A stretch of 64,000 bases of DNA, taken from contig JANWVF010000036.1 of NCBI GenBank assembly GCA_025056965.1, positions 1 to 64,000 of the forward strand, in the 5' to 3' direction. The translations under genes and the position numbers were made by a program. Under the pieces are notes generated by a model. That model searched no databases and had not been told where the DNA came from. It saw only the letters and a list, made by a program, of their open reading frames with translations. Shown piece after piece: positions 1 through 64,000 of this stretch (the stretch's first letter is position 1; every line of letters begins with the position of its first letter). This DNA comes from Thermoflexales bacterium. Lineage in GTDB: Bacteria > Chloroflexota > Anaerolineae > J036 > Brachytrichaceae.

Positions 1-210
1 CATGTGATGGTGTGTGTTGATTAGGCCGGGCAGGACGATATGACCGCGCAAGTCAAGCACTTCGTCGGCGGTCTCCGGCATATCGGCGGTTCGACCGACC
101 GCGACGATGCGATTGTCTTCCACGTACAACCCGCCATCGGCAATCTCGCGCCGCTCGACGTCCATCGTCACTAGGCAGTCGGCATGTTTGACAAGGAGTG
201 TGTGAGCCAT
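1..210 (-). CDS. Amidohydrolase family protein (8-oxoguanine deaminase / TRZ-ATZ hydrolase-like), N-terminal part, runs off left edge
   Basis: Reverse-strand reading from ATG at 210 gives MAHTLLVKHADCLVTMDVERREIADGGLYVEDNRIVAVGRTADMPETADEVLDLRGHIVLPGLINTHHHM; the terminal HIVLPGLINTHHHM is the metal-binding H-x-H motif of this superfamily. Not in the ORF track because it is open at the edge. Confidence 0.88.
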   Translation of the reverse strand, partial: MAHTLLVKHADCLVTMDVERREIADGGLYVEDNRIVAVGRTADMPETADEVLDLRGHIVLPGLINTHHHM

Positions 211-642
211 GACATCGAAATGTTATACCGAAGCCGATTCGCTCCGGCAGCCGGATTCTGCTGTTGCGGGATTCGCGCGCCATGCCGTCCGAACACCCTA
301 CTCCAGGCTGCGCATCTCAAAGGCTGCCTTCCTGCGTCTCTAGCCTCTGGCATTCTCGCCAAATCCTCCACCTAGCTTGCCCAACGGCTAGCCCAAAGTT
401 TGTCTAACATTTGTATTTACTCTGTAGCATCTTGTGGTAGACTGCCAGTTGGCGGGATTTCATCGGAGTTCGTTGCAGCAGTGAATCTGTGAGTAGTGTT
501 TTGTCCGGCAGATTAGAAGAGGAATGGTGACATCGCAGCACACCGATCCCGCTATCCTGTCTGCAAACGCGCGCTGTGTTCAGGAGCGCCCAAGACGCAG
601 TCCTGACCGGCGCGCGCCTCGCATTGGCGGCGGCAGATCCAC

Positions 643-1395
643 TTGACCATCTCCGTTACGCCCTATAATCCCGAGTCCATGGACGTTGCTCTAAACGGCA
701 AAGTCGTCGCTATCGCGGGTGCGACCGGTGGCCTCGGTCCGACGGTTGCCCATGCATTCGCGCGCGCCGGCGCAGCGCTCTCGCTGGTAGATCGTGACGC
801 CGCCAAGTTGGATGCGCTTGTCATGTCGCTCGGCGCGTCACCGGAAAAGCACCAGCGAGCGGCTATGGATCTACTTGATCCGGGGCAAGCCCAGGGGTGG
901 GCAGCGCAAATCCAGCATCGCTATGGCCAAGTGGACGCTGTCCTGCATCTCGTCGGGGGGTATCGCGGTGGGCAGAAGATCGCACAGTTCCCTCAAGAGG
1001 ACTGGCTGCTGCTGAAGCAACTGCTGGTGGAAACGACCTGGAACGTCATACGCGCCTTCGCAGAGCCGCTCAAGACCAGCCGCGGCCGCTTTATCTTGGT
1101 GTCCTCGCCGCAAGCGCAGAAGCCCTCGCACGTTAACGCTGCCTACGCAGCCTGCAAAGCTGCTGCCGAGGCGCTCACCCTGGCCTTAGCGGACGAGTTC
1201 AGGGGCAGCGGCGCAACGGCCAATGTCATCGTCGTCAACGCCATCCTCACTGCCTCGATGCGCGCCGAGAAACCGGATGCCGATTACAGCGCATTCACCA
1301 CGGCCGAAGACATTGCCGATGCGATGTTGTATTTATGCTCGCCCGCCGCGGCCAACATGAATGGCCAACGCCTTTCGCTCTTCGGCGCGCGATGA
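643..1395 (+). CDS. SDR family oxidoreductase
   Basis: Rossmann motif VAIAGATGGLG, YxxxK-type segment NAAYAACKAAAEAL; TTG start or internal ATG at 679. Confidence 0.88.
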   Translation: MTISVTPYNPESMDVALNGKVVAIAGATGGLGPTVAHAFARAGAALSLVDRDAAKLDALVMSLGASPEKHQRAAMDLLDPGQAQGWAAQIQHRYGQVDAVLHLVGGYRGGQKIAQFPQEDWLLLKQLLVETTWNVIRAFAEPLKTSRGRFILVSSPQAQKPSHVNAAYAACKAAAEALTLALADEFRGSGATANVIVVNAILTASMRAEKPDADYSAFTTAEDIADAMLYLCSPAAANMNGQRLSLFGAR

Positions 1396-1781
1396 AGTTC
1401 CTCGACCGCTTGAAATTGTTCATCCGCTCGACGGCCGGCAATGCCTTGCGCGCGATCCCGGTCGAGCGATCATCTGGCCAACGCCACGACCGATTGTTGA
1501 GAGAAGCGCAGGCCCACCTGACGATCTTGCGCGCAGACTTAGCCAAGGCCGAGCAGCGCAGCGACGATGCGCTGGTGACTCGGCTCAAAGGAGAGATTGC
1601 CGAACTGGAGGGCCTGCTGGGCGCCCTACAGGCTCGCCAATCGTTCGGGAAAGCTAATGCACAACAGGCTACAGCCGCTAATACCACTCAGGCGGAGGAT
1701 ATGCGTCTCGACGAGACGCGGGTTGCCGATCAGATTCGCAGGCTGCGCGGAGGGCACAGCGGCGATGAGCGCAGCGGATGA
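1392..1781 (+). CDS. Small coiled-coil protein with PspA/IM30-like N-terminus
   Basis: Start ATG overlaps the SDR stop (ATGA). MKFLDRLKLFIRSTAGNAL resembles PspA-type amphipathic N-termini; followed by a coiled coil. Confidence 0.55.
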   Translation: MKFLDRLKLFIRSTAGNALRAIPVERSSGQRHDRLLREAQAHLTILRADLAKAEQRSDDALVTRLKGEIAELEGLLGALQARQSFGKANAQQATAANTTQAEDMRLDETRVADQIRRLRGGHSGDERSG

Positions 1782-1796
1782 GTGCGCCGCGAGGCG

Positions 1797-2465
1797 CTAA
1801 TCTATGCGGTAGCCTACGCCGCGCACCGTTTGTAGCCGCTCGGGGCGAGACGGGTCTTTCTCGATCTTTTCGCGCAGCCAACGCACGTGCACATCTACGG
1901 TGCGCACGTCGCCGTCGAAGTCATAGCCCCACACCTGGGTGATGAGGAACTCGCGCGAGAGCACGGCGCCCTTGTTGCGCATGAGCGTGGCGAGCAACTC
2001 GAATTCCTTATGGCTGAGCTTGATCTCTTTGTCACCCAGAAAGACTCTCCGCGAGACCGGATCGAGCTGCACGTCGCCGGCGCGCAGCACGGTGTCCATG
2101 CGCTTGGGCGCGCGCCGCAACGCAGCACGAATGCGCGCAGTCAGCTCAGGCAAGCTGAAGGGCTTCACCACGTAGTCGTCGGCGCCGTTGTCCAAGCCGA
2201 TGACGCGGTCTATCTCGCCGGCGCGCGCCGTTAGCAGGATGATGGCCATATCCGACTCGCGCCGCAGGATGCGACAAAGCGATAGACCATCCAGGCCGGG
2301 CAGCATTACATCCAAAACACAGATGTCGGGTTGTTCGCGTCGCGCAATCTCCAAGCCCTCATCTCCGCTGGTAGCGGTGATGACCGTATAGCCTTCACTC
2401 TCCAGATGCTTAGCGAGCAAATCGAGCAGGATCGTTTCATCCTCGACTATCAGAACCTTTGGCAT
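1797..2465 (-). CDS. OmpR/PhoB-family response regulator
   Basis: Receiver (VLIVEDE, LDVMLPGLDG, VKPFS) plus winged helix (VDVHVRWLREKIEKDP...TVRGVGYRID). Confidence 0.95.
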   Translation of the reverse strand: MPKVLIVEDETILLDLLAKHLESEGYTVITATSGDEGLEIARREQPDICVLDVMLPGLDGLSLCRILRRESDMAIILLTARAGEIDRVIGLDNGADDYVVKPFSLPELTARIRAALRRAPKRMDTVLRAGDVQLDPVSRRVFLGDKEIKLSHKEFELLATLMRNKGAVLSREFLITQVWGYDFDGDVRTVDVHVRWLREKIEKDPSRPERLQTVRGVGYRID

Positions 2466-2529
2466 ATCGCGTCACTGTTCTATGATTGTGCGCGCCGATA
2501 TCCTTGGCGCGCACAACAACGACACGTGA

Positions 2530-3213
2530 TCACGGGGTGCGGGGCGGCTTGTAATCCCCCAGCTCCGCGGTCGCGGCAAAGATCACTCGTTCGCAGAGGT
2601 TAGTCGCTCGATCGGCGATGCGTTCCAGGCTGTGCGCAACCCAGAGCAGATAAACTGCCTGCGCGATGGTCTTTGAATCTTGCATCATGAAGGTCAACAA
2701 CTCGCGCAGGATTTGTACGTAGAGGTCATCTACTTCTTGGTCGCGCGCTGCTACGCGCTTTGCCGCCTCTGCGTCCATCTCGATGAATGCATCCAGCGCC
2801 TCGTGGATCATTCCGCAGGCGATCTCCTGCATGCGCGGGACGTCAATGAGGGGCTTGATCAGCGGCTCATCCCCAATACGGATCGCGATCGAAGCGATGC
2901 TGCTCGCGTGATCCCCAATGCGCTCGAGCTCACCCGCCATGTGAATAGCAGCGAGGATGTAGCGCAGGTCCTTAGCCGCCGGCTGCTGAGTCGCAATCGT
3001 GCGCACACACTCAGACTCAACGCGGTAGCGCAAGGCATTGATTTGTTGGTCGGACTCGATGATTTGATGGGCAAGCGAGACGTTGCGCTCCTTTAGCGCA
3101 CGGACGGCTCTGGCAACTTGTTCTCCGACTAGGCTGCCCATGCGAAGAACGTCATTGCGAATTTCGTCTATGTTGTGATCCAGCAGAGTGCGGACTGAGG
3201 GAGAACTGGCCAT
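2530..3213 (-). CDS. phoU: Phosphate signalling complex protein PhoU
   Basis: Two PhoU repeats (e.g. LERIGDHASSIA, LERIADRATNLCERVIF). Confidence 0.94.
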   Translation of the reverse strand: MASSPSVRTLLDHNIDEIRNDVLRMGSLVGEQVARAVRALKERNVSLAHQIIESDQQINALRYRVESECVRTIATQQPAAKDLRYILAAIHMAGELERIGDHASSIASIAIRIGDEPLIKPLIDVPRMQEIACGMIHEALDAFIEMDAEAAKRVAARDQEVDDLYVQILRELLTFMMQDSKTIAQAVYLLWVAHSLERIADRATNLCERVIFAATAELGDYKPPRTP

Positions 3214-3239
3214 TTCTGAGCGTTGATATAAGTGCTTAC

Positions 3240-3268
3240 ATTTAAGCTGAGTTTAAGATATTGATAAG
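3240..3268 (-). promoter_or_regulatory. Candidate Pho-box array upstream of phoU
   Basis: Reverse strand CTTATCA-ATAT-CTTAAAC-TCAG-CTTAAAT: three 7-mers with 4-bp spacers (11-bp period), ending 8 bp before TTATAT at 3231..3226. Confidence 0.5.
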
Positions 3269-3298
3269 AATGGATGAAAACTGAGGAGTAAAAGTTGA

Positions 3299-3341
3299 CT
3301 TAACTTTCCGTTCATACACACTTCACACATCGGCGTATATT
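3299..3341 (+). promoter_or_regulatory. Candidate Pho-box array plus -10 for divergent small ORF
   Basis: CTTAACT-TTCC-GTTCATA-CACA-CTTCACA (11-bp period), 8 bp before TATATT (3336-3341). Confidence 0.5.
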
Positions 3342-3363
3342 CAAGAACAGGAGTATAAGCGTA

Positions 3364-3654
3364 GTGGGTATTCCACCGCGTACGCCTAATAAAACAGGAG
3401 GCCTGAAAGCCAAAGATATTATGAACAGCCAGCTACTAGACGAAACAATTGCCTACATCAGAAGAGAGCTAACTAACATTCATCATGACTTGGCTTGGGC
3501 AGATGGTATACAAGCCGAACTGTTCCGCCTTCGACAAGTTCGCTTACTGGCTGAACTCGATCGTCTGGAAGCGATTCGCCGGACGACAGCGACACCAGTC
3601 GCAATGCGCGCTTCCACTTCTACGAATCAATCGGCCGCCGGCACGGCTGGATAA
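3364..3654 (+). CDS. Hypothetical small protein (possible Pho-regulon member)
   Basis: GTG start 10 nt after AGGAG; alternative ATG at 3421. No recognised family. Confidence 0.5.
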   Translation: MGIPPRTPNKTGGLKAKDIMNSQLLDETIAYIRRELTNIHHDLAWADGIQAELFRLRQVRLLAELDRLEAIRRTTATPVAMRASTSTNQSAAGTAG

Positions 3655-3699
3655 TCAAAATTACCAGCACACACCTTCGGTGTCGGTTGTGCGTATCTA

Positions 3700-3771
3700 T
3701 GCCCCTACGCAGATTCGAACTGCGATCTACGGCTCCGGAGGCCGGCGCTCTATCCATTGAGCTATAGGGGC
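3700..3771 (-). tRNA. tRNA-Arg (anticodon CCG)
   Basis: Reverse complement GCCCCTA TA GCTC..GAGC G CCGGC CTCCGGA GCCGT..CGCAG TTCGAAT CTGCG TAGGGGC A; 7-bp acceptor, T arm with TTCGAAT, no encoded CCA. Confidence 0.93.
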
Positions 3772-4057
3772 GCTACCTTGTAGACAGCATTGTAGCAGCG
3801 GTTTGGGATGTGTTCAATCCCGGAAAAGGGCTTAAGCACTAGGATGCTGCCCTCTATCAAATTGTTGGCTGAACAGGCTAATAGCAGGCTATTAGGTTGA
3901 GCCGCCGTTTGCCTACTGCTCTGCTATTCAGCATGCATTCGCCTGGTAACGGCTCGCTGCCCAATCGCAAACGTGGATGCGCTCGTTTGAACCGTTGCCT
4001 CGGATTTCGACGTAGCCCGAATCGGGCAACTCCTTGCGGCAACGTTTCCAAACGCCG

Positions 4058-4300
4058 CTAAGAGCGCTGCCTGCGGCGCGCCAAGCGCGCTAGAGCTTTG
4101 CACAGTTCGCCTAAACCACATAGGTCTGCGATTTGCCTAATCCAAAGCCCCACAGACGAAACTGCCTGTAGATGTCTGGCAAGTGGCCCATCGGGTTCGG
4201 CAGGGGGCGAAATGTCGGCTGCAGGGCTAGCGCTGGCTGCCGCTGTGATGCTTGCTCCATTTGACCACCGATTCGCTTTGGGATCTTTGACACTTTTCAT
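4058..4300 (-). CDS. Possible 80-aa small protein
   Basis: ATG at 4300 preceded by GGTGGGAG; MKSVKDPKANRWSNG...; no family recognised. Low complexity; may be spurious. Confidence 0.25.
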   Translation of the reverse strand: MKSVKDPKANRWSNGASITAAASASPAADISPPAEPDGPLARHLQAVSSVGLWIRQIADLCGLGELCKALARLARRRQRS

Positions 4301-4372
4301 GTCTCCCACCTTGCACACCAGCGCCACGCGCCGGATGTGTGATACTTGAGGACTGTCTTTCGGGCGTTGACC

Positions 4373-5548
4373 GTGGCGCGCATCACGATTGACTACACGC
4401 CGGCCATTCACCAGGACGCGGGCATCGCGCGGCTGACGCGCGAGATCGTCCGCGCTGCGTTGGCATTGGGCGCGCCGCACGAATTCAGCCTGTTCGTCAT
4501 GGGCCGGCCGGCGCCCGACGTGCCGCTCTCCAACCTGATGAACACGCGCGAGCTACCGCTGCGCGTCTCCCGCCTGAGCGATCGCTGGCTCTACCGGTTG
4601 TGGTTTCGCGCCAATGTGCGTGCCCCAGTGCAACTCTTCAGCGGCCGGTGCGACCTATACCATGCCACTGACTTCGTGCTGCCACCTTTGCAGGGAAATA
4701 CGCCTGGCGTGCTGACCGTGCATGACCTGTCGTTCGAGCGCGATCCGGACTCCGCGCCACCGCGGCTGATCCCTTTTCTCAGGCGTGTCGTGCCCGATTC
4801 GGCGCGACGCGCCGCGCACATCATCGCCGATTCACACGCCACCGCTCAGGACCTCGCGGCGCTGTATGACATCCCGCCGGAGAAAATCACGGTCATCCAT
4901 AGCGGCGTGGATGAGCGATTTACGCCTTATCGTGATACGCTCTATATGCGCCGTCGGCGCGACTATGTGCTGAAGAAATACGGCATTGGCGACGCGCCGT
5001 TCATCCTCACGGTCGGCACGATGCAGCGGCGCAAGAATCACCTGCGCCTGGTTCAGGCCTTCGCCAAGCTTGGCCGCGCGGGCGCGCGGGCGTCGCTGCT
5101 GGTGATCGCCGGTGGCAAGGGTTGGCTGTATGACGAGGTATATGCCGAGGTGCAACGGCTCGGGTTGAGCGAGCGCGTCAGGTTCATCGGTTACGTCGAG
5201 GACGTAGACTTGCCACATCTGTATCGCGCGGCGGCGGTCTTTGCTTTCCCTTCTACCTATGAGGGGTTCGGCCTGCCGCCGCTAGAAGCCATGGCGAGCG
5301 GCGTGCCGGTGGTCACCTCGAACGTGTCGTCGCTGCCGGAGGTGGTCGGCGACGCCGGCCTACAGGTGAACCCGCTGGATGTGGACGCGCTGGCCCGCGC
5401 GCTGGACCAAGCGCTGAACGACGAAGTCTGGCGACGACACTGCATCGAGCGTGGACTAGCGCGCGCAGCGCAGTTCACCTGGCAGCGCGCTGCGGAGCGT
5501 TTGCTGGCCGTCTACGAGCGGGTGCTGCGACAGTACAATCGTCTCTGA
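4373..5548 (+). CDS. Glycosyltransferase family 4 (group 1)
   Basis: [19 protein letters not shown]-like segment, [25 protein letters not shown]; start GTG 4373 or TTG 4346. Confidence 0.92.
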
Positions 5549-5576
5549 CTATACCCGAACGACGCCAGCCGCTGCC

Positions 5577-6893
5577 ATGTGGTCAGGAGCGACCGGCGTG
5601 CAGCCTAACGTTATGCCCGAAGCCATCCCCCTACCCCGCCTGCGCGACCTGCCAGTTGATGCGCGCGGCCAGGCGCTGGGCCTAAGCAGCGCGCAGATCG
5701 AAACGCTGCGCGGTGGCCTCTCGCTCGAACAAGCAGATCACATGGTCGAGAACGTGATCGGCCTCTTCGGCCTGCCCTTGGGCGTCGCGCAGCACTTCGT
5801 CGTAAACGGCCGGGAGATCACGGCGGTGCCAATGGTGATTGAAGAGGCCAGCGTGATCGCCGCGTGCAGCTATGCTGCTAAGCTAGCCCGCGCCAGTGGA
5901 GGGTTCACTGCCGGCAGCAGCCCGCCGATCATGATCGGCCAGCTGCAAGTGCTCGATACTCCTGACCTCGAAGCGGCGCGCGCACGCCTCATCGCCGAGG
6001 CCGACGCGCTCATCGCCTGGCTGAACCACGACAACCCTGCCACGCGCAGCCGACACGCTCGCGCCATAGGGATTGAGACCCGCGCTCTGGACGGACCGCC
6101 ACCTATGCTCATCGTGCACGTGCTCTACGACTGTGGTGACGCGATGGGCGCGAACCTCATCAACACAGCTTGCGAGGCGCTTGCGCCGCGCGTCGCGCAG
6201 CTCACGGAGGGACGGGTCAATCTGCGCATCCTCTCCAACTTAAGCGACCGGCGCATGGCCTGGGCGACTTGCACAATCCGCGCCGACTTGCTGGCCGCGC
6301 GCGCTGACAACGCTATCCCGGCGGCGGAGATCGTCGCGCGCATCGTCGAAGCGTCGCGCTTCGCCGAGCTTGACCCGTATCGCGCCGCGACGCATAACAA
6401 GGGCATTATGAATGGGGTTGACGCGGTTGTGATCGCCACCGGTAACGACTGGCGTGCCGTCGAGGCGGGCGCGCATGCCTACGCTGCGCGCGACGGCCGC
6501 TACACGGCGTTGGCCACCTGGCGCGCCAACGAGTCGGGCGATCTGGTCGGCCGCATTGAGCTGCCGCTGGCCGTGGGCATCGTGGGCGGGGCGACGCGCG
6601 TGCATCCCACAGCGCAGCTGGCCTTGAGCTTGCTCGGCGTTAAGACGGCGCGTGAGCTGGCCGAGATCATCGCCTGCGTCGGGTTGGCGCAGAACTTCGC
6701 AGCGATCCGTGCGCTGGCGATGGAGGGCATCCAGCAAGGCCACATGGCGCTGCACGCGCGGCAGGTGGCTATCGCCGCGGGTGCGTCCGGCGAGGACATC
6801 GAGCGAATCGCTGCGCAGCTCGTCGCCGAGAGAAATGTGCGGCTGGAGCGCGCTCGGGCGTTGCTCAATCGCGACGCTTCGCCTCTTGCTTGA
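5577..6893 (+). CDS. mvaA: Hydroxymethylglutaryl-CoA reductase, class II (degradative type)
   Basis: MVENVIGLFGLPLGVAQHF, VIEEASVIAACSYAAKLARASGGF, HNKGIMNGVDAVVIATGNDWRAVEAGAHAYA. Confidence 0.94.
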   Translation: MWSGATGVQPNVMPEAIPLPRLRDLPVDARGQALGLSSAQIETLRGGLSLEQADHMVENVIGLFGLPLGVAQHFVVNGREITAVPMVIEEASVIAACSYAAKLARASGGFTAGSSPPIMIGQLQVLDTPDLEAARARLIAEADALIAWLNHDNPATRSRHARAIGIETRALDGPPPMLIVHVLYDCGDAMGANLINTACEALAPRVAQLTEGRVNLRILSNLSDRRMAWATCTIRADLLAARADNAIPAAEIVARIVEASRFAELDPYRAATHNKGIMNGVDAVVIATGNDWRAVEAGAHAYAARDGRYTALATWRANESGDLVGRIELPLAVGIVGGATRVHPTAQLALSLLGVKTARELAEIIACVGLAQNFAAIRALAMEGIQQGHMALHARQVAIAAGASGEDIERIAAQLVAERNVRLERARALLNRDASPLA

Positions 6894-8058
6894 ACGAGGC
6901 GCGAGGCAAGATGCCGCGGTCTAACAGCTGCTGCTCGATGGCCTGCTCGATCGCGCGCTGATCTTCTTCGCTCACCACGGCTTCTTCGTGGGCCGCCTTT
7001 AGGGCAAGCGGATAGCCACCGCCGATGCGGGCATGGCGATACAGCACCGCGCAGAGCACGCCGATCGGGCCGGGGGCGGCGCACCACTGCGGCACCTCGA
7101 TGCGCGCGATGATGGGCTGCCCGGGCTCCCCGAAATTGACGTAGCACGCGCGTATCGCGTGCTCGCCTAAGTAGCGCGGCGCGTTCACTTCCCAGCCCGG
7201 GTCAAACAACGCGGTGCGATGGGCTGGAGCCAGCTCTCGCTCCAGCAAGTGGCGATCGAAGATGCCGACGATCGTTTGCTCAAACATCGTTCGTACGGTA
7301 GGCGCGTCTAGCGACAGGCCGGCTAAGGCACACGTGCGCACGATGTTGTTGCTATTGGGGCGATCAATGTAACCACATGCCCAGGCGCCACACTCGCGCA
7401 TCACGCTGAGCGCTGCCTTGAGCGGCTTAATCAACCGCTCGCTATCGTGGACGAGGTTGCGCGAGGTGAGCAGCGCAAATGGCACAAGCGAGCCATCTGC
7501 AACCACCACCGGCTGCAAACCGGCGTCGCGAGCCATGCGGCAGGCCTGGGCCATGAGCTCGATCTCCATGAGGTCGCGCTGGTTGATCACTTCCGTGGGC
7601 GGCTTAAGTTCGCCGGTCTGCGCATCGAATAGCTCGCTCTCTGCCATCAGGCGCGATCGCTTGAGGCGGCGCAACTCCTCAACTAGCGGATGACCGTGCT
7701 CACCGTAAACGAAGCCCGCGCAGCCGGCCTGCACATACGCGAAAAAGAACGCTTTGTGCCGGTCGGGCAGGATTTGTGAGCCATCGCTGGCGATCAGAGC
7801 GTAGCGGCTGGGTTCTTGCCCGAATGGAAATTGTTGGTTGATCGGCTCACCGGCGTTGAACAACGCGCCGGACCAACGCAGCTCCGCAACCTCGGCGGCG
7901 ATTCGGCATGTCTCGAGCAGCGCATCGGCGCCCAAGAAGCCGGCCCGCAGCGGCGCGCATAACTGCTCCAGACGGCCTTCGCGGTGGTGGCGCGCCCGCT
8001 GATAGGCCTCGACGTAATCGTTGATCTGTGCGTAGAGCGAAGTGGTGTCAACTGGCAT
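6865..8058 (-). CDS. NurA-domain DNA double-strand break repair nuclease
   Basis: YALIASDGSQILPDRH..., VVVADGSLV, conserved NurA architecture; start taken as MPVDTT at 8058. Confidence 0.82.
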   Translation of the reverse strand: MPVDTTSLYAQINDYVEAYQRARHHREGRLEQLCAPLRAGFLGADALLETCRIAAEVAELRWSGALFNAGEPINQQFPFGQEPSRYALIASDGSQILPDRHKAFFFAYVQAGCAGFVYGEHGHPLVEELRRLKRSRLMAESELFDAQTGELKPPTEVINQRDLMEIELMAQACRMARDAGLQPVVVADGSLVPFALLTSRNLVHDSERLIKPLKAALSVMRECGAWACGYIDRPNSNNIVRTCALAGLSLDAPTVRTMFEQTIVGIFDRHLLERELAPAHRTALFDPGWEVNAPRYLGEHAIRACYVNFGEPGQPIIARIEVPQWCAAPGPIGVLCAVLYRHARIGGGYPLALKAAHEEAVVSEEDQRAIEQAIEQQLLDRGILPRASFKQEAKRRD

Positions 8059-8177
8059 AGCTGAATTCTCGTTGTTGCGCTCGGCGAGCGCGATGCGCTG
8101 GCTCGGTTCGCCGGGCGATCGGTGACATGCTCGGCGCCGGTGCGCTGTGTGCTTCAAAAAGCATATATCATCTCAGC

Positions 8178-8636
8178 ATGTCGTCACAACCGACGGAGCG
8201 TTCGTTTGGCGTCATCCCCGTCTACCGCAAGGACGGTCAAACTTACTTCCTCCTGATCCGCCACAACAGCGGGCACTGGGCCTTCCCCAAGGGCCATGCC
8301 GAGCCGGGCGAGAGCGAAATGGAAACGGCACAGCGCGAGCTGTGGGAGGAGACCGGCATCCGCGATGTGACGATCTACCCACAACCGGTCTTCGAGGAAC
8401 GCTACACCCGGTCGGCGGCGTCCGACCCGCATCAAACAGTCGCCAAGACCGTGCGCTACTTCCTCGGCATCGTGCGCGACCCGCGCGTCCGCCTGCAGGC
8501 TGCGGAGGTGCAAGACTACCGTTGGGCGACGTTGGACGAAGCGCGCGCGACCATCACCTATGAAACCGGCCGGCGTTTGGTCGAGCAAGCCGCGCAGGCG
8601 CTGGAGCGTCAAGAGCACTGGGCGTCGTCGCCATGA
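8178..8636 (+). CDS. NUDIX hydrolase (Ap4A hydrolase-like)
   Basis: Nudix box GHAEPGESEMETAQRELWEETGI. Confidence 0.9.
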   Translation: MSSQPTERSFGVIPVYRKDGQTYFLLIRHNSGHWAFPKGHAEPGESEMETAQRELWEETGIRDVTIYPQPVFEERYTRSAASDPHQTVAKTVRYFLGIVRDPRVRLQAAEVQDYRWATLDEARATITYETGRRLVEQAAQALERQEHWASSP

Positions 8637-8639
8637 TCT

Positions 8640-9959
8640 TCAATCGAACATCCGCACTTGGATTTCTGTGCCGGCCGCCAGCCGATCTACGCCGATCGGC
8701 GCGCAGGCGATGCCGTCAGCGCGCACCAGGCCGAAGATCAAGTTGGATTTGGTGGAGATCGGCTCTGCAGAGGGCATCGGATGCTCATGGGGAGCAGGCG
8801 CGGCGCCTTCCTCCAGCCTCACCGGAAACCAGTGCTCCAAGTCCCGCGGCGATTTCACCTCGCGCGCCAGCACGGCACGGGTGAACCTAGGCTGCGGCGG
8901 ATTGCGCACTCCCTGAATGCGCCAGAGCGTCGGCATGGCGAACAGCATGCCGGTCACCAGTGCGCTGATGGGGTTGCCCGGCAGCCCGAAAACCGGCTTG
9001 CCATCGCATAGGGCGAACAGCGTCGGCTTGCCGGGGCGGAACAGGATGCCATGAGCTAGGATGCCCGGCTTGCCCATCGCGTTGACCACGTCGGGCACGA
9101 AATCGCGCTCGCCTACGCTGCTGCCGGCCATGAAGATCACCATGTCGGCCTCACGCATCGCGCGCTGCGCTGCTTGCTCGAATGCGGCGCGCGCGTCAGG
9201 CAGGATGCCGAAGTCGAGCGGCTCGCCGCCGTTGCGCGCCACGAGTGCCGCGAGCATCGGCGCGTTAATGTTGCGCACCTGACCGGGGCGCGTCTCAGCT
9301 TCGGCCGGCACCAACTCGTCGCCGCTGGCAATCAACGCCACGCGCGGTTTGCGCACCACCTCGACCTGCGTGATGCCTAGCGCCAGCAACCCGCCGATCT
9401 CTTGCTCGCGCAAGCGCATGCCGGCGCAAACGACGACCTCGCCGGCCCTCACGTCCTCGCCCTGCTGGATCACGTTCTCGCCCGGAGCAAGCCTTCTGCC
9501 GGTCTGAATCTTCCGCTGTTCCTGTTGCGTGACGGAAGGCGGCGCGCCTTCCACGGCCTGCATCGGCTGCCGGTCGTCCGGTGTCAGCGACACCGCGTCC
9601 TCTAGCATCACGACGGCGTCGGCGCCCTCCGGCAAATTGCCGCCGGTATGCACCAGCGCGGCCTCGCCGTGTCGAATGGCGAACGAGGCGACCTCGCCCA
9701 TGCGCACTTCGCCGATGACGCTTAGCGTGCCCGGTGTGGCATCCGCTCGCACGGCGTAGCCATCTACCGTGCTGCGGCGGAACTCCGGCATGGGGATGGG
9801 GGAGACCACGTCGCGGGCCAGCACGCGGTGGCAGGCCTGAGCCGTCGGGATCACTTCGGTTGCCTGGACGCCATGTGCTATGCCGAAGCCTGCGGCATCC
9901 AGCGCGCCGCTCAGCTTTGCCATAGCTTCGGCCGGCGTAAGCAGGTCGAGTTTACGCAT
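8640..9959 (-). CDS. moeA: Molybdopterin molybdenumtransferase MoeA
   Basis: PMPEFRRSTVDGYAVRAD, GDELVPAE, VFGLPGNPISALV. Confidence 0.95.
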   Translation of the reverse strand: MRKLDLLTPAEAMAKLSGALDAAGFGIAHGVQATEVIPTAQACHRVLARDVVSPIPMPEFRRSTVDGYAVRADATPGTLSVIGEVRMGEVASFAIRHGEAALVHTGGNLPEGADAVVMLEDAVSLTPDDRQPMQAVEGAPPSVTQQEQRKIQTGRRLAPGENVIQQGEDVRAGEVVVCAGMRLREQEIGGLLALGITQVEVVRKPRVALIASGDELVPAEAETRPGQVRNINAPMLAALVARNGGEPLDFGILPDARAAFEQAAQRAMREADMVIFMAGSSVGERDFVPDVVNAMGKPGILAHGILFRPGKPTLFALCDGKPVFGLPGNPISALVTGMLFAMPTLWRIQGVRNPPQPRFTRAVLAREVKSPRDLEHWFPVRLEEGAAPAPHEHPMPSAEPISTKSNLIFGLVRADGIACAPIGVDRLAAGTEIQVRMFD

Positions 9960-10060
9960 CGCGGCCGATTGTACTGACGACGGGGAGACGCATTGCCTTC
10001 ACGCCCGCGCACCGGTGGGATGGTGAGATAATAGAGCAGCTCGTTGCGGCGGAGGGCAAT

Positions 10061-10834
10061 ATGACGTTCAATGCTCCGATTCATACCAATGCGCAGAGCA
10101 TTGATCGCGTCCTGCGCGCAGGCTTGCCGACGCTGCTGGTGTTCTGGCAGGAGGATTGCGCGCCCTGCCGACAGCTTGATCCGGCGCTCGACCGATTGGC
10201 GAGCGCCTATGCAGGCCGAGGGCTAGTCGCCAAGATCAACGTCAAAGACGACTTGGCGTTAGCACAGCGCTATGCGGTCGCGCAATTGCCGGGGTTGGTC
10301 TTCATCAAAGACGGCAAACCGGTTGGGCAAGGCAGCGGAGCCGCCCCTGAATCGAACCTGCGCGCATGGTTCGACTACCTGATTGCCGGTGGTGCGCGTC
10401 CGCCTCACCCGGTCGGTCCGAGCATTCCACTCGCGGACGCCTCACCGTCGGCATCGGCGACGGCGCAGCAGACAAGACCAACGCAGCCGGTGGCTGCAGA
10501 AGTGCCCGGGCATCCGATTACGCTGAGCGACGCGACATTCGACCAAGAAGTAGGGCGCAGCGATAAACCGGTGCTGGTGGATTTCTGGGCGCCTTGGTGC
10601 GGCCCATGTCGAATGGTCGCGCCGACGATTGAGCAGCTCGCCCGCGAGTTTGCCGGGCGTGCCGTGGTTGCCAAACTCAACGTGGATGATAACCCGCGCA
10701 CGGCTGAGCGGTTCGGCGTGCGCGGCATCCCAACGCTGATGATTTTCAAGGGCGGGCGGCTTGTTGAGCGGTGGACCGGCGTGCAACCAGCGGCGATCCT
10801 GCGCCAGGCGCTGGCGCGATACACGGGCGGGTAA
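10061..10834 (+). CDS. Tandem thioredoxin-domain protein
   Basis: Two Trx folds: EDCAPCRQLDP (CxxC) and VDFWAPWCGPCRMVAP. Confidence 0.92.
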   Translation: MTFNAPIHTNAQSIDRVLRAGLPTLLVFWQEDCAPCRQLDPALDRLASAYAGRGLVAKINVKDDLALAQRYAVAQLPGLVFIKDGKPVGQGSGAAPESNLRAWFDYLIAGGARPPHPVGPSIPLADASPSASATAQQTRPTQPVAAEVPGHPITLSDATFDQEVGRSDKPVLVDFWAPWCGPCRMVAPTIEQLAREFAGRAVVAKLNVDDNPRTAERFGVRGIPTLMIFKGGRLVERWTGVQPAAILRQALARYTGG

Positions 10835-10854
10835 TGCTCTAGGCGGCGAGAATT

Positions 10855-11919
10855 TCACCGGCGCATCGCGCGCGCTAGGCTCACAATGTCCCCCAGCACG
10901 CCACTCGCCGTTACCTCTTGCCCTGCGCCGCGACCGCTCACGGCGAGCGGGTTATCGCCGAAATAGCGCGTGTGGAAGACGACAATGCTGTCGCTGCTGC
11001 GAATGCTGCCCAGCTTGCTCTCCGGCGCTGCGCCTACTAGCCCGACGCGCAGCTTGCCGTCGGCGATCTCGGCAGCGTAGCGCAGTTTGCGACCGCCGGC
11101 GGTCAGCTCGGCTGCGCGCCGTTTCATCGGCGCGTCAAGCGCGTCGGCTGCGCGCAAGAATTCATCTACGCTCAGGGCGTCCATCTCCGGCGGATACAAC
11201 GACTCAACAGCGACATCGCGCATCTCCAGCCGGTAGCCCAACATGCGGGCTAGGATGAGTGCCTTACGCGCTGCGTCCAAGCCGCCCAGATCCTGGCGCG
11301 GATCAGGTTCGGTGTAGCCTCTGGCCTTTGCATCGCGCACAGCTTGGCCGAAGGGCACGCCGGCCTCTAGTTGCGACGAAAGGAAGCCCAACGTCCCGCT
11401 CAGCGAGCCTTCGATGCGCAGGATTTCATCGCCGCTATCCAGCAGCGTGTTGAGCGTGCTGATAACTGGCAGCGCTGCGCCGCAGGTCGTCTCCCAGCGG
11501 GCGCGTTCGTCGGCGATCGCATCCCACCAGCGCAGGTCGCCGGCCAGCGGCAGCTTGTTGGCCAACACCACGCCCATGCCGCGCGCCTTCGCTTCGATCA
11601 GCCAGGGCGTAGTGCCGTCGGTGGCTGTGGTATCAACGATGATCGTGTGGGTTGGCAGGGCGCTAAGGGCCAGCGGCTGGGAATGCTCGGCTAGGCGTTC
11701 GCCGCGACTTTTGCGGTCGAGCAGGTCGCGGATGTCCGCGTCAGGCAAGCCGGACGGCGCGATGACGGACGAAACGCTATCTGCGACGCCGACGATTGCG
11801 AGCTGCAAGCGGTTGCGTCGCGCATGCCGCTCGCGAGCGGCGAGGATCTGGCGGGCTAACGCGCGGCCTACACCGCCGAAGCCCAGCAAGAACACGGGTT
11901 GGACATATAGGTCATTCAT
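10855..11919 (-). CDS. hom: Homoserine dehydrogenase
   Basis: GFGGVGRALARQI, ANKLPLA, EGSLSGTLGFLSS, GYTEPDPRQDLGGLDAARKALILAR. Confidence 0.93.
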   Translation of the reverse strand: MNDLYVQPVFLLGFGGVGRALARQILAARERHARRNRLQLAIVGVADSVSSVIAPSGLPDADIRDLLDRKSRGERLAEHSQPLALSALPTHTIIVDTTATDGTTPWLIEAKARGMGVVLANKLPLAGDLRWWDAIADERARWETTCGAALPVISTLNTLLDSGDEILRIEGSLSGTLGFLSSQLEAGVPFGQAVRDAKARGYTEPDPRQDLGGLDAARKALILARMLGYRLEMRDVAVESLYPPEMDALSVDEFLRAADALDAPMKRRAAELTAGGRKLRYAAEIADGKLRVGLVGAAPESKLGSIRSSDSIVVFHTRYFGDNPLAVSGRGAGQEVTASGVLGDIVSLARAMRR

Positions 11920-11966
11920 TTGACGACGGCAGTATAATGTCGGCGGTTAGTATCACGAGGGGAGCA

Positions 11967-11999
11967 ATGTTCGTCTTCAATCGTCGCCTCCACGCATGA
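11967..11999 (+). CDS. Candidate 10-aa leader ORF upstream of RNase J
   Basis: GAGGGGAGCA-ATG then MFVFNRRLHA-TGA; perfect TATAAT at 11933-11938. Confidence 0.35.
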   Translation: MFVFNRRLHA

Positions 12000-12160
12000 A
12001 TACGCATTTGCATCGCGAGGCGATGCGCCCGCGACGATACCCCGCACGCGATCAAATCTTCCAACTTTTGCAATCGAACGTATCCGGCGCGCTGCTCTTA
12101 CGTAAGCTTCGCGCGCTGCACTTCATCGCTCACGCTCGGCAATGTCAGCTAAACCTTTGA
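11996..12160 (+). CDS. Candidate 54-aa upstream ORF overlapping RNase J start
   Basis: ATGA overlap with preceding mini-ORF; MNTHLHREAMRPRRYPARDQIFQLLQSNVSGALLLRKLRALHFIAHARQCQLNL; stop lies 16 nt inside RNase J ORF. Confidence 0.3.
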   Translation: MNTHLHREAMRPRRYPARDQIFQLLQSNVSGALLLRKLRALHFIAHARQCQLNL

Positions 12161-13791
12161 AATGGGTTCCCATCGGTGGCCTCGGCGAAGTCGGCAAGAA
12201 CATGATGATGTTCGAGTACGACGAGCACATCTTGCTCATAGACGCCGGCATCATGTTCCCGGAGTCGGACATGCTCGGTGTGGACGCCGTGATTCCGGAT
12301 TATGGATTCCTGAAGGACAAACGGGATCGGGTGCGCGCTCTCATCGTTACCCATGGCCATGAGGATCACACCGGCGCGATTATGCACGTCGTGCGCGACT
12401 TTCCCGGCGTGCCGATCTACGCCACGCCGCTCACGCGCGGCCTGCTCGAGGTCAAACTCAAGGACGCTAAGTTGCTCGGCCAAACAAAGATTCACACCGT
12501 GGCTACCGATGGCGAGATCGTCATCGGGCCGTTCAAGGTGGAGTTCTTCCGCATGTGCCACAGTATCCCCGACAATGTGGGGTTAGGTATTACCACGCCG
12601 GCGGGGCTGGTCGTGCACAGCGGCGACTTTAAGTTTGACCATACGCCGGTGGACGGCAAACCGTCGAACTTTGCCAAGCTGGCCGAGTTTGCCGGTCGCA
12701 GTGTGCTGGCGCTGTTCGCAGATAGCACGAACGCCGAGATTGCCGGCACTACGCCTAGCGAGCGGGCGATCGAGCCAACGTTCGAGCACATCTTCCGGGA
12801 TGCCGAAGGCCGGGTCATCGTGGCCACCTTCGCTTCCCTGATCTCGCGGGTGCAACAAGTAGTCAACGTATGCGACATCTACGGTCGCAAACTTGCCCTG
12901 GCCGGCACCAGCATGATCGAGAACGTCAAGATGGCCCAGAAGATGGGCTACCTGGAGATTCCCGACGGCATGCTGATACGGTTGGAGGAGGCCAACAAGA
13001 TGAAGCCCGACAGCGTTGCGATCATGGCGACCGGCACCCAAGGCGAGCCGAGCGCAGTGCTCGGCCGCATGGCAGTGGGCAAACATCCGATCCTCAGCGT
13101 GATGCCGGGGGATACGATCGTGATGTCGGCGCACCCTATCCCGGGCAACGAGGAATACATCCATCGCATCATTAACCGACTCTTCCAGAAGGGCGCGGAG
13201 GTGCTCTACGATCCAGTCGCTAAGGTGCACGTCTCCGGTCACGCCAGCCAGGAGGAGCAGAAGTTGCTGATGAGCCTGATCCGCCCGAAGTATTTCATCC
13301 CCATCCATGGTGAGCTGCGCATGCTGAAGGCGCATGCGCGGCTGGCGCACGAGCTGGGCATCTCATCCGACCGGACATTCGTCGTCGAGAACGGCACGCC
13401 AATCGAGTTCGTGGACGGCGAAGCGCGCCAACTGGATCGCATCCCGGGCGGCTACGTGTTCGTGGACGGCAGCGGGGTGGGCGACATTGGCAAAGCCGTG
13501 ATTCGCGATCGGGAGGTGCTGGCGCGCGATGGCTTCGTCATTGCGGTGATTCGTCGAGACGAGGAAGGCCGGCTGGTCGCTAACCCGGAGATCATCACGC
13601 GCGGCTTCGTCTACATGAAAGACGCCGAGCCGCTTCTGCAGGCCATGTCCCAGGCCGTCGCCGACGCTGTGCGCGATGTCACCGACACGATGAGCGAAGT
13701 CGCCATCCGCGAGCGCGCCATTGACGCGCTGAGCCGATTAATCTACAACGAGACCAAGCGCCGACCGATGATCGTCCCGATTGTCGCGTGA
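12142..13791 (+). CDS. rnj: Ribonuclease J
   Basis: GGLGEVGKNMMMFEY, VTHGHEDHTGA, SVMPGDTIVMSAHPIPGNE, SGHASQEEQKLLMSLIRPKYFIPIHGE. Confidence 0.97.
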   Translation: MSAKPLKWVPIGGLGEVGKNMMMFEYDEHILLIDAGIMFPESDMLGVDAVIPDYGFLKDKRDRVRALIVTHGHEDHTGAIMHVVRDFPGVPIYATPLTRGLLEVKLKDAKLLGQTKIHTVATDGEIVIGPFKVEFFRMCHSIPDNVGLGITTPAGLVVHSGDFKFDHTPVDGKPSNFAKLAEFAGRSVLALFADSTNAEIAGTTPSERAIEPTFEHIFRDAEGRVIVATFASLISRVQQVVNVCDIYGRKLALAGTSMIENVKMAQKMGYLEIPDGMLIRLEEANKMKPDSVAIMATGTQGEPSAVLGRMAVGKHPILSVMPGDTIVMSAHPIPGNEEYIHRIINRLFQKGAEVLYDPVAKVHVSGHASQEEQKLLMSLIRPKYFIPIHGELRMLKAHARLAHELGISSDRTFVVENGTPIEFVDGEARQLDRIPGGYVFVDGSGVGDIGKAVIRDREVLARDGFVIAVIRRDEEGRLVANPEIITRGFVYMKDAEPLLQAMSQAVADAVRDVTDTMSEVAIRERAIDALSRLIYNETKRRPMIVPIVA

Positions 13792-13809
13792 ACGGACGGT
13801 GCGCCCTTG

Positions 13810-14493
13810 CTACTCTGAGCCAGTCCCTTGTGGAAAGAGCACCACGCCCAGGCCGCCGCGGATGATCAGGTAACGCGGTTGTTGGGGAATTGGCTCGATC
13901 TTGCGGCGCACACGATAAATTAGCTCGTGCAGGCTGTCCCGGTTGCGCTGGTCTCCCCATACCGCATGGATCACGGCGGGATACTCACAGATCTGGTTGG
14001 GATACTGCATGAGATATTTCACCAGCCGATACTCGGTTCGCGATAGGGGCTCAGGCAGCTGTTGACCGTCGCGCCACACTGCTGCGCTGGGGCTGATCCA
14101 CAGGCCTACTTGAGTTGGGGGCAACTCGGCCGGAGGCGCCAACCGCCCGTTATCCGCATTAGTCGGATCGGTCACGTGCGCCGGTGCGGTTCGCTCCAAA
14201 TAGTAGAACGTCACGTCGAATGAATTGCCGATTCGGATGCGATCCCCGTTCTGTAACTTGACCTTAGCCTTATGCAGAAGGTAGCCGTTGACGAGAGTGC
14301 CATTGTAGCTATGGTCTTCTAGAAACCAGGCATCTTCCTCGAACACCAAGCGAGCATGCTCCCGTGAGGCGTGCAGGTCATCGTGAGGGAGGCGGATGTC
14401 GTCCGAACCGATCGCGCTCCGTCCGATAAGGATCACGGTTTTGCGCAGGCTGTAATACTCTCCAGAGCGCAGGTTCGACTGCAGTAGTGCCAT
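13810..14493 (-). CDS. FHA domain protein with C-terminal winged-helix DNA-binding domain
   Basis: FHA core GRSAIGSDDIRLPHDDLHASREHARL...DHSYNGTLVNG; C-terminal LSRTEYRLVKYL...YRVRRKIEP. Alternative start at 14550. Confidence 0.87.
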   Translation of the reverse strand: MALLQSNLRSGEYYSLRKTVILIGRSAIGSDDIRLPHDDLHASREHARLVFEEDAWFLEDHSYNGTLVNGYLLHKAKVKLQNGDRIRIGNSFDVTFYYLERTAPAHVTDPTNADNGRLAPPAELPPTQVGLWISPSAAVWRDGQQLPEPLSRTEYRLVKYLMQYPNQICEYPAVIHAVWGDQRNRDSLHELIYRVRRKIEPIPQQPRYLIIRGGLGVVLFPQGTGSE

Positions 14494-14605
14494 TCGCAAG
14501 GGAGGTACGATATCCAATGATGCGCTGCTCACAGCGCATATTCTACGCATTCTCTAAGTGCAGGCGTCAACCTGCCGCTGTGCTACTTTTCGCCTCGCGA
14601 TGAGC

Positions 14606-14639
14606 GCATGGCGCGCGATTGCCGAAGCGCGCGCCATGC
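14606..14639. repeat. 12-bp perfect GC-rich inverted repeat (hairpin)
   Basis: GCATGGCGCGCG-attgccgaag-CGCGCGCCATGC. Confidence 0.85.
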
Positions 14640-14725
14640 ACGCCGGCGCGATTTTCGAGGCGCGCCTATTTTGTGTATGCGATATGCGATACACTTAGCG
14701 CGCGCCCTGGCACAAAGGCATTGCC

Positions 14726-16237
14726 ATGAAGAAGTCTTTCGTCGCACTCGTCGGTCGCCCGAACGTCGGCAAGAGCACCCTGTTCAACCGCATAGTCGGC
14801 GAGCGCCTATCGGTGGTGGATGATCGCCCCGGCACCACGCGCGACCGCATCCAAGCGCCCGTGACCTGGCGCGGCGTCGAGTTCACGCTCGTGGACACCG
14901 GCGGCATCGAGCCGTTGGAGCCGCTGCGCGACAAAGACACGCCCGCGCTTGCCGAGGCGTCGGTGAACTTCGTGCGCGAAATTCGCGAACAAGCCGAAAT
15001 TGCCATCGCCGAAGCCGATGTGGTCGTGTTCACCGTGGATGCGCAGGCCGGCCTGACGGCTGCCGACGAAGCTGTGGCCGAAATTCTGCGCAAGCTGATC
15101 GGCCAACGCCAGCGTCAAGGCAAATCCACACCGCCCGTCCTCGTCGCAGCGAGCAAAGCCGAAGCGCAGGCGCCGCGCGATGCCAGCGTTGAGTTCTACA
15201 AGCTTGGCCTGGGCGAGGTCTACGCCGTCAGCGGCATTCACGGCAACGGCGTAGCCGATTTGCTCGATGCGATCGTCGCGGCTATCCCGCCGCAACCGGC
15301 CGAAGAAGAGGCGCCGGATGAGTCTGTCAAGATCGCACTCGTAGGCCGCCCCAACGTCGGCAAATCCTCGCTGTTCAATTGCCTGATCGGCGAGCAGCGG
15401 GTAATTGTGAGCGATGTACCGGGCACCACGCGCGATGCGATTGATACGCGCATCGAGTTCGTGGAGGGCCAATCATCTCCGGTGGATGGCAAGGGGCTTG
15501 CCGAGGTGACCCCTCCGACGCATGCGCCGACCGTCATCCCGATCACTTTGATTGATACCGCGGGCATCCGCAAGCGCGGCAGCATCACCCCCGGCGTGGA
15601 GAAGTGGAGCGTGTTGCGCGCCTTTAGGGCGGTCGAGCGCAGCGATGTGGCCCTGCTGCTGCTCGACGCGACTGAGGGGATCGTCGCGCAGGACGAACAC
15701 ATTGCCGGCTACATCCTCGACGAGAAGAAGGGCGCCGTCGTCGTGGTCAACAAGTGGGATTTGATCGAGAGCGCCGCGACGGTGGCGCGCGCAGCAAAGC
15801 CGGTGGAAGGGCTGGGCTTGCTGACGCCCAAGATGCAGGACTTCCTGAACTTAGTTCAGCAGCGGTTGAACTTCATGGCCTATGTGCCAGTGCTCTTCGT
15901 CAGCGCCAAGACCGGCTTTCGCGCCGACCACATCCTGCCGACCGCCCTGCGCGTGTACGAGGCGCGCGCCATGCGCATCTCGACCAGCGACCTCATGCGC
16001 ATTGTGCGTGAGGCCAGCGAACGGCACGCTCCACCCACCCACGCCGGCAAACGCCTGAAGATCTACATGGCGACACAGGTCGGCGTGAACCCGCCTACGT
16101 TCGTCTTCCACGTCAACGACGCGAAGCTGGTGCACTTTACCTACCAGCGCTTCTTGGAGAACTGCCTGCGCGAGGCATTCACCTTCCTTGGCACGCCGAT
16201 TCGCTTGATCTTCCGCGGGCGAAACGAGGATCGTTAG
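14726..16237 (+). CDS. der: Ribosome biogenesis GTPase Der (EngA)
   Basis: Two GRPNVGKS(T/S)LFN P-loops, DTGG and DTAG G3 motifs, KH-like C-terminal domain. Confidence 0.97.
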   Translation: MKKSFVALVGRPNVGKSTLFNRIVGERLSVVDDRPGTTRDRIQAPVTWRGVEFTLVDTGGIEPLEPLRDKDTPALAEASVNFVREIREQAEIAIAEADVVVFTVDAQAGLTAADEAVAEILRKLIGQRQRQGKSTPPVLVAASKAEAQAPRDASVEFYKLGLGEVYAVSGIHGNGVADLLDAIVAAIPPQPAEEEAPDESVKIALVGRPNVGKSSLFNCLIGEQRVIVSDVPGTTRDAIDTRIEFVEGQSSPVDGKGLAEVTPPTHAPTVIPITLIDTAGIRKRGSITPGVEKWSVLRAFRAVERSDVALLLLDATEGIVAQDEHIAGYILDEKKGAVVVVNKWDLIESAATVARAAKPVEGLGLLTPKMQDFLNLVQQRLNFMAYVPVLFVSAKTGFRADHILPTALRVYEARAMRISTSDLMRIVREASERHAPPTHAGKRLKIYMATQVGVNPPTFVFHVNDAKLVHFTYQRFLENCLREAFTFLGTPIRLIFRGRNEDR

Positions 16238-16974
16238 GCGAAGCCCGGCAAGCCAAACGCGCCAAGCACGGCCACGCTGGCCGGCGCAAGGACCAGCGCC
16301 GGCAAGTAGTTGGCCAGCCGAATCTTCTTCAGGTCGAGCAACGTGAGGCCGATGCCGACGATGAGCAGCGCGCCAGTGGCCGACAACACGGCCAACATAG
16401 GCGCGCTGAACCAGGCTTGCAGTTGGCCGGCCAGCAGCGAGATGCCCCCCTGCACCACGGCGATCGTGATAATCGAAAACCCCACCCCGATGCCGAGCGA
16501 GGCAGCAAAGGCCAGCGCAGCGAAGCCGTCGAGCGTGCTTTTGATGGCCAGCAGGGAGTAATCTCCGCGCAATCCGTCTTGGATCGAGCCAAGGATGGTC
16601 ATCGGCCCGACGCAGAACACCAAGCTGGCGGCGACGTAACCTCGGATGAAGCGGGCAGTGCTTTCGGCATCGCCGCTGCGGGCAAAGCGCCGCTCCAGCG
16701 CTGCGCCCAAGCGATGCAGCGCGCCGTCAATATCCAGCCACTCGCCTAAGATGCCGCCGAACAGGATGCTGAGCAGAATGACGATGAACTTGAACGGCGC
16801 GTTCTCTTGATCGGCCATGGCGTCCACTATGTTGAGAATGGCATAGCCGAGGGTGCTCAGGCCGAGGCCGGTGAGCACGGTCTCGCGCATCCGCGTCGGC
16901 AGGCGATTGCCCAGGGATACACCCAGCGCCGTGCCGATCAACACCGTGACGATGTTCAGGATCGTGCCGATCAT
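16234..16974 (-). CDS. DUF554 family membrane protein
   Basis: MIGTILNIVTVLIGTALGVSLGNRLP..., VLILSILFGGILGEWLDID, multiple TM helices. Confidence 0.88.
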   Translation of the reverse strand: MIGTILNIVTVLIGTALGVSLGNRLPTRMRETVLTGLGLSTLGYAILNIVDAMADQENAPFKFIVILLSILFGGILGEWLDIDGALHRLGAALERRFARSGDAESTARFIRGYVAASLVFCVGPMTILGSIQDGLRGDYSLLAIKSTLDGFAALAFAASLGIGVGFSIITIAVVQGGISLLAGQLQAWFSAPMLAVLSATGALLIVGIGLTLLDLKKIRLANYLPALVLAPASVAVLGAFGLPGFA

Positions 16975-17055
16975 CTCCTCTGGCTTCTCTGAGATTCCGG
17001 AGATTCGGGTTAGGGGGCGAGGACTGGAGGACGCGCGGCTGCGCTTGCCGGTCGC

Positions 17056-17283
17056 TCATTCATCGTCGTCGTCTGTTCCCATTACCCTCACGCGCAATTC
17101 GGCTTGGTCGAGCAAGCGAGCGCAGTGTGCCGCGAGCTGTTGGCCGCGCGCGTAGAGTTCCAACGATCGGTCGAGGGGCAATTCGCCGCGCTCGAGTTGC
17201 ACGACGATCGCCTCGAGCTGTTGGAACGCTTGCTCGAAGGTCAGCTGCTCGATGGCTAACTCGGCGGTCTCTTTCTTGGGCAT
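17056..17283 (-). CDS. xseB: Exodeoxyribonuclease VII small subunit
   Basis: LTFEQAFQQLEAIVVQLERGELPLDRSLELYARGQQLAAHCARLLDQAELRV. Confidence 0.93.
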   Translation of the reverse strand: MPKKETAELAIEQLTFEQAFQQLEAIVVQLERGELPLDRSLELYARGQQLAAHCARLLDQAELRVRVMGTDDDDE

Positions 17284-17365
17284 GGGCGGATGTTACCGCA
17301 CGGGACGAATGCCGGGGCGTGAAGCTGAGCAGCTCACTACATGTAGAATCCTTTTCGCTCGTCAG

Positions 17366-17459
17366 GAGGGTGGATACGCCCCGGTGGGCGTCCTGGTCTT
17401 CAAAACCAGTGGCAGGTTGCTCGGCAAGCTGCGGTGAGTTCGACTCTCATCCGCCCTCG
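17366..17459 (+). tRNA. selC: tRNA-Sec (selenocysteine, anticodon TCA)
   Basis: 94 nt: 8-bp acceptor GAGGGTGG/CCGCCCTC, long D stem ACGCCC/GGGCGT, CTGGT-CTTCAAA-ACCAG anticodon arm, long variable arm GGCAGGTTGCTCGGCAAGCTGC, T arm GTGAG-TTCGACT-CTCAT, discriminator G. Confidence 0.93.
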
Positions 17460-17475
17460 TATTCGTCGCGGGTGC

Positions 17476-18543
17476 TTAGTCCGCGAATTCGTCCATGCCT
17501 TCGTCCTCTTCGCCGATCTCTGGCTTGGTCGCTACGGCGAACTGCGCTGCCTGCCCTTTGGCAATGGACTCGCGGATCTGTGCTTCGATCTTGGCAGCTA
17601 CGTCCGGGTGCTCGGCCAAGTAGGCCTTAGCGTTCTCGCGCCCCTGACCGATGCGCGTGCCTTCGTACATAAAGAAGGTACCGCGTTTCTCGATGATGTT
17701 CATGCCCGTGGCCACATCCAGCATGTCGCTGAGCGTGCTGATGCCCTCGTTGTACATGATGTCGAACTCGGCCTCTTTGAAGGGTGGAGCGACCTTGTTC
17801 TTGGTCACGCGCACGCGCGTGCGGCTGCCGGTCACCTCGCCGCCGGACTTGATGGCCTGTACTCGGCGCACATCCAAGCGCACCGAGGCGTAAAAGCGCA
17901 ACGCCATGCCGCCGGTGGTCGTCTCAGGGTTGCCGAACATGACGCCAATCTTCTGGCGGAGCTGGTTGGTGAAGATGATGGCCGTGTTGGTCTGCTTGAT
18001 CACGCCGGCCAGCCGCCGAAGCGCCTTGCTCATCAGCCGCGCCTGAACGCCGGGTTGCAGGTCGGTGATCTCGCCTTCGATCTCGGCCTTGGGCACTAGC
18101 GCGGCCACCGAGTCAATGACGATGACGTCAATCGCGTTGGATCGGATGAGCTGTTCGGCGATGTCGAACGCTTGCTCGCCGGTATCGGGTTGCGAGATCA
18201 GCAAGTCGTTCACGTTCACGCCGCAGCGCGCCGCGTAGGCCGGGTCGAGCGCATGTTCCATGTCAATATAGGCAGCGATGCCGCCGCGCTTCTGCGCCTG
18301 CGCCACGATGTGCTGACAAATCGTGGTTTTGCCCGACGACTCCGGCCCGTAAATCTCGGTAATGCGTCCACGCGGAATGCCGCCGACGCCAAGCGCAATA
18401 TCTAACGCCAGGCTGCCGGTAGGGATGACGTCTACGTTCATGTGAGACGCCTCGCCTAGGCGCATCACCGCCCCTTCGCCGTGCGCTTTGAGGATGGAGG
18501 CGAGCGCAATATCGAGCGCTTTCTTCTTTGCATCTGCTGCCAT
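17476..18543 (-). CDS. recA: Recombinase RecA
   Basis: [36 protein letters not shown], full-length. Confidence 0.99.
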
Positions 18544-18585
18544 TGCTATCTCTCCTGTGCGCGCTGCCGCGGCGGGCAGCGCAGT

Positions 18586-18634
18586 CGAACAACTGTTCTA
18601 AAAAGATTATATCGGCATTCGTATAGCCGAGCAA
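18586..18634 (-). promoter_or_regulatory. recA promoter with LexA/SOS box
   Basis: Reverse strand TTGCTC(18634..18629)-17 bp-TATAAT(18611..18606) followed by AGAAC-AGTT-GTTCG (18599..18586). Confidence 0.8.
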
Positions 18635-18639
18635 GCTTG

Positions 18640-19923
18640 CTAACGCACCACCAGCTGCTCGCGTTCCGGCCCGACGCTCGCCATCGTTACCTGAACGCCC
18701 GCCAACGCCTCGATGCGTGCGATGTAAGCACGCGCCTCGCCCGGCAGATCCTCGAAGCGGCGCGCCGAGGAGACGTCGCACTTCCACCCCGGCAGCTCCT
18801 CGTAGATCGGTTGGCACTGCCCTAGGATCTCGATGTCTTGCGGAAAGTCTTCGAGCCGCTCGCCGCGATAGGCATAGGCGATGCAGATGCGCAACGGGTC
18901 GAGGCCGGTGAGGATGTCGAGCTTAGTCAGTACCAGCTCGGTCAAGCCGTTCATCTGTGCGGCGTAGCGCAGCGCCACGCCGTCGAACCAGCCCACCCGG
19001 CGCGGCCGGCCGGTCGTCGCACCGTATTCGTCCCAAGGATTAGCGCCCGTGCCGCGCAGGCGCAGCGCCAAGTCGCCTTCAACCTCGGTGACGAACGGGC
19101 CCGCGCCGACGCGCGTGCAGAACGCCTTGGCCATGCCGACGACGCGCGCGATCGCCTGCGCCGGCGCACCCAGGCCGGTTAGCACGCCGCCGATCGTGGC
19201 ATTGGACGACGTGACGAAGGGGTAAGTGCCGTGGTCTATGTCGAGCATGACGGCCTGCGCGCCCTCGGCCAGCACGCGCTTGCCCTGCGCCAGGGCGCGG
19301 TGCAGCGTGCGAAAGGTGTTGGCCAGGTAGGGCGACACCTGTCGCGCAGCCTCGCCGTATTGAGACGCGACGGCCTGTGCGTCAAGCGGTGGCCGCCCGT
19401 ATTCGCGTTCGAGCACGCGGTTGACGCGCAGCGTATGTTCGTAGACCGCCTCGGCAAAGCGCTCCGGGTTGCGCATCAGCCCGGCGCGCAGGCCGACACG
19501 CGCGGCTTTGTCGCTATAGGCGAAGCCGATGCCGCGCTGCGTGGTGCCGATGCCCCCGCGGGTGGCCTCGCGCGCGGCGTCCAGCGCGATGTGGCCGGGC
19601 AAGATGACGTGCGCTGCCTCGCTGATCTGAAGGTTCTCCGGCGTGACCGGGAAACCGGCCGCGACGATCTCATCGCGTTCTTTCAAGAAGTTGATCGGAT
19701 TCAACACGACGCCGTTGCCGATGATGTTCAGGCAACGTTCGCGGAAGATGCCGGCCGGCAGCAGATGCAGCTTGAACACGCTGCGGCCGATGGTGATGGT
19801 ATGGCCGGCGTTGTCGCCGCCGTTGAACCGGGCAACGATGTCCGCCTCGGCCGCCAGCGCATCGGTAATCCGGCCTTTGCCCTCGTCGCCCCATTGGGCG
19901 CCTAACAATACGGTGATTGGCAT
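18640..19923 (-). CDS. purA: Adenylosuccinate synthetase
   Basis: MPITVLLGAQWGDEGKGRITD, GDNAGHTI. Confidence 0.98.
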   Translation of the reverse strand: MPITVLLGAQWGDEGKGRITDALAAEADIVARFNGGDNAGHTITIGRSVFKLHLLPAGIFRERCLNIIGNGVVLNPINFLKERDEIVAAGFPVTPENLQISEAAHVILPGHIALDAAREATRGGIGTTQRGIGFAYSDKAARVGLRAGLMRNPERFAEAVYEHTLRVNRVLEREYGRPPLDAQAVASQYGEAARQVSPYLANTFRTLHRALAQGKRVLAEGAQAVMLDIDHGTYPFVTSSNATIGGVLTGLGAPAQAIARVVGMAKAFCTRVGAGPFVTEVEGDLALRLRGTGANPWDEYGATTGRPRRVGWFDGVALRYAAQMNGLTELVLTKLDILTGLDPLRICIAYAYRGERLEDFPQDIEILGQCQPIYEELPGWKCDVSSARRFEDLPGEARAYIARIEALAGVQVTMASVGPEREQLVVR

Positions 19924-19960
19924 ATGCTCGTCGTTAGTCTTGGCGTCTTTCGTCCCGCAC

Positions 19961-20629
19961 TTATGCGTCGCCTAGACGCGCCTCCAGCTCGGCCAGTCCG
20001 GCCTCCACTTCGTCGCGCGGCAGGCCGCCCAGGAGCAGCTCGTGATCTTTCAGCCCTAGCAGCCGCTCGTAGAAGGCAATGCCGGCCTCGATCAGCGACA
20101 CGTCGTCCGGCGCGGCGTCCAGCAGCTGATACAGGTCGTCCTCGGCATCGGCGAAGCGATGGACGCGTTCATGATAGCGAAAGAGGCGTTCGCGCGTCGC
20201 ATATGGGATGTCGAAGTGCTCCAGCTTCTCGATCAGCTCGTCCACTCGCGCGATGTCATCTTTGGCGACGCCGAAAGGCTGGCGCAGCAACGCCTCGATG
20301 AGGATGTTCGCAGCTTTGAGGTAGCAGGTTTGTGCCACTTCGTATTCGCCTGCCAAGGCGTGCCAGTCGCCGTCGGCGATCAGCAAGTCACCGAGCACAA
20401 TGCTTTTGTTCGTATCGCCGACCTGGGCCATGCCCGTCGTCAGAATCAGGTAATCGTCGGGCGCATCGCGGACGAACTGCGGCTGCATACCCAACAACTC
20501 GCGGTAGGCCAAGTCGAGCTGTTCGCGCGCCTCGGCGCGCCGATCCTCGCTGAGCAGTTGTTTGAGGGCGAGCAGAAACTCGCCGAACTGCTCGATCATG
20601 CGTTTGACGTAGTCCTGAGAATAGGGCAT
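19961..20629 (-). CDS. Conserved hypothetical alpha-helical protein (possibly DUF6483-like)
   Basis: MPYSQDYVKRMIEQFGEFLLALKQLL...; TPR-like helical content; family name from memory only. Confidence 0.7.
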   Translation of the reverse strand: MPYSQDYVKRMIEQFGEFLLALKQLLSEDRRAEAREQLDLAYRELLGMQPQFVRDAPDDYLILTTGMAQVGDTNKSIVLGDLLIADGDWHALAGEYEVAQTCYLKAANILIEALLRQPFGVAKDDIARVDELIEKLEHFDIPYATRERLFRYHERVHRFADAEDDLYQLLDAAPDDVSLIEAGIAFYERLLGLKDHELLLGGLPRDEVEAGLAELEARLGDA

Positions 20630-20640
20630 ACGATAGACGA

Positions 20641-21744
20641 TTACTTGAGGCCGTTGAGAGCGGCAAGCGTGGCGATTAGGTCCTCAACCGGCGCATCCTC
20701 GGCCGGGCATGGACCAAGGGGATCTTCTATGTCGGCGAGGTTGCCCTGCATGATGCGGAGTGCGTTCAGCACGCCGAAGCTAAGTGCCTGAAGGTCGTAG
20801 CCACCCTCGAGCACGACAACCATCTTGCCACCGCATAGCGCGTCGCTCAACTCACACAGCACGCGCATCATGCGCGCGAAGCCGGCCAGCGAGACGTGCA
20901 TATGGGCCAGTGGATCGCGCCAGTGTGCGTCGAAGCCAGCCGAGACCAGCAACAGGCTGGGGCGAAAGCGGTGCGCAGCCGGGACGACGATCTCATCGAA
21001 GACAAGCGCGTAGCCGAAGTCGCCCGTCTCCGACGGCAGCGGCACGTTGATCGTCGCACCGCGCCCCGCGCCGTCGCCCCGCTCATCCACTGCGCCGCTG
21101 CCGGGGTAAATCCAGCCGTACTCATGAATCGAGACATACAGCACGCGCGGGTCATCATAGAAGATGGCCTGCGTGCCGTTGCCGTGATGCACATCAAAGT
21201 CCACGATCATCACGCGCTCCGGCCGCGCGTTGCGGTGGTTGCGCACCGCTGCAGGTGACCAGGCGTAGTCGTCGTCGGCGTCAATGTCGTCCAGGGCACG
21301 CTTGGCTGCGAAGGCGACGTTGTTGAACAGGCAGAACCCTTCGCCGTGGTCAGCGAAGGCGTGATGCCCCGGAGGCCGGACGAGCGCGAAGGCACGCTGC
21401 ACCGCGCCCTTCAACACGGCTTCGGTCGCCGCCAGGCTAGCGCCGACCGCCATTGCCGCCGCCTGAAAGGATGCCGCAGTGATGTAGGTGTCTGGGTTGA
21501 GCCTGCCTTGCCCTCGTTCGCTGAGCGCATATACCCGCGAGACGTAGGACGGTGAATGCAGCGCGGTCAGCTGCGCGAAGCTAGCCGGCCCAAACGGCAG
21601 CGCCTCCAGCGAAGTGAGCGCGCCTCGCTCGCGCAGCACGTTCATGATCGCTTCGAGCCGGCGCGCGTTCTCGGGATGTCCGGGCCAGTCGTGTTCGAGG
21701 AAGATGGGGTCATAGAGATAGCCGACCGTGGGCATAGCGATCAC
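20641..21744 (-). CDS. Histone deacetylase superfamily protein (AcuC/HDAC-like)
   Basis: ALVRPPGHHAFADHGEGFCLFNNVAFAA, VMIVDFDVHHGNGTQAIFYDD, LVSAGFDAHWRDPLA, LEGGYDL. Confidence 0.95.
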   Translation of the reverse strand: MIAMPTVGYLYDPIFLEHDWPGHPENARRLEAIMNVLRERGALTSLEALPFGPASFAQLTALHSPSYVSRVYALSERGQGRLNPDTYITAASFQAAAMAVGASLAATEAVLKGAVQRAFALVRPPGHHAFADHGEGFCLFNNVAFAAKRALDDIDADDDYAWSPAAVRNHRNARPERVMIVDFDVHHGNGTQAIFYDDPRVLYVSIHEYGWIYPGSGAVDERGDGAGRGATINVPLPSETGDFGYALVFDEIVVPAAHRFRPSLLLVSAGFDAHWRDPLAHMHVSLAGFARMMRVLCELSDALCGGKMVVVLEGGYDLQALSFGVLNALRIMQGNLADIEDPLGPCPAEDAPVEDLIATLAALNGLK

Positions 21745-23111
21745 TTACCGATGCTCATGAGCGAACGGCGACGGCTGGCCGGGTCTTGCAGAACCGACAC
21801 CACCAACACGCTACCGATGATGAGGATCACGGCATTGGCCAGGAACGGCCCGGCGCGATCCCAATCGTATAGCACGCCCATCACCAACGGGCCGAACACC
21901 TGACCCGTGGATTGCGCTAAGGTATACAGGCCGAAGCCGATGCCGCGTTGCTTTCCACCGGTCATATCGGCGACCATCGCTTGTTCGGCCGGCACGGCGG
22001 CCGCATAGCAGGCCGCTTCGAGCGTGGCGAAGAGCATCAGCGCCACGATGGCCAGGCCAACGCTCGGGAAGAGCATGCTCAGGAAGGGGATTGTCAACGA
22101 GAACAAGCCACTCATCGTCAAGCCGACGACAATCGGCGGCTTGCGCCCGAAGCGATCGGCCATTTGCCCCAAGCGCGAGGGTAAGAACGCCCAAATCAGC
22201 GCTGCCGGAGCATAGGCTAAGCCGATCAACAACAGGTTCTGCGTCAGATGGTCTTGGATGAAAGTGAGGATGAACGGCGCCAGGCCATACGAGGATGCCG
22301 TGGTCAATGTGACGATCGCCATCAAGACGAACAGCTGAGGGTCTATGCTCTGGCGCGCCTCCGTTTCTTGCGCCGCCTCAATCAGCGCGTATTGGCGCGT
22401 CTCCGGCACCGTCCGCACGGCTAACGCGAGGGCGAACAGCCCGCCCAGTGCGTATATCACGAAGATCGCCGACCACACCGTTTGATTCAAGCGCAATCCC
22501 TGCGCCGGGTCGAAGCCGAACAGCAGCAGGATAGGCAGCGCAACCAAGCCCCCATACAGACCGCCTCGATACTGCGCCTCTTCGGTGTAGCCAAAGCTGG
22601 AGCCGCGGCCGCTCCGTCGGGCTAAGTCTGCCGTGATGGTGTATGAGGCAAGCAACATCGTGCCTAGCCCAAAGCCCTGCACCGTGCGCGCGACGAAGAG
22701 CATGGCGACGGCGAACGATGCATCGGCCTGAAAGGTGATCCCGGCGATTTGCAAACTGAATTCGCGGGCAAAGATGAACAAAACCATGGCCAGAAACAGG
22801 ATGCCAACGCCGAGGCACAAGAAAAGCTTGCGGCCATAAACATCCATGCTGCGCCCGATGATCGGCCGCGCGATCGCCATCATGAAAGCCGGGATGGCAA
22901 ACAACAGGCCCTTCTCCAGCCCACTGGCGTTGAAGTTGCCCGAATAGATCGGCAGCGCAGCGACCAGCACCGAGGTCGCCAGTGATGCGAAACGGATGAC
23001 GGTCTGTAGCCGGTGCAGGCTGCGGCGCGTTTCCGATAGGTGTGTGAGCAGCGCTGTAGCGTCCTGAACGACCGGAAGCTCTTCTCGCGCGCTCTCGACT
23101 GCTTGCTGCAT
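21741..23111 (-). CDS. MFS transporter
   Basis: 12 TM-like segments; GRSMDVYGRKLFL and DRFGRKPPIVVG MFS loops; start MQQAVES at 23111. Confidence 0.9.
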   Translation of the reverse strand: MQQAVESAREELPVVQDATALLTHLSETRRSLHRLQTVIRFASLATSVLVAALPIYSGNFNASGLEKGLLFAIPAFMMAIARPIIGRSMDVYGRKLFLCLGVGILFLAMVLFIFAREFSLQIAGITFQADASFAVAMLFVARTVQGFGLGTMLLASYTITADLARRSGRGSSFGYTEEAQYRGGLYGGLVALPILLLFGFDPAQGLRLNQTVWSAIFVIYALGGLFALALAVRTVPETRQYALIEAAQETEARQSIDPQLFVLMAIVTLTTASSYGLAPFILTFIQDHLTQNLLLIGLAYAPAALIWAFLPSRLGQMADRFGRKPPIVVGLTMSGLFSLTIPFLSMLFPSVGLAIVALMLFATLEAACYAAAVPAEQAMVADMTGGKQRGIGFGLYTLAQSTGQVFGPLVMGVLYDWDRAGPFLANAVILIIGSVLVVSVLQDPASRRRSLMSIGK

Positions 23112-23251
23112 TAAACGAGCATTGTAACCGCACGTAGCACGCGGATTTGCGCGTCCGTGGGCAGGCAGCGTGCTTCGCACAGGCCATTCGCTTCGCTCCC
23201 CCAACGATGCACGCTGCAGGGCGTCGGGAGACATTCGTCTAGAATAACCGC

Positions 23252-24019
23252 GTGGAGTTGCGCAAGCTCGGTCGGCGCGCGTTCGCCGTGGCGCTCCTCG
23301 TCGCGGCCTCCGCCTGCGGTAATCCTCCACCCAGCGATCTTAAGCCGATGGTCGCGATCGTGACCCCGCCCGATGGGGCGCGCTATGAGCCCGGCGAGAA
23401 GATCTCTCTGACGGTCGCTGCCGCGGCCAGCCGCAACGTGATCCGCGTCGAAATCATGCTCGACGGTCAGATCGTCGCGGTGCAACCCAACCCCGAGCCG
23501 TCGCTCACCTTCTCGACGCGCATCGAGTATGCGCCGCGCGCGCAAGGACGCCTGCGGTTGAGTGCGGTGGCCGTGGATTCGGCCGGGGTCGCCAGCGCAC
23601 CCTATACCATTACGCTGATTGTCGGCGATGAGTCGTCTGCTGCCTTGCCGCCGATCGAGATGACGCCGGTCATCGGCCCGGGTGGGTGCGTCCTCATGGC
23701 GGACTTCGTCGAGGACGTCAACGTTCCGGATGGCACGCCGATCCCTGCCGGGACGACCTTCGTCAAGACCTGGCGCATGCGCAACACCAGCAGTTGCGAT
23801 TGGGGCGAGGGCTACGCGATCGCCTTCTTCTCGGACACGCCAATGCACCCGACCGGTAGTGAGCCAATCCGGCCGACGCCCAGCAACGGCTTGTTCGAGG
23901 TCAGCGTGCCGTTAACCGCACCGACCCAACCGGGCATCTACACGACGACGTGGCGGCTGAGGGATCCCGCCGGGCGCTTCTTCGGCAACCGGGTGTTTGC
24001 CGTCATCCGCGTACCGTGA
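23252..24019 (+). CDS. Lipoprotein-like Ig protein with C-terminal NBR1-Ig-like (FW) domain
   Basis: N-terminal AASACG lipobox-like; Ig-like GARYEPGEKISLTV; C-term DGTPIPAGTTFVKTWRMRNTSSCDWGEGYAIAF...PGIYTTTWRLRDPAGRFFGNRVFAVIRV. Confidence 0.85.
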   Translation: MELRKLGRRAFAVALLVAASACGNPPPSDLKPMVAIVTPPDGARYEPGEKISLTVAAAASRNVIRVEIMLDGQIVAVQPNPEPSLTFSTRIEYAPRAQGRLRLSAVAVDSAGVASAPYTITLIVGDESSAALPPIEMTPVIGPGGCVLMADFVEDVNVPDGTPIPAGTTFVKTWRMRNTSSCDWGEGYAIAFFSDTPMHPTGSEPIRPTPSNGLFEVSVPLTAPTQPGIYTTTWRLRDPAGRFFGNRVFAVIRVP

Positions 24020-24036
24020 GCGACGCCGGTGAGACT

Positions 24037-24960
24037 TCATCGCTCTTCGCCTCTTTCGTGGCCGTTGGCCTGACAGTGGGCAATGTTCGGCGCGAAGTCG
24101 TCCAGCATTTCCGATGGGATGCGCCGGGGCGCGCCCGAGCGCACATCGGCGCACACGCCCAGGATGTTGATGCGCGCCAATAACGCACCGTCGGCCGGGC
24201 GCGTCACGCTGAAGTGGCGCATGGCCGTTGCGCGCTTCACCTGCGATAACCAGGCGGTAATCTCGATCTCGTCGTCGAACAGCGCCGGCCGCAGATACTC
24301 GATCCACATGCGCCGGTAGAAGATGCCGATGCCGGCTTCGGCCATGCGCGTGACCGGCCAGCGGTAGTGGGCGATGCACTGCATCCCGCATTCCTCGGCC
24401 CATTCGGCGTAAACAGCGTTGTTCACGTGGCCGGCCGAGTCGCATTCGCGCCACTGCACGCGCTTGCGCAGGCGATATGCGCCTTCGGGCGCAGGCGGGG
24501 CAGATGGAAATCGCTCGCGCGGTGCGAAGGATGCAGGTGCGCCCTCCGGCCAGAAGGTGTGGATCAGCTCGTCGGGAATGGGAATGGGTTTTTGCGTTGC
24601 AGCGTCTAGAAAGGCCCAGTCGGTCGTTGCGCGAGCGACGAGCGCGCCGGTCGCCGCCGAATAGAGCTCGTAGGCGCGCCGCGAGGTGACGCGACGGAAG
24701 TCGGCCACCCAGGTCTTCACCTCGACCGTGTCGCCATATTGCACCGGACGGACGTACTCGATGTCGGTGGCATGTGCATACCACACGCGCCCCATCTGGG
24801 CATATCGCCGCAGATCGTAGCCTGCTGCCGCCGACGCCTCAAAGGCTGCCTCTTGCATGTAGCGCAGGTAGTTGGCGTTGTTGACGTGGCCGTAAGGGTC
24901 GCATTCGTAGAAGCGCACCTTGAACGTGCTGGTGTGGACGTGTGGCATCGGCAGAATCAT
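24037..24960 (-). CDS. Tandem hotdog-fold acyl-CoA thioesterase (4HBT)
   Basis: Two repeats each with FYECDPYGHVNNANYLRYMQEA and WRECDSAGHVNNAVYAEWAEE. Confidence 0.9.
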   Translation of the reverse strand: MILPMPHVHTSTFKVRFYECDPYGHVNNANYLRYMQEAAFEASAAAGYDLRRYAQMGRVWYAHATDIEYVRPVQYGDTVEVKTWVADFRRVTSRRAYELYSAATGALVARATTDWAFLDAATQKPIPIPDELIHTFWPEGAPASFAPRERFPSAPPAPEGAYRLRKRVQWRECDSAGHVNNAVYAEWAEECGMQCIAHYRWPVTRMAEAGIGIFYRRMWIEYLRPALFDDEIEITAWLSQVKRATAMRHFSVTRPADGALLARINILGVCADVRSGAPRRIPSEMLDDFAPNIAHCQANGHERGEER

Positions 24961-25047
24961 AGCCCCGCCCTCGATCGAGCACTGATTTACGCCATCGTCG
25001 GCCTGGGGTATCCTCGGCGGCGATAGCGAATATCGCCTGTCGTTCCT

Positions 25048-25890
25048 ATGCCTGCTCCCCACTTCAAACGTGCCTATCCGACTAACCGACCGCTGCCGGA
25101 AACCGGCCTGTGGTTCGCCGTCAACCAGCACGGCGTCATCGTCGCCATGAACGGCGACGAAGCGCGACTGCCCAGTGGCGCATCGCATCTGCCCGGCATG
25201 GCGCGCCCGGATAATGCCATCCTGCTCGGCGAGATAGACGCCGTAGCCTGTTTAGCCTGCACCGTCCCCGACGACATCGCGCTGCCGGAGGGTTACCGCG
25301 CCATCGGCCTGCGCGACCTATACGGGCGGATTGACGACCACCTTCACGCGATCGCCGGTTACGCTACGCAGATGCTACATTGGCAGCGCACTAGCAACTA
25401 CTGCGCCAACTGCGGCGCGCCGCTCACGCCGATTCCAGAGGAATGGGGCAAGCGCTGTCTGCGCTGCGGTTTCACGGCCTATCCGCCGGTCAACCCATGC
25501 ACGATCACGCTGGTCTACGACGGCGATCGCGTGCTGATGACCCATAAGCCGGGCTGGGGCGCGCGCTACGGCCTGGTGGCCGGCTTCGTTGAACCGGGCG
25601 AGACGCTGGAGCAGAGCGTCGAACGCGAGGTCATGGAGGAGACCGGCATCGAGGTCTGCGACGTGTGCTACTGGCGCAGTCAGCCCTGGCCCTTCCCGCA
25701 CCAGCTCATGTGCGGCTTTTACGCGCGCTACGCCGGCGGTGAACTGCGCGTGGATCACAACGAGTTGGACGATGCGCGCTGGTTCACCAAGGACGAAATC
25801 CGCAGCGGCCGGCCCACGTTGCCGCCGCCGCTCAGCATCGCGCGCCGGCTGATCGAACACTGGCTCGCGCAACCGCTGCGATCACGATGA
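25048..25890 (+). CDS. nudC: NAD+ diphosphatase NudC
   Basis: Zn ribbon CANCG...CLRCG and Nudix GFVEPGETLEQSVEREVMEETGI, followed by SQPWPFP. Confidence 0.93.
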   Translation: MPAPHFKRAYPTNRPLPETGLWFAVNQHGVIVAMNGDEARLPSGASHLPGMARPDNAILLGEIDAVACLACTVPDDIALPEGYRAIGLRDLYGRIDDHLHAIAGYATQMLHWQRTSNYCANCGAPLTPIPEEWGKRCLRCGFTAYPPVNPCTITLVYDGDRVLMTHKPGWGARYGLVAGFVEPGETLEQSVEREVMEETGIEVCDVCYWRSQPWPFPHQLMCGFYARYAGGELRVDHNELDDARWFTKDEIRSGRPTLPPPLSIARRLIEHWLAQPLRSR

Positions 25891-26771
25891 AGCGTCTCGC
25901 ACTCGCTTGGGCCTCGCCCGACCTGTCAGCCCTAGCGCTCGTTTTTGCCTTGCTCGCCGTGGACGGCCTGCACTTCGTCTTTGCGCGCGCCTTGCACGCA
26001 GTGCTGCCGCCCTTCACCTCGGTGCTATTCGTCATGACCACGGCAACGGCGCAGGTAGCCGTGTTCGCCGTGGCCAAGGGCAAGCTCAGGTGGCAAACGT
26101 TCGCCCGGCATGCCCCGCTCTTCCTCATCGTAGGCGGGTTGGTGGCGATAAGCACGACCGCAAATTACATCGCCGTCGGATTCATTGATCCCGGCACGGC
26201 TGCGCTGCTCTCGCAGACCTCTGTGCTCTTTGGGCTTGGCTTCGGTTTATTGTGGTTGCGCGAGCAATTGACCCGCGCCCAGTTGATCGGAGCGGCAATC
26301 TGCCTGACCGGTGCAGCGATCATCACCTTTCATCCGGGCGATTACTTCCGGCTAGGCTCGTTGATGGTGATCGGATCGGCCTTGCTCTACGCGCTGCACG
26401 CGGCCATCGTCAAGCGCCAAGCCGGCCAGCTGGACTTCGTGGAATTTTTCGCCTGGCGCTTGATCAGCACGACGGGCTTCTTGCTCATCTCGGCCGCGCT
26501 GCAGGGCGGGTTGACCTGGCCAAAGGCCGAAGTTTGGCCATTGCTCATCATCGCCGGCACGGTGGACGTGGTGATCAGCCGCTCACTATATTATCTGTCC
26601 CTGCGTCGGCTGAAAATTTCGCTGCTCGCGCTCGTGCTTACCTTGACGCCGGTAGTGACAATCGTTTGGTCGCTGCTCCTGTTTGGTGTGCAACCGACCG
26701 CGCAGCAGTTCGTCGGGGGCGCCGCCGTGCTGGCAGGCGTATTGATCGTGACGACGCGGCGCGCACCTTGA
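25887..26771 (+). CDS. DMT/EamA family transporter
   Basis: Ten TM-like helices, ISTTANYIAVGFIDPGTAALLSQ. Confidence 0.88.
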   Translation: MKRLALAWASPDLSALALVFALLAVDGLHFVFARALHAVLPPFTSVLFVMTTATAQVAVFAVAKGKLRWQTFARHAPLFLIVGGLVAISTTANYIAVGFIDPGTAALLSQTSVLFGLGFGLLWLREQLTRAQLIGAAICLTGAAIITFHPGDYFRLGSLMVIGSALLYALHAAIVKRQAGQLDFVEFFAWRLISTTGFLLISAALQGGLTWPKAEVWPLLIIAGTVDVVISRSLYYLSLRRLKISLLALVLTLTPVVTIVWSLLLFGVQPTAQQFVGGAAVLAGVLIVTTRRAP

Positions 26772-26799
26772 TAAGACCTCAGCGGGAGCATCGTTCATC

Positions 26800-27717
26800 T
26801 TGGACAATCTCCTCGGACTCCTGTTCGTCTTTTTGTGGGCCTCGGCCTCGACGGCAGCCAAATACGGCTTCCAGTCGCAGCCGCCGTTGACGGTGCTGAG
26901 CCTGCGCTTCGCCATCGCTGCCGCGATGATGCTCGTCTGGAGCTACGGCATCCGGCGCAACACCGCGCTGCCGCGCGGCCACCAGTGGGGACAACTGGCC
27001 ATCGTCGGACTAACCAACAGCACGCTCTTCCTCGGCGCGGCGTGGCTATCTCTCCGCGAAGTCACGGTGGGCTTGTATAGCCTGTTCCTGGCGACCATGC
27101 CTTTCCTGGTTGCCGTCTTATCGCTTGTCTGGCTGGGGCGTCGGGTGACGGCCCAGGAGTGGCTGGGGATCGCCGTCGCCGCGGTCGGCCTCATCATCGT
27201 CGCCGCGCCATCGCTGGCCAACAGTGCGGCGACCTGGCGTGGGCTGGCGCTGCTCGTCGTCGCCATGTTGAGCCAAGCCATCGGCAGCGTGTATCTCAAG
27301 TGGACGGCGCTGACTTTGCCGAGCGGCGTCATCAACACGTGGCAATTGGTGTTGGGGCTAATCTTCCTGTTGCCCTTCGCGGCTGCGTTGAACGGTGACG
27401 CCGTCTTACAGGTGACGCCACAGCTCGTCGGCGGGCTGGCTTGGTCGGTCTTGATGGTGTCGGTGATCGCGAACGCGCTGATGTTCACGCTGCAAAAGCG
27501 CGACCCGCTGCGCGCCAGCGTATGGCTGTTGCTGGCGCCGGTGTTCTCGTATCTGCAAGCCGCGCTGGTGTTGGGCGAGCCCATTCGCCCCTTCGACGTC
27601 GTCGGTGCTGCGCTGGTGATGGCCGGCCTGGCCATATCCGGCGCGATGACCGTCCGACCTTTGGCCGGTGTGCCGAAACGTCGGACGGCCGATCAGGTCG
27701 CCCCGCCGCCCAGATAG
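26800..27717 (+). CDS. DMT/EamA family transporter (paralogue)
   Basis: Ten TM-like helices; TTG start; tandem with previous gene. Confidence 0.88.
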   Translation: MDNLLGLLFVFLWASASTAAKYGFQSQPPLTVLSLRFAIAAAMMLVWSYGIRRNTALPRGHQWGQLAIVGLTNSTLFLGAAWLSLREVTVGLYSLFLATMPFLVAVLSLVWLGRRVTAQEWLGIAVAAVGLIIVAAPSLANSAATWRGLALLVVAMLSQAIGSVYLKWTALTLPSGVINTWQLVLGLIFLLPFAAALNGDAVLQVTPQLVGGLAWSVLMVSVIANALMFTLQKRDPLRASVWLLLAPVFSYLQAALVLGEPIRPFDVVGAALVMAGLAISGAMTVRPLAGVPKRRTADQVAPPPR

Positions 27718-28451
27718 GCATCGCGCACCTCCGGGCTGCCGAGCAGGTCTTGGGCCGCGCCTTCAAGCACGATGTGCCCGTTCTGCAACACGTAGCCGCG
27801 GTGGGCGATCTGCAACGCTAGGTTGGCGTTCTGCTCCACCATGAACACCGTCACGCCCTGCCGGTTGATCTGCTGGATGAGATCGAGCACGCGGTCCACG
27901 AACAGCGGCGACAAGCCCATCGTCGGCTCGTCCATGCAGATCAGCTTTGGTCGGCTCATCAGCGCGCGCGCCATGGCCAGCATTTGCTGCTCGCCGCCGC
28001 TGAGTACGCCGGCGCGCTGGTCAAGTCGCTGGCGCAAGCGAGGGAAGAGTTCGAGCATGCGCTCGTAGTCTTGCTCGATTGCCGCGCGATCGGTGCGCGT
28101 GTAAGCGCCGATCAGGATGTTCTCGCGCACGGTCATGTCGGGGAAGATGCGCCGCGATTCGGGCACCGACCCGATGCCGCGCCGGATGATCTGCGGCGTC
28201 GGCAGGCCGGTAATCGGCCGTCCGTCGAACATCACGTGTCCTGCCCGCGGCTTGACCAAGCCCAAGATCACCTTCATCGTCGTGCTCTTGCCGCTGGCGT
28301 TGCCGCCCAGCAGACATACGATCTCACCGCTGTTCACGTGCAGGCTCACGTCGAAGTGGACTTGGATCGGGCCGTAGAAGGTCTGGATGCCTTCGAGCTG
28401 GAGCAAAGGCGTCGGGGCTGCCGTTGGAGTTGCCGAGGTCGTGGAGGTCAT
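27693..28451 (-). CDS. livF: Branched-chain amino-acid-type ABC transporter ATPase (LivF)
   Basis: GGNASGKSTTMK, LSGGEQQMLAMARALMSRPKLICMDEPTMGL. Confidence 0.94.
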   Translation of the reverse strand: MTSTTSATPTAAPTPLLQLEGIQTFYGPIQVHFDVSLHVNSGEIVCLLGGNASGKSTTMKVILGLVKPRAGHVMFDGRPITGLPTPQIIRRGIGSVPESRRIFPDMTVRENILIGAYTRTDRAAIEQDYERMLELFPRLRQRLDQRAGVLSGGEQQMLAMARALMSRPKLICMDEPTMGLSPLFVDRVLDLIQQINRQGVTVFMVEQNANLALQIAHRGYVLQNGHIVLEGAAQDLLGSPEVRDAYLGGGAT

Positions 28452-28478
28452 AACAATCGCGATCGGCCGTTCATCGGC

Positions 28479-29360
28479 TTATGGATGGTGCGCCTGCGGC
28501 AAGACAACGCGCAGGTCGTCTTCTCCGGCCACCTGCGCATCGCGCGCGTCCCAGCCGCGGCGTGGATGGCCTAAGTAGGCTTCGATCACCCTCGGGTCAT
28601 CCCGCACGATCTGCGGCGCGCCCTCGGCGATCTTGCGCCCATCGTCCATGACGATGACGCGGTCGGAGAGCTGCATGACCAACGAGAGCTTATGCTCGAT
28701 GAGCAGGATCGTCAGGCCGCGCTGCTTGAGGCTGCGGATGAATTCGAGCAACTCGGCGGTCTCGGTCGGGTTCATGCCGGCCGTTGGCTCATCTAGCAGC
28801 AGCAATCTTGGGCGCAGAGCCAGCGCGCGGGCGATCTCGGTGCGCCGACGGTTGGCGTACGAGAGGCTGTAGGCTGGCTGTTCGGCGCGCGGCAACAATC
28901 GGTCGCCGAACAGCGCCAGCACCTCGCGCGCCTCGTCGCGCAGGCGCGTGCGCTCTTCGCGCCAAGCCGGCGGCTGAATCAGCGCCAGGATCAACTCGGC
29001 GACCATGCCCAACACCGGCGTGCGCAAGCGGTGGGCTGCTTGGCGCGTGTGCGCGCCGACGAGCACGTTATCCAGCACGCTCAAGTTGCCGAACACGCGC
29101 CCGTGCTGGAAGGTGCGCGCCACCCCCAGCGCCGCCAGCTCCTCGGGAGGCAGGCCGGTGATCGGACGCCCATCCAGGAGCACTTCCCCGGCGTCCGGTT
29201 TGTCCAGTCCGGTGATCAGGTTGAACAGCGTGGTCTTGCCCGCGCCGTTCGGACCGATTACGCTAACCGTCTCGCCTGGGTTCACGGTCAGATCTATCCC
29301 ATCTACGGCGACGACGCCGCCGAACTCTCGGCGCAGGCCGCGCACTTCCAGCAACGCCAT
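28479..29360 (-). CDS. livG: Branched-chain amino-acid-type ABC transporter ATPase (LivG)
   Basis: [31 protein letters not shown]. Confidence 0.94.
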   Translation of the reverse strand: MALLEVRGLRREFGGVVAVDGIDLTVNPGETVSVIGPNGAGKTTLFNLITGLDKPDAGEVLLDGRPITGLPPEELAALGVARTFQHGRVFGNLSVLDNVLVGAHTRQAAHRLRTPVLGMVAELILALIQPPAWREERTRLRDEAREVLALFGDRLLPRAEQPAYSLSYANRRRTEIARALALRPRLLLLDEPTAGMNPTETAELLEFIRSLKQRGLTILLIEHKLSLVMQLSDRVIVMDDGRKIAEGAPQIVRDDPRVIEAYLGHPRRGWDARDAQVAGEDDLRVVLPQAHHP

Positions 29361-29369
29361 CTTTCCCCC

Positions 29370-31208
29370 TTATACCGTGCCCAGCAGCCCCTGCGGTCGG
29401 AAGCGCACCAACAGCAGCAGCACGACGCCGTAGATCAAATAGCGCGCGTCGGCCAGCGGGCGGAACAGCTCCGGCAGCGCAGTGAGCGCGATGGCGCCAA
29501 TCACCGCGCCGGCCATGTTACCCATCCCGCCTAGGATCACCATCGTCAGGCCCAAAATCGAGGTCGTCGCGGCAAACGTCTCGTTGTTGATATAGGAATA
29601 CATGTGCGCGGTGAATGCACCGCTGAGGCCGGCGATCAGCCCCCCGGCGATGAACGCCAGCGCCTTGTAGCGATTCAGCGAGATGCCCATCGCGCGCGCG
29701 GCTACGTCGTCCTCGCGCACGGCGCGCCACGTGCGGCCCAGGTGTGACTGCATGAGTCGCCATTGAAAGAGCGCCGCGACAACCAGAATGCCCAGCGCGA
29801 ACCAGTAGATCGGCGCCGTCTCGATCACCGGCAACCCAAGAAACGACAGCGGCGGGATGTTGCTCAATCCCATCGCGCCGTTCGTCAGGCCCTCCCAGTT
29901 CAAGATGATTTGGTTGATCACCTCGCCGATGCCCAACGTCGCCAGCGCAACATATTGGCTGCGCAGCCGGAAGACCGGCCATGTCAACAGCGTGCCCAAC
30001 GCGGCTGCGATGACCGCTCCGGCCAGCAGCGATAGCTCCAGCGGCAAGCCCAGGCGCATGCTCAGCAGCGCCGAAGCGTAGCCGCCGATGGCCAGGAAGC
30101 CGGCTTGACCGAGCGACATCTGGCCGGCCGTGCCGGTCACCAGCGTGATGCTCAGCGCCAGCATGCTGAACAACCAAGCGTTGGTGAGAATTTGGAGCAG
30201 ATACGGGTTGCTCGTGAAGAACGGCAGCAGGATTGCGGCGATCAGCCCGCCTATGACCAAGGCGCGTGGGATGTGCACCGGTCTGCTATTCGCCACGAAT
30301 GTGCCGGTGAGCGGCTCTGGCGGCGTCGCGCGCCGCGCACCGAACAAGCCGGTCGGTCGCAACACCAGCACGCCGATGAGGATGATGAAAGTGAACAAGT
30401 TGCGATAGGTCGAGCCCAGCAGCGCCACGCCGAACGTCTCGATCAGCCCAAGCGCCAAGCCGCCTACCACGGCGCCCGGCACGCTGCCCAGCCCCCCTAG
30501 CAGGTTGGCGGCGAATCCCTTGAGCATCGCGCCGTAGCTCATGGTCGGATAGACCGAGGTGAAGTACATGCCAATCATCACACCGCCGATGCCGCCCAGG
30601 ACGGCCGCTACGGCGAAGGTGAGCGCGTTGATGGCGTCCACGTCCACGCCCATCTGCTGCGCCGCCTCGCGGTCCTGCGCCGTCGCGCGCAGCGCCCACC
30701 CCAGCCGCGTGAAGCGCAAGAAGATGAACAACATCACGGCGATGGCGGCGGTGATCGCTGCGATCAGCAGGTCGAGCGCGCCGATGCTGACGCCGCCTAG
30801 GGCGATGCGCGCCGCCGGCAGCGGGTTGGGGAAGGACTGTGGATTAGGCGAAAAGATGAGCTGCACCAGCTGATCCAGTGCGAAGCTGATGCCGATCGTG
30901 GCCAGCAGCGGCGCAATGCGCGCTTCGTTCTGCAATCGGCGCAGGCCGAAGCGCTCGATCAGCACACCGAGCGTCGCGCAGATGAGGGCAACCACGACGA
31001 AGGTTGCTCCGAGCGGCCATCCCAACCAGATCACGCATACCCAGCCCACATACGCGCCGATCATGTATACCGAGCCGTGAGCGAAGTTGATCAGGTTGGC
31101 CACGCCGAAGATCAAAGCAAGGCCGATGGCGATCAGTGCGTAAACGTTGCCGATGACCAGGCCGTTGACGAGCTGATCAGCTAGCGTGCGAAGCGTGAAT
31201 TCAGGCAT
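29370..31208 (-). CDS. Fused LivH-LivM branched-chain amino-acid-type ABC permease
   Basis: 612 aa; LivH-like N half ([24 protein letters not shown]) and LivM-like C half ([32 protein letters not shown]) in one ORF. Confidence 0.93.
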
Positions 31209-31213
31209 GGCGG

Positions 31214-32251
31214 TCAGGGTAAGGGCAGCTCGACGGCGCGGCGCAGCGCCCGCAAATTCGCCGCAGGCGCGTCCATGCTCACGCCGCAGCCCGGCGCAAG
31301 CAGGAAGCGCCGCCCACCCGTCGCGCGGATGGCCTGCTGCGCCTCGGCGATCACGTCATCGGGTGTGCTGGCTTGCAGGGTGCTCAGCTCATCTACGCCG
31401 CCGACAAGCGCGCGCTGGGTCAAGCACTGGGCCGCGCCCACGGTCGGGTTACCCTGGTTGAGCGTTGCCCAGTTGATGGCATGCACGGGGTAGTCCTTGA
31501 CCGCGTCGAAATACACGTGTGGGCCGCACACGTGCAACATGTTGAACGGCGCGCCTTGCACGGCCTGTAACACGCGCAGATCGTAGGGCCGGCCAAACTG
31601 GGCATACTCCGACTCCGTAAGCACGCCTTGGCGGGCAAGCTTGACAATCGCGAAGAAGATGCCGCTGGCGCCAGCGTCCACGGCAGCCGCGGCGTAGCCG
31701 GCCAACGTCTCGGCGATGACGCTTAGCGCGTGATGTACGCCTTGCGGGTTCTCGGCGATGGCGCACCGGACGCCGTCGTAGTGCGCCTGCACCAGATGGT
31801 CGGCGTCGTGCTGATCCGCGCGCGCCACTAGGAAGGCCAGCACCGACAGCGGCGAGAAGACCGTCTGCACAAAGTGCGCCTCGCCGATGCCGGCCTTCAC
31901 CCGCTGCACCAAGTCGAGGTGCTCGGCGAACACGCCGGCCTTAGGGTTTACAGGCGCGAGCCGGTCTAAGTCGGCTGGCGAGCGAATCGGTCCATCTACT
32001 AGCCTGGGGAAGACCGAAGCATAGTCATTGAAGTCGTAACGATTGCCCCATGCTTCGGCGTAGTAGGTCGCGCGCGGGTTCAGCTTCAACCAGTCCCAGT
32101 CGAACTCGCGGAAGTGAGCGAGGCTGGCAGCCGCCAATCGCTCCGCCGAGACTTCTTCAGGCACAAAGTGCCGCCAAGCCGACACCGGCACGCGATCTAC
32201 GGGTTCGCCTCGCAGGGCAGCCTCCACGCGCTCGCGTTTGCTCATCTGCAT
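31214..32251 (-). CDS. Uroporphyrinogen decarboxylase/MtaA-family protein with methyltransferase-type Zn motif
   Basis: UROD fold protein; NMLHVCGP (HxC) and [10 protein letters not shown] (C) match the zinc ligands of corrinoid methyltransferases. Confidence 0.82.
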
Positions 32252-32273
32252 GGCCTTTCATCCCTTCCTCGGA

Positions 32274-32313
32274 TTCAGAAACCGGATCTTCGAGGCGAAG
32301 TCCGGCTTCTGAA
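32274..32313 (-). repeat. 40-nt intergenic hairpin after livK-type gene
   Basis: TTCAGAA-a-CCGGA-t-CTTCG-agg-CGAAG-TCCGG-c-TTCTGAA. Confidence 0.85.
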
Positions 32314-32329
32314 CCCTAAATCCGCTCTA

Positions 32330-33550
32330 TCAACGTCCTGCTGGCTTCTTGCCGTCCCAAGTAACGAACTTACCGTCTTTGACGATTAGGTCCACGAACT
32401 GCGGATTAGCTACGCGGCGCGTCTCCGGGTTAAAGGTGACCTTGCCGTAGATGACGCTCGGCACATCCTTGATCTTGGTGAACGCATCACGAATAGCCTT
32501 GCGATCCGGCCCGGCGACCTCGATCAATGCGGCGACGATGTTCATCGTGTCGTAGGCGTGTGCGGCGAAGAAGTCGGGCTCTTCGTTGTACTTGGCGCGA
32601 TAGGCCTGCACGAACGCCTGCACGGTAGGGCGAGGATCATCGGGGGAGAACTGGCCGCGGATGTAGACGCCTTCGACGGCGGCACCGCCCAGGCGCAGGA
32701 AGTCCGGCGAGTGGAGCGACGACGCGCCGACGATCGGCACCTTCAAGTCGGTCGTCGCTATTTGCTGCGCGATCTGAGCGCCATCGGCCTGGTACGAGAT
32801 CAGCACGATGCCGTCCGGCCTGGCATCGCGGACGCGCGTCAAGGCCGAGCGGAAGTCCTTCTCGTCCGGCAGGTAGGCCTCGGCAGCGACGATCTCTGCG
32901 CCGATCTTCTTGGCGTGTCGCTGGAAGATGTCGTAGGTCGCCTTGCCCCAGTCGGTGTTCAGGTAGAACACGGCCAGCCGATTTAGGCCGAGCGTCTTGT
33001 GGGCGAACTCCGCCAGCGCTGGCGATAAGTCTTCCTGGGTTGCCGAGTTGCTCCACATGTAGTCGCCGCCCTTGGTGAAATCGGGATGTGAATTGGTGAA
33101 GCCGAATTGAACCAGGCCGGCGCGCTGGTAGATCGGCGAGGCAGCCATGGAGGCTGGGCTGCTAAAGTCGCCCAGCTCGATCACGATGCGCGGGTCGGCG
33201 ACGAACTTCTGCGCGACGACGACCGACTGCTTGGGGTCGCTCTGCGAGTCTTCAAAAATGTATTCCAGCTTGCGCCCGCGCACGCCGCCCTTGCCGTTGA
33301 TGGCCTCGAGCGCAAGGTCGAACCCCTTCTTCCACTGCACGCCATAGCGCGCGTTAGGTCCGGTGAGCGGGCCACTGACGCCGATGTAGATCGGCTCTTG
33401 TGAAGCGGCAGGCTGACGGTTGGCCGGGGCGGCGACCGGCGGTGGTTGCACCGCGCAGGCCGACGCGGCCATAGCGAACGACGCGAGAAGGCTCAGCACG
33501 GTGAGCTTGCTCCCGTGCACGGAAGCGAAGTGGTGAAACAAGCGATTCAT
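32330..33550 (-). CDS. Branched-chain amino-acid-type ABC transporter substrate-binding protein (LivK-like)
   Basis: Lipoprotein signal (FAMAASACAVQ), IYIGVSGPLTGPNARYGVQWKKGFDLALEAINGKGGVRGRKLE. Confidence 0.93.
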   Translation of the reverse strand: MNRLFHHFASVHGSKLTVLSLLASFAMAASACAVQPPPVAAPANRQPAASQEPIYIGVSGPLTGPNARYGVQWKKGFDLALEAINGKGGVRGRKLEYIFEDSQSDPKQSVVVAQKFVADPRIVIELGDFSSPASMAASPIYQRAGLVQFGFTNSHPDFTKGGDYMWSNSATQEDLSPALAEFAHKTLGLNRLAVFYLNTDWGKATYDIFQRHAKKIGAEIVAAEAYLPDEKDFRSALTRVRDARPDGIVLISYQADGAQIAQQIATTDLKVPIVGASSLHSPDFLRLGGAAVEGVYIRGQFSPDDPRPTVQAFVQAYRAKYNEEPDFFAAHAYDTMNIVAALIEVAGPDRKAIRDAFTKIKDVPSVIYGKVTFNPETRRVANPQFVDLIVKDGKFVTWDGKKPAGR

Positions 33551-33696
33551 CGGGTTAACCTCGTATTCTTAGGATAACGCTGCCGAAGTGCTCACTTCGG
33601 CGCCAGCAACAGACGAACTTGCCGAGAAATGCAGTGCGCGCGCACTGCGGCGATAGCTCGAAAGTGGGGAAGCGAAGACGAAGAGGGTGCGCGGGC

Positions 33697-33819
33697 TTAC
33701 CTGCGCTTGTCGGTTGCAAGCCGGCCAGCCCGCGCAATACACAAGCACGCCTCCTCGATGTGCCGGCAACACATCAAATGGATCGTGCTTCGTCGTTTCA
33801 TAGTTGGCAGTGCATGCAT
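33697..33819 (-). CDS. Candidate 40-aa Cys-rich leader peptide of the livK-type operon
   Basis: AGGAAGG-tccc-ATG; MHALPTMKRRSTIHLMCCRHIEEACLCIARAGRLATDKRR-TAA; lies ~19 nt after predicted TSS; absent from ORF track (too short). Confidence 0.55.
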   Translation of the reverse strand: MHALPTMKRRSTIHLMCCRHIEEACLCIARAGRLATDKRR

Positions 33820-33844
33820 GGGACCTTCCTAGCCTGCGGCGCGG

Positions 33845-33873
33845 ATATTAACGAGTTGCGCGGCACTTGTCAA
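33845..33873 (-). promoter_or_regulatory. Sigma70-like promoter of livK-type operon
   Basis: Reverse strand TTGACA(33873..33868)-17 bp-TAATAT(33850..33845). Confidence 0.7.
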
Positions 33874-33936
33874 TGGTGATTTGCGTTTGCACGCCGCACC
33901 GCCCAAGGATCCGCTCGCTGATCTGCTAAGCCTGCT

Positions 33937-33967
33937 GAGGGGCGCTGCAGCGTGCCTCTACTAGAAT
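33937..33967 (+). promoter_or_regulatory. Palindromic operator candidate overlapping the cystathionine beta-synthase promoter
   Basis: GAGG-gg-CGCTGCAGCG-tg-CCTC palindrome (33937-33958) followed by TAGAAT (33962-33967) 8 nt before ATG 33975. Confidence 0.5.
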
Positions 33968-33974
33968 ATCGCGT

Positions 33975-35372
33975 ATGAAGATGTATCCTGACGTGCGCGA
34001 TTCGATCGTGGACACGATCGGGCGTACGCCGCTTGTGCGACTGCGCAAGGTGACCCGCGGCGTCGCGCCGGACGTGCTGGCGAAAGTGGAGTACTTCAAC
34101 CCCGGCGGAAGCGTGAAGGATCGCATCGGCATCGCGATCATCGAGGACGCCGAGCGAACGGGCAAACTCAAACCAGGCGGCACGATCGTGGAGGCTACCA
34201 GCGGCAACACCGGCGTTGGCCTTGCCATCGCGGCAGCCGTGAAAGGCTACAAGTGCATCTTCGTCATGCCCGACAAGATGAGCGATGAAAAGATCCGCAC
34301 GTTGCGCGCCTATGGTGCTAAAGTAGTGATCACCCCAACGGCAGTGGACAAAGATGATCCCCGCAGCTATTACAAGGTAGCCGAGCGATTGGTGCGCGAG
34401 ACACCGAATGCCATCCTCGGCAACCAGTATCACAACCCGGCCAACCCGGCCATTCATTACGCCACAACCGGCCCGGAGATTTGGGAGCAGACTGGCGGCC
34501 AGATTGACGCCTTCGTTGCCGGCATGGGCACCGGTGGCACGATCACTGGCGTCGCGCGTTACCTGCGAGAGCGCAAGCCGGATGTCAAGATCGTCGGCGT
34601 AGACGTAGCCGGCTCGCTGCTGCTCGACACGTGGAAGCAGGGCAAAGTGCCCGAACATCCCGTCCTCAAGACCTATAAGCTCGAAGGCATCGGCGAAGAC
34701 TTCATCCCCAGCACGCTCGACCTGAGCGTGTGCGATTTGGTGGTGCAGGTGAACGACCGAGAATCGTTCTTGATGGCGCGGCGCATCGTGCGCGAGGAGG
34801 GCATCTTCGTCGGCGGCTCGTGCGGCGCCGCAGTGGCCGGCGCGTTAAAAGCTATCCCACAGCTCGGCCTGACCGCCGATCACACCGTGGTGGTGCTGTT
34901 GCCGGACAACGGCGCGCGCTACCTCAGCAAGTTCTTCGATGACAACTGGATGCGCGAGAACGGCTTCTTGAACACCGACTGGAACCAGGGCACGGTCGGC
35001 GACTTCATCCAGGCTAGTCCACTGCGGCCGGTCGTCACGGCTCATCGCGACGAAACCTTGAGCGCGGTCATCAAGCGCATGAAGCAGCACGATTTCTCGC
35101 AATTGCCGGTCGTCAACGGCGATGGGAAGCTCCAGGGCATAGTGAGTGAGAGCGACATCCTGAGCTACATGCTGGATCACTCGCATGTATCCTTCAATGA
35201 GGTGACGATCGCTCCGCTGATCCGCGAGGCGGCAACCGTGGATGAGAGCACGCCGCTAAACACGCTCAGCGACGTGTTGCAAAAAGCCAAAGCAGCCGTG
35301 CTGGTGGATGATCAGCACCACGTGAACGGAGTGATCACTATGATGGACGTAATTGACTTTTTGGCCGCGTAA
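33975..35372 (+). CDS. Cystathionine beta-synthase (PLP fold plus CBS domain pair)
   Basis: NPGGSVKDRIGIAIIEDAE, EATSGNTGVGLA, C-terminal CBS pair (FSQLPVVNGDGKLQGIVSESDIL; AAVLVDDQHHVNGVITMMDVIDFLA). Confidence 0.93.
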   Translation: MKMYPDVRDSIVDTIGRTPLVRLRKVTRGVAPDVLAKVEYFNPGGSVKDRIGIAIIEDAERTGKLKPGGTIVEATSGNTGVGLAIAAAVKGYKCIFVMPDKMSDEKIRTLRAYGAKVVITPTAVDKDDPRSYYKVAERLVRETPNAILGNQYHNPANPAIHYATTGPEIWEQTGGQIDAFVAGMGTGGTITGVARYLRERKPDVKIVGVDVAGSLLLDTWKQGKVPEHPVLKTYKLEGIGEDFIPSTLDLSVCDLVVQVNDRESFLMARRIVREEGIFVGGSCGAAVAGALKAIPQLGLTADHTVVVLLPDNGARYLSKFFDDNWMRENGFLNTDWNQGTVGDFIQASPLRPVVTAHRDETLSAVIKRMKQHDFSQLPVVNGDGKLQGIVSESDILSYMLDHSHVSFNEVTIAPLIREAATVDESTPLNTLSDVLQKAKAAVLVDDQHHVNGVITMMDVIDFLAA

Positions 35373-35432
35373 GAGCATCGGTAGCTAGAGTTTGCAAGCT
35401 CAAGGCGCTGCGCCGAAAAGCTCGAATTCACG

Positions 35433-35915
35433 ATGAACGCTGTTGCCGCCAGTGAATCATTTGCCATCACGTCGGCCGGATTGCTCGACCTATGGGCGAT
35501 TTGGCGCGTGGGGCGCGCTGCGTTCGGCAGCGATGCCTATGACATGCTCACGCTGCTCGGCACGATGCTCACGCCGCGCATTGTGTGTCTGAAGGCAACA
35601 TCCAATCGGCGCGTGATCGGCTTCGTCGCCAGCGAGATCAATGCTCGCGAGGGATGTGGTTGGATCGTCATGATCGCCGTGCATCCCGATTCACAAGGGC
35701 GCGGCATTGGCACGGCGCTGTTGCATGCAGCGGAATGCGCGCTCGGCGCGGAGCGGATCCGGCTGACCGTGCGGCGCAGCAACGTGCGCGCCATCGGGCT
35801 ATACGAGCGTTGTGGTTATGTCTGGGTGAATACCTTTCGCCGATACTACCATGACGGTGAAGACGGCTTGGTGATGGAAAAGCAGCTAGGCCACGCGCGA
35901 AACGGAAGATCGTGA
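35433..35915 (+). CDS. GNAT acetyltransferase (RimI-like)
   Basis: IAVHPDSQGRGIGTALLHAAE, VRRSNVRAIGLYERCGYVWV. Confidence 0.88.
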   Translation: MNAVAASESFAITSAGLLDLWAIWRVGRAAFGSDAYDMLTLLGTMLTPRIVCLKATSNRRVIGFVASEINAREGCGWIVMIAVHPDSQGRGIGTALLHAAECALGAERIRLTVRRSNVRAIGLYERCGYVWVNTFRRYYHDGEDGLVMEKQLGHARNGRS

Positions 35916-37370
35916 CGGCTGCTTCTTGCGCTCACTTTTGGTAGTCGTGGCGCGCGGCTGCGTTTGTTGCGGAGACGCGTGTTGCGGAGACGCGAACGGC
36001 AGATAGGCGAGATAGCGCTGATATACCGTATCGAATTCGCCGGCCTCGACCAGCTTCTCATGCGCATATTGTCGAATTGTATTGGACAAGCTGTAGTGCG
36101 GCTGCGCCCCGCGTTCGTCCACGATCACCAACGACTTGTTCACCAGGTTCGTGAGTAGGTCGAGCACATCTTCTCGACGCAACACCACCGATGCCTCTGC
36201 TTCATTCTCCGGCTGCCAGGCGCACACGGCTTCGGCCAATTCCAACGTCCAGTCGGCCGGGAAAATGGAGAGGCGGCGCAGCATTGCGCGTTCAGCCTCG
36301 GAAAGCAAATCGTAGCTCCAATCTATCATCGTGCGCAGCGTTTGCTGTTTGGGCGGCGCCAATCGGTTGCCGCCGGTGAGCAGGCCGAAGCGGTCGTCCA
36401 GTCGCGCCGCGATCTGCGCGAGCGAAAGCACTCGCAGTCGCGCCGCCGCAAGCTCGATGGCCAACGGTAAGCCATCGAGCTGCTGACACACCTGCACGAG
36501 TAGTGCTTGGTCATCAGGAGCGAGCGTGAAATCCGGGCGGACGGCTTTCGCCCGCTCAACGAACAGCTGCATCGCCTCGTCGCAGCGCATCGGCGGCACC
36601 TGCCAAATCACCTCGCCGGGCACATTCAACGGCTCGCGACTGGTAGCAAGCACAGTCAGGTTCGGGCACATTTGCACCAAACGAATGGCCAGGGTTGCGC
36701 ACGCAGCAATTAGGTGCTCGCACGTGTCCAGCACGATCATCGCACGACCGTCCAACAAACGGTCGCGTAGCGATTCAACGGTGACCGGATCGGGCACTGC
36801 CATGCCGATTGCAGCCGCTACGGCGCTTGGCACCTGCGCGCCATCCTGAACCGATGCCAGCGGCACAATCCATACGCCGTCGGGATAGAGCGGCAGGACC
36901 TCAGAAGCAACTTGCACAGCCAGGCGCGTCTTGCCTACGCCACCCGGACCGGTTAGCGTCAACAGGCGTGTCCCACTAAGCAACTGCTTGATCTCGGCAA
37001 TCTCCTCAGCGCGGCCGACGAAGCTGGTCAGCTGGGTGCGCAAGTTAGTCGGCGGTGCGTTCTTGATGGACGATGCGCCAGCTCGATGGGAGTAGCGCAT
37101 TCCGCGCGCCGCTTCGGCCAGCCGAATCAGCTGCTGCGCCGCCTCGGGATCGTCCTTCAGCCCCAGGGCTTCGACGAATTGGGCGCTAACCACAGCCGGG
37201 TCGGGCATGCGCTGATTATTCTCTAGTCGCGCGATGTGCGCTTCAGAATAACCGACGGCAGTGCCCAGCTCTCGCTGAGTCAACCGAGCGCGGCGGCGCA
37301 GATATCGTAGATATTCGCCGAACGTGGTGAGCAGGGCAGGGGACGGTGCTTCCGTCATGCGTGTTGGCAT
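35886..37370 (-). CDS. XRE HTH plus NB-ARC-type STAND ATPase regulator, lacking the usual TPR C-terminus
   Basis: RARLTQRELGTAVGYSEAHIARLENNQRMPDP (HTH), FVGRAEEIAEIKQLL, LTGPGGVGKTRLAVQVA; C-terminus ends in low-complexity tail. Confidence 0.88.
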   Translation of the reverse strand: MPTRMTEAPSPALLTTFGEYLRYLRRRARLTQRELGTAVGYSEAHIARLENNQRMPDPAVVSAQFVEALGLKDDPEAAQQLIRLAEAARGMRYSHRAGASSIKNAPPTNLRTQLTSFVGRAEEIAEIKQLLSGTRLLTLTGPGGVGKTRLAVQVASEVLPLYPDGVWIVPLASVQDGAQVPSAVAAAIGMAVPDPVTVESLRDRLLDGRAMIVLDTCEHLIAACATLAIRLVQMCPNLTVLATSREPLNVPGEVIWQVPPMRCDEAMQLFVERAKAVRPDFTLAPDDQALLVQVCQQLDGLPLAIELAAARLRVLSLAQIAARLDDRFGLLTGGNRLAPPKQQTLRTMIDWSYDLLSEAERAMLRRLSIFPADWTLELAEAVCAWQPENEAEASVVLRREDVLDLLTNLVNKSLVIVDERGAQPHYSLSNTIRQYAHEKLVEAGEFDTVYQRYLAYLPFASPQHASPQQTQPRATTTKSERKKQPSRSSVSRVA

Positions 37371-37416
37371 GGTGAACGAAGCATTGCTTGTTCTACATTC
37401 TACTGCCACCCCGTGA

Positions 37417-37431
37417 AGATTCTGTGAATCT
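37417..37431. promoter_or_regulatory. Palindromic operator candidate
   Basis: AGATTC-tgt-GAATCT between divergent regulators. Confidence 0.4.
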
Positions 37432-37493
37432 CCCCTTTTAGAGAATCGCACTGCTCTTTGATTGTCAAGATTTAAGATGCCATCATCAGCTTA

Positions 37494-37510
37494 TGTCATC
37501 CGCGATGACA
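37494..37510. promoter_or_regulatory. Palindromic operator candidate
   Basis: TGTCAT-ccgcg-ATGACA. Confidence 0.4.
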
Positions 37511-37628
37511 ACCCACAAATCTGCGTTACACTCGCATTTATTGAGAAGATACTTGGGGTATGCACAACTCTGGCTCTCAGGATATACTAACAGTCCGATA
37601 TATCGAGTGCTGTCGAGAGGAGTCTGGG

Positions 37629-38471
37629 ATGCATTATCTAGCTGAGACCAAAAGAGAGAGAAAGTTAACCCTATTGCTGATCGGCGCAAGCGAGTTCGCT
37701 AAGCGAATCGGCAACTTGATCGAGCAACATGAATACTCCGTCGCGCAAGCCTCAAGTGCGCGCGACGCAGTATCGCACATTAGCCGCGGCAGGATCGGCC
37801 TTGTGTTGCTCGACCTGACCGAGGGCCGTGCTTCACTCGAGCTAGCCGACACCTTGCTCGGGCTGCCGTCCTGTCCGCCGATCGTCGTCCTAGATAGCGA
37901 ACCATCCACGGAACGCTTGCTCGCTGCGATGCGCATTGGCATAACTGACTGCCTGTTCGTCTCGGAGGGCGACCATCGTATCTCCGAGAGATTGAAAGAA
38001 CACCTCGATAAAGCCCAAGCCAGAGCGCATATTCACTCTTCTCATGCCTCGGAGGCGTCAAAGACAACAAATGGCAGAGTCGAGTCGCATAATAATGGCA
38101 CGGCGCATGGCCTCGCCGGTTTGGATCTGAATGCCGCGCGCCGCATCCTCACAATTGAAAATGTGCCGATTATGCTCTCCTCAATTGAGCTGAGCTTGAT
38201 CGAGCTGCTCATGCAACGTGCTCCGGGTGGAGCGACTTACGAGGAGATGGCGCGCGTGGCCTTCCCCACTACTAAAGATATCGAGCACGCCCTGCGGCTG
38301 CTGCGCCCGCACATTGCGCGCCTGCGCCGCAAGTTTGAATCGGTTCACAACGCGCGTTGGCGGATCGTCAACATGCGCAGACAAGGTTATGCACTGCGGC
38401 GCATCGGCGCGCCAATAGCCCCCGTAGACCCTGTCACGACGCAGCAGGTTCAGATCACACATTCAACTTAA
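37629..38471 (+). CDS. Atypical orphan response-regulator-like protein with OmpR-type winged helix
   Basis: Receiver-like N domain (LVLLDL) lacking acidic pair and conserved Lys; C-terminal wHTH ...LRPHIARLRRKFE...WRIVNMRRQGYALRR. Confidence 0.7.
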   Translation: MHYLAETKRERKLTLLLIGASEFAKRIGNLIEQHEYSVAQASSARDAVSHISRGRIGLVLLDLTEGRASLELADTLLGLPSCPPIVVLDSEPSTERLLAAMRIGITDCLFVSEGDHRISERLKEHLDKAQARAHIHSSHASEASKTTNGRVESHNNGTAHGLAGLDLNAARRILTIENVPIMLSSIELSLIELLMQRAPGGATYEEMARVAFPTTKDIEHALRLLRPHIARLRRKFESVHNARWRIVNMRRQGYALRRIGAPIAPVDPVTTQQVQITHST

Positions 38472-39763
38472 CCGGCGGGCGATCGGGGCGAGGCAAGCAC
38501 TACTTCCGCCCTAATCGCTTGCGCAAGAGAAGCGCCACAGCGCACGACGCGCACAACCGCACCGGCGTTGGCCAATGCAGCAATTACATCGTCACTAGGT
38601 TGCTCGGCTCCAAACGAGCGACCATCTAGCACGATGGCAACCACATGGATGCCATTGTGAACAATTTCTTGTACGGCCAGAGCCCAAGCCGGATCTGGCC
38701 AAGCCGAGATGGCGATCAGCGTCGCTCCGCGTGTGAGTAGCACCGACTCTGTAGCTAAGACGCGGTCGAACGGGATTGCGCCGTGCGCGCGTATCACGGC
38801 AAGCGTCTCCAGAATCTTAGTGAGCTGACGCTCGCCGCGCTCACCTGGAATGACCTCGCGATGTGCGCCGTGAGCGATGAGGCCGACGACGCGCCCCTGG
38901 CGCAGGAAGTGCTTGGCGACGGATGCAGCGATCGAAACGGCGTACTCCTCGCTCCGTGGAGGCAGCCAAAACGTCACTTCATCGCCCGCGGCTGGTGAGG
39001 GATGCTCCGTCGGTGTATAGACGATGTCATCTTCTATCGGCCCGAAATGCGCGGCGCTGAATAAGTCCAGCGCGACCCATATATCCGCAATCGGATCAAG
39101 CTCGAACTCTTTGACGATGAGCCGCTGGCGTCGCACGCTGGTAGGCCAGTGAATGCGGTTGATGCTGTCGCCCACCATATAGTCGCGCACGCCGGCAGCG
39201 TTCGTGGTCACGTGGTGCGTGCGTCGGCGCAACGCATCGCCGCCGGTTAGAAAGGTTGCCGGCAGCGGGAAGTCCAAAAGGTCAACGGTGGCCGGGTAGA
39301 CCAGGATGGTGTGGACGATGCTGAGCCGGCGCTGCATTTGATAAATACCCAGCGGATCGCCGCTGCACACGGTTAGCGGACCGAGGGTGTAACGTCCGCG
39401 CTGCACACAGTGCGTCTTCACCCGCCAGCCGCGCCACTGTCGGCCGCCGACGAGGCTGACCACACGGCTGGCGTAGTGCCCCGGCAGAGTGGAATAGTCG
39501 CGCACCTCTACCCACAGCTTGGGGATGCGGCTGAGGTTGGTCAGCTTGAACTCTTCTTCCAGCACTTCCCCGACTTGCGCGACACGGGTGAACGTACGGC
39601 GAGTGATGCGCAGCCAGTTTACGCCCAGCCACGCCCATACGACCGGGATGACGATCAGCATGAAGAGCGTGCCGGCAAAAGTCCACCATAAGCTGCGCCC
39701 GGTGCTCAGCGCGCCGACGAGCGCGATCAAGAGGAGTCCCCAGATGACGCGGTAGCGGGTCAT
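38468..39763 (-). CDS. DUF58 domain-containing protein
   Basis: [30 protein letters not shown]. Confidence 0.9.
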
Positions 39764-40710
39764 TTCACGCGAGCGCCCGGCACCGGCGTGACGCGCAGGA
39801 GTTCATCGAGGATCTCGGCCGAGGTGATGCCTTTGATGCGGGCAGCCGGGCTGATGATGATGCGGTGGCCGAGCGTGGCCGGCGCCAGTGCTTTCACGTC
39901 GTCGGGGATCACATAATCCCGGCCATGCACTGCTGCGCGCGCCTGGGCGGTGCGAAACAACGTCCATGCGCCGCGCGGACTGGCGCCGAGATACACGTCG
40001 GGATGCGTGCGCGTAGCGTCTACTAACTGGACGATGTACTGCTTGACCAGCCGATCGCAATAGACTGACTTAAGCAGCTCCTGCGTCTCCACAAGCTCCG
40101 CAGCGTCCGTGATCTGGCTTAGGCTCTCGATGGGATGAGCAAACTGCTGGGCGTCGAGGATCGCCATCTGTTGCTCCGGCGTGGGATAGCCGAGCGAGAC
40201 GCGCATGAGAAAGCGATCGAGCTGAGCTTCGGGCAGCGGGAAGGTGCCTTCGTATTCGATCGGATTCTGCGTAGCCAGCACCAGAAAGGGTGGATGGAGC
40301 TCGTGCGTGACGCCGTCCACCGTCACTTGCCGTTCCTCCATCGCTTCCAGCAGGGCGGCCTGTGTTTTGGGCGTGGCGCGGTTGATCTCGTCGGCCAGCA
40401 CGATCTGCGCCATGATCGGCCCGGGACGGAACTCGAACTCGCCGGTCTTTTGGTTGTAGATCGAGGTGCCCGTTACGTCCGACGGCAGCATGTCAGGGGT
40501 AAATTGGATGCGCTTGAACACGCCGCCGATTGAACGTGCCAGGGCCTTGGCCAGCATCGTCTTACCAACGCCCGGCACGTCCTCGATCAACAGATGACCC
40601 TGGCAAAGCAAGCAGATCGCCGTCAGTTCGATTACGTCGCGCTTGCCGAAGATGACCCGCTCGACGTTATCTATTAACTTCGCGGCCAGGTCGCGGACGG
40701 CTCGCATCAC
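39760..40710 (-). CDS. MoxR-family AAA ATPase
   Basis: [61 protein letters not shown]. Confidence 0.95.
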
Positions 40711-40711
40711 G

Positions 40712-41239
40712 CTAGATGAGCTTCTTTACGGCTTCGATGGCAGCATCGTAGTCGGGATGCTGAGCAATCTCCGGCACATACTCGGCGTAGGTCACCGTGT
40801 CATCTTTGTCCACGACGAAGATGGCGCGTTGCTCGATGCGCATTTCCTTGACGTGTGTGCCGGCCGCGTCACCGAATGCCATGTCCTTGTGGTCGGAGAG
40901 CACAGTGATGTTCTTCACCTCGGCATCATTCATCCAGCGGCGCTGCGCCCAGGGCAGGTCGGCGCTGATGGTGATGACTTTCACCTTATCGCCGAATTGC
41001 TCTGCTTCCTCGTTGAAGCGCTTGGTTTGCGCATCGCAGATGCCCGTATCCAGCGACGGCACCACGCTGATGAGCCGGACGCTGCCGCGCATGGTGCTCA
41101 GGTCTACCGGGCTCCAGTCGGTCGCCGTCAGGGTGACGGCCGGGAATTTGTCGCCGGGCTTCAGCTTCGGGCCGATGACGGTGAGCGGTTGGCCCTTGAG
41201 CGTCAGTTCGCCAGTTCGTTCAATGTGTTGATGCGACAT
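40712..41239 (-). CDS. tpx: Thiol peroxidase
   Basis: [24 protein letters not shown]. Confidence 0.94.
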
Positions 41240-41356
41240 CTCGGTTCAACTCCATGAGCGTTTTAAGGTCTGAATGCGCGCGCAATATACCATGTAGACG
41301 TGATCGTTCGGTAAAGATCGCGTCCGGATGCCAATTTCTGCTAGAGTAAGGGCGTT

Positions 41357-42610
41357 ATGGCGCCTGCTCACCTGCCCACCTCACGCGCAGCGGCGGCTGC
41401 CTTGGACGTGCATGACCCCCTGGCTAGTTTTCGCGCTCGTTTCTACCTGCCGGAAGGCGTGATCTATCTTGATGGCAACTCGCTCGGTCCATTACCCGGC
41501 GCGGCGCGCCAACGGCTGGCGCAGGTGGTCGAGGCGGAATGGGGCGAGGGACTGATCCGCAGCTGGAACGCAGCCGGTTGGATCGAGCTACCGCGTCGAA
41601 TCGGTGACAAGCTCGCCCGCTTGATCGGCGCGCAGCCGGGCGAAGTGATCGTGGCCGATTCCACCTCGATCAACCTCTTCAAAGTCCTGGCCGGCGCGCT
41701 GGCGCTGCGGCCGGGCCGTCGCCGCATCGTATCCGAACGCGATAACTTCCCCACTGACCTCTACATGGCGCAGGGATTGATCGAACTCATCGGGGGTGGG
41801 CATGAGTTACGCTTGGTTGAGGCGGACGAGATCGGCGACGCGATGGATGAAGACACGGCCGTTGTGATGCTCACCCACGTGAACTACCGCGACGGCCGGA
41901 TGCACGACATGGCCGCCGTCACGCGACGCGCCCACGCCTGCGGGGCGTTGGTGATCTGGGATTTAGCACACTCGGCAGGCGCAGTGCCGGTGAACCTGAA
42001 CGGCGCGCAGGCTGACTTCGCCGTGGGCTGCGGCTACAAGTATTTGAACGGCGGGCCGGGCGCACCGGCATTCGTCTTCGTCGCGCGGCGACATCAAGCC
42101 GACTTCCGCCAACCGTTGGCCGGCTGGCTGGGACATGCGCAGCCCTTCGCCTTCGAGACGGACTATCGGCCCGCCGAGGGCATCGCCCGCGCGCTATGCG
42201 GCACGCCCCCCATCCTCAGCTTAGCCGCGCTGGAATGCGGCGTGGACATCGCACTGGAAGCCCCTATGTCGGCCGTGCGCGCCAAATCGCTGGCGTTGAC
42301 CGACTTATTCATCGCCCTGGTCGAACAACGCTGCGCGTCGCATGGTCTGCGCCTGGTCACACCGCGCGAACCCGACCGGCGCGGCAGCCAGGTGTGCTTC
42401 GCACATCCAAACGCCTTCCCTATCATGCAGGCGCTGATTGCGCGCGGGGTGATCGGTGACTTTCGCGCACCGGACATCCTGCGCTTTGGCTTCGCGCCGC
42501 TCTTCGTGCGCTACGTGGATGCTTGGGACGCCGCGCATATCCTGGCTGATGTGCTCGATGCGCGCGCCTGGGATCGCCCGGAGTTCCACCGGCGGGCGAA
42601 GGTGACGTGA
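41357..42610 (+). CDS. kynU: Kynureninase
   Basis: [63 protein letters not shown]. Confidence 0.93.
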
Positions 42611-42622
42611 GATTCGGACGCT

Positions 42623-45600
42623 TCATCGTTGCTTCGCGCGCTTCGCCGCTCTTGCCAAGGCCGCTTCTTTGGCTTCCCACTCAGCAGCTTGCTCGAGCAC
42701 GCGCCGAAGGAAGCGACCGGTATAGCTCTCTGCGACCTGCGCGACTTCTTCCGGCGTGCCCTGGGCGACGATCCGCCCCCCGCCTTCGCCACCTTCCGGA
42801 CCCAAGTCAATGATCCAATCGGCCACCTTGATAATGTCAAGGTGATGTTCAATCACTACTACGGTGTTGCCATCGTCCACCAGCTTGTTCAGCACGTGGA
42901 TCAGCTTATGCACGTCGGCATGGTGCAAGCCGACCGACGGCTCGTCGAGCACGTAAATGGTGCGGCCGGTGGCGCGCTTGCTCAGCTCGCGGCTCAGCTT
43001 CACCCGCTGCGCCTCACCACCGCTTAGGGTGGTCGCCGGCTGGCCCAGCCGGATGTAGCCTAGGCCGACTTCCTCAAGCGTCTGTAGCTTGCGCGCGATG
43101 GCCGGGATGTCCTTGAAGAAGTCCATCGCCTCGGTCACCGTCATATCCAGCACCTCGGCGATGTTCTTGCCTTTGTAGCGCACCTGCAGCGTCTCGCGGT
43201 TGAAGCGCGTGCCGTGGCACACGTCACACGTCACGTAAATGTCGGGCATGAACTGCATCTGAATCTGCAACACGCCCTGACCCTCGCACGCTTCGCATCG
43301 CCCGCCCTTGACGTTGAAGGAGAAGCGCCCGCTCTTGTAGCCGCGGACTTTGCTTTCGGGCAGCTCGGCGAACAGCTCACGCAGCGGCGTCCATAGGCCG
43401 GTGTAGGTGGCCGGGTTGCTGCGCGGCGTGCGCCCGATCGGCTGTTGGTCAATGTTGATGACTTTGTCGAGGTGTTCTACGCCGAGGATGGTGTCGAGCT
43501 CACCCGGATGCTCGAGCGCGCCGTTGAGCCGATTGGCCAGCGCCTTGTAGAGGCACTCCACGATGAGCGATGACTTGCCGCTGCCGCTCACGCCGGTCAC
43601 AACGACGAATTTGCCCAGCGGGATCTCGACGTCAATGTTCTTCAGGTTGTTCTCGCGAACTCCCTTGAGGATCAACTTCTTGCCGTTGCCGGGGCGCCGC
43701 TGCTTGGGCACGGCGATGCGTTTGCGGCCGCTGAGATAGGCGCCGGTGAGTGATGCCCCGTTCCTCATGATCTGCTGCGGCGTGCCGGTGGCGATGACCT
43801 GACCGCCATGCTCGCCGGCGCCTGGGCCCATATCAATAATCCAGTCGGCGGCGCGCATCGTGTCGTCGTCGTGTTCGACGACCAGCACGGTGTTGCCCAA
43901 ATCGCGCAGCCGCGTGAGCGTGTTAATCAGACGCTGTTGGTCGCGCTGGTGCAGGCCGATGCTCGGCTCATCCAGCACATACAGGACGCCCGTCAACTGT
44001 GAGCCGACCTGGGTGGCCAGTCGAATGCGCTGCGCTTCGCCGCCGCTCAGGGTGTTGGCGCTACGGCTCAGGGTGAGATAGTCCAACCCAACATCCACCA
44101 GGAACTGCAAGCGCGCGCGGATCTCTTTCACAATTTGCCGGGCGATCTGCTTGTCGCGATCGCTCAACGCGACGGATGAGTCCGGCCGCGCGCCCCGATC
44201 ATTCGCCGGGTGCTGCGCGCCCTGAGGCGCGTCATCCTTGATCCCCAGCGAATCCACCCAGGCCAGCGCCTCGCGGATGCTCATATCGGTCACTTCGGCG
44301 ATGTTCTTGCCGGCTACCTTGACGCATAGCACCTCTTCCCTCAAGCGCTTGCCGCCGCAGGCCTCGCAGGGGCGGAAGGTCATCACTTCCTCGATGCTCT
44401 GCTTGATGTAGTCGCTGGTGCTCTCACGATAACGCCGCATCAAGTTAGGGATGACGCCCTCAAAGCTGACGTCGTACTGCCGGCGCTCGCCTAGGCGGTT
44501 GACGTAGCTCACCCGCACGCGCTCACCGCCGGCTCCGTATAGGATCAGGTCGCGCTGCGCCTGGCTGAGCTGTCGCCACGGCTTGTCCATCGGGATATCG
44601 TAGGCCTTGCACACCGCGCGCAGCATCTGGCGGCCCCAGCTCTCATCATCGTCGCTGTTCCAGCCGCTGGCGTTGATGGCGCCTTCCTCCAGCGATAGAT
44701 CGGGGTTCGGCACGACCAGCGCCGGGTCAATCTCGCGCTTGCTTCCTAGGCCCTGGCATTCCGGGCAGGCGCCCTGTGGGGCGTTGAACGAAAACAGCTT
44801 CGGCTCCAGGTCGGGGTAGCTCTTGCCGGTAGCTGGGTCTACCTTCTTCTCGCTGAAGAAGATGTCGCGCCAAGCGCCAGGCGCGGGCTGGGAGACGGTA
44901 GAAGGCGGGCCATCTTGCGCTTGCCCGCCTGCATCTCGCGCCTCTTGCACCATGGCGATCATGAAACCGTCGCCGAGCTTGAGCGCGGTCTCAACCGAGT
45001 CGTTGAGCCGCGCCAGGAATTGGCGACGCTCCTCATCCGCTCCTGCACCGTCCGAGTTTGACTCACGAGACCCTGCCGGGTCCGGCACGACCAGGCGGTC
45101 CACTACGGCCTCGATGTTGTGAAGTTTGTAGCGGTCGAGCGAGATGTCCTCATCCACGCTGCGAATCTCGCCATCTACGCGCACGCGCGCGAAGCCCTGC
45201 TTGCGCACGTCTTCAAACACCTGCTGGTGGTGGCCTTTTTTGTCCCGGATGAGCGGGGCAAGGATCTGCACGCGCGTGCCAGGGGGCAGTGCGGCGATCT
45301 GATCCACGATCTGCTGCGCCGTTTGCGACACAAGCGGCAAGCCCGTGACCGGCGAGTACTGCACGCCGATGCGCGCGAACATCAGGCGCAGGTAGTCGTA
45401 GATTTCAGTGACGGTGCCGACGGTCGAGCGCGGGTTGTGGCTGCTGCCTTTTTGGTCAATCGAGACGGCCGGCGAGAGCCCCTCGATCTGATCCACATCC
45501 GGCTTCTCCATCTGGCCGAGGAACTGCCGGGCGTAGGCCGAGAGACTTTCGACGTAGCGGCGCTGGCCTTCGGCGAAGATGGTGTCGAACGCCAACGACG

Positions 45601-45718
45601 ACTTACCGCTGCCGCTCAGGCCGGTGATGACAACCAGTTTGTCGCGCGGGATCTCAACGTTAATGTTCTTGAGGTTGTGCACGCGCGCGCCGCGCACCAC
45701 GATCTTGTCCTGCGCCAT
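42623..45718 (-). CDS. uvrA: Excinuclease ABC subunit A
   Basis: Two ABC signatures, CPECQG and CEACEGQG zinc modules, [46 protein letters not shown]. Confidence 0.98.
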
Positions 45719-45825
45719 ATCCGTTTAACCCCAACTCGTTCCACATGCTTTCGACCGCGAGATGCGTCGAATCGAAGCGAGTAACTATAGCACGCATGTT
45801 CTACGCAAGCGGGCCGACGGCGCGC

Positions 45826-47535
45826 TCATGGTTGAGGAATGACTTCGCTGGCCGGCACGCGCCGCAAGTTGATCATCCACTCGCTCAAACTGCGAAAGCG
45901 ATCGCTGGGGTAAACGATTGGCGCCACCTGCACGTTGCGCACGCGCGAGGAGATCACATAGTCGAAGGCCGGGTAGTAGAGCATAATGGCCGGCAACTCC
46001 TCGACGAACTTCTGCTGGAAGCGCCGATACAACTCGACGCGCAGAGCGCGATCGGTCGTCGTGCGCGCCTGCTCCAACCACTGACTGGCTTCGGCGTTCT
46101 CCCATCCGGTGAAGTTCTGGCCGGCGCTGGCTTGGCTTCGGTGCCACAGCGGGAAAGGATCCGGGTCGCCGTCGAGCAAGGTTTCGGCGAGGGCAACTTG
46201 GAATTGGTGCGTGGCAAGAAAGTTGCGCACGATGTTGCGCACCGGAATCACCGTCACTTGTACGCCCAGTTCACGCCATTGCTGGGCGACGGCCTCGGCT
46301 ACCTGAGGATAAATCCCACTTTCGGGCGTCAGCAGCGTGAAAGCGATCGGCTCACCCCCCTTTTGCCAGACCTCGACGTTCGACGGCGCGACGATGGAAA
46401 CTTCATAGCCGGCCTCGCGCAGCAGCTGCTTGGCGCGCTCCAGATCGCGGCCGGAGGTGCGCACGTCGGCATCGTGCGCCCATGTGCCGGGGATGAACGG
46501 CGTGTGGGCAAGGATGCCACGGCCCTTCAGCACGTCGCGGATGATCGCTTCTCGATCCAGCGCCAGCAGCAGCGCCTGACGCACCGGCAACTCGGTGAGA
46601 GCCAAAGCGCCGCTGTCCTTGCGTAAGTTGATCATGAGCGCGACGAAGCGGGCACTCGGCATGCTGTAGGTCGTCGTGTTCGGTAGCTCCGAAGCCGCGC
46701 TCGTCTCCGCCGTCGAACTGAAGTCGGCCATGCCGTCTACGTCGCCGTTCCGGAATGCGTCGAGCAAACTCCCCGAATTGGGGTAGTAGCGCAGCACGAA
46801 CCGGCCGAGCTTGGGCCGAGCGCCGAAGTAAGTCGGAGATGGTTCAAGCGTGATCGAGGAGATGCGTCCGCCGGACGTGTTCAGCTCAGCCACGCGCCAA
46901 GGTCCATTGCCTTTGGGCTGCTGGTTGAAGGGGAGCTTATCCAGGTTCGCTGCCGTTGTCCCCTCTAGAGCATGTTTCGGCAGCAAACCGATGGTAGTGT
47001 AGTCTATGAAGGGCGCATAGGGTTGGTTGAGCCTAAACTGGACGGTGTAGTCGTCCAGCTTGGTCGCCTCCACTTGCCGCCATAGTTCGCTGATGTCCTT
47101 GCGACCGGGGAAATCGGGCTGCTTGATTAAGTTGATTGTGAAAAGCACGTCGTCGGCCGTCACCGGCGCGCCGTCCTCCCAACGTGCGTCTCGCCGCAGC
47201 TTGAAGGTGTATGTGATGCCATCCGGCGAGATGGACCACGTCTCGGCCAAGTCCGGCACGGCCTCGCCGCTCTCGTTCAGCCGAGTTAAGCCGCTGAATA
47301 CCAAGCTGCATAAGTCGCGGTCGGCCTCGTTCAACTGGCACAGCAGCGGGTTGATCTGCTTCGGCGCACCGACCACGCCCTCGACGTACGTGCCGCCCTC
47401 GGCCGGGACAAGCACCGTGTCGCGCGAGACGATAAATTGGTAGACCAGGAAGGCGACGCCCATGATCCCGAGCGTGATGAAGAGCAGGGAGAGCCGGAGC
47501 GTGCGCATGACGTCAGCTCGACCGGTGCGTGCCAA
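45826..47535 (-). CDS. Family 5 (peptide/oligopeptide-type) ABC transporter substrate-binding protein
   Basis: GAPKQINPLLCQLNEADRDLCSLVFSGLTRLNESGEAVPDLAETWSISPDGITYTFKLRRDARWEDGAPVTADDVLFTI. Confidence 0.92.
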   Translation of the reverse strand: MARTGRADVMRTLRLSLLFITLGIMGVAFLVYQFIVSRDTVLVPAEGGTYVEGVVGAPKQINPLLCQLNEADRDLCSLVFSGLTRLNESGEAVPDLAETWSISPDGITYTFKLRRDARWEDGAPVTADDVLFTINLIKQPDFPGRKDISELWRQVEATKLDDYTVQFRLNQPYAPFIDYTTIGLLPKHALEGTTAANLDKLPFNQQPKGNGPWRVAELNTSGGRISSITLEPSPTYFGARPKLGRFVLRYYPNSGSLLDAFRNGDVDGMADFSSTAETSAASELPNTTTYSMPSARFVALMINLRKDSGALALTELPVRQALLLALDREAIIRDVLKGRGILAHTPFIPGTWAHDADVRTSGRDLERAKQLLREAGYEVSIVAPSNVEVWQKGGEPIAFTLLTPESGIYPQVAEAVAQQWRELGVQVTVIPVRNIVRNFLATHQFQVALAETLLDGDPDPFPLWHRSQASAGQNFTGWENAEASQWLEQARTTTDRALRVELYRRFQQKFVEELPAIMLYYPAFDYVISSRVRNVQVAPIVYPSDRFRSLSEWMINLRRVPASEVIPQP

Positions 47536-47608
47536 AAGCCGAGGGCGAGGGACAGAGGGCTAGAGTCAAGTGTTAGAGCTTTTGCTCTCTGCCCCGGCCG
47601 TGTCGGTC

Positions 47609-47839
47609 TTATCGGTTCGCCGAGAAGAAGATGACGTTGATTAGCGCAAGGACGAAGAAAGCGATGGCGATGAAGATCGTGATGGTGAAGAGCATGCGAT
47701 CAATGCCGCGGCGAGTCTGATAGATGCCCTGCGCCCCGCCGAACACGCCACCCAGCTCTTCTCCTTTTGACTGCAGCAGCACGGCGGCGATCAGCGCGAC
47801 GCCGAGCAGAATCTGCGCAATGCTGAGAAAGACGTTCAT
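47609..47839 (-). CDS. secG: Preprotein translocase subunit SecG
   Basis: IAQILLGVALIAAVLLQSKGEELGGVFGG. Confidence 0.93.
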   Translation of the reverse strand: MNVFLSIAQILLGVALIAAVLLQSKGEELGGVFGGAQGIYQTRRGIDRMLFTITIFIAIAFFVLALINVIFFSANR

Positions 47840-47879
47840 AGCGATCGTGGATTATAGAGGACGGCCGAGGCCTGCCGCG

Positions 47880-48095
47880 TTATGGCGCGGAGCCGGCGGT
47901 CTCCGTGGCGCGCACAGCATCGTGGCGCTTGAGAGCGCGGCAGGCGATGGAGTCCGGACATGGTGTGGGCTGCTTGGCATCACTCGCGAAGACGTCGAAC
48001 CGGCTGAAGGCGAACAGGGCGAACGTCAGCACGATCAGCGATGCTAAGATGATCGTTGCGAGTTGGCGTCGGTTGAGCGCATAAAGGGTTCTCAT
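47880..48095 (-). CDS. 71-aa single-TM hypothetical protein translationally coupled to sugar permease
   Basis: MRTLYALNRRQLATIILASLIVLTFALFAFSRFDVFASDAKQPTPCPDSIACRALKRHDAVRATETAGSAP; start codon overlaps permease stop (4-nt overlap); hidden inside a longer spurious ORF in the track. Confidence 0.6.
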   Translation of the reverse strand: MRTLYALNRRQLATIILASLIVLTFALFAFSRFDVFASDAKQPTPCPDSIACRALKRHDAVRATETAGSAP

Positions 48096-48964
48096 CCTTT
48101 CAGACCAGTGGTCACGATGCCCTGGATCACGAAGCGCTGCGCCAAGAAGTAGAGAATGATGCACGGCGCGATGAACATCACGGCGCCGGCCATCTGCAGT
48201 GCCAATTCTCCGCCGCCGCGCATGTTGCGTAGGAAGTTGATGCCCAACGCCAAGGTATACAGGTTGCGATCGCTCAGGTAGATCAGCGGGGTCAGGAAGT
48301 CGTTCCAATTCGCCATGAATGAGAAGATGGCGATGGTAGCGAGCGCTGGCTTGGCCAGCGGCAGGATGATCTGCCAGTAGATGCGGAACTCGCTCGCGCC
48401 GTCAATCTTGGCCGCCTCGTCCAGCTCGGTGTTGATGGTCATGAAGAACTGGCGCAGCAGGAAGATGGAGAAGGCCGGGCCGAAGAATGGCGGCAGCACT
48501 AGTGGGCCAAACGTGTTGGCCATCCCCAATCCACGCACCCATAGGATGAAACTGGGGATCATCGTGACCGGATAAGGAATCATCATTGTGCTGAGCAGCA
48601 GGATGAACAACAGATTGCGTCCGGGGAAGCGCAGCCGAGCGAATCCGAACGCTACCAGCGAAGCCGAGAGCAGCTCGCCGAACACGGCGATCGTGGTGAC
48701 GATGACACTGTTGCGGAAGAAGGTGGCAAAAGGGATCATCTCGAAGACGCGCACGTAGTTCCGCCAGTTGAACTGGGTGGGTAGGAACTGGGGCGGAAAG
48801 CCAAGCGGCGCGCCGGTCTCGCGCAGCGACGACGTGAGCGACCACAGGAAAGGCAAGATGAAGATCGCGCCCAGGCCGATCAACAAACCATAGACGACCA
48901 AGGCGCGCGCAGTGCGGCGTGCGTACCACTGCGCCGAGTGACGTCTGAAGGTGATGGCCCCCAT
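48092..48964 (-). CDS. Carbohydrate ABC transporter permease (MalG-like)
   Basis: EAAKIDGASEFRIYWQIILPLAKPALATIAIFSFMANWNDFLTPL (EAA loop). Confidence 0.93.
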   Translation of the reverse strand: MGAITFRRHSAQWYARRTARALVVYGLLIGLGAIFILPFLWSLTSSLRETGAPLGFPPQFLPTQFNWRNYVRVFEMIPFATFFRNSVIVTTIAVFGELLSASLVAFGFARLRFPGRNLLFILLLSTMMIPYPVTMIPSFILWVRGLGMANTFGPLVLPPFFGPAFSIFLLRQFFMTINTELDEAAKIDGASEFRIYWQIILPLAKPALATIAIFSFMANWNDFLTPLIYLSDRNLYTLALGINFLRNMRGGGELALQMAGAVMFIAPCIILYFLAQRFVIQGIVTTGLKG

Positions 48965-48972
48965 CTATCTAC

Positions 48973-49917
48973 CTACTTCTTTGCTAAGCCTTCGTAATGC
49001 ACCCACAAGTCGGAGGTGCGCAGCAAGATTACCGTGCAGACGAGGATGATGAGGAACAAAAACCACGCCAGCGCCGAAGCGTAGCCCATCTCGAACCAGG
49101 TGAAGGCATTGCGATACAGGTAGAGCAGGTAGAACAAACTGGCGTTGGCCGGCCCGCCACCGGTCATGATGTACGAGACGGCGAAGGTCTGAAAGGTGCC
49201 GATGATGCCGGTGATTAGCGAGAACAAGATAACCGGTGAGATCATCGGCAGCGTAATGTGCCAGAAACGCTTCCAGCTGCCGGCGCCGTCCAGCTCGGCC
49301 GCTTCGTAAAGCTCCGTTGGCACGCCCTGCAAGGCAGCGATAAAGATCACTACCGTGCCGCCGACGCCCCACAAACTCATCAAGATGAAGGCCGGCATTG
49401 TCCATTCCGGGTCGCCCAACCAGTTGGGGCCGGGCAGGCCGAGCAGCGAGAGGAAGTAGTTGATGATGCCGAAGCGCGCGTTGAAGATCCATGCGAACAC
49501 GATCGCCACGGCTACGCCGGAGATGAGCGAGGGCAAGTAGAAGATGGTGCGAAAGATGCGTTGGCCGAAGACTTTCTGGTTGAGCAGCACCGCCAACCCC
49601 AACGCGATGATCAGCCCCAGCGGCACGCTGAACAGCGTATAGACCGAGGTGACGCGCAGCGAGTGATAGAACAAGTCATCGCTGAACATGCGCGTGTAGT
49701 TGCTCAGGCCGAGCCAGACGGGGTCGCGGCCGGGGCTATAGCGCGTGAAGCTGAGCACGAATGAGGCGATGATCGGGCCGGCCAAGAAGACCACGAATCC
49801 GATCAGCCACGGGCTGATGAAGAGATAACCCACAATCGCCTCGCGGCGGGCGAGCGGCGAGCCGAACACACTGCGTTTGCGCGCAGGAGCAACCGGAGCA
49901 GCAGCGGCGTGTGCCAT
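48973..49917 (-). CDS. Sugar ABC transporter permease (MalF-like)
   Basis: YEAAELDGAGSWKRFWHITLPMISPVILFSLI. Confidence 0.93.
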   Translation of the reverse strand: MAHAAAAPVAPARKRSVFGSPLARREAIVGYLFISPWLIGFVVFLAGPIIASFVLSFTRYSPGRDPVWLGLSNYTRMFSDDLFYHSLRVTSVYTLFSVPLGLIIALGLAVLLNQKVFGQRIFRTIFYLPSLISGVAVAIVFAWIFNARFGIINYFLSLLGLPGPNWLGDPEWTMPAFILMSLWGVGGTVVIFIAALQGVPTELYEAAELDGAGSWKRFWHITLPMISPVILFSLITGIIGTFQTFAVSYIMTGGGPANASLFYLLYLYRNAFTWFEMGYASALAWFLFLIILVCTVILLRTSDLWVHYEGLAKK

Positions 49918-49933
49918 ATGTGCGCTTTAGATT

Positions 49934-49969
49934 GGCGCAGGGCGGCGCAGCTACCGACCGCCCTACGCC
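49934..49969 (-). repeat. Intergenic hairpin between sugar-binding protein and permease genes
   Basis: GGCGcAGGGCGG-cgcagctaccga-CCGCCCTaCGCC. Confidence 0.75.
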
Positions 49970-49990
49970 GATCCACCCAGCCCCTGCGGT

Positions 49991-51379
49991 TCACGCCCGG
50001 CGGGCAAGTTCTTCGTCTACCTTCGGCGCAGCAGTTGCCATCGCCTCGGCGACGCTCTTTTTGCCGGTGAAGGCCAGGTCCAATTCCGCTTGGATTAGCC
50101 CTTGGATCTTGTCGAACTTCTCGCCGGCGCCGGGGACGCGCAAGACACCCGGCTGCGCGACGATCTCCGGCAGCGCGCCGTAGCCAAGCCGCTCATGATC
50201 CGGGCCGGTGAAGGTAGACATCAGCGACTTAAGCGGTGGGATGTAAGGCGTCACGCTGTCAATCGGGCGCTGCAGCACAAAATCGCGCGCATAGGCCCAG
50301 GCTGCCGGAACCATCTTCGAGTTTGCGCCGATGGACCAACAGCCCAGATGCATGTACCAAACGCGCTGGCCGATGTTGGACTTGGGCGAGAGCACCGCGC
50401 GCCAATTTGCGCCCTGCGTTTCCTTCAGCTCGCCTAGGTCCCAGTAGTTGCCCAGCCGCATGGCAATCATGCCGCCAGCGAACACCTTTGCCATGCTGCC
50501 GCCCAGCATCTGGTAGGCCGTCTGATCCACGGCGACCTTGTCCTTGTTCACCATGTCGTACCAGAATTGCACGGCCTCGACTGCCGCCGGCTCGGTGATC
50601 GTGGTCTTGGTCTCGTCGGCATTGAAGATATCGCCACCGTTCGACCAGATCATGTACTGCCAGGTCACGAACCAATTGTCGAAGCTCAGGCCATAGCGCT
50701 CGACCTTGTCACCCTGCGCAACGTGGAGTTTGAGCGCGGCCTCACGCACGTCGTTCCACGTCCAGTCAGGCGTGGGCGGCTGCAGGCCAGCCTGCTCAAA
50801 ATGATCCACGTTGTAATACAGCGACACCGGACCGGGCATGAAGCCGTAGACAAAGGCATAGGACTTGCCCTGCCAACTCTGAGCCGGGATGATGACAGGT
50901 AGGATGTCGTCGCGCTTGACTTGATCGTCACTGTCAATTAGGTCGTCGAGCGGACGCAGCGCGCCGTTAGCAGCGTAAGGCTGCACGTAGCCCTCCCACA
51001 TGTCGAAAACGTCGGGCAGCGTGTTGGCTGCCATCATCGTTTGCAGCTTTTCAAAGTAGCCCTGGCCGGCCGGCAAGATCTCCGGCACGATCTTCACGCC
51101 GGGATACCTGGTCTCGAAGTCGGCATTGAATTTGTTGCGCAAGGGCTCTTCGGACGGTGTGGCGCAGCACACCATCACCCGCAAGTCGCCGGTCATACCT
51201 TCGGCGACAGGCTGTGCTGCCGGCGTCAGTTCCTGTCCACCGGCTCCACTGACCGACGGCTGTGCCGGTGCAGCAGGCGCGGCGCAGGCCGCCAGCGCAG
51301 CAGTTGCACCACCTAAACCGACCAGCTTCAACCATTGCCGGCGACTCATCGTGCGAACAGACTTCTGGGTCATTTGCAT
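49991..51379 (-). CDS. Extracellular (sugar) ABC transporter substrate-binding protein, family 1
   Basis: Tat/lipoprotein-like signal SRRQWLKLVGLGGATAALAACAAP; ABC SBP body. Confidence 0.92.
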   Translation of the reverse strand: MQMTQKSVRTMSRRQWLKLVGLGGATAALAACAAPAAPAQPSVSGAGGQELTPAAQPVAEGMTGDLRVMVCCATPSEEPLRNKFNADFETRYPGVKIVPEILPAGQGYFEKLQTMMAANTLPDVFDMWEGYVQPYAANGALRPLDDLIDSDDQVKRDDILPVIIPAQSWQGKSYAFVYGFMPGPVSLYYNVDHFEQAGLQPPTPDWTWNDVREAALKLHVAQGDKVERYGLSFDNWFVTWQYMIWSNGGDIFNADETKTTITEPAAVEAVQFWYDMVNKDKVAVDQTAYQMLGGSMAKVFAGGMIAMRLGNYWDLGELKETQGANWRAVLSPKSNIGQRVWYMHLGCWSIGANSKMVPAAWAYARDFVLQRPIDSVTPYIPPLKSLMSTFTGPDHERLGYGALPEIVAQPGVLRVPGAGEKFDKIQGLIQAELDLAFTGKKSVAEAMATAAPKVDEELARRA

Positions 51380-51539
51380 GTTTTAGAACCTCCCAAAACT
51401 CCAGAGCTTTCCCCTGGTTAGGACTCGAGTTTGCTTCGCCTATCGGGCAGCGCGTGACGAACCTTCCGTAGGCGGTCACTCAGGTCTTGCCGGCTCGATG
51501 AAGTTGGTCTTTTCGTCAGCGACCGGCGACGTAGCAGCG

Positions 51540-51568
51540 ATAGTAGATGCGACCTCGGCAATTGTCAA
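51540..51568 (-). promoter_or_regulatory. Sigma70-like promoter of the sugar ABC operon
   Basis: Reverse strand TTGACA(51568..51563)-17 bp-TACTAT(51545..51540). Confidence 0.6.
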
Positions 51569-51714
51569 TCACAGAGCGCTTTGCTTTGCGCTTTTAGCCG
51601 CGTCTCACGCTATCCTCAGAAAGATGTGCTAGATGTGGGGTAGGCATTCAAGGAAGGGCGCAACTTCATCCCGGCATCCAGCGGCACGTCCCTTAAGAAC
51701 ACGAGACCCGGCAC

Positions 51715-52569
51715 ATGAACAGGCGAGGCGCGCTCGAGCGCGACGATTCTTCCTCAAACACGCGCCAGACAGGCTGGGCCACCCTGCCCGATCGCTTACG
51801 TACGCCTCTTGCGCTCATCATCGGCATGCTCGCAGCGCTAATCGCGGTCGCCCTTTACGATGCCCTCACGCCCGATCCACCACGATTGACCCTGCGCGAC
51901 GTCAACGAGGCTATTGTCCGGGCCATGGCCTCGGCTACGCCTCGGCCGCCGCTCTCCATTGGCGCATTTCAAGCTGTTGCCCCCGCCCTCGTGCTCATCC
52001 AGGCCGAGCATTCCGCACTTGACGGCGACCGGCGCCCGGGGATAGGCAGCGGCGTCATTGTCAACGATCGCGGGCTGATCCTCACCAGCCTCCACGTAGT
52101 CGAAGGCGCTCAGGAGATCCGTTTGACGTTTGCCGACGGCACCGAGGCAAACGCCTGGGTGATTGCCAAACAACCGGAGAACGACATTGCTGTGTTGCAA
52201 CCCAGCCGCCTGCCGAGCCTGCTCGTGCCTGCGCCGCTGGGTAACCCCAATGCGCTGCGCGTAGGTGATGAAGCCTTCGTCGTCGGCAATCCGCTTGGCT
52301 TATATGGCTCGCTGAGCGCCGGCGTGATCTCCGGACTGAAGCGCTCGTTCAAGCCATCAGGAAGCGGCCGACAGATGGACAACCTCATCCAGTTCGACGC
52401 AGCCGTGAACCCCGGCAGCTCCGGTGGGCCGTTGCTCAACCGCTACGGACAAGTTGTCGGCATTGTGACCGGTTTATCCAATCCCAGCGGACAAGAGGCG
52501 TTCAGCGGAATCGGCTTCGCCGTGCCGATAGACATCGCCGGCGGCGCAGCAGGCATGCCATCTTACTGA
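51715..52569 (+). CDS. Membrane-anchored trypsin-like serine protease (S1C/HtrA-like) without PDZ domain
   Basis: LTSLHVVEG (His), NDIAVLQ (Asp), AVNPGSSGGPLLNRYGQVVGIVTG (Ser), ends after GIGFAVPID. Confidence 0.9.
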   Translation: MNRRGALERDDSSSNTRQTGWATLPDRLRTPLALIIGMLAALIAVALYDALTPDPPRLTLRDVNEAIVRAMASATPRPPLSIGAFQAVAPALVLIQAEHSALDGDRRPGIGSGVIVNDRGLILTSLHVVEGAQEIRLTFADGTEANAWVIAKQPENDIAVLQPSRLPSLLVPAPLGNPNALRVGDEAFVVGNPLGLYGSLSAGVISGLKRSFKPSGSGRQMDNLIQFDAAVNPGSSGGPLLNRYGQVVGIVTGLSNPSGQEAFSGIGFAVPIDIAGGAAGMPSY

Positions 52570-52640
52570 GCCCAGTCATAGGCGCTGTGCTGACATGCAA
52601 CGGCACAGCGCCTCAAATCTTTTGGCACGGAGTGTTCGTG

Positions 52641-53651
52641 ATGGAGCAAAACAGAACGGTTGAAACGCGGACGATCATCGAGCGCTTGCTCTACGAGGTG
52701 AAGAAGGTGATCGTCGGCCAAGATCACCTGCTGGAGCGCCTGGCGGTCGCGTTGCTGGCGCGCGGGCACATCCTCGTTGAAGGCGTGCCGGGGCTGGCCA
52801 AGACCATGACGATCAAGACGCTGGCCGATGCGATTGGCGGATCGTTCAAGCGCATTCAATTTACCCCCGACCTGGTTCCGGCCGATCTCGTAGGCACGCG
52901 CATCTACAACCAGAAGACCGGTGAGTTCAACGTCGCGCTCGGCCCGGTGTTCACCAATCTGCTGCTGGCCGACGAGATCAACCGCGCGCCGGCTAAGGTG
53001 CAAAGTGCCCTGTTGGAAGTGATGCAAGAGCGCCAGGTGACCATCGGCGGCGAAACATTTAAGGTGCCCAATCCGTTCTTGGTGATGGCGACCCAGAACC
53101 CGATCGAATCCGAAGGCACCTACGATTTGCCGGAGGCGCAGGTGGATCGCTTCATGATGAAGGTGATCGTGGGCTACCCTACGCCGACTGAGGAATTCGT
53201 TATCGTCGAGCGCATGACCGGCTACTTGGACGCGGTGCAGAAAGTGCTGACCACCGAGCAACTGCTCGACCTTCAAAAGCGCGCGTATCAGGTGTATGTA
53301 GATCCGGCCCTGATCGAGTACGCCATCCGCGTGGTGAACGCCACACGACGGCCGAAAGACGTCGGGCTTAAAGAGTTGGAGCGCTACATTATGTTTGGAG
53401 CCAGCCCGCGCGCCTCGATCAACCTCATCCTCACGGCCAAGGCGCTGGCTTTCGTCCGCGGCCGCACTTACGCATTGCCTGACGACGTCGTGGATATGGC
53501 GCTGGATGTGCTGCGTCATCGCATCGTTCTATCCTACGAAGCACTCTCCGATAACGTCTCCAGCGACGAGCTGATCAAGCGCATCCTTGATCGGATTCCG
53601 ATCCCGGTGGTGCCTTTGCATGAGCACGCCAACGTTCGCGTCAACGCCTGA
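52641..53651 (+). CDS. MoxR-family AAA ATPase
   Basis: [60 protein letters not shown]. Confidence 0.95.
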   Translation: MEQNRTVETRTIIERLLYEVKKVIVGQDHLLERLAVALLARGHILVEGVPGLAKTMTIKTLADAIGGSFKRIQFTPDLVPADLVGTRIYNQKTGEFNVALGPVFTNLLLADEINRAPAKVQSALLEVMQERQVTIGGETFKVPNPFLVMATQNPIESEGTYDLPEAQVDRFMMKVIVGYPTPTEEFVIVERMTGYLDAVQKVLTTEQLLDLQKRAYQVYVDPALIEYAIRVVNATRRPKDVGLKELERYIMFGASPRASINLILTAKALAFVRGRTYALPDDVVDMALDVLRHRIVLSYEALSDNVSSDELIKRILDRIPIPVVPLHEHANVRVNA

Positions 53652-54525
53652 GCGCATCCTGCGTCGCCTGGACTGGCACGTAGTGCGGCGGCTGGATGGC
53701 CTGCTCCAGGGTGACTATCGCAGTTTGATGCGCGGCTACGGCTTGGATTTCGCCGATTTGCGCGAATATCAGCACGGCGACGACATCCGCTACATTGATT
53801 GGAATGTCACCGCGCGCATGGACTCGCCTTACATCCGCGAGTATCACGAGGATCATGACCTAACCGCCTGGTTCCTGCTCGACCTCAGCCCTTCTGTGGA
53901 CTTCGGCACCGTCGCCACGCAGCGCCAAAAGCGCATGGTGTTGATTGATTGCGTCGCCACGCTGGCGCGCGTGCTCAACCGCAACGGGAATCGCGTCGGC
54001 GCAGTGTTGTACGACGGCCGGGCGCAGCGCACCATCCCCGTCGGGAGTGGACGTATTCACGTGTTGCGCATCATCAACGACCTGCTCAGCTACCCACAAC
54101 TGTCGCGCGCGCCGTTCACCGATCTCACGCCGCTGCTTGAATTGGCGCTGAGCACATTCAAGCGCCGGTCGCTCATCTTGATCGTCTCCGACTTCATCAG
54201 TGTCCCCGGCTGGGAGCGCGCGCTGCACCTGCTCAACCGGCGCCATGAAGTATTAGCCGTGCGCATCTGGGATCGGCGCGAGGCCGAGTTGCCCGACGTG
54301 GGTTTGGTGGTGATGGAAGACGCCGAGACGGGCGAGCAAATCTACGTGGACACGAGCGACACCCGCTTTCGCAAGCGCTTCGAGGAGGCAGCGCGCCGGC
54401 GCGAGGCGGCGCTCAACGAGGCATTCAAGCGGGCCGGCGTGGATGCCCTGTCGCTCTCGACTGATGAAGACCTAGTGGACGCACTGATGCGCTTTGCGAC
54501 GCGCCGCAAACGGCGCCGGAGGTGA
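53620..54525 (+). CDS. DUF58 domain-containing protein
   Basis: GLDFADLREYQHGDDIRYIDWNVTARMDSPYIREYHEDHDLTAWFLLDLSPSVDFGT. Confidence 0.94.
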   Translation: MSTPTFASTPERILRRLDWHVVRRLDGLLQGDYRSLMRGYGLDFADLREYQHGDDIRYIDWNVTARMDSPYIREYHEDHDLTAWFLLDLSPSVDFGTVATQRQKRMVLIDCVATLARVLNRNGNRVGAVLYDGRAQRTIPVGSGRIHVLRIINDLLSYPQLSRAPFTDLTPLLELALSTFKRRSLILIVSDFISVPGWERALHLLNRRHEVLAVRIWDRREAELPDVGLVVMEDAETGEQIYVDTSDTRFRKRFEEAARRREAALNEAFKRAGVDALSLSTDEDLVDALMRFATRRKRRRR

Positions 54526-54531
54526 TGTCTC

Positions 54532-55542
54532 ATGTCCTTTATCTGGCCTGGGATGCTGTTATCTCTGCTGGCGCTGCTGCCGCTTGCGGCGTTGTATGCG
54601 CGCGCACAGGTGCGCCGCCGACAAATTGCTGCGCGCTACGGCAGCTTGGGAATCCTGCGTCAGGCCGACGGCGGCCGGCTCGGCCTGCGTCGTCACATCC
54701 CTGCGACGTTCATGTTCGCCGGCTTGGCAGTCTTGGCGGTTGCCCTCGCCCGCCCGCAAGCCGTGCTCAGCCTGCCTCGGGCACAGGGCACGGTAGTGCT
54801 CACCTTCGACGTGTCAGGCAGCATGGCCGCCGACGACATTCAGCCCACGCGCATGGAAGCTGCAAAAGCTGCGGCGCGCGAATTCGTACAGCGCCAGCCG
54901 CGCACGGTTCAAATCGGCGTAGTCGCCTTCAGCGACAGCGGCATGCAGGTGCTGCCGCCGACCGATGACCGACAGGCCATCCTATCGGCTATCGGTCGTT
55001 TGTCGCCATCGCGCGGCACCTCGCTGGCCAACGGCATCTTCGCCGCCCTCACGGCAATTGACGAGCTGGAGAGCGCAGAGACGACAAATTACTACAGCAA
55101 TCGCGCACCACAGCCGACGCCTACGCCGACGCCGATGCCACCGGGGGTATATCAGCCCGCCGTCATCGTGCTGCTCACCGACGGCGAGAACACCGTGCCG
55201 CCTGATCCGTTGGCGGCGACTGAGGCGGCCGTCTATCGTGGCGTGCGCGTCCACACCGTCGGCATGGGCAGCCCGGAAGGCGCGCTGCTAAAGATTGAAG
55301 GGTTCACCGTGCACACTCGGCTCGACGAGCCGCTGCTGCGATATATTGCTGAGCGCACCGGCGGCAGCTACTACAACGCGCAAACCGAGGACGATCTGCA
55401 CACCATCTACGATAGCATCGGCGCCCAACTGGTGGTCGAGCCGGAGGAAACCGAAATCACCGCCCTGTTCGCCGGACTGGGCGTCGTCCTGTTGCTGATC
55501 GGCGGCGCGCTGTCGCTGGCGTGGCTCAATCGCCTGCCGTGA
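54532..55542 (+). CDS. VWA domain membrane protein (BatA-like)
   Basis: VVLTFDVSGSMAADDIQPTRMEAAK (MIDAS), terminal TM helices. Confidence 0.93.
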   Translation: MSFIWPGMLLSLLALLPLAALYARAQVRRRQIAARYGSLGILRQADGGRLGLRRHIPATFMFAGLAVLAVALARPQAVLSLPRAQGTVVLTFDVSGSMAADDIQPTRMEAAKAAAREFVQRQPRTVQIGVVAFSDSGMQVLPPTDDRQAILSAIGRLSPSRGTSLANGIFAALTAIDELESAETTNYYSNRAPQPTPTPTPMPPGVYQPAVIVLLTDGENTVPPDPLAATEAAVYRGVRVHTVGMGSPEGALLKIEGFTVHTRLDEPLLRYIAERTGGSYYNAQTEDDLHTIYDSIGAQLVVEPEETEITALFAGLGVVLLLIGGALSLAWLNRLP

Positions 55543-55567
55543 GGCCGAAAGTTCTGGGAGGTTCATA

Positions 55568-56638
55568 ATGAGCTTGCTCTGGCCGGGATTCCTCGTTTTG
55601 TTGGCAGCGATTCCTCTGCTCATCGCGCTCTACGTTTGGATGCAGCGACGACGGCGGCGCTTCGCCGTGCGTTTCTCCAGCCTGGCGCTGGTGCGCGAGG
55701 CGCAGCCGAAGCGCGCGCGATGGAGGAGGTACCTGCCGCCGGCTTTGTTCCTCGCGGCGCTGGCAAGCCTGATGTTCGCGCTCGCGCGGCCGGTGACGGT
55801 GTTTGCCGTGCCCAGCAGCAAGACGACGATCATCATGGCGATGGACGTATCGCGCAGCATGTGCTCGACCGACATCCCGCCTAATCGCCTCGTCGCGGCC
55901 CAGAACGCGGCGCTGACGTTCATCGAAAATCAGCGGCCCGATGTGCCGATCGGCCTCGTCGCCTTCGCTGGCTTCGCGGAGCTGATCCAAGCGCCCACCA
56001 CCGATCGCGCCGCCTTGCGCGAAGCGATTTTGAGCCTGACGACCGGCCGGCGCACGGCCATCGGCAGCGCCATCCTCAAGTCGCTGGAGGTGATCGCTGA
56101 AGCAGATCCCGAGGTGCCGCCGCCGGTCACCGATCGCGCGACGACCGTTCAACCCACGCCCGTCGCCCCCGGCCAGTTCGCGCCTCACATCATCGTGCTA
56201 CTCACCGACGGCGCGAACAACGCCGGCCCGCGGCCCGAAGAGGCGGCGCAACAGGCCGCCGCGCGCGGCATTCGCGTATACACCATCGGCTTCGGCACGG
56301 CACAGGGCGGCGAGATGCCCAACTGCAATCCGCGCTACGTGGGCAACGAGCCGTATAGCAGCTTTGGGATGGGCAGCGGTGCGTTCGGGGCCGGGTTCAT
56401 GGGCCGCTTCCAACGCGGCATTGACGAGGAGACGCTCAAGCGTGTGGCGGCCATGACCTCGGCGCAATACTACCCCGCCGAGAGCCTTGAAGAGCTGGTG
56501 AGCGTCTTTCGTGACTTGCCCACCCACCTCATCGCCAAGTATCAGACGCAGGAGATCAGCTTCGCCTTCGCTGCGCTAGGCGCGCTGCTGGCAGCGCTGG
56601 CATTTGCCCTTTCGCTGTGGTGGCATCCGCTGTTGTGA
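55568..56638 (+). CDS. VWA domain membrane protein (BatA/BatB-like)
   Basis: IIMAMDVSRSMCSTDIPPNRLVAAQNAALTFIENQRPDVPIGLVAFAGFAEL. Confidence 0.92.
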   Translation: MSLLWPGFLVLLAAIPLLIALYVWMQRRRRRFAVRFSSLALVREAQPKRARWRRYLPPALFLAALASLMFALARPVTVFAVPSSKTTIIMAMDVSRSMCSTDIPPNRLVAAQNAALTFIENQRPDVPIGLVAFAGFAELIQAPTTDRAALREAILSLTTGRRTAIGSAILKSLEVIAEADPEVPPPVTDRATTVQPTPVAPGQFAPHIIVLLTDGANNAGPRPEEAAQQAAARGIRVYTIGFGTAQGGEMPNCNPRYVGNEPYSSFGMGSGAFGAGFMGRFQRGIDEETLKRVAAMTSAQYYPAESLEELVSVFRDLPTHLIAKYQTQEISFAFAALGALLAALAFALSLWWHPLL

Positions 56639-56731
56639 TGCCTCGGCGGCCCTCCGCGCCTGATCCACCCGGCCAGCGGCGCCGGAGCGCAATGATCTTC
56701 GCATCTACAATCTCTGCTGGGTCAATCGGCT

Positions 56732-57913
56732 ATGACGACGCGACATCCTTTACCCGGCATCCAAACGCGCGTGATTCAGGGTGCGCGCCCGTTCAACGAC
56801 ACGGCAGCCGTGATGCCGCCGATCTATCAGACGGCGACCTATCAGCTGCCCTCACCGGAGATCGGCGCGGCAATCGCCGCCGAAGTCGCGCCGACGCAGT
56901 TTTACACCCGCTACGGTTCGCCGAACAACAAGCAGGTCGAGGCGTTGCTCGCCACGCTCGAGGGCAGCGAAGCCGCGCTGGTGCTGGGCAGCGGGATGGC
57001 CGCGGTCAGCACGGCGCTGCTCTCGAATCTCAAGGCTGGCGACCATGTCGTGGCGCAGCGCACGCATTACACCGCTACCTTGTCGCTGCTGAGCGACGTG
57101 CTGCCGCGCTTCGGCATCGAGGTTACGCAAGTGGACCAGCGCGACACGGAAGCCTTCGCACGGGCGATGCGGCCGAACACCAAGATCGTCTACACCGAGA
57201 CGCCGACCAACCCGACGATGGATCTGACCGACCTGCGCGCGACCGCGGAGATCGCGCATGCGCGCGGCGCGCTGGCCATCACCGACAACACGTTTGCCTC
57301 GGCCTACAACCAGCGTCCGCTCGAGCTGGGCTACGATTTGGTCGTCCACAGCGCGACCAAGTATCTGAACGGCCACAGCGACGTGACCGCCGGCGTGATC
57401 TGCGGCTCACGCGCGTTGATCGAGAAGGCCTGGGAGCACCTACGGGTAAACGGGCCGCTGCTACATCCCTTCGAGGCATGGCTGCTGCGGCGCGGCTTGC
57501 TGACTTATGGGCTGCGCATGGCCCGGCACAATGCCAACGCCCTAGCCGTGGCGCGCTTTCTAGAGTCGCACCCGGCCGTGAGCAAGGTGTATTACCCCGG
57601 CTTGGAGTCGCATCCCCAGCATGCGCTGGCCAAACGTCAGATGCCGGGCGGATTCGGCGGGATGGTCGCGTTTGAGCTGAAGGGTGGCTATGAGGCCGCC
57701 TATCGTGCCATTGGTCGGACGAAGTTGTGCATCCTCGCCGTCAGCCTAGGCGGCGTTGAGACGCTGATCACCCACCCGGCCTCGATGGTGCACTCGCAGC
57801 AGACGGACGAGCAACGCGCGCAGGCCGGCATCGTGCCGGGTCTGATCCGGTTGTCGGTCGGCTGCGAGGACGCCGACGACATCATCGCGGATCTGGCGCA
57901 GGCGCTAGCCTAG
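56732..57913 (+). CDS. Cys/Met-metabolism PLP enzyme (cystathionine gamma-synthase/lyase or methionine gamma-lyase family)
   Basis: ETPTNPTMDLTDLRA, ITDNTFASAYNQRPLELGYDLVVHSATKYLNGHSDVTAG. Confidence 0.93.
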   Translation: MTTRHPLPGIQTRVIQGARPFNDTAAVMPPIYQTATYQLPSPEIGAAIAAEVAPTQFYTRYGSPNNKQVEALLATLEGSEAALVLGSGMAAVSTALLSNLKAGDHVVAQRTHYTATLSLLSDVLPRFGIEVTQVDQRDTEAFARAMRPNTKIVYTETPTNPTMDLTDLRATAEIAHARGALAITDNTFASAYNQRPLELGYDLVVHSATKYLNGHSDVTAGVICGSRALIEKAWEHLRVNGPLLHPFEAWLLRRGLLTYGLRMARHNANALAVARFLESHPAVSKVYYPGLESHPQHALAKRQMPGGFGGMVAFELKGGYEAAYRAIGRTKLCILAVSLGGVETLITHPASMVHSQQTDEQRAQAGIVPGLIRLSVGCEDADDIIADLAQALA

Positions 57914-57923
57914 GGCGGCTGCC

Positions 57924-58643
57924 TCAATGCCCGGCTTCGCCCAAATATGCGGCTTTCACCTTCGGATCGTCCAGCAGGCTCTTTCCTTGGCCGGAGAGCG
58001 TGATCCGACCGGTCTCCAACACATAGCCGCGATGAGCGACGCTCAGCGCCAGGCGCGCGTTCTGCTCGACCAGCAAGATGGTGGTGCCTTGCTGATTGAT
58101 CTCCCGGATGATGTCAAAGATCTGATCCACCAGCACCGGCGCCAGGCCCATTGAAGGCTCGTCCAACAACAGCACGCGCGGACGACCCATCAGCGCCCGG
58201 CCGATAGCCAGCATTTGCTGCTCACCGCCGGAAAGCGTGCCCCCGCGCTGATTGATGCGCTCGCGCAGGCGCGGGAAGAGCGCGAATACGCGCTCCATGT
58301 CGCGCCGAATGCCGTCCGCATCGCGGCGCTGATACGCGCCCATCTCTAGGTTCTCACGCACCGTCAGTCGAGGGAAGATGCGCCGACCTTCCGGGGACTG
58401 AAGCACGCCTCGGGCGACGATCTCATGCGGCGGCAGGTGGTCAATGCGCTGTCCCTCTAGGAGAATCTCGCCGTGGCGTGGCGTCAGCAGTCCGGAGATC
58501 GTCCGCAGCGTCGTGCTTTTGCCGGCGCCGTTTGACCCGATCAAGGTGACGATCTCGCCCTTCTCAACCACAAGCGAGATCCCTTTCAAGGCGTGGATGT
58601 TGCCGTAGTATGTGTGGACGTCTTTCAGCTCGAGGAGTGTCAT
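57924..58643 (-). CDS. livF: Branched-chain amino-acid-type ABC ATPase (LivF), second copy
   Basis: GSNGAGKSTTLRTISG, LSGGEQQMLAIGRALMGRPRVLLLDEPSMGLAP. Confidence 0.95.
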   Translation of the reverse strand: MTLLELKDVHTYYGNIHALKGISLVVEKGEIVTLIGSNGAGKSTTLRTISGLLTPRHGEILLEGQRIDHLPPHEIVARGVLQSPEGRRIFPRLTVRENLEMGAYQRRDADGIRRDMERVFALFPRLRERINQRGGTLSGGEQQMLAIGRALMGRPRVLLLDEPSMGLAPVLVDQIFDIIREINQQGTTILLVEQNARLALSVAHRGYVLETGRITLSGQGKSLLDDPKVKAAYLGEAGH

Positions 58644-58670
58644 GCTGCGCTCGATGCCCTCCTGTGCGCG

Positions 58671-59447
58671 TTAATCGGCGACCGTCGCGCCGCGTCCTAG
58701 ATACGCCTCCACCACCCGCGCGTTGGCGCGGATCTCCTCCGGTTTGCCCTCGGCGATCTTCTCGCCGTAGTCCAACACGGAGATGCGCTCGGAGATGGTC
58801 ATGACCACGCGCATGTCGTGTTCGATCAGGATCACCGTCAGCCCTAATTCGTCACGCAGGCGGCGGATCAATTGTGTGGCTTCGAGCGTTTCCTGCGGGT
58901 TCATGCCGGCGGTCGGCTCGTCCAACAAGACGAGCTTCGGTTCGGTAGCCAAGGCGCGTGCGATCTCCAGCCGACGCTGGTCCCCGTAGGGGAGGTTCTT
59001 GGCTAACTCGTCATAGCGCCCCTCAAGGCCGACGAACTTCAACAACTCGCGGGCGCGGGCGCGAGCACGCAGCTCTTCGGTGCGCACGCTCGGGCTTTGG
59101 GCGATGATCTGCCACATCTTCGCGCCCAGGCGCGCGTGCATTCCCACCAGCACGTTCTCAATGACGGTCATATTGTTGAACAGCCGGATGTTCTGGAAAG
59201 TGCGCGCAATGCCCTGCGCGGTGATCTGGTCAGGGCGTTGGCCGGCAATGGATACACCGTCGAAGATGATGCTGCCGTGGTCGGGCTTATAGATGCCGGT
59301 AAGCACGTTGAAGAACGTGGTCTTGCCAGCGCCGTTCGGACCGATCACGCTGACGATGCTGCCGCGCTCCACGGTGAGCGACACGTTGTTCACGGCGATC
59401 AGGCCGCCGAAGGACTTGGTGACGTTGATAGCTTCAAGTAGCGCCAT
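58671..59447 (-). CDS. livG: Branched-chain amino-acid-type ABC ATPase (LivG), second copy
   Basis: [37 protein letters not shown]. Confidence 0.95.
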
Positions 59448-59609
59448 GATGGGCCTTTATAGCTTTACCTCGGCCGGCCGGGCCGCGCGCCAGGCTCTCT
59501 TTGCCTCGGTTGCACACGCCTGCCTCTAGGCGTCACCTATGCTTAGGCTCATCGCGAGCCTGGCTGGTCTCGGAAGATTAGGCAACCTGCAAACCGGTCG
59601 GGCAGCTTG

Positions 59610-59638
59610 ACGATAATCGAGTAAGCATCCCCTGTCAA
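59610..59638 (-). promoter_or_regulatory. Sigma70-like promoter upstream of second livG
   Basis: Reverse strand TTGACA(59638..59633)-17 bp-TATCGT(59615..59610). Confidence 0.5.
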
Positions 59639-59852
59639 GCGCATCAGTCAGCTGGCCTGCTGAGGTTCGGACAGGTGAAAAGCGGGGAGATCACCAGCTC
59701 GGTGACGGTTTCACCTCCATGCCGGCGAGCTATCCTGAAAGCGGCTATGATCGCCCTTCAGACCATCACTCGCAGCTCTGTCCCAACCTCAGATCCGAAC
59801 CTCGGTTCCCTTGGCCGAGCGATGCCCAGCTTTCACATCGAGGTGCGGCCTA

Positions 59853-61118
59853 CTACAGCGCGCACATCAGGAGCGGGATCTCCATCTCTTCGCGGGTCAA
59901 TCCGCCGTGGTGGCCGTAGTAGCGGTTCTCGAACCGATCGCGCTCGTAGTAATAGACCGACTCGCCCTTGAAGGGCAACACGACGAGGTTGCCGACGCGC
60001 TCCAAGAAGCGCGCCGACGGCGACGCGCCGAAAAACCCCTCGCCGATCAGCGCCTCGGTCTTGGTGACGATAGCCTTGCCTTGCAAATGCGCACCGATGA
60101 CGGCTTCGGCCTCGTCCAGCCGCCCTGGCCTGACGTGCAGGAAGAAATCGCGCGGCGAGCCGGCCGGAATGAGCGGCTCGCCTCGGCGATTGGTCGCCAG
60201 ATAGTCCTGGAGGCGCGGCAAAGACTGGTTCAAGTAGATCGTGGTCTTGGGATTGATCTCGACCATGCCGTGGTCAGCCGTGAGGATGAGCAGCACGCGG
60301 TCGCCGCGTAGGCGGTTGAGAAAGGAGCGCTCCACCGCGACGCAGAACTGATCGAGCTCGGCCTCGATGTGCTCCGAGACCGGGCCGTATTCGTGGCCGA
60401 TGCTGTCTATGGCGCTGTAATACATCAGGAAGTAGGTCGGTCCGTCGCGCCGCTCGACGGCGCGGCGCAGGTTGACCAGCGCTTCAGGCAGCGTCTTGTA
60501 GGACAACGATCTGGCGCTCTCGTTGAGCGCGCGGGTCGGCACGGCATCGGCGAACTCACGAGGGTGGAAGAGAACCGACTTCACGCCGGCGCGGCTCAGG
60601 CGCTGATATACCGTGTCCGAGGGGAAGACGTCGGCAGGCTTAAGCCCGGCGTTAGCCAGCGTGTCACGGGCCTTCTCCCCTGCGAAGGAGAACAGCAGCG
60701 GCGCGACCATGCGATCCACTTCCGGTTGGTACTGAAACCACTCGTAGACGCCGCTCTGTGCCGGCGGCAGGCCGGTGTGGATGCATGTGACGTGGGCTGC
60801 CGTCGTAGACGGGAACTGTGCGGTGAGCTTGGAGACGACGCCCTGACGGACGAAGTGCTGCAGCAGCGGATAGCGGTCGGCGATCTGCTCGAAGTAGCGC
60901 CAGCCGAACCCATCCACGAAGAACAGCACCACGGCCTCGTAGCGGCGCGGCAAGTCGCCGAAGACATCATCCGGCAAGCGCGGCGCACCGTCGCCGGTCA
61001 GCGCGTGGCAAATCGTCCCCGGCAGGTTCGCGAAGCAGTATGAGTCGTAGAGCGGCCGGACGAAGACATCGCGCCAGCCGGCAGCATCCACGGCGCGGAT
61101 GGAGGCGTTGTTCAACAT
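59853..61118 (-). CDS. Alkaline phosphatase/nucleotide pyrophosphatase superfamily protein
   Basis: VLFFVDGFGWRYFEQIADRYPLLQHFVRQG, TAAHVTCIHTGLPPAQSGVYEW, LILTADHGMVEIN. Confidence 0.9.
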   Translation of the reverse strand: MLNNASIRAVDAAGWRDVFVRPLYDSYCFANLPGTICHALTGDGAPRLPDDVFGDLPRRYEAVVLFFVDGFGWRYFEQIADRYPLLQHFVRQGVVSKLTAQFPSTTAAHVTCIHTGLPPAQSGVYEWFQYQPEVDRMVAPLLFSFAGEKARDTLANAGLKPADVFPSDTVYQRLSRAGVKSVLFHPREFADAVPTRALNESARSLSYKTLPEALVNLRRAVERRDGPTYFLMYYSAIDSIGHEYGPVSEHIEAELDQFCVAVERSFLNRLRGDRVLLILTADHGMVEINPKTTIYLNQSLPRLQDYLATNRRGEPLIPAGSPRDFFLHVRPGRLDEAEAVIGAHLQGKAIVTKTEALIGEGFFGASPSARFLERVGNLVVLPFKGESVYYYERDRFENRYYGHHGGLTREEMEIPLLMCAL

Positions 61119-61444
61119 ACTGGGTAAGAGTATCGCAGTTCCGACGAACCGAGGTCGGCTTCCTGTGGCGTCTAGCCCAAACGTTCACGCCGCGGGCGAC
61201 TCTCGTGCGTCTCCCGTAGCATGATAGACGCATTAAAATATCGGCGCTCATGAGGCTGATCGCGTGTATCCGCCGCGACACGGCTGCCGGCGACAAGCAA
61301 ATCGTCTCTTCCCGCTCGCCTTGAACTTGCTTCGCAACGTGGACGCCGCATGCTTGGGGCTGCACGGCGGCGGTTTTGTCCCCTTAGCCCTGCCCTTTCT
61401 CGACAAGTCCAAGATTTAGAGAATCATCCTGAGGAAGAACTGTC

Positions 61445-64000
61445 ATGCAAGCGAGCAAGAATTCGTTCGGCGCATTAGCCGAATTCGACACCGGAAATGG
61501 CAAGGCTCACTACTACAGCCTAGAAGCACTAGAGCGGCAGGGCATCGGCGCGATCAGCCGACTGCCCTTTTCGATCAAGATCATGCTAGAGCAGGCGCTG
61601 CGGCAGTGCGACGGCTTCGCGATCACCGAGTCCGATGTCGTCCGACTGGCGCAGTGGAACGCGACGGACGTCAAGCCCGATGAGTTGCCGTTCAAACCGG
61701 CGCGCGTCATCCTCCAAGACTACAGCGGCATCCCGTGCCTGGTGGATTTGGCTGCGATGCGCAGCGCCGTGGCACGCATGGGAGGTGACCCGAAGAAGAT
61801 CAACCCGGTTGTGCCGGTGGATATGGTGATTGACCATTCAGTGCAGGTGGATTACTTCGGGCGACCCGATGCGCTGCAGCTCAACATCGCCAAAGAGTTC
61901 GAGCGAAACATCGAGCGCTATCAGTTCTCGCGCTGGGGGCAGAACGCCTTCAAGAACTTTAGCGTCGTGCCGCCCGGCAGCGGCATCGTCCACCAGGTCA
62001 ACCTGGAATATTTAGCCCGCGTGGTGTGGCTGAAGGATGGCCTGGCCTTCCCCGACACCCTGGTCGGCACCGACAGCCATACTACGATGATCAACGGCCT
62101 AGGCGTGGTGGGCTGGGGCGTGGGCGGCATCGAGGCGGAGGCGGTCATGCTGGGCCAGCCGCTCTACATCGTCATGCCGGAGGTGATCGGCTTCAAGCTC
62201 TACGGCGCGCTGCGCGAGGGCGTGACGGCCACCGACCTGACGTTGACGGTAGTGCAGATGTTGCGCAAGAAGGGCGTAGTGGAGAAGTTCGTCGAGTTTT
62301 ACGGCGCCGGACTGAGCAACATCACCTTGGCCGACCGCGCCACGATCGCCAACATGGCGCCCGAATACGGCGCGACGATGGGCTACTTCCCAATTGACGC
62401 CGAGAGCGTGAACTACCTACGCCGCACAGGCCGGAGCGAGGCGCTCTGCCAGCTCGTCGAGCGTTACGCAAAAATACAGGGCCTCTTCCGCACCGATGAC
62501 ACCCCCGATCCGATCTTCACCGACACGCTTGAACTCGACCTCGGCTCGGTCGAGCCAAGCTTGGCCGGCCCCAAGCGCCCGCAGGATCGCGTGCCGCTGA
62601 ATAAGATGAAGGAAGCGTTTCGCGCCGCGCTTACCGCGCCGACGAAGGATCGCGGCTTCGGCCTGAAGGAGGACGACTTGGCGCGCTCGGCGAAGGTGCG
62701 CTACAACGGCCATGAGGATACGCTGCGACATGGAGCCGTGGTCATCGCCGCGATCACCTCGTGCACCAACACCAGCAACCCGAGCGTGATGCTGGGCGCG
62801 GGTCTGCTGGCCAAGAAGGCGGTGGCGAAGGGGCTGCGCGTGCCGAAATACGTCAAGACGTCGCTGGCGCCGGGGTCGAAAGTCGTGACCGATTACCTGG
62901 CTGATGCCGGCGTGTTGGATGCTCTGGAGGCGCTCGGCTTTCACGTGGTGGGCTATGGTTGCACCACGTGCATCGGCAACAGCGGTCCGCTGCCACAGGC
63001 AGTGGCCGACGCCGTGCAAAGCCAAAACTTGGTCACCGCTGCCGTGCTGAGCGGCAACCGCAACTTTGAGGGGCGCATCAATCCCTTCGTGAGGGCTAAC
63101 TATCTGGCGTCGCCGCCGCTGGTCGTGGCCTACGCCATCGCCGGCACGACCGACATTGACCTAACCCGTGAGCCGCTGGGCATCGGCAGCGACGGCCAGC
63201 CGGTTTACCTGCGCGACATCTGGCCCTCGCAGCAGGAGATCCAGGAGGCGATCGAGAAATCGGTGCGGCCGGAGCTGTTCCAAAAGCAGTATGCCGTGGT
63301 GACGCAGGGAAGCGAACAATGGCAAGCCATCACGGGCGTCGAGGGCGATTTGTATCCCTGGGACGAGAACAGCACCTACATTCAAGAGCCACCGTATTTC
63401 GAGAACTTCACGTTGACCCCGCCGCCGATCCAACCCATCGTCAACGCGCGCATGCTGGGCCTGTTCGGCGACTCCATCACCACCGACCACATCTCGCCGG
63501 CCGGCGACATCGCCTTGAACTCGCCGGCCGGCCGCTACCTGATCGAGCGCGGCGTGAAGAAGGAGGACTTTAACCAGTACGGCACGCGGCGCGGCAACGA
63601 CCGCATCATGACGCGCGGCACGTTCGCCAACATTCGCCTGAAGAATCTGCTCGTCCCGGGTGTCGAAGGCGGCGTGACCAAGCACTTCCCCGATGGCGAA
63701 GTGATGGACATCTACGACGCGGCGATGAAATACAAGCAGGAAGGTGTGCCGCTGATCGTGATCGCCGGCAAGGAATACGGCACCGGCTCCTCGCGCGACT
63801 GGGCGGCGAAGGGCAGCTTGCTGCTGGGCATCCGCGCGGTGATCGCCGAGAGCTTTGAGCGTATTCACCGCAGCAACTTGGTCGGCATGGGCGTATTGCC
63901 GCTTCAGTTCGTCGAAGGGCAGAACGCCGAGACGCTGGGCATCACCGGCCGAGAGACGTTCACGATCGAAATCGGCGACGACACACTGCGCGAGCCGCGC
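61445..64000 (+). CDS. acnA: Aconitate hydratase (AcnA/IRP-type), C-terminus beyond right edge
   Basis: [80 protein letters not shown]; open reading frame to position 64000, so missing from ORF track. Confidence 0.96.

Follow-up and report, generated by a model that had tools for sequence, protein, structure and literature searches.

What drives transcription outwards from the gap between phoU and the small gene that diverges from it? The DNA analysed here, 64,000 nucleotides in all (the window), comes from a Thermoflexales bacterium of the phylum Chloroflexota, the nearest named relatives of which are Candidatus Roseilinea and Thermoflexales metagenome-assembled genomes (MAGs). An earlier note, made from the letters alone, had pointed to two Pho-box-like arrays lying back to back between the two genes, a region of 207 bp. 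We consider it about 90% probable, from sequence comparison, that these are two back-to-back promoters of the PhoB class that flank phoU and are driven by a phosphate-responsive regulator. The features of the locus, in window coordinates, are as follows.

1797–2465, minus strand: response regulator of the OmpR/PhoB class, adjoining phoU (PF00072 and PF00486)
2530–3213, minus strand: phoU, 227 amino acids (Pfam PF01895, E = 2.9e-50; TIGR02135, 216 bits against a cut-off of 130)
3225–3230, minus strand: putative phoU −10 hexamer, TATATC, 9 nt past the last unit
3240–3279, minus strand: phoU-side Pho-box array of four 7+4 units (pattern, SphR profile and footprint over nine genus genomes)
3299–3327, plus strand: divergent Pho-box array of three units (sequence; core positions invariant in eight genus genomes)
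3336–3341, plus strand: putative divergent −10 hexamer, TATATT, 8 nt past the last unit (sequence)
3421–3654, plus strand: small conserved gene, 77 amino acids, unnamed (homologues, codon-position bias and a structure model)

Two arrays of 11-bp repeats

On the phoU side, the minus strand reads TTTCATC-catt-CTTATCA-atat-CTTAAAC-tcag-CTTAAAT from position 3279 down to 3240. The last three units (CTTATCA, 3262–3268; CTTAAAC, 3251–3257; CTTAAAT, 3240–3246) are present as the earlier note wrote them, followed by 8 nt and TTATAT at 3226–3231; it had overlooked the fourth in-phase unit, TTTCATC, at 3273–3279. The plus-strand array is likewise as described, with units CTTAACT-ttcc-GTTCATA-caca-CTTCACA (3299–3305, 3310–3316 and 3321–3327), then 8 nt and TATATT. 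Four and three units thus form tandem direct repeats of 11 bp, as in Pho boxes of the PhoB/PhoP/SphR type. Each array takes the place of a −35 element, with its −10 hexamer 9 nt (phoU) or 8 nt (divergent) further on, where about 8–10 bp is expected of such boxes. The core is YTTMAY, and the CTGTCAT core of the Escherichia coli type of pho box is absent. A sigma-70 scan of the intergenic region did not find a promoter of the TTGACA type.

The spacing to the two −10 hexamers had been described as an identical 8 bp, which holds for the divergent side only. TTATAT is one base off the −10 register conserved on the phoU side; a TATA-type hexamer follows the array after 9 nt in all eight congeners, and TATATC is therefore the better −10 here. 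The two spacings are similar, not identical, and the outcome depends on the hexamer chosen. From this −10 to the ATG of phoU there are only 11 nt, in the window as in nearly all congeners, so the phoU mRNA is probably nearly leaderless, judged from the −10-to-ATG position only.

A degenerate three-unit pattern matched the window only at these sites (three overlapping matches, with 0.03 expected from shuffling); this pattern was drawn from the arrays themselves and was therefore not relied upon. We used instead an independent profile of three boxes at an 11-bp period, for which 25 of the cyanobacterial SphR sites published in Table 1 of PMC1906773 supplied the units. By this profile the phoU-side array ranks first in the window, at 26.1 bits (local test, P = 0.0007), and the signal falls at spacings other than 11 bp. 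That the arrays are chance repeats in an intergenic region that is AT-rich relative to the window is hardly credible: maxima from 60 shuffled windows averaged 11.0 bits, and although one reached 20.7 bits, the largest, the phoU-side array scores above all 60; that the arrays are kept across nine genomes and turn up again at pst genes argues further against chance. The divergent array is the next distinct location in the window, but a weak one, with 12.8 bits against the shuffle mean maximum and a local P of about 0.11, which is not significant by itself. The case for this array rests on conservation.

Conservation in relatives and recurrence at pst genes

An absence of conserved repeats upstream of phoU in relatives had been named beforehand as grounds for rejecting the Pho-box reading; instead, the phoU-side array is kept in register in all eight congeners. 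Its last unit ends 26 nt before the ATG in eight of the nine genus genomes and 25 nt before it in the ninth. Across these nine genomes the mean majority frequency is 0.96 at the TT.A core positions, compared with 0.59 in the linkers; on the divergent side, across eight genus genomes, the TT and A positions are invariant (1.00) and the linkers average 0.65. Beyond the genus, the phoU-side array occurs in four genomes from two further genera of the family, three from one genus and one, with two units, from the other. Averaged over 12 relatives, no spacing does better than 11 bp.

The motif also stands at other phosphate genes of the same genome. In a pattern scan of all 3.1 Mb, the best places were the pstB–pstS gap of contig C32, a site upstream of a glycosyltransferase gene on contig C89 and the phoU locus of the window. 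The C32 operon runs pstB, array, pstS, pstC, pstA, pstB, phoU, and the SphR profile detects further high-scoring arrays 5′ of the first pstB. Of 30 regions upstream of pstS drawn from the whole phylum, 11 score above 18 bits with the SphR profile at 11-bp spacing, compared with none or one of the 30 at each of the spacings 8, 9, 10, 12, 13 and 14; the genomes behind some of these regions are related, which limits their independence. No other line of evidence for SphR-like boxes at the pst genes of Chloroflexota reaches as widely as this survey. The scan for the repeat before pst genes, which the earlier note had proposed as a check, thus gives matches 5′ of pstS, both here and in the wider phylum. 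Together with the conservation and the adjacent regulator, the pstS recurrence supports that note's assignment of the 11-bp repeats to the PhoB/PhoP type.

Several other loci deserve mention. Besides a second phoU, the C32 locus (L063, 1343–7399) carries pstB twice, and the copy that precedes pstS has its own array. Six of the nine genus genomes have a three-unit array approximately 120–260 bp upstream of a family-2 glycosyltransferase gene, the distance depending on the start codon (in this genome at C89:43694–43721). A −10 hexamer was not seen at the usual distance from these arrays; the glycosyltransferase is possibly a lipid or envelope gene under Pho control. In three genus genomes, a three-unit array lies around 43 bp upstream of a gene for the solute-binding protein of an ABC transporter. 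An array-like stretch near a third phoU (contig C125; L065, 5857–5908) sits between superoxide dismutase-like and ferredoxin-like genes and was not counted, as it points away from the downstream gene.

The regulator beside phoU and the small divergent gene

The earlier note had placed a PhoB-type regulator directly downstream of phoU, and a regulator of the OmpR/PhoB class holds that position in all 21 loci of the family, with 68–97% identity for those outside the window. It combines receiver and winged-helix domains, the domain make-up of a PhoB orthologue, and its adjacency to phoU supplies the linkage to phosphate genes expected of one; its closest solved relative is RegX3 (2oqr, E = 1.5e-57). 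Among 25 listed NCBIfam models of specific regulators, PhoB included, it reached the cut-off of none. The PhoB equivalog (TIGR02154) gave 232.9 bits, below its cut-off of 296.2, and we therefore file the predicted regulator as PhoB-class (PhoB/RegX3), not as PhoB proper. No kinase gene adjoins the phoU–regulator pair, and a search for PhoR returned 13 histidine kinase matches, none above the PhoR cut-off. These results, like the missed PhoB cut-off, weigh against the promoter reading favoured here.

A period of 11 bp is common among operators of the OmpR/PhoB family, and the adjacent regulator scores about equally with the models of YycF (239), MtrA (238) and PhoB (233), all below cut-off. Both points could suit operators of another regulator with 11-bp repeats, WalR/YycF-, MtrA- or KdpE-like, that does not respond to phosphate. 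We regard this as quite improbable, given that the same arrays lie 5′ of pstS and pstB here and 5′ of pstS across the phylum, and that a profile made from known phosphate sites of SphR recognises them. The regulator encoded at 1797–2465 is the likely binder of the arrays.

For the small gene, the start assumed previously (GTG, 3364) had to be moved. Homologues, which are 57–71% identical to the window protein, open with M(N/T)RQLLDETIAY or something very near it. The 57 nt before ATG 3421, which a start at GTG 3364 would translate, are unconserved, and several relatives have stop codons in frame there; we therefore place the start at ATG 3421. Most differences between homologues are at the third position of codons (in one example 8, 6 and 30 at positions 1, 2 and 3). 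Of 298 genomes of the class, 15 have the protein family, and all 15 belong to one family; it has no significant match in Pfam or NCBIfam. Its structure is predicted to be a two-helix hairpin (residues 2–26 and 29–57; pLDDT 82). Fold comparison gave generic helical hairpins only, none with an E value below 0.66, and a function cannot be read from so generic a modelled fold. Just past the gene, at 3700–3771 on the minus strand, lies a tRNA-Arg (CCG), the only Rfam match.

From its sequence context, the small gene appears to be under the control of the divergent Pho-box promoter. In the competing account, which we consider unlikely, the phoU-side array alone works as a promoter, the divergent array being a decayed copy or an upstream modulator of phoU, and the small gene is promoted otherwise. 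The weak profile score and local P value of the divergent array fit such an account, as do the leader of approximately 73 nt that the divergent promoter would give the small gene and a −10 that varies among relatives (TAACCT- or TATGTT-type hexamers, about 9 nt from the last unit). Against it stand the TT and A positions, which stay invariant while the linkers vary, and four genomes in which the small gene lies away from phoU but still has a two-unit array match upstream of it (P = 0.006–0.044 each, individually modest values). In a fifth genome with an unlinked small gene, no clear array is seen upstream.

A probable phosphate-starvation switch and its known counterparts

As judged from its letters, the motif is of the SphR/PhoP-like type (YTTMAY), nearer to the cyanobacterial SphR box than to that of E. 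coli. The SphR box, CTTAACCT, consists of at least three repeats of 8+3 bp (PMC1906773). Both it and the arrays described here have an 11-bp period, a TTAA core and at least three tandem units, and both lie 5′ of pst genes. The present arrays differ in belonging to another phylum, in the richness of the divergent array in TTCA units and in their placement upstream of a stand-alone phoU–regulator pair. With the pho box of E. coli PhoB (CTGTCAT, 7+4; PMC4415409) they share 7+4 direct repeats that replace the −35 and leave roughly 10 bp to the −10, whereas their core is YTTMAY and they have three or four units instead of two. The PHO box of Streptomyces PhoP is also built of 11-nt units (GTTCACC; PMC4415409), which the divergent units GTTCATA and CTTCACA resemble, and RegX3, the closest solved relative of the regulator here, belongs to the same comparison; by contrast, the phoU-side units are TTAA-type and no senX3-like kinase is adjacent. 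We found no description of a Pho box from Chloroflexota in the open-access literature searched.

The DNA itself shows the arrays with their spacing and conservation, their return upstream of pst genes and the order of the genes; the proposed course of events takes the identity of the bound regulator, its phosphorylation, the dependence on phosphate and the direction of regulation from the PhoB family. Once phosphate runs low, the regulator encoded directly downstream of phoU (or a paralogue that shares its specificity) would be phosphorylated and would bind head to tail on the 11-bp YTTMAY repeats, standing in for a −35 element and recruiting RNA polymerase at the −10 hexamers 8–9 bp further on. 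Both transcripts would rise: that of phoU and the regulator, closing a feedback loop, and that of the 77-amino-acid helical-hairpin protein. As a tentative and rather doubtful suggestion, this small protein, confined to one family and with a Pho-type array even where its gene has left phoU, could have a part in phosphate signalling peculiar to the lineage; it might, for instance, bind PhoU, the regulator or its kinase and tune the shut-off of the response.

The arrays belong to a known kind of Pho box, and what they probably form is an ordinary, well-preserved phosphate-starvation switch; the unfamiliar part is the small protein restricted to this family. A consensus of YTTMAY at an 11-bp period, in three or four units with 8–9 bp to the −10, would permit the Pho regulon to be predicted from sequence in Roseilinea-like bacteria and part of the Chloroflexota, and would bring an unnamed family of small proteins into the phosphate regulon.
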